Positions 1-33,602 of a DNA stretch of 33,602 nucleotides are shown in pieces. Numbering within the stretch: position 1 is the stretch's first letter; each line of letters begins with the position of its first letter. This DNA comes from Candidatus Omnitrophota bacterium (lineage in GTDB: Bacteria > Omnitrophota > Gorgyraeia > JABMRG01), in assembly GCA_028716165.1 (NCBI GenBank), contig JAQUQI010000015.1:1-33602 (forward strand), in the 5' to 3' direction. The translations under genes were made by a program, and so were the position numbers. The notes under the pieces are model-generated. The model made no database searches, was not told where the DNA came from, and was given only the letters and a program-made list of their open reading frames with translations.

Positions 1-35
1 TTCTTGCTCATTATGATAATGTCCTTTCCTGCCAT
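1..35 (-). CDS. Transposase, N-terminal fragment (cut by window edge)
   Basis: Minus-strand ATG at 35-33 with a perfect Shine-Dalgarno (AAGGAGG, 47-41) five bases upstream; only 11 codons lie in the window (MAGKDIIIMSK). This N-terminus resembles, from memory, the start of ISNCY-type (integrase-core) transposases, whose proteins commonly open with MAGKDII followed by a helix-turn-helix. The iteron repeats just upstream fit an insertion-sequence end. The rest of the gene is outside the window, so the family is an inference. Confidence 0.6.
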   Translation of the reverse strand, partial: MAGKDIIIMSK

Positions 36-58
36 AACAACCTCCTTCCGAAAGAGGT

Positions 59-67
59 ATTATAGCA
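59..67 (-). promoter_or_regulatory. Extended -10 promoter of the transposase
   Basis: On the minus strand the sequence reads TGC-TATAAT, a perfect -10 with the TGn extension. No good -35 sits 16-18 bases upstream, which is usual for extended -10 promoters. It points into the transposase start at 35. Confidence 0.45.
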
Positions 68-74
68 TGGTTTG

Positions 75-139
75 AATAGGACATTTTTATTTTGGTACAA
101 TAGGACATTATCATTTTGGGATTACAGGATATTTTTAAG
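75..139 (+). repeat. 24-bp iterons at an insertion-sequence end
   Basis: Two adjacent 24-bp units (75-98 and 99-122) share the pattern AATAGGACATTnnnATTTTGG, and a third partial, degenerate unit starts at 123. The AGGA(C/T)ATT core recurs at 78, 102 and 126, an exact 24-bp period. The 13-bp core of unit 2 (102-114) is repeated inverted at 13-25, inside the transposase coding start. Probably these are transposase-binding sites in the terminal region; the exact IS edge, likely soon after 137, cannot be fixed from one copy. Confidence 0.55.
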
Positions 140-181
140 CCGCTGTACCCGGACGGCCATTGTATTTGTGTGTTTTTCCGC

Positions 182-210
182 TTGCTTGTTAAGGGTATTT
201 TTGCTATACT
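182..210 (+). promoter_or_regulatory. Promoter of tRNA-Leu
   Basis: TTGCTT (182-187), 17-base spacer, TATACT (205-210). The predicted transcript start near 217 lies ten bases before the mature tRNA 5' end. It probably also drives the small secreted-protein gene that follows the tRNA. Confidence 0.6.
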
Positions 211-226
211 CAATTTCATAAAAATT

Positions 227-313
227 GCGAGGATGGCGGAACTGGCAGACGCGCTAGGTTGAGGGCCTAGTAAGGGCAACCTTATGGGGGTTCAACTCCC
301 CCTCCTCGCACCA
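227..313 (+). tRNA. tRNA-Leu (anticodon GAG)
   Basis: Complete cloverleaf. Acceptor arm GCGAGGA pairs with TCCTCGC (303-309), the discriminator is A and the CCA is encoded (311-313). The anticodon stem CTAGG/CCTAG encloses the loop TTGAGGG, giving anticodon GAG, which reads CUC/CUU leucine codons. The long variable arm expected of a class II tRNA is present. The T arm is normal. Confidence 0.95.
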
Positions 314-336
314 AGAACAACAAAGGGAGATTGATT

Positions 337-843
337 ATGAAGTCAAGACGCCTGTTAAGCTTTGTATGTGTTTTGGCGCTTGTTTATGTTTGCACCGGGA
401 CCGCGTATGCCGGATTTTGGCAGAGATGGTCAAAAAAACAGGCCCCGACCGTTGAGCCCGCAAAAAACGCCACACCAGAATCAATTCCTGAAAAAAGTAC
501 TGCCGACAGGCCTGAAGCAAAGCAGTTGGTTTCTGATATTGAAAGGCCTGATGCAGGTTCTGTAAGTTCAGGCGCTGTTGAGGAAAAAAAGGTTTCTGAA
601 AAATACACGGAAGCGGATATAAGACCCGCGGCACAAAACATTGCCCCGCAATCATCGGATCCGCAGAAACCAGTTTTAAGTTCTGCCGAAAAACAACGGC
701 TTGAAGATCTCCGACGCACTGAAGATCTGCGCCGCACTCAAGAACAGATAAAAATGATACAAGAAATGAACGCTAATCGGTCAATGGATATATCAAGCGG
801 ATTGAAGAGATCAATAAACAGCGCAAACAGATTGAAGAGATAA
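337..843 (+). CDS. Secreted coiled-coil protein, probably frameshifted
   Basis: Not a recognised family. The start ATG at 337 follows a Shine-Dalgarno (AAAGGGAG, 322-329); an in-frame TTG at 331 sits too close to it. Residues 1-26 form a signal peptide ending TAYAG. The middle is low-complexity, Lys/Glu/Pro-rich, followed by a charged coil with the tandem repeat EDLRRT-EDLRRT. The last 20 or so residues lose the coiled-coil character, while the -1 frame continues it: from about 777 it reads RIEEINKQRKQIEEINK, then on to a TAA at 906-908. A one-base deletion, assembly error or -1 shift between about 774 and 800 is therefore likely, and the intact gene would end at 908. It begins 23 bases after tRNA-Leu and is probably co-transcribed with it. 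Function unknown; likely periplasmic. Confidence 0.6.
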   Translation: MKSRRLLSFVCVLALVYVCTGTAYAGFWQRWSKKQAPTVEPAKNATPESIPEKSTADRPEAKQLVSDIERPDAGSVSSGAVEEKKVSEKYTEADIRPAAQNIAPQSSDPQKPVLSSAEKQRLEDLRRTEDLRRTQEQIKMIQEMNANRSMDISSGLKRSINSANRLKR

Positions 844-927
844 ATAAAATTAACAGGGCGCGTGGGCAGTTAAACCAGGCGCAATCTGCCGGTGAAACAA
901 AAAAGTAATAAAGACAATACTTTTTTC

Positions 928-956
928 TTTACACCAGGATTAACTTAATATATAGT
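928..956 (+). promoter_or_regulatory. Promoter of the barrel-gene leader
   Basis: TTTACA (928-933), 17-base spacer, TATAGT (951-956), each five of six to consensus. The predicted start near 963 coincides with the first base of the GTATCAA/TTGATAC hairpin, so the leader RNA would open with that stem. Confidence 0.5.
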
Positions 957-962
957 AAAAGA

Positions 963-1062
963 GTATCAAGCCGGTGGGGAAATTGATACGCGTGTTTTGT
1001 ATTTTTATGTTTACCAGACCGGCTTATTCTAAGCCGGTTTTGTTTTAACGCAGGAGGTGGGG
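963..1062 (+). promoter_or_regulatory. Structured leader with terminator/antiterminator choice (riboswitch-like)
   Basis: The roughly 100-base leader of the barrel gene holds a 7-bp hairpin (GTATCAA 963-969 with TTGATAC 983-989) whose loop contains GCCGGT. A terminator hairpin follows (ACCGGCTTA 1018-1026 with TAAGCCGGT 1030-1038, then T-rich to 1046), and then the Shine-Dalgarno (1052-1057). AAGCCGGT occurs twice, at 968-975 and 1031-1038, and both copies can pair with ACCGGCTT (1018-1025), so the 5' copy could disrupt the terminator. Only 12 bases separate the T-tract from the ATG-proximal region, too few for a promoter, so transcription of the gene must pass through this hairpin. It matches no riboswitch class I recognise. 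Confidence 0.5.
1018..1046 (+). terminator. Intrinsic terminator or attenuator hairpin
   Basis: A 9-bp stem ACCGGCTTA/TAAGCCGGT with a TTC loop is followed by TTTTGTTTT. It may end the tRNA-Leu transcript, attenuate the downstream barrel gene, or both. Confidence 0.7.
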
Positions 1063-1878
1063 ATGTTTAAGCGTTTGGTGATAATAGTGATACTGTTGTT
1101 TGCGGCAGGTACGAGTTTTGCCCAGACAGCGGGTAATACTTCAGATCCCAAGGTGCCTTACGGAGCAGGTATCGCGAATCTTAAAGATTCGGGTATGGGC
1201 CCGCTAAAACTTGGTTTTGAATTTAATAATGTTTTTAAAAGAGAGCTTAAGGTAGATACGTCTCTTACCGACGTAAAGGTAGAAGGCCAAGAGTATCTGT
1301 TGCGTTTAGGCTATAATATAGGCGACAGATTTGAGCCTTACGCGAAATTCGGCGTTGTTAACTTAAAGACAAAATGGGAGCAATCGGGCACAAGCATAAA
1401 GGCGTATTCCGATAAAGATTTTGGCGCTGGTTTTGGTATGAAAGTTCTTGCTTTTGAGTCCCAGGAACACAGACTGCGCCTAAGCTTAGACGGCCATTAT
1501 TTTTATGCCAATCCCGATATAAGAAGCGCGCGCGTTGACGGAGCGTCGTCTACCATAAGCGCCACCGAGTTTAAGATAAGCCAGTGGCAGATCTCGGGTA
1601 TATTGAGCATGGAGTTTATCATAGGAGGGGATAAGCAGAATCCAGCCACCCCCTATTCAATACTTCCCTATATAGGTTTGGCGTATGCGGATTCAGAAAC
1701 AAAAGTAAGATTCTCAACGGTTAATGGCTCCTATAATCTTGGCAAGGGCGAAAACGATAAAAAGTTTTTGTTTATCACAGGTTGTGAAATAGTGTCCCCT
1801 GAAAATATCTCGCTTAATATTGAAGGCAGATTTGTCGGAGAGACTGCGGGAAGCGGCGGTTGCACGATCAAGTTTTAA
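1063..1878 (+). CDS. Outer-membrane beta-barrel protein, family unknown
   Basis: 271 residues. The ATG at 1063 is chosen because AGGAGG (1052-1057) lies five bases upstream; a GTG at 1057 falls inside that Shine-Dalgarno. Residues 1-20 are a signal peptide (hydrophobic core, cleavage after TSFA before QTAG). The mature part is Gly- and aromatic-rich with alternating strand-like stretches, for example LRLGYNIGDRFEPYAKFGVV and the SLDGHYFY segment. It ends in GGCTIKF; a C-terminal aromatic residue is the usual BamA-recognition signature. This fits a small, roughly 8-12-stranded outer-membrane barrel, a candidate client of the BamA encoded at 23.5 kb. No enzyme motif is visible. It has its own promoter/leader and a strong terminator, so it is likely monocistronic and conditionally expressed. 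Confidence 0.7.
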   Translation: MFKRLVIIVILLFAAGTSFAQTAGNTSDPKVPYGAGIANLKDSGMGPLKLGFEFNNVFKRELKVDTSLTDVKVEGQEYLLRLGYNIGDRFEPYAKFGVVNLKTKWEQSGTSIKAYSDKDFGAGFGMKVLAFESQEHRLRLSLDGHYFYANPDIRSARVDGASSTISATEFKISQWQISGILSMEFIIGGDKQNPATPYSILPYIGLAYADSETKVRFSTVNGSYNLGKGENDKKFLFITGCEIVSPENISLNIEGRFVGETAGSGGCTIKF

Positions 1879-1903
1879 ATAGATATTTTTAGCTATTAGT
1901 AGG

Positions 1904-1933
1904 CGGGTAGGATTATAATCCTACCCGTTTTTT
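1904..1933 (+). terminator. Intrinsic terminator after the barrel gene
   Basis: An 11-bp perfect inverted repeat, CGGGTAGGATT (1904-1914) with AATCCTACCCG (1917-1927), is followed immediately by six T residues. It ends the barrel gene before the tRNA-Glu promoter. Confidence 0.85.
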
Positions 1934-1942
1934 ATAAAAGTG

Positions 1943-1971
1943 TTGAAATTTTTATCTATTTTGGTTACAAT
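1943..1971 (+). promoter_or_regulatory. Promoter of tRNA-Glu
   Basis: TTGAAA (1943-1948), 17-base spacer, TACAAT (1966-1971); predicted start near 1978, 13 bases before the tRNA. Confidence 0.65.
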
Positions 1972-1990
1972 AAAGCCCTGTTATTGCTAA

Positions 1991-2067
1991 GGCCTCATCG
2001 TCTAGCCCGGTCAGGACGCCAGATTCTCATTCTGGTAACACGGGTTCAAATCCCGTTGAGGCTACCA
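1991..2067 (+). tRNA. tRNA-Glu (anticodon CTC)
   Basis: Acceptor GGCCTCA pairs with TGAGGCT (first pair G-U), anticodon stem CCAGA/TCTGG encloses TTCTCAT with anticodon CTC (2026-2028), T arm ACGGG/CCCGT, discriminator A, encoded CCA (2065-2067). The 5' part matches the usual bacterial tRNA-Glu pattern. It reads GAG codons. Confidence 0.95.
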
Positions 2068-2259
2068 TAGCTTTTTAAGCACACCTCATTTTCAAACGCA
2101 AATCTTATTATATTAAACTATTACGACTTACCTTTTGCCAAATTAGGAATAACCCCATAGAAATGAATAAGGTATGTCTGGATTGACTGGGCTATCACAA
2201 TAATCCAAAACGCATAATCTTGATGTTTTTAATGGTGGGGAAAATTTCCTATATACCCC

Positions 2260-2287
2260 TTGCCTTCTTGCAAATATGTGGTACATT
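2260..2287 (+). promoter_or_regulatory. Promoter of the LacI-type regulator operon
   Basis: TTGCCT (2260-2265), 16-base spacer, TACATT (2282-2287). The predicted start, about 2294, lies inside the operator-like palindrome at 2293-2306, an ideal position for autorepression. Confidence 0.45.
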
Positions 2288-2292
2288 AATTA

Positions 2293-2306
2293 TGGAATCG
2301 TTTCCA
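2293..2306 (+). promoter_or_regulatory. LacI-family operator (autoregulatory candidate)
   Basis: TGGAATCGTTTCCA is a palindrome around a central CG with one mismatched pair. This is the classic architecture of LacI/GalR-family operators, with the central CpG contacted by the hinge helix. It lies 16 bases upstream of the lacI-like ATG and at the predicted transcription start. Confidence 0.55.
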
Positions 2307-2321
2307 AAAAGGAAGGCTTAT

Positions 2322-3320
2322 ATGAAAACCACTATTAAAGACATATCAGCAAAGACAGGATTTGGAGTAGGCACTATATCCCGGGCTTTAAATTCATGCC
2401 CTTATAGCGTAAAAGAAGAGACAAGAAAAGAAATCTTGCGGGTAGCAAAAAAGTATAATTATATCAAGGATATTACTGCCCAGGTTTTGGTTACAGGTAA
2501 ATCTTTTGACATAGGCTTAATGATTCCGGCTGTGTTTGATTCTGTTTTTTACAATGATTTTTTTATAAAATTGATAGCAACTCTTACGAGCTGTTCTGCC
2601 CAAAAGGGATACTCTGTAAGGCCCATCATCATGAAGAAGGGGATGGAGTTGAATCAATTTATAACAGAGGCAAGGTCTTTAAAACTATGCGGAATTATTA
2701 TTTCATCGTATTGCGGTAATTATTTTATTGATGAACGGGCTATAAAGACATTTGATAGCCCTGTCGTTATATTAAATGCTTATATGCGAGACAAAAATAT
2801 TTATACAATTAATCTGGATAATTTTAAAGGTGGCCACGATGGAACTTCTTTTTTAATTTCCAAAGGATATAAGAATATTTGTGTGATTACCGCTGAAAAA
2901 AATGATTTTTGTCAGCGTCTTAAGGGATACAAAAAGGCTATGGCTGGTAATGGACTAAAGATTAAAGAGGAATTTATTTTGCATGGAGATGGTTCGGAAC
3001 TTTCGGGTTATACAGTGTCTATGAAGGTTTTAAATAAGACACGCAGACCGGATGCTATATTTGCTTTAAATGATCAGATGGCCATAGGAGCAATAAGAGC
3101 CATAAAAGAATCTGGATTGAAATGTCCATCCGATGTGTCTGTAATGGGATTTGACGGTTTAGACATAGGTGGTTATATAGATCCTGGCCTAACTACCATG
3201 CTATGCCCGGTTGATACTATTGGGCGGGAGGCGGTTAATATATTACTTGATTCAAGTGCAAGAACAACCGTAAGACACTGTAAAATAAAAGCTACAATTT
3301 TGGAGAGGCAGTCATGCTAA
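2322..3320 (+). CDS. LacI/GalR-family transcriptional regulator
   Basis: 332 residues from ATG 2322, chosen because the helix-turn-helix begins at its residue 3 and GGAAGG (2311-2316) precedes it; the open frame runs further upstream but through the operator. Residues 1-50 form the LacI HTH (TIKDISAKTGFGVGTISRAL), then a hinge (AQVLVTGKS) and a periplasmic-binding-like effector domain (about 57-325) with the usual IGLMIP opening, the PDAIFALNDQMAIGAIRAI stretch and the VMGFDGLDIG core. Members normally bind a sugar or related ligand and repress a nearby operon. The gene overlaps the downstream aldo/keto reductase by seven bases, so both are probably coupled and controlled through the 2293 operator. 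The region is visibly AT-richer than its surroundings, consistent with acquisition. Ligand unknown. Confidence 0.88.
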   Translation: MKTTIKDISAKTGFGVGTISRALNSCPYSVKEETRKEILRVAKKYNYIKDITAQVLVTGKSFDIGLMIPAVFDSVFYNDFFIKLIATLTSCSAQKGYSVRPIIMKKGMELNQFITEARSLKLCGIIISSYCGNYFIDERAIKTFDSPVVILNAYMRDKNIYTINLDNFKGGHDGTSFLISKGYKNICVITAEKNDFCQRLKGYKKAMAGNGLKIKEEFILHGDGSELSGYTVSMKVLNKTRRPDAIFALNDQMAIGAIRAIKESGLKCPSDVSVMGFDGLDIGGYIDPGLTTMLCPVDTIGREAVNILLDSSARTTVRHCKIKATILERQSC

Positions 3321-4411
3321 AAGAGAGGAGTTTTTATAAATTATTAAAGAAAAAAATTAATATAAAAAAAATAGAGAGATCGGTAGCAATGCTAATAACG
3401 CTATGTATTTTTTCCGTAAGTTTTATATTTTTTGATACTTTAGTTTGCTCAAGCATATCAAATGTATCTTCATTAAGGCCGATGGCTTCAACCTTACGCG
3501 AAAAAGATCCGGCAGGTTTTTTATTGACTTCTAACGAGATAAGGGATAATGAAATGAAAAAAGCAGAGCAGACTTATATAAGGAAGTTTGGAAAAACAGG
3601 CTTGGAATTTTATATATTTGGTTCTGGCACGATCTGGTTTGGGCGTCGGTGGCCTATGAACAATGATAAGTACAGGTTCCCGGAGCGATCTGAAATCAAA
3701 AAATATTTAGAAATAGTTTTTAATAATTTAATAAACAAGGAAGGAAGAGTAATGTTGGATGTTGCAGCAGCTTATGGCTTAGCTGAAGAGATATTAGGTG
3801 AAATACTCCGGGATAATCCAGACTGGTATTCAAGAGCATTTATAGCTACAAAATGGGGTGAGGAATTTGACATTAACACGGAGCGGTCGGTTTTAGATCA
3901 TTCTAAAAAGAGGCTGGTTGCTTCAGTAAAAAGAAGTATAAGGCGCTTAGGCAGAATTGACCTTTTGTATGTTCATGGTACAACTCTAAGGGTTTTGAGA
4001 AATGAAAATGTAATGAGTCAGATGCAAAGGATGAAAAGTGAAAGATATGGAGGGATCAATTATATAGGCGTATCAATTTCAAAAGAAGGTGTTCTAGAGA
4101 CAGCAATTAAGGAGGGGTTAATACGGGATTTTGACGTTGTACAAATGCCGGGCTGGCTTTTTCTAAAAAGAAATGATCTGGTAAAAAAACTTTACCAAAA
4201 GGGTATTGCTATTGTGCTCAACTCAGTTATAAGAGCCTCTAAAATAAATACAAGTGACAGCAGAGCATGCGAGAGTGTATATGCGGATTTTATAAAACAC
4301 AAAGAGGTTTCTGTGATACTACTTGGCACAAGAAACCATTTAAGAGAAACAATAGCGTATATATCGCCGCATTTTATAGTTGTTGACAAAAAGATTCAGG
4401 CAAGCGCTTGA
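3314..4411 (+). CDS. Aldo/keto reductase with N-terminal membrane anchor
   Basis: 365 residues. ATG 3314 overlaps the end of the LacI gene and has GGAGAGG (3302-3308) upstream. Residues 24-46 are a hydrophobic segment after a very basic 23-residue head, so the protein is either an N-in membrane protein or exported. The AKR barrel starts about residue 90 (RKFGKTGLEFYIFGSGT). The catalytic tetrad is visible: D149 and Y154 (VMLDVAAAYG), K180 (FIATKWG), H221 (LLYVHG). GVSIS (252-256) and the late LLGTR loop match family strand ends. AKRs reduce carbonyls with NADPH; the substrate cannot be deduced, but the LacI partner suggests a sugar or derived aldehyde. A membrane-anchored AKR is unusual since cofactor is cytosolic, so topology matters. 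A linker SSLRPMAS lies between anchor and domain. Confidence 0.8.
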   Translation: MLKERSFYKLLKKKINIKKIERSVAMLITLCIFSVSFIFFDTLVCSSISNVSSLRPMASTLREKDPAGFLLTSNEIRDNEMKKAEQTYIRKFGKTGLEFYIFGSGTIWFGRRWPMNNDKYRFPERSEIKKYLEIVFNNLINKEGRVMLDVAAAYGLAEEILGEILRDNPDWYSRAFIATKWGEEFDINTERSVLDHSKKRLVASVKRSIRRLGRIDLLYVHGTTLRVLRNENVMSQMQRMKSERYGGINYIGVSISKEGVLETAIKEGLIRDFDVVQMPGWLFLKRNDLVKKLYQKGIAIVLNSVIRASKINTSDSRACESVYADFIKHKEVSVILLGTRNHLRETIAYISPHFIVVDKKIQASA

Positions 4412-4427
4412 TTGTTAGAATTACTCC

Positions 4428-4520
4428 AAAAACATTACAGACGCTTTGAACTTAAAGCACCACGCTGCCCCAAGCTCAAGCGCGATAGTGTCCCGAACAA
4501 AAATCAAAAGCGTCTGTAAT
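4428..4520 (-). ncRNA. Structured minus-strand RNA or large terminator downstream of ppiD
   Basis: A perfect 14-bp inverted repeat joins 4434-4447 and 4507-4520. On the minus strand the second arm is followed by G then TTTTT (4432-4428), as in an intrinsic terminator. Next to that arm, 4477-4448 folds on the minus strand into a 12-bp hairpin (GAGCUUGGGGCA with UGCUUUAAGUUC, loop GCGUGG). It uses four G-U pairs that become A-C mismatches in a plus-strand RNA, so the minus strand is the functional one. It lies between the convergent AKR and ppiD genes. It could be an elaborate ppiD terminator/3' UTR, an independent small RNA, or a MITE-like insertion. Confidence 0.45.
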
Positions 4521-4544
4521 AGGTAATAGTAATATTTTAATTAC

Positions 4545-5951
4545 TTAGAGGTTTTCTTTCAGATTTGCTTTTTGTTTGATTTCCTGAAACCACTTCTTGA
4601 AGGCCTCATTTTCTCTCTCTTGGACAAGCTTTGCGGCAAAGGAATCCCTGTCTTTTTCGTATGCTTGCTCATCTATCGGAGTAATGGAATCAAGCCTTGA
4701 TACGGCCCAGCCTTCGGAGGTTTTTATAGGGCCTGCTATTTTGCCAATGCCCGCGGCAAATGATTCGTTCAAAAAATTCTTCGCCGGAGCTATATTATCA
4801 ACCGGGCTGTTTCTTGAGACATTTTGCAGTTTATTGACGGTAAGATTTAATTCTCTTGCCGCGTCTTCTAAAGATCCCGGACCCGATTTTATTTTTTGCA
4901 TTATATTTTGCGCCTGTGCCAATGCCAGAGAGGAGGATATTTCTGATGTCAGAATAGAATTTATCTGTTCCTTTGATTGTTCAAATGTCATTTGGAGGGG
5001 GGCATTTTTTGTCTTAAGTTGTAATATGTAGAACCTGTCCTCTCCTTCAATGACATCGCTTATTTGGGATATTTCCAGACCGAAAGAGGCCAGCAGCAGA
5101 ACATATGGAACCGCAGACTCCGAGATATTGAATGTAAGAGGGAATACCCCTGTTTCTTTAAGCTCAAACCCGCCTTCCTTGGCTATGCCGTCCAGTGCCT
5201 TGCTTTTTTTTGCCTTGGACTGCGCGCTATCGGCCGCGAGAGCGGCAGTTTCTTTGTCGTCATTGAAAGGAAATTCAAGATATGAACCTGACGCCGTTGC
5301 GGGAGAGAGCAGTTTTTCTTTATTGCTTTCATAGTAGGCTTTTGCCTTCTGCTCATCCACGAAGGCATCATTTAAAAACGCGCCATTTTTTATAGCGATA
5401 AAAGAGATATCCGCGAGTTCATTAGATTCGCGGTATGCCCGGCGTATCTCGTCTTCCGAAGGGCCCTGGCCCGCTGTCTTAAGGCTAATGAGCTTATCAA
5501 TAATGATATCCCCCCTGACCGATTCCTCAAAATCCCGCGGCGTAACGCGCAGTACGCTCATGGTTATATAATTATACATGTCCCTGTCAAATACGCCGTT
5601 TTGCTGGAAAAACGGCAGAGCGGTGATCCTTTCAATAATTTGTTTATTGGAGGCTTTTATCCTTTCCCTGCCTGCCGCGCGCAGTAATATTATCCTGTTC
5701 CACGCCTGGCCGTTTAAGTCCAGAAATTTTTCCACTTTAGACAATTCATCACCATACATGATACGGGCCCTGTTAAATACGGCCGCGTAGCTTTTGTTGT
5801 ATTCCTGTATGGATATTTTTTTGCCGAACACGATACCGGCGTATGATTTACCGCTTAACGCCACACTGCCTACGCCCCAAGCGGCGAATATTATGACAAG
5901 CAGCCACATAACAGCTTTCATTACTTTTTTATTGCGTAAAGGTTTAAGCAT
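4545..5951 (-). CDS. ppiD: PpiD/SurA-type membrane-anchored periplasmic chaperone
   Basis: 468 residues; ATG at 5951 with AGGAG (5962-5958) six bases upstream. A short basic head and one transmembrane helix (about 11-32) are followed by a SurA_N-like helical region (about 35-190: GKKISIQEYNKSY, then TALPFFQQNGVFDRDMYNYI, both typical of PpiD). A parvulin-like region spans about 210-330, and the C-terminal part has the FAAGIGKIAGPIKTSEGWAV stretch found in PpiD/SurA rotamase modules. The role is chaperoning newly exported, often outer-membrane, proteins at the periplasmic face of the inner membrane, matching the bamA/skp genes here. Whether the prolyl-isomerase site is active is doubtful, since the middle domain is divergent. 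Transcribed alone from a divergent promoter. Confidence 0.75.
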   Translation of the reverse strand: MLKPLRNKKVMKAVMWLLVIIFAAWGVGSVALSGKSYAGIVFGKKISIQEYNKSYAAVFNRARIMYGDELSKVEKFLDLNGQAWNRIILLRAAGRERIKASNKQIIERITALPFFQQNGVFDRDMYNYITMSVLRVTPRDFEESVRGDIIIDKLISLKTAGQGPSEDEIRRAYRESNELADISFIAIKNGAFLNDAFVDEQKAKAYYESNKEKLLSPATASGSYLEFPFNDDKETAALAADSAQSKAKKSKALDGIAKEGGFELKETGVFPLTFNISESAVPYVLLLASFGLEISQISDVIEGEDRFYILQLKTKNAPLQMTFEQSKEQINSILTSEISSSLALAQAQNIMQKIKSGPGSLEDAARELNLTVNKLQNVSRNSPVDNIAPAKNFLNESFAAGIGKIAGPIKTSEGWAVSRLDSITPIDEQAYEKDRDSFAAKLVQERENEAFKKWFQEIKQKANLKENL

Positions 5952-5991
5952 AAAAAACTCCTATTCAAGGTTTGTAGCGGATTATGCGGTT

Positions 5992-6020
5992 ATTATACAT
6001 AAGCAGGCCTGAATTTACAA
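5992..6020 (-). promoter_or_regulatory. Promoter of ppiD
   Basis: On the minus strand TTGTAA (6020-6015), 17-base spacer, TATAAT (5997-5992); the start codon is about 40 bases downstream. It is back-to-back with the promoter of the aldolase gene. Confidence 0.6.
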
Positions 6021-6032
6021 GTAAAAACATAT

Positions 6033-6061
6033 TAGACAGAGTATGCCGTATATGATATAAT
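6033..6061 (+). promoter_or_regulatory. Promoter of the class II aldolase gene
   Basis: TAGACA (6033-6038), 17-base spacer, perfect TATAAT (6056-6061). The expected transcription start (6067-6069) is at most four bases from the ATG at 6071. Confidence 0.6.
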
Positions 6062-6070
6062 TCAAGCGCA

Positions 6071-6697
6071 ATGACTATTAATAGGATGAAGAAGGATCTG
6101 GCAGGATACGCGCGAAAAATTGCCGCGGACGGGCTCACTATAGGTTCAAGCGGAAATTTAAGCGCCAGGCACGGTGAATATTTTTATATAAAATCCGCCG
6201 GTTGTTTATTTGAGTCATTAAGCCCGGACGATTTCGTGCGATTGAGCGTAAACCGTCCATCCACGGCCGGATTAAAAAAAACACCCAGTTGCGAATACCG
6301 TTTGCACGCGGCCTGTTACAGGCAAAGGCCTGATATCGGGGTTGTTTTTCATAGCCATCCTTTTTTTACAGGCCTTATGCTTACTAAAGAGGCCCTTGCC
6401 AGGCCCGTTACAATGGAGTTTGCCGCGTATATTAAAAACACGCTCGCTTTTGTGGATTTCGCGCCGCCAGGTTCCGCTAAGTTAGCGAGCCTGGTTGAAA
6501 AAGCGTGCAAAAAGCATAATTGTATTTTTATGAAAAAACACGGCCTTATCGCGCTTGGCAGGAATATGCAGGAGGCGTATGTAAAGAGCCTGATGGTTGA
6601 ACGTGAAGCCAGGGCTAAATTGATAACGAGGCTGTTGAGATTAAAAGGGGCCTGTTTTGGCAAAAAAGAGTTGGATATGCTTGCCGGCTCTGTTTGA
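6071..6697 (+). CDS. Class II aldolase/adducin-family protein
   Basis: 208 residues, typical of L-fuculose-phosphate aldolase and relatives. GSSGNLSAR (phosphate-binding loop) lies at about 26-34. The catalytic Glu is in SCEYRLH, followed by the zinc pair in VVFHSHP and the third zinc His in KKHGLIALG. Family members perform zinc-dependent retro-aldol cleavage of phosphorylated sugars, or act as epimerases or dehydratases (AraD, MtnB). The substrate cannot be assigned because no sugar-kinase or isomerase gene is adjacent. The ATG at 6071 has no Shine-Dalgarno and lies next to the predicted transcription start, so the mRNA may be leaderless; an alternative Met at 6086 would leave a weak AGG two bases upstream. 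Probably monocistronic, with hisG having its own promoter. Confidence 0.85.
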   Translation: MTINRMKKDLAGYARKIAADGLTIGSSGNLSARHGEYFYIKSAGCLFESLSPDDFVRLSVNRPSTAGLKKTPSCEYRLHAACYRQRPDIGVVFHSHPFFTGLMLTKEALARPVTMEFAAYIKNTLAFVDFAPPGSAKLASLVEKACKKHNCIFMKKHGLIALGRNMQEAYVKSLMVEREARAKLITRLLRLKGACFGKKELDMLAGSV

Positions 6698-6778
6698 ACA
6701 GCGCGCGGAGCATTGCCGCACGGCACAGGCTTATTTTAGCAGAGGCTATTTTCTAATATAACCCGGTTACGTATTATA

Positions 6779-6807
6779 TTGACACTAATAAAGATTAACT
6801 GTATATT
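6779..6807 (+). promoter_or_regulatory. Promoter of the hisG operon
   Basis: Perfect TTGACA (6779-6784), 17-base spacer, TATATT (6802-6807); predicted start about 6814. It heads a run of nine co-directional protein genes reaching spoVG. Confidence 0.65.
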
Positions 6808-6846
6808 ATAATGGCGGTTTAGAGAAAGAATTTACGGAGTATTTAT

Positions 6847-7725
6847 ATGGAAAAAATATTAAAATTAGGGCTTCCGAAGGGCAGTCTTCAAGAGGCTACT
6901 TTAAGGATATTGAAAAAGGCCGGATTCAATATAAGCGTAGGCAGTAGGTCATATTTTCCATCTATTGATGATGATGAATTAGACCCTGTGCTGATACGCG
7001 CGCAGGAAATGTCAAGATACGTTGAAGACGGAGCGCTGGATTGCGGTATCACAGGGGAAGATTGGATACGGGAGAACCAGTCGGATGTAGTCCGTGTCCA
7101 GGAACTTGAGTACGCCAAACAGAGCCTTAGCAAGGTTCGATGGGTGATTGCTGTCCCCGAAGGTTCAAGAATACGTTCGGTCAAGGATCTTAACGGTAAG
7201 CGCGTGGCGACGGAACTTGTTGGTGTTACCAGGGCTTTTTTAAAAAAGCAAAAGATAAAAGCGGATGTAGAATTCAGCTGGGGCGCTACCGAGGTAAAGG
7301 TTGCCGCCGGACTTGTTGACGCTATCGTAGAGATCACGGAGACAGGTTCAAGCCTTAGGGCCAACAAACTACGCATAATAGATACCGTTTGTTATTCTAC
7401 CACTCAACTGATAGCGAACAAAAAGATTTGGCGTAATGGATGGAAAAAGGCGAAGATAGAATCGCTCGCCATGCTGCTTAGAGGCGCTATACTTGCTGAA
7501 AGCAAGGTAGGCCTTAAGATGAATGTGAGTAAAAAGAACTTGTGCAAAATACTAAAGATCCTTCCTTCAATGAAAAGGCCTACCATATCCTGTCTTACGG
7601 ATAAGAATTGGTTTGATATAGATACAATTATTGACGAAGAGCAAGTTAAAAAGCTAATACCCGCGCTTATCAGGGCCGGCGCCCAGGGCATAATAGAGTA
7701 TCCGCTAAATAAGGCTATTTATTAA
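6847..7725 (+). CDS. hisG: ATP phosphoribosyltransferase, long form
   Basis: 292 residues; GGAG (6836-6839) precedes ATG 6847 by seven bases. It catalyses the first step of histidine synthesis, joining PRPP to ATP. N-terminal catalytic domains (1 to about 205) carry [12 protein letters not shown] and DCGITGEDW, and the PRPP-binding segment is [14 protein letters not shown] (about 168-181). Residues about 215-290 (LAMLLRGAI to IEYPLNKAI) form the C-terminal HisG_C regulatory domain of the long, histidine-inhibited form, which works without HisZ. No other his gene is adjacent, so the pathway is scattered. The substrate PRPP is made by the prs product 11 kb downstream. Confidence 0.95.
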
Positions 7726-7764
7726 TAGGGCCGAATATTGAGACCACAAGAAAGGAGATGTGCT

Positions 7765-7860
7765 ATGCCGTGCGGAAGAAAGAAAAAACGCAAGAAGATG
7801 TCAAAACACAAAAGAAAAAAACGCCTGCGCAAGATGCGCCATAAAAAGAAATTATCCTAA
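7765..7860 (+). CDS. bS22/COX24-like tiny basic protein
   Basis: 31 codons plus stop, with a strong Shine-Dalgarno (AAGGAG 7752-7757) seven bases before the ATG. More than half the residues are Lys or Arg. The core RKKMSKHKRKKRLRKMR matches the pattern of the AURKAIP1/COX24 domain, found in the 33-residue mycobacterial ribosomal protein bS22 and in mitochondrial mS38, where it contacts 16S rRNA near the decoding site. By analogy it is probably a small ribosomal-subunit protein. It starts 39 bases after hisG and ends 41 before the TPR gene, so it is in the same operon. It is short enough for routine gene callers to skip. Confidence 0.75.
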   Translation: MPCGRKKKRKKMSKHKRKKRLRKMRHKKKLS

Positions 7861-7901
7861 AAGGTTAAGCAGATAAAAAAATAATTATACATAATATTAA
7901 G

Positions 7902-9515
7902 GTGTTTGTTTTTAGAATTATTTTTTATTCTTTTGTCCTGATGGCGGCGCTTTTTCTGCCTTCGCATATCGCGCGCGCGGCTGATTGCCGTCATAATATA
8001 TGCGGCAGTATCCGGGCAGGGGCGCTGGATATTGTTTCGGGATTTTTCAGCAATACGTTTAAGCCAAAAAGTCCGGGTTTGAGTTTTAAAGACACTCCGC
8101 TTATGAGGCAGAATGCCCGGGCATTCACCCATTATCTTATGGGTGTTGTTTTTGAGAACCGGCAGGAATACCAAAGCGCGCTTTCTGAATTCAAGCTCGC
8201 TTTACGGGAAGCGCCCGGTAATGAATACCTTAATTTTAAAATAGCTTCTTCTTATCTGGATCTGAAAGAGTATGATGCCGCGAGGCGGCAGATAGATAAG
8301 ATATTAAAGCTTAATCCTGATAATTTGAACGCGCGTTTTCTGCTTGCCGCGTTATATTTTGAAAAAGACCAGATGGGGCCCGCCTCCGGAGAATATGAAG
8401 CGATAATTAATCAAGATCCCGGAAATGTCCTGGCCCTGGTTTCGCTTGCCGATATTTATATAATGGAGAAAAAGCTCCAGGCCGCGCTTGAGGTATATAA
8501 AAGGCTTATCCAGGAGGACGAGTTTTCCCCGTATCTGTATTTTAATATCGGGCTTTTGTATTTTAAACTGGATAACCCGCGCGCGGCAGAAGAAAGTTTC
8601 CTCAAGGCCATTACCCTGCGGCCCGACTATACGGCGCCAATAGCCGCTTTGGGGGTTATGGCGGAGCTTGATAAGAATTATGACAAGGCTGTCGGATATT
8701 TTAAGCAAGCTGTAAGCGTCCAGCCCGATGATTACCGCCTTCAGGCAAGGCTTGCAAAGGTTTTTGATTCGGCAGGCTTGCTTGAAAATGCCAGGCTGGA
8801 ATATGAAAGGATACTGCTTGATTGTCCGGATTGTGTCCAGGCTCGGATAGGTATAGCAGAGGTTTATATACAAGCAGAGGAATACGATAAGGCGTTAATA
8901 GCTCTGGATTCTCTTGCCGACGATGAACAGTATGGATACTACGCTGTGTATTTGACGGGTATAATAAATTTTGTTCAGGACAAGTACCAGGATGCTATAG
9001 TTTTTTTTGAGAAATCATTGCTATCAAATCCTAATTATGAAAAGCCTTATTTGTATTTAGGCGCGGCTTTTGAAAAAACAGGCTATATTGAAAAAGCTGA
9101 AGAAAGCTTGAAGAAGGCGATAGAATTAGATCCCGAAAACGCTGATGCCCTGAATTATCTCGGATATATTTACGCGGATTCAGGCAGGCACATTGAACAA
9201 GCGATAAATTATATAAACCGCGCGCTGGAAATAGAGCCTCAAAACGGGTTTTTTTTAGACAGTTTAGGCTGGGCATATTATAAAAAAGGCGACTACAACA
9301 AGGCGATAGAATTGATATGCCAGGCATTGACGTTTTGCAAAGAAGACTTTGTTTTATATGACCACTTAGCGGATGCTTACAATGCCATGGGGGATTTTTC
9401 CCTTGCCTTATTATTTTGGCATAAGGCATTAAAGCTTGACCCTGATAATACCGCGATACAGGATAAGGCGCGGAAATTAGAGGTTTTTGAAAAAGATAAA
9501 GGAGTCGCAGAGTGA
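7902..9515 (+). CDS. Secreted tetratricopeptide-repeat protein
   Basis: 537 residues from a GTG at 7902. The start is chosen because it gives a clean signal peptide (hydrophobic 5-20, then SHIARAA); no real Shine-Dalgarno is visible, so it is the weakest start in this operon. From about residue 67 to 530 the protein is almost entirely TPR units, with recurrent A(L/I)xxxPxN and YxxLGxxY spacing about every 34 residues, roughly 12 to 14 in all. The predicted location is periplasmic or outer-membrane associated. TPR arrays are protein-binding scaffolds; the partner is unknown. The stop overlaps the GTG of the transketolase N subunit (GTGA), and the gene leads a coupled set with the transketolase halves, the FtsH-like protease and a lipoprotein candidate. 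Confidence 0.85.
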   Translation: MFVFRIIFYSFVLMAALFLPSHIARAADCRHNICGSIRAGALDIVSGFFSNTFKPKSPGLSFKDTPLMRQNARAFTHYLMGVVFENRQEYQSALSEFKLALREAPGNEYLNFKIASSYLDLKEYDAARRQIDKILKLNPDNLNARFLLAALYFEKDQMGPASGEYEAIINQDPGNVLALVSLADIYIMEKKLQAALEVYKRLIQEDEFSPYLYFNIGLLYFKLDNPRAAEESFLKAITLRPDYTAPIAALGVMAELDKNYDKAVGYFKQAVSVQPDDYRLQARLAKVFDSAGLLENARLEYERILLDCPDCVQARIGIAEVYIQAEEYDKALIALDSLADDEQYGYYAVYLTGIINFVQDKYQDAIVFFEKSLLSNPNYEKPYLYLGAAFEKTGYIEKAEESLKKAIELDPENADALNYLGYIYADSGRHIEQAINYINRALEIEPQNGFFLDSLGWAYYKKGDYNKAIELICQALTFCKEDFVLYDHLADAYNAMGDFSLALLFWHKALKLDPDNTAIQDKARKLEVFEKDKGVAE

Positions 9516-10327
9516 AAAGACCCGATATAGCTGTATTGAAAAACGAGGCTAAGCAAATCAGGCGTGATATCCTGACCATGCTTTCACGAGCAGGAAGCGG
9601 GCATACAGGCAGTTCATTATCATGCGTGGAAATACTATTATCATTATACAGATATAAACTTAAATATGACGCGAATAATCCGCATTGGCCGCAAAGAGAC
9701 AGATTTGTGCTTTCAAAAGGCCACGGTTGTCCCGCCTTATACGCTGTTTTGTCTGCTTGCGGTTTTTTTTCTAAGGAAAAACTAATGACACTAAGACAGC
9801 TTGGGTCTTCACTGCAGGGGCACCCTCAAATAGGCCTGCCGGGGCTTGAGGCCTCAACAGGCTCGCTTGGCCAGGGGCTTTCAATTGCCAACGGCATGGC
9901 CCTGTCGGCGAAGCTTGATAAAAACCGGACAAGGGTATATTGCCTTTTAGGCGACGGTGAGATAAACGAAGGCCAGGTATGGGAAGCGGCGATGACCGCA
10001 TCGCATTATAAGCTGGATAATCTTTGCGCTATAGTTGATTATAATAAATTGCAAATAGACGGTTTTTTGTGCGATATAAAAGATATGTTGTCTATTAAAG
10101 ATAAATGGTCTGCTTTTGGCTGGCATACCATGCAGGCAGACGGCCATGATTTTAGCCAGATTATGCAGGCCCTTGATGAATCGGAGACCGCCTCCGGCAA
10201 GCCGTCAATTATTATAGCCCATACAACAAAAGGCAAAGGGGTGTCTTTTATTGAGAATAGAGCCCAATGGCATGGAGTAGCGCCAAAACCAGATGAGTTG
10301 GAAAAGGCCTTAAAGGAATTGGCCTGA
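9512..10327 (+). CDS. Transketolase, N-terminal subunit
   Basis: 271 residues; GTG start overlapping the TPR stop by four bases, with AAAGGAG (9498-9504) upstream. It carries the diphosphate-binding half of the thiamine-diphosphate site: H31 (SGHTGS), KGHG (69-72), GHP (103-105), and the metal motif GDGE (147-150) with NEGQVWEAA (152-160). It is half the length of a normal transketolase; the other half is the product at 12854. Split transketolases are common in archaea and several bacterial phyla. The pair interconverts ketoses and aldoses in the non-oxidative pentose-phosphate pathway and so supplies ribose-5-phosphate for Prs. Unusually, two membrane-protein genes sit between the subunits. 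Confidence 0.92.
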   Translation: MKRPDIAVLKNEAKQIRRDILTMLSRAGSGHTGSSLSCVEILLSLYRYKLKYDANNPHWPQRDRFVLSKGHGCPALYAVLSACGFFSKEKLMTLRQLGSSLQGHPQIGLPGLEASTGSLGQGLSIANGMALSAKLDKNRTRVYCLLGDGEINEGQVWEAAMTASHYKLDNLCAIVDYNKLQIDGFLCDIKDMLSIKDKWSAFGWHTMQADGHDFSQIMQALDESETASGKPSIIIAHTTKGKGVSFIENRAQWHGVAPKPDELEKALKELA

Positions 10328-10379
10328 TTAGTAATAGCTTAACTTGCGCCTTAACAGCGCTAACTATAAGGAGTTGATA

Positions 10380-12014
10380 ATGTTATTGCATAAACGCGTA
10401 AAAATATTTTTCTTAGATCATTGGGTTAAGATTGCTATTATTACAGCCGTTATTGTATTGGTCTTAGCGGCCATATACGGATTGAGCACATTAGAATCGT
10501 TTTACAGGCATATGACATTGGCGACCCTGCCCCTGCAGATACTCATAGTTGCTGTCAATGCCATGATTTTCGTTTATATGTATATGACTGTATTTAGGGG
10601 AGGTTTTGCCAAGCTTGATAAAGGCCTGGTAAGAGGAGAGAAAGTCGCCGTCAGTTTTAAAGACGTCATAGGCATAGATGAGGCAAAGGAAGAAGCGTGG
10701 GAGGTTGTTGAACTTATAAAAGACAGGACGAAACTACAGCAGATCGGGGGAAAGATCATAAGGGGTATCCTTATGATGGGGCCTCCGGGCTGCGGTAAGA
10801 CTTATCTGGCCAAGGCAATTGCCACAGAGGCCGGTATACCTTTTATATCCATGTCAGCGAGCGAATTTACCGAGATATTTGTCGGGGTTGGCGCCAGCAG
10901 GATGAGAAAGCTTTTTAAAAAGGCCCGCCGTCTCGCGGAGGCTCACGGCGGATGTATAATTTTTATTGATGAGCTGGATGCTATTGCGCGAAAAAGATCG
11001 TTTAGCTATCTGGGCGGCGGTATGGAAACAAATACCACCCAAAACCAATTACTTGTTGAGATGGACGGCCTGAAAGAAGACCAGGGCAATATAGTTATAA
11101 TAGGAGCCACCAATGCCCCGGAGCAGGAATTAGACGAAGCGCTTAAGAGGCCCGGCAGGTTTGATAGAAAAGTTTATATAGACAGGCCTAATCTTGAAGG
11201 CAGACAGGCTGTATTCAAATTTTACTTGAGTAAAATCAAGTATGATAAAGCCGTAGACATAGCAAAACTGGCCAAAAGGGCTGTTTATAAAAGCCCCGCC
11301 GATATTATGAATATAGTTAAGGAATCGGCCCTTATAGCGACAAGGAATAAAAAAGACATAGTGACGCTGAAAGAAATAAGCGAGGCTATGGACAGGATAG
11401 ATTGGGGTGTCAAACACCGTAAATTCATGACGCCCGGAGAAAAACAGATGACCGCTTATCATGAAGCGGGCCATGGAGTGGTTGTCTACCTGACCCATCC
11501 GGCTGATGATGTCTTTAAGATATCTATTGTTTCAAGAAAGGGTTTCCTGGGTGCGGTGCAAAAACAGCCCAAGGAAGAACTGCATAACCGCAGTAAACAG
11601 GCCCTGCTGGCTGATATAAGGACAAGCCTTGCCGGTTATCTGGCTGAAAAAATCAAGTATAAAACTACCTCTACCGGTGTCAGCGCAGACTTTAAGAATG
11701 CCATGACCATTGCTCATCAGATGGTCTGGGGTCTTGGCATGGGGGAGGGCGGATTAGTCGGAGATTACGGTATATACGGTTGCGAAAATGCCTCCGGTAT
11801 GCTCGCGGAGTCAACGAAAGAAAAACTGAACACGGAAACGCAGGGGATTATACACAAGTGTTTGGTTGAAACAGAGGCATTGCTTAAGAAAGAATGGGAC
11901 ATAGTGGAGCGTCTTGTGAAAGAGCTCCTTGAAAAAGAAGAGCTTGAATATGATGAGGTAGACAGGATATTCAAAGAATATGGCAAATCCCCCATCCGTG
12001 CCAATGAGGTTTGA
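10380..12014 (+). CDS. FtsH-like membrane AAA+ zinc metalloprotease (divergent, compact)
   Basis: 544 residues from ATG 10380, with AAGGAG (10368-10373) six bases upstream. Two transmembrane helices (about 17-37 and 49-70) enclose a loop of only about 12 residues, where canonical FtsH has a periplasmic domain of some 70. The AAA module has Walker A GPPGCGKT (134-141; Cys replaces the usual Thr), pore loop FVGVGA (167-172), Walker B IIFIDELDAI (193-202) and the RPGRFDR arginine-finger segment (257-263). The M41 protease has HEAGH (361-365) and third zinc ligand D437 in STGVSADFKNA. All catalytic residues are present, so it should be an active inner-membrane ATP-dependent protease. It is shorter than housekeeping FtsH (about 610-650) and probably a paralogue. 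Its stop overlaps the lipoprotein gene. Confidence 0.88.
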   Translation: MLLHKRVKIFFLDHWVKIAIITAVIVLVLAAIYGLSTLESFYRHMTLATLPLQILIVAVNAMIFVYMYMTVFRGGFAKLDKGLVRGEKVAVSFKDVIGIDEAKEEAWEVVELIKDRTKLQQIGGKIIRGILMMGPPGCGKTYLAKAIATEAGIPFISMSASEFTEIFVGVGASRMRKLFKKARRLAEAHGGCIIFIDELDAIARKRSFSYLGGGMETNTTQNQLLVEMDGLKEDQGNIVIIGATNAPEQELDEALKRPGRFDRKVYIDRPNLEGRQAVFKFYLSKIKYDKAVDIAKLAKRAVYKSPADIMNIVKESALIATRNKKDIVTLKEISEAMDRIDWGVKHRKFMTPGEKQMTAYHEAGHGVVVYLTHPADDVFKISIVSRKGFLGAVQKQPKEELHNRSKQALLADIRTSLAGYLAEKIKYKTTSTGVSADFKNAMTIAHQMVWGLGMGEGGLVGDYGIYGCENASGMLAESTKEKLNTETQGIIHKCLVETEALLKKEWDIVERLVKELLEKEELEYDEVDRIFKEYGKSPIRANEV

Positions 12015-12861
12015 TGGTATTTTCAGGCTGTTTCTTTTAGGCCTGGCGGTTTTTAATATATCCTGTTCCCCGACATATCCTAAAGAAAGGGTAGTGGACG
12101 GGGTCAAACGCCTTTGCCAGAAAGAGTATGGCACCGAAGTGGAAGTAGCGGTGGCCGGCTCCACGCTGGGTGTGCGCATGCCCATAGAAGGCCTTTTTGA
12201 TGAACAGACTTTTCAGATAAATACCGCGTCTTTTGACAAAATAACGGGTGTCATGTTAAGCGTTTCGCGCGTGGCTTTAAGCAGTGATAAATCAATAGAT
12301 TTTTATACAGTCATCGCTTATGATAAGAACTCCCCCGGGGCTGAAGTTGCCATGACCAGATATGTCCATGACCTGCGCCGGTTTTTTTTAGGCGATATAT
12401 CACGCGGCGAATTTGCCAAACGCATGATATTTGATGTGAGATTTAATCCCCAGGGCGTTATAGACACCTGGTTTGGCAGTTTTACGCTGAAGGAACATTC
12501 TCTGCCGGATTTCATTATCTCCCAGGCAAACCATAGGATATTGGATGAATTCAGGGAAAATAAGGACATGGCAGGCAGATTCAAGGTTGTTTCCTGCCAA
12601 GGAGCTTTTAACGCCGGCGAATTGGTTTTTATGGTTGATATAAGCAGGGAAGGCCTGCCTATGAGTGAGTATATTCACGGCAGGGCCTGGCGTGACAGTG
12701 TTTTGGAGATTTGCGCACAAAAGATTGCCCATGTGTTGTGCGCTTATGATTTTTACGACATTACAGGCATAAAAGTAATAAACAGTTTTGATAATAGCAG
12801 TACATGGGTGCCTTCCGATCAAATAAACCAATGTAGAAAAAGGAGCATAAGAATTGATTAA
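12004..12861 (+). CDS. Putative secreted lipoprotein, family unknown
   Basis: 285 residues from ATG 12004, overlapping the protease gene by 11 bases. An alternative ATG at 11980 adds eight residues; neither has a good Shine-Dalgarno, so translation is probably coupled. I prefer 12004 because it gives a conventional signal (RFDGIFRLFLLGLAVFNISCS). A Cys at the end of the hydrophobic core could be lipidated, but the lipobox (NISC) is imperfect. The rest is a mixed alpha/beta soluble protein without motifs I recognise. Its position, coupled to an FtsH-like protease upstream and to transketolase C downstream (8-base overlap), suggests a dedicated partner or substrate adaptor for the protease; that is inference. 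Confidence 0.6.
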   Translation: MRFDGIFRLFLLGLAVFNISCSPTYPKERVVDGVKRLCQKEYGTEVEVAVAGSTLGVRMPIEGLFDEQTFQINTASFDKITGVMLSVSRVALSSDKSIDFYTVIAYDKNSPGAEVAMTRYVHDLRRFFLGDISRGEFAKRMIFDVRFNPQGVIDTWFGSFTLKEHSLPDFIISQANHRILDEFRENKDMAGRFKVVSCQGAFNAGELVFMVDISREGLPMSEYIHGRAWRDSVLEICAQKIAHVLCAYDFYDITGIKVINSFDNSSTWVPSDQINQCRKRSIRID

Positions 12862-13807
12862 TACGGACAAATCTCTTTGGAAGGCCACAAGGGATGGTTA
12901 TGGCCGAGGCCTGGTTAAATTAGGCCAGGAAAACAACAATATAATTGTATTAAGCGCGGACCTTACGGAGTCAACCAGGGCAAACTGGTTTAGAGACAAG
13001 TTTCCCGGCAGGTTTTTTACATTGGGTGTTGCCGAACAAGACATGATGTGCACAGCCGCCGGTTTTGCTCTTTCGGGTAAAGTGCCTTTTTGCTGCAGTT
13101 TTGGCGTATTTGCCTCAGGCAGGGCATGGGAGCAATTAAGGATATCAGCGGCGTATATGAATTTGAATATCAATATTGGCGGTACTCACGGTGGAATAAC
13201 GGTTGGCGCCGATGGCGCCACACATCAAGCCCTTGAAGAGATAGCATTAATGCGCATTCTGCCAAATATGACCGTGATAGTGCCATGCGATGCCGTGGAG
13301 GCGGAAAAGGCTACTATGGAGGCGGCTTCTATCAAGGGCCCGGTGTATCTTCGTTTGGGCAGGGAAAATGTCCCGCCTATAACGGATGAGAAAGAACCGT
13401 TTGTTCCTGGCAGGGCTCGTATTATAAAACAGGGGGATGACGTAACCATAATAGCCTGCGGTATCATGGTTTACCAGGCTATACTGGCATCTGATATTCT
13501 TGAAAAGAAAGGCATCAGCGCGGCTGTCGTTAACCTGCACACTATAAAGCCCATAGATACAGATACTGTTATAAAGCAGGCATTTAAAACAAGGGCTATC
13601 GTGACGGCCGAAGAACATCAGGTTGCCGCGGGCATGGGCAGTGCTGTCTTGGAAATATTGGCGCAAAATTATCCTGTTCCGGTAGAGATGGTCGGCGTGA
13701 AGGACTCTTTCGGCGAATCAGGCCAGCCATGGCAGCTTATGAAAAAATTTCACCTTATGCCCGAAGATATTGCCGAGGCGGCGATTAAGGCAAAGGGTAG
13801 AAAATAA
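12854..13807 (+). CDS. Transketolase, C-terminal subunit
   Basis: 317 residues from a TTG at 12854, supported by AGGAG (12841-12845) and the absence of any other start before the conserved N-terminus. It carries the pyrimidine-binding and C-terminal domains. The catalytic Glu is E61 in LGVAEQDM, followed by the GADGATHQALEEIALMR stretch typical of transketolase and DXS, and VYLRLGRENVP. It pairs with the 9512 product to form the complete enzyme. Both halves are on one transcript but separated by about 2.5 kb, with every junction from the protease onward overlapping. It is followed 39 bases later by ispE. Confidence 0.92.
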   Translation: MINTDKSLWKATRDGYGRGLVKLGQENNNIIVLSADLTESTRANWFRDKFPGRFFTLGVAEQDMMCTAAGFALSGKVPFCCSFGVFASGRAWEQLRISAAYMNLNINIGGTHGGITVGADGATHQALEEIALMRILPNMTVIVPCDAVEAEKATMEAASIKGPVYLRLGRENVPPITDEKEPFVPGRARIIKQGDDVTIIACGIMVYQAILASDILEKKGISAAVVNLHTIKPIDTDTVIKQAFKTRAIVTAEEHQVAAGMGSAVLEILAQNYPVPVEMVGVKDSFGESGQPWQLMKKFHLMPEDIAEAAIKAKGRK

Positions 13808-13846
13808 TTGTTTTTTAAGATTTATTAACGCGGTATCCAGGCCGGT

Positions 13847-14713
13847 ATGCAGACAGGTTCTATCACATTAGAAGCGCCAGCTAAAATAAACCTTTATCTG
13901 GATATTATTAGTAAGCGCAAAGATTTATACCACAATATAGCCACAATATTCTGCAAACTTAAACTATGCGATCATATCAGGGTTTCTGCAAAGGGTAAAG
14001 GTGTATCACTTGCCTGCAATCACCCGCAATTGCGCGACAAGAGGAGCAATCTTGCTTATAAAGCGGCTTTATTTATGAAAGATAATTACCGCTTAGAACA
14101 GGGCCTTGACATATCAATAAAGAAAAATATACCTATAGCCGCCGGATTAGGCGGCGGCAGTTCTGACGCCGCCGCGGTAATAAAGGCTGTGAATGAACTT
14201 TTTAATCTTCACCTGACGCGGCACGAGCTTATGCTATCGGCAAAGCATATCGGCGCGGATGTAGGTTTTTTTCTATCAGGGCATGATTACGCTATAGGCA
14301 GGGGCATAGGCGACAGGCTTACAGGTATAGAGGGGCCTGCCGCAAGGTTTTATGTGTTACTGCTTGTGCCCGACTTACATATATATACTAAATCTATATA
14401 TTCCGCTTTGAGTTTGCGCTTGACAAAACCCCGCGCCGATGTTAATATATCTTCCCGCATTTTAATGCGCAGCGATTGGCTGGATAGATTACCAGGATTC
14501 CTTTATAATAGATTAGAAGATGTAGTATTGCCTCTTTATCCTGTTACCGGAGCGGGCAGGCAGGCGCTTTGCCGTTATACAGATAATGTTTTATTATCCG
14601 GAAGCGGCCCAACTCTATTTGGGATTTTTAAAACGAAAGAACAGGCGCATAAAGCGGCGCGCGGCCTGGCCAAATACAAAAAATGGCAGATCTTTTTAAC
14701 ACAAAATGCCTGA
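13847..14713 (+). CDS. ispE: 4-diphosphocytidyl-2-C-methyl-D-erythritol kinase
   Basis: 288 residues, a GHMP kinase that phosphorylates CDP-methylerythritol in the MEP isoprenoid pathway. It shows PAKINLYL (11-18, catalytic Lys13), the ATP-binding loop PIAAGLGGGSSDAAA (96-110), the catalytic Asp in HIGADVGFF, and the late LLSGSGPTLFG motif. The ATG at 13847 has only a weak ribosome site. It sits in the ispE-spoVG-glmU-prs-ctc-pth order known from Bacillus, although purR/yabJ are missing and a tRNA and clpX are inserted. Confidence 0.93.
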   Translation: MQTGSITLEAPAKINLYLDIISKRKDLYHNIATIFCKLKLCDHIRVSAKGKGVSLACNHPQLRDKRSNLAYKAALFMKDNYRLEQGLDISIKKNIPIAAGLGGGSSDAAAVIKAVNELFNLHLTRHELMLSAKHIGADVGFFLSGHDYAIGRGIGDRLTGIEGPAARFYVLLLVPDLHIYTKSIYSALSLRLTKPRADVNISSRILMRSDWLDRLPGFLYNRLEDVVLPLYPVTGAGRQALCRYTDNVLLSGSGPTLFGIFKTKEQAHKAARGLAKYKKWQIFLTQNA

Positions 14714-14748
14714 TGTCGGCGGGCGTATTAAAAAGGGGAGCCCTTTAA

Positions 14749-15204
14749 ATGGAAATCACGGAGGTAAAGATTTTTTCAAGGGAATTAGACGACAAGAAGT
14801 TAAAGGCTTTCGCGACCATTACCTTTGATAATTGTTTTGTTGTAAGAAATATAAAAATCATAGAAGGTTCTAAGGGCCTTTTTGTCGCCATGCCTTCGCG
14901 CAAGATAAAAGAACCTTGTCCGAAATGCGGTTTTAAAAACCCGGCGAGAAATAAATATTGCGGCCAATGCGCCGCGGCTTTGCCCCCGGCCAAGATTGTT
15001 GACGACATTGAAGACAAAATCCATAAGCAGTCAGACCACAGGGACATAGCGCATCCGATTACAGCGGAATGCAGGGATAAAATACAAAAAAAAATATTGA
15101 CTGCTTACAAATCTGAAACAACAAGCCATGCGCCAGACCGCAAAGCGGCGCAACCGATACGCGGAACAGAGCCTTTTGATACAAGCGATATAGATCTTGG
15201 CTGA
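14749..15204 (+). CDS. spoVG: SpoVG-family protein with internal zinc ribbon
   Basis: 151 residues; AAGGGGAG (14733-14740) eight bases before ATG. Residues 1-53 are classic SpoVG (EITEVKIF, LKAFATITFDNCFVVRNIKI, GLFVAMPSRK). The family normally continues directly to DIAHP, but here a 45-residue insert intervenes, with C57-x2-C60 and C71-x2-C74, a treble-clef/zinc-ribbon pattern. SpoVG then resumes (DIAHPITAECRDKI, 99-112) and a disordered acidic tail ends the protein. SpoVG is an RNA/DNA-binding regulator of cell division, envelope and virulence genes in Firmicutes and spirochaetes. The insert probably adds a nucleic-acid or protein contact. Location in the ispE-glmU-prs neighbourhood supports orthology. 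Confidence 0.88.
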   Translation: MEITEVKIFSRELDDKKLKAFATITFDNCFVVRNIKIIEGSKGLFVAMPSRKIKEPCPKCGFKNPARNKYCGQCAAALPPAKIVDDIEDKIHKQSDHRDIAHPITAECRDKIQKKILTAYKSETTSHAPDRKAAQPIRGTEPFDTSDIDLG

Positions 15205-15240
15205 CAGGCCAAGCCGCTTTTTACGGCGACCCCATGTCTT

Positions 15241-15269
15241 TTTAAAGTTAGAAGAGACATGCTTATATA
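15241..15269 (+). promoter_or_regulatory. Possible promoter of tRNA-Gln/clpX
   Basis: TTTAAA (15241-15246), 17-base spacer, TATATA (15264-15269); expected start about 15276, 19 bases before the tRNA. The -35 is weak. A 7-bp repeat (CATGTCT 15233-15239 with AGACATG 15255-15261) overlaps it. Confidence 0.35.
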
Positions 15270-15294
15270 CGGTAAAAGACCATTCACGGCATGA

Positions 15295-15368
15295 TGGCGG
15301 ATAGTGTAATGGTAGCACAACGGTTTTTGGAGCCGTTCGTGGTGGTTCGAGCCCACCTCCGCCAGCCA
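15295..15368 (+). tRNA. tRNA-Gln (anticodon TTG)
   Basis: Acceptor TGGCGGA pairs with TCCGCCA (15358-15364), anticodon stem ACGGT/GCCGT (closing U-G) encloses TTTTGGA with anticodon TTG (15327-15329), T arm GGTGG/CCACC with TTCGAGC, discriminator G and encoded CCA (15366-15368). It lies 50 bases before clpX. Confidence 0.95.
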
Positions 15369-15418
15369 ATTTTTTGGATTATACTGGTTTCATTAAAAGG
15401 GCAAATGCAGGAGTTTTT

Positions 15419-16672
15419 ATGAACAAATGTTCTTTTTGCGGAAGGAATAAAACAGCCGTGAAAAAGCTTTTTAGCGGCCCGGGTGTTTTTATATGTGATA
15501 ATTGCATAAAGTTATGCAATCAGATCCTTATTCGCGAGGATAGCAAAAGCCGCGCCCCGCAGGTCCCGTTTGCCTCAATGAAGGACCTTCCGCGCCCTGT
15601 TGAGATAAAAAAAGAGCTTGATAAACATGTTATAGGCCAGGACCGGGCAAAGAAGCAATTATCAGTCGCGGTCTATAACCACTATAAACGTTTAATGAGT
15701 CCGTCGGTTTTTTCCAGCGAAAATGACGTTGAAATAGAAAAATCCAATATCTTGCTTATAGGGCCTACCGGCAGCGGCAAGACCCTTTTGGCGCAGACAC
15801 TGGCAAAGATGCTTAATGTCCCGTTTGCAATATGCGATGCCACCCCATTGACAGAAGCCGGTTACGTTGGAGAGGACGTAGAAAATGTATTGCTTAGATT
15901 GCTGCAGAGCTGTGATTATGACGTTAAGAGGGCGCAGTCAGGTATAATTTATATTGATGAGATAGATAAAATCGGTAAAACGCACGATAATGTTTCAATA
16001 ACAAGGGATGTTTCTGGGGAGGGCGTTCAGCAGGCACTGTTGAAAATAATTGAAGGCACAGAAGCCAATGTCCCGCCTCAAGGCGGCCGAAAACACCCGC
16101 AGCAGGAATATATACGGCTGAATACGAAGAACATACTTTTTATATGCGGCGGGACTTTCAGCAATCTTGATCAGATTATACATAGAAGACTTGGCAATAA
16201 AGAGATTGGTTTTAAGTCTGACAATAAATCCCGGTCCGGAGGCGGTAGTTTTACGACATTGTTGGAATTCGTTGAGACGGAAGACTTGCTCAAGTATGGC
16301 ATGATACCGGAGTTTATAGGCAGATTTTCTGTTATATCAACGCTTAACCCTTTAAGCGAAAAAGACCTTATAAATGTTCTGACGCAGCCCAAGAACGCTT
16401 TGGTAAAACAATATATTAAATTCTTTGCGATGGAGGGAATAAAACTTTCCTTCCAGGATGAAGCCTTGGTTGAGATTGCCAAAAAAGCATTAAAGAAGAA
16501 CACGGGCGCCCGGGCTCTTCGCGCTATATTGGAAAAAGCTATGCTGGAGACGATGTATGAACTTCCTTCCGGCCGTGATGTTGATGAATGCGTTATAACG
16601 GAAGGAGTGATTACAGGCGAACGCCAGCCTGAAATAATCAAAAGGGCCGCGAAAGGCAAAAGGGTGGCATGA
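15419..16672 (+). CDS. clpX: ATP-dependent Clp protease ATP-binding subunit ClpX
   Basis: 417 residues from ATG 15419, chosen for AGGAG (15409-15413) and because the family starts at the zinc finger; an upstream in-frame start would run into the tRNA. The N-terminal C4 zinc-binding domain (C4, C7, C26, C29) is followed by a AAA+ core with GPTGSGKT (Walker A), the GYVGEDVEN pore-1 loop, [10 protein letters not shown] (Walker B) and the EFIGRFSVI sensor region, then the [12 protein letters not shown]-terminal domain. ClpX unfolds tagged proteins for ClpP. The IGF loop for ClpP docking appears as [13 protein letters not shown]. No clpP or tig is adjacent, which is unusual; clpX sits instead between spoVG and glmU, overlapping glmU by four bases. 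Confidence 0.96.
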
Positions 16673-17937
16673 AACAGACAGCGGCTGTTATATTGGCGGC
16701 GGGTAAAGGCCGCCGCATGAGATCCGATGTGCCCAAGGCTTTGTGTCAAGCCGCCGGCAGGAAGATGATAGAGTATTTATTGGATATCAGCCGTTTTGCA
16801 GGCGCGGCGAAGACGGTTGTTGTCGGCGGCTACAAAATAGATATGCTGAAAAAATTTCTACACGGTTCGGGCGCGGAAGTAATTGAGCAAAAACGTCTTT
16901 TAGGTTCCGCCGATGCCGTTAAGCAGACGGCAGCCTGTTTTAAGGGGTTTGATGGCACTATCATTATACTATATACCGATACGCCATTACTGAAGGCTTC
17001 AACGCTCAAGCGTATGGTCAAAGCGCACAAAGGTAAAAATTCCGATCTGACACTTCTTACCGCGGTTGTTGACGACGTTAAACAGTACGGGAGAATAATG
17101 CGCGATGATAGCGGTTGCATTTGCGGGATAACCGAATTTACCCAATCCAAAGATGCCGGGGCACATCGGTCCGCGGAGATAAATGTCGGCGCTTATTGTT
17201 TTGATGCCGGAAAACTTTTTGAAGGATTGAATTCTATCGGTAAAAACTTTAAAAAGAACGAGTATTACCTCACTGATATAGTGGAGTATTTTTATAAAAA
17301 TAAATTTAAACTGCAAACATGCAGGGTGAATGATAATGAAGAAGCCTTAGGAGTCAACAGCAGGCAAGACCTTTTTACTGCCGACAGGATATTGAGGCGC
17401 AGGATGCTGGATGGCCTTACCGGCAGGCGTGTTACGGTTATTGACCGTTCAAACGTGTATATATCTGATAATGTTAGAATAGGAAGCGGTACGGTGATAT
17501 ATCCTTTTGTTGTGATTGAAAGCGGCGTGAAAATAGGCCGCGACTGCAAGATAGGCCCTTTTGCCAATCTTAGAAAAGGAGCTGTTCTCAAGAAGGGCTC
17601 GCAAGTCGGAAATTTTGTTGAAGTAACAAGGTCTGTAATAGGCGAAAATTCCAGGGTCAAACACCACAGCTATATAGGGGATACCGTTATAGGTAAACGC
17701 GCTAATATCGGGGCAGGGACAATAACGGCTAATTATGACGGCAGAACTAAAAGCAGAACGCTGATAGGCGATTCGGCTTCTATAGGCAGTGGAACCATAC
17801 TGGTTGCGCCGGTCAAGGTAGGCAGAGGCGCCGTGACAGGCGCCGGAAGCGTTGTGGTAAAGGGCAGAGATATTCCTTCAAACGTTACGGTTGCCGGAGT
17901 TCCTGCCAGGCGTCTTTATAAAAATAAAAGCAACTAA
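16669..17937 (+). CDS. glmU: Bifunctional UDP-GlcNAc pyrophosphorylase / GlcN-1-P acetyltransferase
   Basis: 422 residues; ATGA overlap with clpX. N-terminal uridyltransferase (1 to about 225) has [19 protein letters not shown]; the LLGSADAV and YTDTPLL segments stand where textbook GlmU has QLGTGHAV and YGDVPLL. A left-handed beta-helix follows (about 245-415), with the GlmU acetyltransferase signatures [13 protein letters not shown] (catalytic His) and [13 protein letters not shown]. Both activities are therefore expected: acetylating GlcN-1-P and forming UDP-GlcNAc. The product feeds peptidoglycan and the LpxA/LpxC/LpxD steps encoded at 26-29 kb. It is slightly shorter than E. coli GlmU (456). 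Confidence 0.94.
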
Positions 17938-18006
17938 TCTTGCAGTAAACAGGGCTATTATATTTTTAGGCATTTGTTTCGCAAGCGATCAAACGGGAGA
18001 GCGGAA

Positions 18007-19017
18007 ATGACAAAAACCAACGGCATAATCGTTTTTTCAGGGAATACGAACCCTAAGCTTGCTTCGGATATCTGCAGGTATCTCCAGATCAAGCCCGGCC
18101 AGGCCCTTGTATCGGAATTCAGCGAAGGGGAAATAAAGGTTCAGATAAAGGACAATGTCAGGGGCAAGGATGTGTTTATAGTCCAGCCGACCGCCCCACC
18201 CGTAAATAAGAGCGTTATGGAACTTTTAATCTTGATAGACGCCCTGAAACGCGCTTCGGCAAGGAGGATTACCGCCGTTATTCCTTATTTTGGTTACGCG
18301 CGCCAGGACAGGAAGGATCAGCCGCGCGTTCCCATTACTGCAAAGCTAATGGCAAATCTTATCACCACAGCCGGCGCCAACAGGGTGCTTACAGTGGATT
18401 TGCACGCGGGCCAGATACAAGGTTTTTTTGATATCAACCTGGATCACCTCTTTGCCGTGAATGTGTTTGTGGACTATTTTAAGAAAAAGAAGCTTAATAA
18501 CCTTGTTATGGTTTCACCCGATGTAGGCGGCATAAAAATGGCCCGCGCCTATGCCAAAAGGATGCACGCCGGCCTGGCGATTGTTGACAAGAGAAGACGC
18601 AGTGATACCGACGCGGAAGTCATGCACATTCTCGGTGATATTGATAATAAAAACGTTGTTATTGTGGATGACATAGTCGCGACCGCCGGCTCACTGCAAG
18701 AAGCTGTAAACGCTTTAAGGAAAAAAGGGGCCAGGCAGATATACGCCGCTATAACCCACCCCTTATTGTGCGGTCCGGCGATTGAAAGGCTTAAGAACAC
18801 GGACATAAAGGAGCTTGTTGTGACCGACACCATACCTCTGCCCGATGAAAAGAAACTGCCTAATATAAAAGTGCTTTCCACGGCTCCGCTTCTGGCGGAC
18901 GCTATCCGCAGGATACATAATGAAGAATCCATAAGCATATTATTTAAAAGCCCGTCAGGAAAAAAGAAAAAATCCGCTAATGCTTCGGACAATGATGAAT
19001 ACTTTAAGCTGGGCTAA
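18007..19017 (+). CDS. prs: Ribose-phosphate pyrophosphokinase
   Basis: 336 residues from ATG 18007, with GGGAG (17995-17999) upstream; the longer in-frame start lacks a ribosome site and family similarity. It makes PRPP from ribose-5-phosphate and ATP for nucleotides, histidine (HisG here) and NAD. Visible motifs are FSGNTNPKLA, the flexible-loop PYFGYARQDRKDQPR, the DLHAGQIQGFF segment and the PRPP loop VVIVDDIVATAGS. An extra Lys-rich C-terminal tail of about 20 residues (KKKKSANASDNDEYFKLG) goes beyond the usual 315-residue enzyme. Confidence 0.95.
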   Translation: MTKTNGIIVFSGNTNPKLASDICRYLQIKPGQALVSEFSEGEIKVQIKDNVRGKDVFIVQPTAPPVNKSVMELLILIDALKRASARRITAVIPYFGYARQDRKDQPRVPITAKLMANLITTAGANRVLTVDLHAGQIQGFFDINLDHLFAVNVFVDYFKKKKLNNLVMVSPDVGGIKMARAYAKRMHAGLAIVDKRRRSDTDAEVMHILGDIDNKNVVIVDDIVATAGSLQEAVNALRKKGARQIYAAITHPLLCGPAIERLKNTDIKELVVTDTIPLPDEKKLPNIKVLSTAPLLADAIRRIHNEESISILFKSPSGKKKKSANASDNDEYFKLG

Positions 19018-19036
19018 AGAAAGGGAGAAATTCTAA

Positions 19037-19726
19037 ATGGAAAAAATCATACTAAAGGTAAACACGAGAGAGGCCCTGGGCAAAGAAGCCGGCAGAAGGC
19101 TAAGAAAAGAAGGCCTTATTCCGGCTGTTGTGTATAAAAAGGCCAAACAGTCAATGCCCATAACGGTCGGTATAAAAGATTTGGTTCCGATACTGCGCAC
19201 CTCCGCCGGAGAAAACGTTATTATAACCCTGGAGGTTTTATCCGATGCCGGCTCAAAGAAACCTGCCGCGGAAAAGACGGTAATTATCAAGGAGATACAA
19301 TACCACCCCGTCAAAGGGGACATACTCCATTGCGATTTTCAGGAAATATCTCTTACGGAAAAAATCAAGGTAAACATTCCCATTGAAGCCAGAGGAGAGT
19401 CCGGCGGCGTCAGGTCGGACGGCGGCATATTTGATTTCCCGATAAAGGAATTAAATATAGAGTGTCTTCCCACGGATATACCGGAAAAGATATTTGTTGA
19501 TGTCCATGAGATGAAAATAGGCGATGCCGTTAGGGTCAAAGATTTAAAATTACCGGCGGCAATTACGGTATTAAGCGATCCGGAGCAGACAGTGGTATCT
19601 GTGGTGCCGCCTGAAGCCGAGAAGCCCGCAGAGGAAGAGCCGGAAGCCGCGGCGGAAAAGGCCGAACCCGAAGTAATTAAACAGAAAAAGCCCGAACCTT
19701 CAGCTGAAGCGGAACAAAAGAAGTAG
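19037..19726 (+). CDS. rplY: Large-subunit ribosomal protein bL25 (Ctc type)
   Basis: 229 residues, AAGGGAG at 19021-19027. The N-terminal 5S-rRNA-binding domain (about 1-95: GKEAGRRLRKEGLIPAVVY, HCDFQEI at its end) is followed by the TL5/Ctc beta domain (about 100-190: IPIEARGESGGVRSDGG, DIPEKIFVDV) and an acidic Ala/Glu-rich tail. This is the long general-stress form, as in Bacillus Ctc and Thermus TL5. Placement between prs and pth is the Firmicutes-type order. Confidence 0.93.
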   Translation: MEKIILKVNTREALGKEAGRRLRKEGLIPAVVYKKAKQSMPITVGIKDLVPILRTSAGENVIITLEVLSDAGSKKPAAEKTVIIKEIQYHPVKGDILHCDFQEISLTEKIKVNIPIEARGESGGVRSDGGIFDFPIKELNIECLPTDIPEKIFVDVHEMKIGDAVRVKDLKLPAAITVLSDPEQTVVSVVPPEAEKPAEEEPEAAAEKAEPEVIKQKKPEPSAEAEQKK

Positions 19727-19746
19727 GGCGTCGGATATAAGGTCTT

Positions 19747-20283
19747 ATGAAGTTGATAGCAGGATTAGGCAATCCCGGTTCACGGTATGCGGGAACCCGG
19801 CATAACGCGGGTTTTCTTTTAGCCGAGTTACTATCGGAAAAATACAAGGCTGTATTTAAAAAAAAACTGTTTTTCAATGCCAGGCAATGCGCTTTTAACA
19901 TATCAGACACGGCGGTTATTCTTGTTGAGCCGCTTTCTTTCATGAACCTTTCCGGAGGAGTTGTCCGCAGGTATGCCGGCAGGCTTGGTATTGATCCCGG
20001 AGACATACTGGTTGTCTATGATGATATAGACATTCCGCTCGGTTCTTTTAAGATCAGGCTGAAGGGCTCGGCGGGTGGCCATAACGGTATGGAATCCGTC
20101 ATGCAATGTATGGGAACTGATGAGATAGCCAGGTTGAGAATAGGCATAAACTCCGGGTTTAAACCCGGCGATTTGTCGGAATACGTATTATCTGTTTTTG
20201 AAAAAAATGAACTGACGCGCCTGCGGCAGGGCCTGGATGGCGCTATATCGGAATGTGAGAGATGGGTTATAGGTAAAATTTGA
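19747..20283 (+). CDS. pth: Peptidyl-tRNA hydrolase
   Basis: 178 residues. It releases peptides from prematurely dropped peptidyl-tRNA. It has GLGNPGSRYAGTRHNAGF with the catalytic His, then PLSFMNLSGG, the catalytic Asp in VVYDDIDIPLG and RLKGSAGGHNG. The ribosome site before ATG 19747 is weak (AAGG). It is followed almost directly by rpsF, whose Shine-Dalgarno starts 11 bases after the pth stop. Confidence 0.95.
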   Translation: MKLIAGLGNPGSRYAGTRHNAGFLLAELLSEKYKAVFKKKLFFNARQCAFNISDTAVILVEPLSFMNLSGGVVRRYAGRLGIDPGDILVVYDDIDIPLGSFKIRLKGSAGGHNGMESVMQCMGTDEIARLRIGINSGFKPGDLSEYVLSVFEKNELTRLRQGLDGAISECERWVIGKI

Positions 20284-20304
20284 ATGAAAAAACAGGAGGA
20301 GAAG

Positions 20305-20622
20305 TTGAAGACATATGAAATATTGTTTCTTATAAGGCCTGATATGGGAAAAGAAGAGCTTAACAGTCAGTATAAAGATATTGAAAATATAATAAGCAAG
20401 CATTCCGGAAAGATTGACAGCGTTCAGGATCTGGGCAAAAGGCAGCTTGCTTATGAAATCAAAAAGCACAAGGAAGGCGTGTATTATCTGATGAATGTCA
20501 GCATGGAGCCTTCGTGCCTTAAGGAATTTGAAAGTGAACTTAAATTAAGCGAGCCAATTTTAAGATTTGCAATTACAAGGCTTGATGCCACCAAGGCCGC
20601 GCCCGCTAAAGCAACCATTTAA
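20305..20622 (+). CDS. rpsF: Small-subunit ribosomal protein bS6
   Basis: 105 residues from a TTG at 20305. This start is chosen because a full AGGAGG (20294-20299) lies five bases upstream and the protein then begins MKTYEILFLIRPDMG, the normal bS6 N-terminus. The in-frame ATG at 20284 has no ribosome site and would place the Shine-Dalgarno inside the gene. bS6 pairs with bS18 (rpsR, 21196) on the central domain of 16S rRNA; both flank ssb, as in most bacteria. Confidence 0.92.
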   Translation: MKTYEILFLIRPDMGKEELNSQYKDIENIISKHSGKIDSVQDLGKRQLAYEIKKHKEGVYYLMNVSMEPSCLKEFESELKLSEPILRFAITRLDATKAAPAKATI

Positions 20623-20635
20623 TAAGGGAGCCCAT

Positions 20636-21097
20636 ATGGCCAATTTTAATAAAGTATTGTTTATGGGTAATTTGACTCGTGACCCGGAATTGAGATATTT
20701 GCCTAACGGAACAGCGGTGGCGACTTTCAGTGTGGCATCCAACAGGGTCTATAAATTGCCTACCGGAGAAAAGAAAGAGGAAGCCACTTTTATCCGCGTG
20801 GTTGTATGGTCTAAGAGGGCAGAAATATGCGCTGAATATCTTGCGAAAGGCTCTTCTGTATTTGTTGAGGGACGCCTTCAATCAAGGACATGGCAGGGCC
20901 AGGACGGACAAAAGCGCAGCACAATAGAGATAATTGCCGATAATGTGCAATTCATTGGCAAGCCAAAAAAAGATATACAAGCAGGCCATGCCGCCGCCCG
21001 GCAGGGTTCCCAAGAGCCCTTGGATTCGCCGCCTGATGTGGATATAAGCGCGGACGAAAAATCCCCCGGTACAGGTGAAGACGATATTCCATTTTAG
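20636..21097 (+). CDS. ssb: Single-stranded DNA-binding protein
   Basis: 153 residues from ATG 20636, with AAGGGAG (20624-20630) upstream; longer in-frame readings overlap rpsF and lack similarity. One OB fold (1 to about 108: NKVLFMGNLTRDPELRYLP, FIRVVVWSKRAE, VFVEGRLQSRTW) is followed by a disordered linker and the canonical acidic tip EDDIPF, which recruits replication and repair partners such as DnaB-loading and recombination proteins. It lies 13 bases after rpsF. Confidence 0.96.
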   Translation: MANFNKVLFMGNLTRDPELRYLPNGTAVATFSVASNRVYKLPTGEKKEEATFIRVVVWSKRAEICAEYLAKGSSVFVEGRLQSRTWQGQDGQKRSTIEIIADNVQFIGKPKKDIQAGHAAARQGSQEPLDSPPDVDISADEKSPGTGEDDIPF

Positions 21098-21113
21098 CAG
21101 GGTTTATTTTTAT

Positions 21114-21143
21114 TTGGCAGTCAGTTTATGTAATTTTTATAAA
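21114..21143 (+). promoter_or_regulatory. Internal promoter before rpsR
   Basis: TTGGCA (21114-21119), 18-base spacer, TATAAA (21138-21143). The 98-base ssb-rpsR gap is the largest in this block, and a small inverted repeat (GTTTG/CAAAC) follows downstream. It probably boosts rpsR-rplI-dnaB. Confidence 0.45.
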
Positions 21144-21195
21144 TAATAAGGGCAGGTTGTTTGTATCTCAAACGCGTTATAAAAAGGAGAAAAAT

Positions 21196-21477
21196 ATGCC
21201 AGCAAGGACATCATCCAGAACAACGAGGCCAGGCAAGGGCAGGAGGACCGGCAAGACCGGCGCTTTCCGTAGATTTCCGCGCGGCTGCCGGCTCTGCAAA
21301 GAAAAAATCGCCCGCGTGGACTATAAAGATACCGCGCTTCTTAGCAAGTTTGTCACCGAGCAAGGTAAGATAATCACGGGCCGCATATCCGGTAATTGCG
21401 CATCCCATCAGAGGCAGATAGCCCGTGCCATCAGACAGGCTCGTGTAATGGCGCTTATGCCGTTTATAGGGGAATAG
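21196..21477 (+). CDS. rpsR: Small-subunit ribosomal protein bS18
   Basis: 93 residues from ATG 21196, AAGGAG at 21184-21189. An Arg/Lys-rich N-tail precedes the conserved core (CRLCKEK, DYKDTALLSKFVTEQGKI, RQIARAIRQARVMALMPF). A C-x2-C pair plus NCASH downstream gives four potential zinc ligands, so this looks like a zinc-binding (C+) version. It forms a heterodimer with bS6 encoded two genes upstream. Confidence 0.95.
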   Translation: MPARTSSRTTRPGKGRRTGKTGAFRRFPRGCRLCKEKIARVDYKDTALLSKFVTEQGKIITGRISGNCASHQRQIARAIRQARVMALMPFIGE

Positions 21478-21534
21478 CGGCGGCCTTACTTGATAAAGGG
21501 CCCAAGCCGGTAAAATAACAGCGAGGATAATATA

Positions 21535-21978
21535 ATGGAAATAATATTAAAAGAGGATGTTGCGTCAATCGGCCGCGCCGGTGATAAGGTTGATGTAAAA
21601 CCGGGTTACGCGAGAAACTACCTTATTCCAAAAGGCCTTGCTCTTGAGGTAACCGCCGGGAATATAAAGCTTATTGAAGCCCAGAAGAGCAAAAGGCAAA
21701 AAAAGGAACAGGAAGAGAAAGCCGCCGCCGAAAGCGTCGCGGCAAAATTAGCAAATATTTCATGCACTATTACCGTAAATGCCGGTGAGGATGATAAGCT
21801 TTTTGGGTCTGTAACGCACTCTGATGTGGCGCATGTCCTGGCCGCCGAAGGCGTTGCGGTTGATAAAAAAGATATCGTGTTTGAAGAGGAGATAACAAAG
21901 CTTGGCATATATTACTGCAAGATAAAACTCCACCCTCAAGTCACTCAACGCGTTAAACTTTGGATTGTCAAGAAATAG
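21535..21978 (+). CDS. rplI: Large-subunit ribosomal protein bL9
   Basis: 147 residues. The N-terminal RNA-binding domain has VASIGRAGDKVDVKPGYARNYLIP, the bL9 signature. A long connecting helix (about 50-75, rich in Lys/Glu/Ala) leads to the C-terminal domain (LFGSVTHSDVAHVL). It is immediately followed by dnaB, three bases away. Confidence 0.95.
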   Translation: MEIILKEDVASIGRAGDKVDVKPGYARNYLIPKGLALEVTAGNIKLIEAQKSKRQKKEQEEKAAAESVAAKLANISCTITVNAGEDDKLFGSVTHSDVAHVLAAEGVAVDKKDIVFEEEITKLGIYYCKIKLHPQVTQRVKLWIVKK

Positions 21979-21980
21979 AT

Positions 21981-23348
21981 ATGGCAAAAAATAATATCAT
22001 AGAGAAATTGCCTCCGCAGAGCGAAGAAGCGGAAATGGCCGTCTTGGGTTCCATGCTTTTGGAGGAGAGCGCCATATCTCATGCCATAGAACTGCTTGAT
22101 GAGAACGCGTTCTATAAGGACGCGCATAGAAAAATTTTTAATGTCATTGTCAGCATATACAGTGAAAACAAGCCGGTTGACCTGATTACTACCGCCGAAT
22201 TTTTAAAGAAGAGAAAAGTTCTTGACGAAGTAGGCGGCGCCGCTTACATAGCGTCGCTTACCCAAACTGTGCCCACTGCGGCAAATATCAGCCATTACGC
22301 GCGCATTGTTCACGAAAAATATATTATGCGCTCTCTTATAACAACCGGAACGAAAATAGTTTCAGAGGCATACGGCCAAGAGTCCGACACGGATGAGCTT
22401 CTTGATAAAGCGGAAAGGCTGATATTTGATATAACGAGCCGCAAATCTTCGTCGTCTTCAATCCCGATAAAAGAGATAGTAAAAGACAGCATAGAGACAA
22501 TAGACAATCTTTATCAGAGGAAAGAGCATATTACCGGCATTGCCACGGGATTCCATGAGTTTGACATAATGACTGCCGGATTACAGCCATCGGACCTTAT
22601 CGTCGTGGCGGGCAGGCCGTCTATGGGTAAAAGCGCTCTTGCCTCATGCATGGTTGAACACGCGGGTATCATAGAAAAAATTCCGACGGTTGTTTTTAGC
22701 CTGGAAATGGCCAAAGAACAGCTTGTCCAGAGGATGTTGTGTTCGCATGCCAGGGTGGATTTTCACAAAGTCAGGACAGGTTTTCTTTCGCAGAGCGACT
22801 GGCCGAAACTTACCGAGGCCGCCGGCAAGCTGGCGGAATCTTCTATTTTTATTGACGATACCCCGGCGATATCGGCATTGGAGTTAAGGGCAAAGGCAAG
22901 GCGGCTTAAAAGCCAATATAATATAGGGCTTGTTGTGGTGGATTATCTTCAGCTTATGAGAAGTTCGCAGAGCACGGACAACCGTCAGCAGGAGATATCC
23001 GAGATATCGCGTTCTCTGAAGGCTTTGGCCCGCGAGATCAACGCGCCTGTCATAGCCATAAGCCAGTTGTCAAGGGCCGTTGAGGCGCGCGCCGACAGGA
23101 GGCCCCAGCTTTCCGACCTGCGCGAATCAGGGGCTATTGAACAGGATGCCGACGTAGTGATATTATTGCTTAGGGAGGAATATTATACGCCTACTCCGGA
23201 GAATAAAGGTATGGCGGAATTAATAGTGGCCAAACAGCGTAACGGGCCCGTGGGGCCGGTACGCCTGGCTTTTATCAAAGAGTATACCAGGTTTGAAAAT
23301 CTTACCAGGCATCATACAGAACTTGCTGAAGAAGAGCAGGAACTCTGA
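21981..23348 (+). CDS. dnaB: Replicative DNA helicase
   Basis: 455 residues from ATG 21981, directly after the rplI stop; translation is probably coupled because no Shine-Dalgarno is evident. The N-terminal DnaB domain (PPQSEEAEMAVLGSMLLEE) and linker are followed by a RecA-like C-terminal ATPase with GRPSMGKSAL (Walker A), VVVDYLQLM (Walker B), AISQLSRAVEARADRRP and the DLRESGAIEQDAD motif. It is a hexameric helicase at the replication fork. No intein is present, although dnaB is a frequent intein site. Confidence 0.96.
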   Translation: MAKNNIIEKLPPQSEEAEMAVLGSMLLEESAISHAIELLDENAFYKDAHRKIFNVIVSIYSENKPVDLITTAEFLKKRKVLDEVGGAAYIASLTQTVPTAANISHYARIVHEKYIMRSLITTGTKIVSEAYGQESDTDELLDKAERLIFDITSRKSSSSSIPIKEIVKDSIETIDNLYQRKEHITGIATGFHEFDIMTAGLQPSDLIVVAGRPSMGKSALASCMVEHAGIIEKIPTVVFSLEMAKEQLVQRMLCSHARVDFHKVRTGFLSQSDWPKLTEAAGKLAESSIFIDDTPAISALELRAKARRLKSQYNIGLVVVDYLQLMRSSQSTDNRQQEISEISRSLKALAREINAPVIAISQLSRAVEARADRRPQLSDLRESGAIEQDADVVILLLREEYYTPTPENKGMAELIVAKQRNGPVGPVRLAFIKEYTRFENLTRHHTELAEEEQEL

Positions 23349-23387
23349 TCCTGCTTTGGTTTAAACACAGAAGCTGTTAATAAGTTC

Positions 23388-23416
23388 TTTACAACCGTAT
23401 TTCTATATGATAGATT
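23388..23416 (+). promoter_or_regulatory. Possible promoter of the bamA-lpx operon
   Basis: TTTACA (23388-23393), 17-base spacer, TAGATT (23411-23416), in the 108-base gap after dnaB; expected start about 34 bases before the bamA ATG. Confidence 0.35.
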
Positions 23417-23456
23417 AATACAAGAAATACGAAAACGCGCACAGTTTTAGAAAAAT

Positions 23457-25778
23457 ATGAAAATAAAAAATTTTGTTATTTTTAATTTTATTTTTTTAGC
23501 GGTCCTTTCCGTCATTGCCATTATGCCTTCCGGTGTTTACGCGCAGAATGCCCCGCAGGAAAGCAGAGAGACCATCACGGATATAGCCATAGAAGGCAAC
23601 AAGGCCGTCAGCACTAACACCATCCTTTCAAAGATAATGAGCAGGACAGGAGCGCGGTTTGTTCAAAGGACCGTGAATGAAGACATAAAACGCTTGTATG
23701 CCACGGGATTTTTTACTGATGTTATAGCTGAAGCGGAAGATTCCGAAGGCGGTATCAAGCTGATATTCAAAGTTACGGAAAAATCCGTGATAGGAAATAT
23801 TGTTTTTGAAGGCAATAAGGTTTACAGGGCGGATGTTCTTAGAAAGCAGATAGAGACAAAAGAAGGAGACGTCCTGAATAAAAGGATTATTGCCGAGGAT
23901 ATACGCAAGCTGGAGACCTTTTACCGCAAAAAGGGGTACCCGCTCGTAAAGATAGAATATAAATTTGATACGGATCAGGAATCCAATGTGTCCACGGTTT
24001 ATATTACGATAGACGAAAAAAACCAATACAGAATCAGGAGCATCGTATTTACCGGTAATAAGGTATTTACATCCGACAGGCTGATGAAAGTAATATCAAC
24101 CCGGACGGACGGGTTGTTCAGATCAGGGGTCCTTGATGAAAACCTGCTCAAACAGGACATGGAAAGGCTTGCGGCCTTTTATAAGGATAACGGTTTTATT
24201 GACGCCGCGGCTTCTTATTCGGTAGAATACGCGGAGAAAGGCATTACCGTTAATATTTCGGTAACGGAAAACAGCCAGTATTTTGTGGGCAAGGTGAATG
24301 TAGAAGGTAATAAGGTCATAGGAAACAAGGCTATTGAAAAAGACTTGAAAATGAAAGAGAAGGCCCCCTATAGCCCCAGTAATTTGCGCGCGGATATTAT
24401 CAGCATGCAGACTTTATATTTTGACAAAGGCTATATGGAGTGCGTGATAAAGCCAGAAACCTTATTGGATAAAGAAACAAAGACTATTAATGTTTCATAT
24501 ACTATTTCCGAAGGAAGCTTGAGTTATGTTAATGAAATAAAAATAACCGGCAATTCCAAGACTAAAGACAAGGTTATCAGGAGAGAACTTAGGCTGTATC
24601 CCGGCGAAAAATTTGACGGCGACAAACTCAAGAGATCCAAACAGAGGCTCTATGACCTCGGTTATTTTGATGAAGTCATATTTGACACCGTGCCCATGGG
24701 CGAGCCGGACAAGAAAGACCTTGTGGTAAGCGTTAAAGAAAGCAAAACAGGAGAATTCAGTTTTGGCGGAGGATACAGTTCCGTTGACAGGTTGATAGGT
24801 TTCGTTGAGGTAGCCCAAAGAAATTTTGACATAACCAATTTCAAAACATTTACCGGCGCCGGACAGATCTTGAGTGTCAAGGCGGAACTTGGTTATGTCA
24901 GGCAGAATTATACTTTAAGTTTTACCGAGCCGTGGATATTCGGCTATCCATATCTTTTTGGGTTTGACCTGTTTAGTTTTGACAGGGATAAAAAGGAGTC
25001 TCTCGGTTATGGTTACAGCGAGAAGCGCACAGGCGGAAACCTGCGTTTCGGCAAAGAATTTACCGATTATGACCGCGCTGACCTGCGCTATAGGTTGGAA
25101 AGGATAAAGATAGGGGACGTATCAGACGACGCTCTTCAGGCATTGAAGGATGAGGAGGGCAAGAACACTATAAGCAGTCTGGCCCTTACGCTTACGAGAG
25201 ACACTACGGACAGTAAGTTTAATCCGATGCAGGGGCACGTGCTTTCCGCGACCGCTGAAAATGCCGGAGGCCCGATGGGGGGAGATAAAGATTTCTATAA
25301 ATTGACCGGTATAGCGGATTTCTTCTTTAATTATCAGAAAAAACTTGTTCTTGAATTAAAGGCGACAGGCGGCTGGGCGAAGGAATATGACGATTCCACA
25401 TACGTGCCTATATATGAAAGGTTTTTCGCCGGAGGCGCTAATACCATAAGGGGTTATAAGGAACGCAGTGTCGGCCCGCGCGACACCAATACGGGAGACC
25501 CGATAGGCGGCGAGGCAATGCTTGTCGGAAATGCCGAACTTACCTATCCTATATTCAAGAATTTCAAGATCGCGGCTTTTTATGATGTGGGCAGTGTATG
25601 GCATTCAACGGATGATGATATAAGAGCTGATGATTTCAAGTCCGGAACAGGTTTTGGCGTAAGAGTTAAGACTCCCATAGGCCCTGTGAAGGTTGATTTG
25701 GGTTATCCCCTTGATAAGGCTCATCCCGACGACAAGCAGAAGGTAAGGTTCCATTTCAGCATGACAAGAGGCTTCTAA
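23457..25778 (+). CDS. bamA: Outer-membrane protein assembly factor BamA
   Basis: 773 residues. A signal peptide (1 to about 29, ending GVYAQ) is followed by five POTRA domains (about 38-420; recurring I..GN...S...L and YF...GY patterns, for example IVFEGNKVY and ITGNSKTKDKVIRRELRLYPGE) and a 16-stranded Omp85 barrel (about 430-773) with the conserved RGY of strand 6 (GANTIRGYKE) and terminal HFSMTRGF ending in Phe. It is the core enzyme inserting barrels into the outer membrane. It stands in the common bamA-skp-lpxD-fabZ-lpxA order. The ATG has a weak ribosome site. No bamD or rseP is adjacent. Confidence 0.96.
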   Translation: MKIKNFVIFNFIFLAVLSVIAIMPSGVYAQNAPQESRETITDIAIEGNKAVSTNTILSKIMSRTGARFVQRTVNEDIKRLYATGFFTDVIAEAEDSEGGIKLIFKVTEKSVIGNIVFEGNKVYRADVLRKQIETKEGDVLNKRIIAEDIRKLETFYRKKGYPLVKIEYKFDTDQESNVSTVYITIDEKNQYRIRSIVFTGNKVFTSDRLMKVISTRTDGLFRSGVLDENLLKQDMERLAAFYKDNGFIDAAASYSVEYAEKGITVNISVTENSQYFVGKVNVEGNKVIGNKAIEKDLKMKEKAPYSPSNLRADIISMQTLYFDKGYMECVIKPETLLDKETKTINVSYTISEGSLSYVNEIKITGNSKTKDKVIRRELRLYPGEKFDGDKLKRSKQRLYDLGYFDEVIFDTVPMGEPDKKDLVVSVKESKTGEFSFGGGYSSVDRLIGFVEVAQRNFDITNFKTFTGAGQILSVKAELGYVRQNYTLSFTEPWIFGYPYLFGFDLFSFDRDKKESLGYGYSEKRTGGNLRFGKEFTDYDRADLRYRLERIKIGDVSDDALQALKDEEGKNTISSLALTLTRDTTDSKFNPMQGHVLSATAENAGGPMGGDKDFYKLTGIADFFFNYQKKLVLELKATGGWAKEYDDSTYVPIYERFFAGGANTIRGYKERSVGPRDTNTGDPIGGEAMLVGNAELTYPIFKNFKIAAFYDVGSVWHSTDDDIRADDFKSGTGFGVRVKTPIGPVKVDLGYPLDKAHPDDKQKVRFHFSMTRGF

Positions 25779-25822
25779 GTTTTTTAAAAAAATCCGCAAA
25801 TACGGAAAAACAGGAGGAAGAT

Positions 25823-26347
25823 ATGCGCAGGATGAACATGGTATTTTTATTTGCGTTTTTTATTTCGTGTTTTACCTATACGGGCATTGCCCGGGCCGCT
25901 GACGTAAAGATAGGCTATATTGATATTGCCGCTGTTTTTGACGGTTATGACAGAACAAAAGAAGAAGACGCAAAGCTCGGCACCAAAAGCCAGAGTAAAC
26001 AAGCCCAGCGCGACAAGATGGTTGAGAACGTAAGGAATATGAAGAACGAGATAGAGCTTTTGAATGAAAAGCAGAAAGAAAAAAAACAGATCCAGATTGA
26101 TGATGAGATACGAAAACTGCAGGATTTTGACCGCGAAGGTAAGGCGGAGCTTCAGCGCGAGAGAGATGATATGGTAAAGGCCATACTAAAAGATATAGAA
26201 TCAGTTGTAAATGATTATGCCGCTCAAAACAGCTACACAATGATTCTTAACAGCAGAGTCCTTGAATACGCGCTGGAGGAATATAATATTACCAAGGCGG
26301 TGCTTAACCTGCTAAACTCTAAATACAGAAGAAGCGCGGTTAGATGA
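25823..26347 (+). CDS. skp: OmpH/Skp-family periplasmic chaperone
   Basis: 174 residues; strong AGGAGGA (25812-25818). Signal peptide 1 to about 26 (ending ARAA), then the family opening DVKIGYIDIAAVFDGYDRTKE. A long charged coiled coil (about 50-120) forms the tentacles, and AAQNSYTMILNSRVLEYA closes the body strand. Skp trimers hold unfolded outer-membrane proteins for BamA. The stop overlaps the lpxD ATG (ATGA). Confidence 0.9.
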   Translation: MRRMNMVFLFAFFISCFTYTGIARAADVKIGYIDIAAVFDGYDRTKEEDAKLGTKSQSKQAQRDKMVENVRNMKNEIELLNEKQKEKKQIQIDDEIRKLQDFDREGKAELQRERDDMVKAILKDIESVVNDYAAQNSYTMILNSRVLEYALEEYNITKAVLNLLNSKYRRSAVR

Positions 26348-27354
26348 AAAAAAGCCTTAAAGAAATAGCGGCGCTGGTTAACGGCGAGCTTATAGGCAAT
26401 GGCGATATATTGATTGGCAGTGTTAACGGTATCAGAGAGGCGCAGGAAGGCGACATCACATTTCTTGCCAATCCTTTGTATGGGCCGCTATTGGCTAAAA
26501 CTAACGCCTCCGCGGTTATTACATCAAGAGATATTGTTTCATCGGTAAAGCCTATTATCAGAACAGCCGATCCTTCCCTTGCTTTTACTAAGATCATATC
26601 TTTATTTCGCCCCGCGGAGGAAAACAGTCTGCCAAAGGGCATAGATAAGCTGGCTGTTATTGGAAAAGACGCGAAACTTGGTAAAAATATTTCTGTGGCG
26701 GCCTTTGTAGTCATAGAGCAGGGGGCGGAAATTGGAGACGGCGCCGTTATCTATCCGCATGTGTATGTCGGACATAATGCGAAAATAGGAAGACACGCCA
26801 AACTGTATCCGGGAGTTGTTGTAAGAGAAGGCTGTGTGGTTGGAGAAAGAGTTATAATCCATAGTAACAGCGTGGTGGGATCAGACGGGTTTGGCTATGT
26901 AAAAGTAAACAATGCCCATCAAAAAATACTTCAAACCGGCATTGTGCTGATAGGCGATGATGTTGAAATCGGTTCCAATGTTTCTATTGACAGGGCGCGG
27001 TTCGGCAGGACTATTATCGGCAAGGGAACAAAGATAGACAACCTTGTCCAGATAGCGCATAATGTAATTATAGGAGAGAACACTATAATAGTTTCTCAAG
27101 CGGGCATTTCCGGGAGCGCGCGTATAGGAAATAATGTTATATTGGCAGGGCAATCAGGCGTTGTGGGCCACGTTCAAATAGGCGACAATGTTATAGTCGC
27201 GGCCCAGGCCGGCGTTACGAAATCAGTGCCTCCGGATACTGCTGTGCTCGGTTCGCCTGCCAATAATATATCAGAGCAAAAACGCATATTTGCCTGCCTG
27301 CACAGATTACCTGAATTGTTCAAAATCGTTAAAGAGATAAAAGACAGGATTTGA
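26344..27354 (+). CDS. lpxD: UDP-3-O-acylglucosamine N-acyltransferase
   Basis: 336 residues, the third step of lipid A synthesis. An N-terminal uridine-binding domain (1 to about 100: IAALVNGELIGNGDILI, DITFLANPLY) is followed by a left-handed beta-helix of hexapeptide repeats (about 105-300) with the catalytic His in VQIAHNVIIG, then a C-terminal helix. It is coupled to skp by a 4-base overlap. Confidence 0.95.
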   Translation: MKKSLKEIAALVNGELIGNGDILIGSVNGIREAQEGDITFLANPLYGPLLAKTNASAVITSRDIVSSVKPIIRTADPSLAFTKIISLFRPAEENSLPKGIDKLAVIGKDAKLGKNISVAAFVVIEQGAEIGDGAVIYPHVYVGHNAKIGRHAKLYPGVVVREGCVVGERVIIHSNSVVGSDGFGYVKVNNAHQKILQTGIVLIGDDVEIGSNVSIDRARFGRTIIGKGTKIDNLVQIAHNVIIGENTIIVSQAGISGSARIGNNVILAGQSGVVGHVQIGDNVIVAAQAGVTKSVPPDTAVLGSPANNISEQKRIFACLHRLPELFKIVKEIKDRI

Positions 27355-27381
27355 ACCTAAAATAAAAAAAAGGGGTAAAGC

Positions 27382-28698
27382 TTGGCTTTCCAAAGGACTA
27401 TAAAAAAAACAAGCAGTATTGAAGGTATTGGAATACACACAGGCAAGTTGATCAAGTTACTGCTAAAGCCGGCTTCAGCCGGAAGCGGCATAAGATTTAT
27501 AAGGACAGACTTGGCAGGCAAGCCTGTTATCCCCGCTTTACTTTCCAGCGTATCAATGTCCGGTTCCGGAAGCGGACAACGCAGGACATCTATAGGGGAG
27601 GGCGCCGCGCAAATACATACGGTAGAACATTTGTTGGCCACCTTATCAGGGCTTGGTATTGATAATATGGAAATTGAGATTAACGGCCCCGAACTGCCCG
27701 GTCTTGACGGCAGTGCCCTGGGTTTTGTAAAAGCTATAAAAGATGCCGGCATAGCGGAACAGGACATGGTCCGCTATGAATTGGGCGTAAGACAGCCTGT
27801 CAAAGTGGAGGACAACGGCTCCATGCTGTTGATCCTGCCTGACGTAAACTTTAGAATATCATATACCCTGGATTATCCGACAACTAATTTCAAGACCCAG
27901 TATGGTAATTTTCTGATAACCCAGGAATCATATGAAAATGACATTGCCCCGAGCAGGACATTTTGCTTGCAGGAAGAAGTGGAATCTCTGCGTAATTTAG
28001 GTTATGGAAAAGGCGCTTCTTTGGAAAATACAGTTGTGGTAGGGGAAAATGGAGTAGTATCAGGTAAGCTTCGTTTTGAAGATGAATTTCTTAGGCACAA
28101 GGTATTAGATTTGATAGGAGATATGTATCTTTTGGGTTGCCGTTTAAGGGGCCATATCGTTGCTATAAAAAGCGGCCATAGGCTAAATATTGAGTTATTG
28201 CGCGCCATTGCCAAGCATGCCGAATCTTTTTCCATTAAGGATAAGACTGAAGGCCCTGTTTCAAAAAGTGTCCTGGATCAGGAAGACATCAAGGCCATTC
28301 TCCCCCACAGATATCCTTTCTTGATGGTTGACAGAATAATTGAATTAAAGGAATTGTCCGCGGTCGGCATTAAAAAGCTTACTATGAATGATTATTTTTT
28401 CGCCGGTCATTTTCCGGGAAATCCTGTAATGCCTGGAGTTCTTATGCTTGAGGCAATGGCCCAGGTGGGAGGCGTTATCCTGCTTAACCGGCCTGAAAAC
28501 AGGGGTAAAACAGCGTATTTTATGTTTATCAATGACGCCAAATTCAGGCGCATAGTGCGTCCTGGTGATGAGCTTCGTCTGGAGGTAGACGTTGTAAAAT
28601 ACAAGACAAGGACAGGCCAGGTGCGCGGAAGAGCTTTAGTTGACGGCAATCTTGCCGCTGAAGCCAATCTTAATTTTGCTTTTGGCAATGAACGATAG
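27382..28698 (+). CDS. lpxC/fabZ: LpxC-FabZ fusion (deacetylase + hydroxyacyl-ACP dehydratase)
   Basis: 438 residues from a TTG start with AAAAGGGG (27370-27377) just upstream. Residues 1 to about 285 are LpxC, the committed lipid A step: TVEHLLATLSGLGIDN (H83), H239 and D243 in RHKVLDLIGD as zinc ligands, and H266 in KSGH. Residues about 295-438 are FabZ: ILPHRYPFLMVDRI, catalytic H343 (AGHFPG) and E357 (MLEAMAQ). The fusion joins an enzyme that consumes the hydroxyacyl-GlcNAc product with one that competes for the same hydroxyacyl-ACP pool. Such LpxC-FabZ fusions are known in Bacteroidota and PVC/Omnitrophota-type genomes. Both active sites appear intact. Confidence 0.95.
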   Translation: MAFQRTIKKTSSIEGIGIHTGKLIKLLLKPASAGSGIRFIRTDLAGKPVIPALLSSVSMSGSGSGQRRTSIGEGAAQIHTVEHLLATLSGLGIDNMEIEINGPELPGLDGSALGFVKAIKDAGIAEQDMVRYELGVRQPVKVEDNGSMLLILPDVNFRISYTLDYPTTNFKTQYGNFLITQESYENDIAPSRTFCLQEEVESLRNLGYGKGASLENTVVVGENGVVSGKLRFEDEFLRHKVLDLIGDMYLLGCRLRGHIVAIKSGHRLNIELLRAIAKHAESFSIKDKTEGPVSKSVLDQEDIKAILPHRYPFLMVDRIIELKELSAVGIKKLTMNDYFFAGHFPGNPVMPGVLMLEAMAQVGGVILLNRPENRGKTAYFMFINDAKFRRIVRPGDELRLEVDVVKYKTRTGQVRGRALVDGNLAAEANLNFAFGNER

Positions 28699-28711
28699 GT
28701 AGATTAATCCG

Positions 28712-29482
28712 ATGGATATACACAAAACGGCGATAATTAGCAAAGAAGCGAAAATCGGCGACGGAGTTTCAATAGGCCCTTATGCTGTTGTTAACGGCAA
28801 TGCTGAAATAGGAGCGGGCACGTCTATAGGCGCGCATTGTGTTATTGACGAGTTTACGACAATAGGCAGGAATTGCCGGATATTTTCCGGGGCCGTAATC
28901 GGCAGTATCACGCAGGACAAAAAATTTGTCAATAAAAAGAGTTTTTTAACGATTGGAGACAATAATATAATACGCGAATATGCCACTATAAATAGAGGTA
29001 CTGTTGAGAACAGCAGGACATTAGTTGGCAACAATTGTTTGTTAATGGCTTATAGCCATGTTGCCCATGATTGCGCGATAGGTGACAATGTTATTATTGC
29101 TAACTGCGGGACATTAGCGGGCCATGTCAGGCTGGATAATGGGGCCATGATCGGAGGACTGGCGGCCGCGCATCAGTTTACGCGCGTAGGCACTATGGCT
29201 ATTGTAGGCGGTTGTTCAAAAGTTGTGCAGGATATTGTGCCGTATGCTATGGCAGACGGCCATCCGGCTAAAGTTTACACGGTGAATACTCTTGGGTTAA
29301 AGCGGGCGGGTTTTGATAGCGGGTCAATATCCAGCCTGAAACAGGCCTTTAAAATTATTTTTTCACTGGGGCTTAACACAAAAAACGCCCTGTCAAAAAT
29401 AGAGAAACAGCTCGCCCCGACAAAGGAAATAACCGTTCTTTTGGATTTTATCAAAGGTTCCAAGAGAGGTATCTCCAAATAG
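28712..29482 (+). CDS. lpxA: UDP-N-acetylglucosamine acyltransferase
   Basis: 256 residues, the first lipid A step, moving a hydroxyacyl group from ACP to UDP-GlcNAc. A left-handed beta-helix of hexapeptides is followed by a helical C-terminus. The catalytic His is in MAYSHVAHDCAIGDN and the downstream GHVRLDNGAMIGGL and HQFTRVG motifs match LpxA. It follows lpxC-fabZ by 13 bases, with no strong Shine-Dalgarno. Confidence 0.95.
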   Translation: MDIHKTAIISKEAKIGDGVSIGPYAVVNGNAEIGAGTSIGAHCVIDEFTTIGRNCRIFSGAVIGSITQDKKFVNKKSFLTIGDNNIIREYATINRGTVENSRTLVGNNCLLMAYSHVAHDCAIGDNVIIANCGTLAGHVRLDNGAMIGGLAAAHQFTRVGTMAIVGGCSKVVQDIVPYAMADGHPAKVYTVNTLGLKRAGFDSGSISSLKQAFKIIFSLGLNTKNALSKIEKQLAPTKEITVLLDFIKGSKRGISK

Positions 29483-29487
29483 ATAAA

Positions 29488-30300
29488 ATGACTAATCTGC
29501 GCCAGATCGCTATCATTGCCGGTAGCGGAAAATTCCCACTGCTTGTTGCCAAGGCCGCCAAATCCAATAATCTGAAGGTAATTACGCTTTCCATCATCTC
29601 ATCCGCCGACAAGAAAATGGAAGTTGTTGGTGACAAAAATTATTGGATAGAATTAGGCCAGGGCAAACAGCTTTTGGATATAATGAAAAAGGAAGGCGTT
29701 ACGCATGCCGTTATGGCCGGCAAGATAAACAAGTCTACCATTATAAGGCAGAGTGTCAGGCTTGATCAGGAAGCAAAGAATATTTTGTCAAGAGTCAGGG
29801 ACAAAAAAGACGATACTATATTGTCAGCCGTTGCCGGAAGGCTCCGGGATTTTAATATTGAACTTTTGGATTCAACATTATTTCTAAAAGGTTTTATGTC
29901 CGAAAGAGGTACCATGACCAGAAAACCCTTAAGCAAAATACATTTACAGGATATCCGCTTTGGGCTTTCTATAGCCAAAAATATGGGTTCTTTAGATATT
30001 GGACAATCTGTTATTATTAAAGATAGAGCGGTGATCGCGGTTGAGGCCATAGAAGGGACTGATGAGGCCATTAAAAGGGCGGGCCAGCTTGTCGGCGAAG
30101 GTTGTGTTGTTGTCAAGGTATCAAAACCGGCCCAGGACATGCGATTTGATGTGCCTGTTGTGGGCCTTGAAACGATTAAAGCCATGAAATTCTCCGGCGC
30201 TTCAGTGCTTGCCCTTGAAGCGGGCAAGGTTCTTATGCTTGAAAAATCGGATATGATACAGGAAGCGGAAAAAATAGGATTGTCCATAGTAGGTGTGTGA
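29488..30300 (+). CDS. lpxI: UDP-2,3-diacylglucosamine pyrophosphatase LpxI (DUF1009)
   Basis: 270 residues. It hydrolyses UDP-2,3-diacyl-GlcN to lipid X, replacing LpxH. It has the IAIIAGSGKFPLLVAKAAK opening, THAVMAGKINK in the middle and the C-terminal catalytic domain (QSVIIKDRAVIAVEAIEGTD, then KPAQDMRFDVPVVGLETI). It lies between lpxA and nadE, with lpxB facing from the other strand, completing the pathway up to the disaccharide. Confidence 0.93.
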   Translation: MTNLRQIAIIAGSGKFPLLVAKAAKSNNLKVITLSIISSADKKMEVVGDKNYWIELGQGKQLLDIMKKEGVTHAVMAGKINKSTIIRQSVRLDQEAKNILSRVRDKKDDTILSAVAGRLRDFNIELLDSTLFLKGFMSERGTMTRKPLSKIHLQDIRFGLSIAKNMGSLDIGQSVIIKDRAVIAVEAIEGTDEAIKRAGQLVGEGCVVVKVSKPAQDMRFDVPVVGLETIKAMKFSGASVLALEAGKVLMLEKSDMIQEAEKIGLSIVGV

Positions 30301-30302
30301 AT

Positions 30303-31073
30303 ATGAAGGGTTTTGATATAAACTCAAAGGTTGTGCGTAAAAAACTTATAAATTTTGTCCGTTCCATATGTGCCGCGAAAGGTTTTAGCAAGGTAATATT
30401 AGGGCTGTCCGGCGGGCTTGATTCTTCCGTAGTAGCTTATTTGTCGGTTCAAGCTTTAGGAAAAGACAATGTGCTTGGAGTCAGCATGCCTTATGGCACA
30501 CTTTTTAACCAATCAACACAGGATGCGAAAAGGCTTGCCGCGGGCCTGGGCATAAAAGTTGTGACCATAGATATAAAACCCATGCTGGATGCCTATTTCA
30601 GAACAGACAGGGCCGCGGATAATATAAGGCGCGGAAATAAAATGGCCAGAGAAAGGATGTCTATACTTTTTGACCTTTCCCGGGTATACGATAGCCTTGT
30701 TGTCGGCACATCCAACAGGACGGAGATCCTGGTAGGGTATGGCACCATATATGGCGATTGCGCCTATGCCTTTAATCCCATAGCATGTCTTTACAAAAGC
30801 CAGCTCAAGTATTTTGCCTCGTATCTGGGCATCCCGTCTTTTATACTAAAGAAAGCGCCAAGCGCTGACTTGTGGCCGGGCCAGACTGATGAAGGCGAAA
30901 TGGGTTATGCCTATAAAGATATTGACAGGCTTTTGTTTTGTATGATTGATAAAAAGATGGACAAAAATCAGCTTATTCTTGAGGGTTTTGATACGAAGTT
31001 TATAAATTATATAAAAAATCGCGTAAGAAATAATAAATTTAAATCACAACTGCCTGTAATGGCAAAACTCTGA
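30303..31073 (+). CDS. nadE: NAD synthetase, ammonia-dependent type
   Basis: 256 residues from ATG 30303, with an AGGTG ribosome site (30291-30295) seven bases upstream; a GTG at 30297 overlapping lpxI is possible. PP-loop ATPase with LGLSGGLDSSVVAYLS (SGGxDS), GTSNRTEILVGYGTIYGD, and KKAPSADLWPGQTDEGEMGY. It adenylates deamido-NAD and amidates it to NAD+. There is no nitrilase-like glutaminase domain, so it should use free ammonia. It lies oddly within the lipid A cluster. Confidence 0.93.
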   Translation: MKGFDINSKVVRKKLINFVRSICAAKGFSKVILGLSGGLDSSVVAYLSVQALGKDNVLGVSMPYGTLFNQSTQDAKRLAAGLGIKVVTIDIKPMLDAYFRTDRAADNIRRGNKMARERMSILFDLSRVYDSLVVGTSNRTEILVGYGTIYGDCAYAFNPIACLYKSQLKYFASYLGIPSFILKKAPSADLWPGQTDEGEMGYAYKDIDRLLFCMIDKKMDKNQLILEGFDTKFINYIKNRVRNNKFKSQLPVMAKL

Positions 31074-31105
31074 TACCGCGCGCCTTCCAATGGTTTGGCG
31101 CCGAC

Positions 31106-32251
31106 TTAAGCAGGGTTATTATTGATAAAACGGATAATTTCCCCAGCGGCGCGCATACCGGCCCCAGGCGTGCCAAGAGATTTTTTTACCTTAATAAACT
31201 CCTGTTTGATACCGCAAGATAGCTCTTTGTTTGAGATGATCCGTTGCAGGTATGAGGAAATTTTTTCAGGCCTTGCGTCATATTGCAGAAATTCTTCAAC
31301 GATTTTCTTCCCCGCCACGATATTTACAAGTCCGATAAAAGGTAATTTTATCAGTTTTTTTGTCAGTATATATGTGAGGAAATTGGTTTTATAGATTATT
31401 GCCATAGGTATTCCTATCAGGGCCGTTTCTAATGTTGCTGTCCCGGAGGCGACCATGGCGCAGTCGCAGATATTTAAGGCATTGTAAATATTATCATGGA
31501 CAATAAGAACCTTTATGCCTAAGCCTGACATTAGATCTTTGATAGCAGAAACGTCTATCGTAGGCGCCAGAGGCAGTATAAAATTAATATCGGTTTTGGA
31601 TGTATTTGCCAGTGTGAGGGCCGACTCAAGCATGATGGGAAGAATATTTTTTATTTCCGATTTTCTTGAACCAGGCAGTATGCCGATCACTTTGCTGTTC
31701 TCTTGTATGCCAAGATTTTTTTTGAATTCTTTTGCATCCGCGGTGACTTTTACTATTTCAAGAAGGGGATGCCCCACGCATTTCACGTCTATGGAGTATT
31801 TTCTGTATAAGGTTTCTTCAAATTGGAAGAAAACGATAATTTTGTCCACAAGCCTGCGTATGGTATTAACGCGCCAAAGCCCCCACGCCCAAATTTGCGG
31901 GCTTATATAATAAATTACCGGTACGCCCATGTTCTTTAAAACCCTGGCTACCCGAAGATTGAATTCCGCGTAATCCAAAAGGATAGCGTAGTCAGGCCGC
32001 TGTTTTTTTATCTGTCTTATAAGACAGCCAAGCACATTTCTTAGTTTTAGGTATCCTCTTAATAATCCACCGGGCCCTATGAATGCCAGGTGTGTGATTT
32101 TGTCAAATAATTGAGCGCCTGCCGCCTCCATCTCGTCACCGCCCAAGCCCCGGAATACGATGTCCTTTTGTATGGAGCGCATATCCTTTATAAGGTTTGC
32201 GGCATACCTGTCGCTTGAGGCTTCCCCAGCTATTATTAATATATTTTTCAT
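31106..32251 (-). CDS. lpxB: Lipid-A-disaccharide synthase
   Basis: 381 residues, glycosyltransferase family 19. It condenses lipid X with UDP-2,3-diacyl-GlcN into the tetraacyl disaccharide. It opens ILIIAGEASSDRYAANLIKD (family GEASGD, here with S-S-D), then RGLGGDEMEAAG, YYISPQIWAWG, CVGHPLLE, ILPGSRKSEI and ASGTATLETALIGIPMAI. Its start overlaps the stop of the upstream oxidoreductase (TGATG), so the two are coupled. It converges on nadE across 32 bases with only a weak 5-bp hairpin. Confidence 0.95.
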   Translation of the reverse strand: MKNILIIAGEASSDRYAANLIKDMRSIQKDIVFRGLGGDEMEAAGAQLFDKITHLAFIGPGGLLRGYLKLRNVLGCLIRQIKKQRPDYAILLDYAEFNLRVARVLKNMGVPVIYYISPQIWAWGLWRVNTIRRLVDKIIVFFQFEETLYRKYSIDVKCVGHPLLEIVKVTADAKEFKKNLGIQENSKVIGILPGSRKSEIKNILPIMLESALTLANTSKTDINFILPLAPTIDVSAIKDLMSGLGIKVLIVHDNIYNALNICDCAMVASGTATLETALIGIPMAIIYKTNFLTYILTKKLIKLPFIGLVNIVAGKKIVEEFLQYDARPEKISSYLQRIISNKELSCGIKQEFIKVKKSLGTPGAGMRAAGEIIRFINNNPA

Positions 32252-33162
32252 CAGGAAATTTTCTTTAGTATTTCAAGGGCAACCGCCAAGGCCTGTTTTC
32301 CTTCTTTGCCGGAAGCAAGGGGTTTTTTGCCTGTTCTGACACAATTTAAGAAAGAAGATAATTCTTTTTGCAGAGGGTTTTCTTTTTTTATGTCTATTCG
32401 CTCTGACACGATTCCGGATAATTTTTTGGTATATATAGATGCCTCTTGATTTATATAATCAAGCGATATGTAGGCATTAGGCTGGAACAGCCTGATTTTA
32501 CGCATGGCTTTTTCAGTAACGCGGCTGGCGGTTATATTGCATACAGCTCCGTTTTCAAAGACAATGCGCGCGTTCGCGATGTCTTCATGGCGGGTAAGGA
32601 CCTTTACTCCCACGGCGTCAATCGTTTTTATGGGTGATTTTATAAGCCAGAGCAATATGTCAATGTCGTGTATCATCAGGTCAAGCACTACTCCTATATC
32701 CTTAACCCTGGGAGAAAACGGCCCGAGCCTGTGGCATTCGGCGAATTTTATGTCCCCTTTGATCTTTAGCACGGCCTCTATAGCGGCATTGAATCTTTCA
32801 ATGTGGCCGACGGCCAATGTCAGGTTTTTAGATAGAGCCTCTTCCAGAAGGCTGTCCGCTTCCTCAATAGTCTGGGTTATAGGTTTTTCAACCAGCAAAT
32901 GGGTGCCTGACCTTAAAAAATCTCTGGCTATGCGGTAATGGTCTTGTGTCGGGACAACTATGCTTGCGGCATCAACAGCGCCAAGCAGTTGTTTATAATC
33001 TTTAAATCCTTTGACGCCCAAACTGCTTTCAACCTGCTTCAACCTGTCTGAATCACTGTCGCAGACGCCTGTTAATTCAACGCCGTCAAGACTGGAATAA
33101 ATTTTTGCGTGTATGGCTCCAAGAGAGCCTACTCCGATAACCGCTACTTTGATTTTTTTCAT
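32251..33162 (-). CDS. Gfo/Idh/MocA oxidoreductase, GnnA-like candidate
   Basis: 303 residues. The Rossmann domain has VAVIGVGSLGAIHAKIYSS, the family EKP motif (HLLVEKPITQT), VGHIERFNAA, and MIHDIDILLWLI with the conserved catalytic-side His/Asp. The family oxidises sugar hydroxyls with NAD(P). It is the first gene of a two-gene operon with lpxB, downstream of lpxA/lpxI. In Acidithiobacillus, gnnA/gnnB lie between lpxA and lpxB and convert UDP-GlcNAc into its 3-amino form, giving amide-linked lipid A. GnnA is of this family, but no GnnB aminotransferase is in the window, so the assignment is tentative. Confidence 0.8.
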   Translation of the reverse strand: MKKIKVAVIGVGSLGAIHAKIYSSLDGVELTGVCDSDSDRLKQVESSLGVKGFKDYKQLLGAVDAASIVVPTQDHYRIARDFLRSGTHLLVEKPITQTIEEADSLLEEALSKNLTLAVGHIERFNAAIEAVLKIKGDIKFAECHRLGPFSPRVKDIGVVLDLMIHDIDILLWLIKSPIKTIDAVGVKVLTRHEDIANARIVFENGAVCNITASRVTEKAMRKIRLFQPNAYISLDYINQEASIYTKKLSGIVSERIDIKKENPLQKELSSFLNCVRTGKKPLASGKEGKQALAVALEILKKIS

Positions 33163-33188
33163 AATGTATTTTCCCGCATTTTGTGATT

Positions 33189-33218
33189 ATTATAACACAG
33201 CCTCAATTCCCAGGTCAA
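33189..33218 (-). promoter_or_regulatory. Promoter of the oxidoreductase-lpxB operon
   Basis: On the minus strand TTGACC (33218-33213), 18-base spacer, perfect TATAAT (33194-33189); about 20 bases of leader before ATG 33162. The neighbouring stretch 33219-33295 contains only a short AGCGC/GCGCT repeat (33256-33267) and no gene. Confidence 0.65.
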
Positions 33219-33295
33219 TTTAAATGGAAGGATAGCCGTGGATAAAACTGCGGAAAGCGCTTGCGCTGTATTGTGCGATAAAATAAGGTTTATAA

Positions 33296-33376
33296 TATAA
33301 AATAGGATGCTTGGAGGGTGAGTCAAATCGTCCTTCTTTTGTATTCGGAGACGCCCTACCTCATCCAAGCATCCTT
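33296..33376 (-). ncRNA. Candidate small RNA with 12-bp terminal stem
   Basis: A perfect 12-bp inverted repeat (33304-33315 with 33364-33375; AGGATGCTTGGA) encloses about 48 bases that can pair further on the minus strand (UGAG/CUCA, then CGUC/GACG) into a rod. A good minus-strand promoter (33410-33383) would start transcription at the base before the stem, and after the 3' arm the strand continues ATTTTATATT, a weak terminator-like tract. No coding frame of interest crosses it. It does not resemble tmRNA, 6S, SRP or RNase P RNA. Confidence 0.5.
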
Positions 33377-33382
33377 ACTAAA

Positions 33383-33410
33383 AATATACCTGATAAAATT
33401 GGAAAGTCAA
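33383..33410 (-). promoter_or_regulatory. Promoter of the candidate small RNA
   Basis: On the minus strand TTGACT (33410-33405), 16-base spacer, TATATT (33388-33383). The predicted start, about 33376, coincides with the 5' edge of the stem. Bases 33411-33537 are AT-rich without a gene; a TGG-TACAAT extended -10 (33453-33461, plus strand) may serve the gene starting at the window edge. Confidence 0.5.
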
Positions 33411-33537
33411 GTTGCTAAGTATAGAAAATATAAAATTTTTTGACTATTTTATTGGTACAATGTTTATTGATACTAACATAATGTAAAATATTCTGTGCAC
33501 TTTCAGTATAAAAGTTCATTGAAATCACAATAAAAAA

Positions 33538-33598
33538 GGCATATCCTTTGGTTATTAGCGACAATAACCGGGACGTGATGTCCCAAGGAGGATATGCC
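33538..33598 (+). repeat. Three-helix inverted-repeat structure before a truncated gene
   Basis: The outer arms GGCATATCC (33538-33546) and GGATATGCC (33590-33598) are perfect complements. Inside are two abutting hairpins: GGTTATT/AATAACC (33550-33569, loop AGCGAC) and GGGAC/GTCCC (33570-33584, loop GTGAT). The 3' side contains AAGGAGG (33585-33591), a perfect Shine-Dalgarno for an ATG at 33600 that is cut by the window end. It could be the folded end of a mobile element (IS200/IS605 or REP-associated transposase ends use hairpins) or a leader that masks the ribosome site. Confidence 0.55.
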
Positions 33599-33602
33599 CA
33601 TG

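Follow-up and report, generated by a model that had tools for sequence, protein, structure and literature searches.

The 5' end of this contig raises the question of whether the short leader ahead of an outer-membrane beta-barrel protein gene acts as a regulatory switch and, if so, which of its parts matter. The window, meaning the whole stretch of 33,602 nucleotides analyzed here, corresponds to contig 15 in the 1.6-Mb MAG of a Candidatus Omnitrophota bacterium (labeled G000). On its forward strand, a predicted sigma-70-type promoter spans 928-956 (TTTACA at 928-933, a 17-nt spacer and TATAGT at 951-956; 10/12 match), followed by a 5'-terminal hairpin at 963-989 in which the 7-bp stem GTATCAA (963-969)/TTGATAC (983-989) encloses the 13-nt loop GCCGGTGGGGAAA. 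Inside this loop lies CGGTGG (972-977), a motif common to the other leaders of the class described below. A predicted intrinsic terminator occupies 1016-1046, where an 11-bp stem (1016-1040, AGACCGGCTTA-TTC-TAAGCCGGTTT, with TTC as its loop) runs into the tail TTTTGTTTT, ending at 1046. The Shine-Dalgarno sequence AGGAGG (1052-1057) precedes the ATG at 1063 of the barrel gene (1063-1878; 271 aa), the product of which matches PF13505 (OMP_b-brl) with an E of 2.2e-8, above the Pfam cut-off. Every element of the layout described in the initial annotation is therefore found in place; the transcription start is a consensus prediction in a phylum without mapped starts.

Inspection of the terminator reveals the feature that first suggested switching. 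The octamer AAGCCGGT occurs twice, at 968-975 and within the terminator 3' arm at 1031-1038, and both copies are complementary to ACCGGCTT at 1018-1025 in the terminator 5' arm, just as had been proposed. The first copy would thus provide the 5' strand of a competing, antiterminator pairing. On balance, we lean toward reading the window leader as a transcription attenuator and as one of a small group of leader RNAs that regulate in cis.

Scans of the first 4 kb returned 10 promoter-like matches versus 11.9 in shuffles and 3 terminator-like matches versus 3.7, with no excess in either case, so these labels alone are no proof and chance was gauged by other measures. By stem energy, the window terminator hairpin ranks 16th of 128, and it ranks 26th of 266 in a near-complete genome scan (1.54 Mb). 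An exact copy of the 3' arm of at least 8 nt within 60 nt upstream was found for one of the 128 terminators, where ~0.15 would be expected, and the pairing energy between the 5' strand and the terminator 5' arm is matched in 1.4% of dinucleotide shuffles. Terminators that end just before a Shine-Dalgarno sequence and an ORF number 10 of the 266 across the 1.54 Mb, and the window leader has the strongest competing pairing among those 10.

In folding predictions for the growing transcript, hairpin 1 forms first, gives way to the competing pairing while the 3' end lies at 1025-1035, and has been succeeded by the terminator by 1040; in the full-length leader the terminator state is favored by 7.5 kcal/mol. 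The leader thus places an intrinsic terminator between promoter and Shine-Dalgarno sequence, as judged from sequence, and holds an upstream strand able to pair with the terminator arm to the exclusion of the terminator; the same exclusivity is seen in a barrel leader from a second genus, G003. Alternation between terminator and antiterminator, as initially suggested, stands as a likely mechanism of attenuation.

Several other features of the locus were recorded. The octamer GGTGGGGA of the hairpin loop (973-980) appears again at 1056-1063, directly before the start codon and within the Shine-Dalgarno region; no such recurrence between loop and Shine-Dalgarno sequence was seen in other attenuator-type leaders. 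A leader peptide, read in the frame from GTG 974 to TAA 1046-1048, was rejected for want of a convincing Shine-Dalgarno sequence or a run of regulatory codons. The gene upstream of the barrel gene (331 to about 909) is apparently frameshifted near 770-790, through a real change or perhaps a sequencing error: its listed ORF stops at 843, and another frame continues as INKQRKQIEEINKINRARGQ..., which by eye matches the neighbor in G002, a genome of another genus.

Comparison with relatives was used to ask which parts of the leader persist. The nearest orthologue of the barrel gene, in G002, shares 54% identity and the same upstream gene, and its leader keeps TTCTTTACA and an A/T-rich -10. That leader has a single AT-rich hairpin with neither AAGCCGGT nor CGGTGG, and both sequences are likewise missing ahead of the G003:C143 orthologue (46%). 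The exact AAGCCGGT repeat is hence private to the window leader, which is the outcome that the initial annotation had named as refuting, and the duplicated motif is not the conserved part of the leader. The retained promoter also bears on another account, namely that 1016-1046 terminates the upstream gene and that the barrel promoter lies inside the leader (TTGATA 983/TATGTT 1006). That promoter-like site scores 9/12, but we saw no counterpart of it ahead of the G003 barrel gene, and an mRNA begun there would have its 5' end within the terminator. G002, moreover, retains the upstream promoter, and the upstream gene lies about 110 nt away; we regard this account as very improbable.

A paralogue of the barrel gene in G003 (C133, 30%) does share the layout, with TATAGTAAAA, ATACTCGGTGGGGA, a terminator and a Shine-Dalgarno sequence behind a promoter that is weak by consensus prediction. 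Between its 5' strand CTCGGTGGGG and CCTCGCCGAG, which belongs to the arm and loop of the terminator, a pairing of 10 bp is possible (-19.8 kcal/mol, shuffle p 0.007), as strong as that of the window leader and unlike it in sequence. This leader surfaced by way of a model built on the window leader rather than through a search for complementarity. The single-sequence covariance model of the window leader (R1) gave nothing better than E 0.08 outside itself in 117 genomes. A second model (R2), built from the G003 leader, was discarded since its only matches look terminator-driven. Primary-sequence likeness between the window and G003 barrel leaders, which share the 9-mer CGGTGGGGA, is modest and is reached by about 1.5% of random stretches. 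The competing pairing is missing from the G002 orthologue and reappears, in different sequence, in the paralogue and ahead of other genes.

In another possibility, the hairpins only protect the mRNA 5' end or set a constant, unregulated read-through and nothing is sensed. The ompA mRNA is stabilized by stable 5' hairpins, and the window leader resembles that arrangement in that the mRNA of an outer-membrane protein has a hairpin at its very 5' end. The AT-rich 5' hairpin kept in G002 without CGGTGG would fit such a role, as would the modest stability of the window leader when folded alone (z -1.49). In contrast to ompA-type hairpins, however, the window leader adds a terminator and a competing pairing and its loop sequence is conserved. 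Protection would leave unexplained the invariant CGGUGG before unrelated genes, the recurrent pairing of this motif with the second hairpin, and the rarity of Shine-Dalgarno-adjacent terminators, and we consider it unlikely.

To return to the attenuator reading, the element that does persist was found ahead of other genes. A genome-wide scan for terminators before Shine-Dalgarno sequences, in which the motif was not a criterion, gave two further leaders with GGTGGG (G000:C5 and G000:C9). The first precedes a secreted protein of 1343 aa whose N-terminus has a TPR-like stretch and whose C-terminus ends in GGQYRF; this protein is barrel-like by inspection and has no Pfam or NCBIfam match. The second carries the motif as AAGGUGGG and precedes an 80-aa MerR_1 protein, the gene for which lies between GspL/M-like genes and those for an ExeA-type ATPase and a secretin, and heads the secretin operon (operon genes named from their translations rather than by family search). 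A direct count of GGTGGG added the leader of smc (PF02463). Within G000, GGTGGG is followed by a terminator within 100 nt in 5 of 222 cases, one of which lies inside a gene and looks like chance, versus 1 of 264 for the reversed control GGGTGG. Occurrence in hairpin loops regardless of context shows no excess over control hexamers (14/222 vs 9-18 of 222-316).

Among 180 promoter-terminator units, CGGTGG is the top hexamer of all 4096, present in 6 versus 0.74 expected, with one of the six a likely chance site; the nominal p of 1.2e-4 does not by itself survive correction for 4096 hexamers. The hexamer is invariant across six aligned leaders, its orientation is identical in all leaders, and every attenuator-type leader has it near the -10, at a distance of about 8 to 24 nt. 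The 16-mer ATACTCGGTGGGGATA is common to the G003 barrel leader and the G000:C5 leader, which belong to different genes in two genera. From these comparisons a layout emerges in which a predicted promoter is closely followed by a G-rich strand, CGGUGG(G), and a 5'-proximal hairpin often presents this strand in its loop; in most members it lies upstream of an intrinsic terminator close before the gene, and in each such leader the strand or its neighboring bases can pair with the 5' arm or loop of the second hairpin. We propose to delimit the class by a CGGUGG(G) that follows the -10 by no more than about 25 nt and stands upstream of a pairable terminator or second hairpin, which describes two leaders each for barrel, large-barrel and smc genes and, with the AAGGUGGG variant, two for merR. 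The conserved part of these leaders, read from sequence comparison, is CGGUGG in a hairpin loop, common to the smc, MerR/secretin, large-barrel and mraZ leaders. A further occurrence, GGCCCTTCTCGGTGGGCTGAACC at L084 15409, is intergenic and possibly another member; no terminator was found near it.

Orthologous leaders in G002 provided the means to follow this motif between genera, in a comparison covering about 0.65 Mb of the G002 genome (G002 and G003 were searched in part). The orthologues of the 1343-aa barrel-like gene, smc and merR all keep the motif (3/3), within TATACTCGGTGG, TATATTCGGTGGG and AAGGTGGG, respectively. In the merR pair, six pairs of the 12-bp hairpin are altered, with both bases exchanged in a compensatory manner at two of these, 23 of 24 cells are still paired, and the 8-nt loop AAGGUGGG is identical. 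In the large-barrel pair, UAUACUCG is complementary to the terminator loop at 8 of 8 positions in both genomes, with one U-A changed to U-G, and the terminator stem carries two double, compensatory changes. Shuffle controls for covariation, with only two sequences per gene, gave 131/500 for merR and 128/500 for the large barrel and are not decisive; when the partners are slid out of register, about 95% pairing drops to 38-66%.

In a set of eight leaders, pairing between the 5' strand and the second hairpin exceeds that in shuffles (Fisher p 6.7e-6, or 1.1e-4 when the window leader is left out), values that are indicative since the two members of an orthologous pair lack independence and certain target stretches were picked by hand. 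Single-leader p values range from 0.004 to 0.45, and in G000 neither smc (p 0.45) nor merR (p 0.16) reaches significance for the competing pairing. The large-barrel pairing targets the terminator loop and need not exclude the stem, and the merR leader in G002 has no recognizable terminator. Throughout, the partner sequences of the G-rich strand differ from gene to gene. Our best reading is that most members of the class are attenuators whose terminator hairpin offers a pairing partner to the CGGUGG strand.

The mraZ leaders (the gene being named from a reading of its translation) present the motif in a different setting. In G002, a leader hairpin of ATTCCTT, the loop CTCGGTGGGCGAT and AAGGAAT has the geometry of the window hairpin, with a 7-bp stem, a 13-nt loop and CGGTGGG at loop positions 3-9, on an unrelated stem. 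A second G002 copy, with GGTGGGGA between CTTCTC and GAGAGG, adjoins the start codon and could cover the Shine-Dalgarno sequence. The G000 mraZ leader (L236; minus strand of G000:C18, ahead of the mraZ gene at 14081) holds four CCTTCTCGGTGGG-like copies, one of them diverged and one with the identical loop CTCGGTGGGCGAT, compared with the two copies in G002. Both leaders also contain AAAGTGG boxes at 10-bp steps upstream, which look like ordinary MraZ sites.

CGGTGG(G) might instead be a DNA operator situated just past the promoter, where a transcription factor such as a relative of MraZ, whose boxes contain GTGG as well, would bind, with the RNA structures incidental. The presence of 10-bp-spaced boxes together with CTCGGTGGG copies in the mraZ leaders would suit such an operator, and so would the closeness of the motif to the -10 in every attenuator-type case. 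Yet the CTCGGTGGG copies do not form 10-bp repeats and occur singly at other genes, the motif has one orientation in all leaders, and its distance to the -10 varies. Moreover, the flanking dyads differ between loci and stay paired in the merR pair, and in the large-barrel pair the complement in the terminator loop is co-conserved. That stems differ while loops stay the same argues for recognition of RNA over DNA, and we rate the operator as improbable, a little below mere 5' protection. The mraW RNA motif of Actinobacteria and MraZ DNA boxes likewise stand before the division gene cluster, unlike which the mraZ leaders here have no Rfam match and their CTCGGTGGG copies are neither 10-bp repeats nor restricted to this gene.

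We next consider how these leaders compare with known systems. None of those tested, mraZ leaders included, reaches an Rfam gathering cut-off, in agreement with the initial view that no known class has this layout; the best sub-threshold scores are for MicF (28 of 79 bits) and the L20 leader (21.6 of 58.7). The MicF score would suit a separate gene for a small RNA of about 80 nt, with a terminator that precedes the barrel gene by accident, and so would the order of promoter, hairpin, linker and U-tailed intrinsic terminator. Since terminators adjoin Shine-Dalgarno sequences at several different genes and the leader stays with its own gene in orthologues, this explanation appears distinctly improbable. 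Attenuating riboswitches and protein-controlled leaders share the promoter-proximal RNA, the terminator before the Shine-Dalgarno sequence and an upstream strand competing for its 5' arm, whereas the CGGUGG leaders have no known aptamer, a short hairpin with CGGUGG in its loop, and functionally unlike genes. The preQ1, SAM-II and fluoride pseudoknot riboswitches also have a 5' hairpin loop that can pair with downstream bases beside a terminator; unlike them, the CGGUGG leaders match nothing in Rfam.

T-box leaders (RF00230) offer a resemblance in sequence, as their GGGUGGN, which pairs with the tRNA acceptor end, is similar to CGGUGGN, and in both systems a G-rich GGUGG strand competes for the terminator 5' arm. 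A minimal tRNA sensor is nonetheless hardly credible: the CGGUGG leaders have no Stem I or specifier stem, no leader tested matches the T-box model, and the genes are of other types, unrelated to amino acids.

Searches farther afield returned little. A nucleotide search with the leader in 99 relatives recovered only itself. The pattern TATANTANAA-N{0,20}-GGTGGGGA matched in 6 genomes, not above control, with both in-family matches preceding barrel genes. Neither CGGTGGGRA-N{30,60}-TTTTNTTT in 246 genomes nor exact-pattern searches in 147 to 384 genomes of the class gave an excess outside the family, which means that the leader class is narrow or that elsewhere it takes a form too divergent to be caught by these patterns. 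Within the reach of these searches, we think it somewhat probable that the CGGUGG leaders are confined to one Omnitrophota family, and they probably constitute an undescribed regulatory RNA family; in the literature searched, no riboswitch paper names Omnitrophota.

In the mechanism that we propose for the window leader, hairpin 1 and the terminator would form by default, with hairpin 1 withholding the CGGUGG strand and transcription stopping after about 80 nt. Opening of hairpin 1, or engagement of the CGGUGG strand, would allow 968-975 to pair with 1018-1025 of the terminator 5' arm, preventing the terminator and letting RNA polymerase enter the barrel gene. Because CGGUGG is invariant while partners and stems vary, a common trans-acting reader is suggested, and we infer that a protein, ligand or RNA would supply this signal by recognizing CGGUGG. 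A tblastn search for CsrA and Hfq in 1.54 Mb of the genome gave no match and so lends no support to either as the reader. A metabolite-binding riboswitch is possible, with the conserved loop motif in hand and small-molecule sensing putative. Attenuation cannot be the sole output, given that merR in G002 has no recognizable terminator and the mraZ leaders have no demonstrated one.

To judge from the genes found, namely two kinds of barrel, a secretin operon, smc and mraZ, the leaders may be connected with the build-up of the envelope and with the cell cycle. We tentatively put forward, as a possibility we hold with less than even confidence, that the leaders form a new class of regulatory RNA through which one trans-acting signal acting via the CGGUGG loop co-ordinates the barrels, the secretin system, smc and the mraZ cluster, with attenuation or translation control depending on the gene. 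If true, the shared motif would join envelope, secretion, segregation and division to a common growth or envelope signal in a phylum that is almost wholly uncultured, and one short RNA hairpin would suffice for a direct search for the factor or ligand.

Two further leaders came to light. A nearly identical 88-nt hairpin-terminator leader (TATAGTTACAAAGTCCCGAGTTAAGAAGGAATAAATCCCGGACTCT...) stands directly before different genes in two genomes of one genus in family f17 (L194, G150:C72:125-212, minus strand; L197, G189:C22:1369-1456, plus strand), and is possibly a separate leader RNA or a mobile element. In the same genome as the window, an HMG-CoA reductase gene (PF00368) has a 15-bp terminator-like hairpin without CGGTGG 24 nt before its start codon (L080 15379-15436), which makes it another candidate attenuator by sequence.
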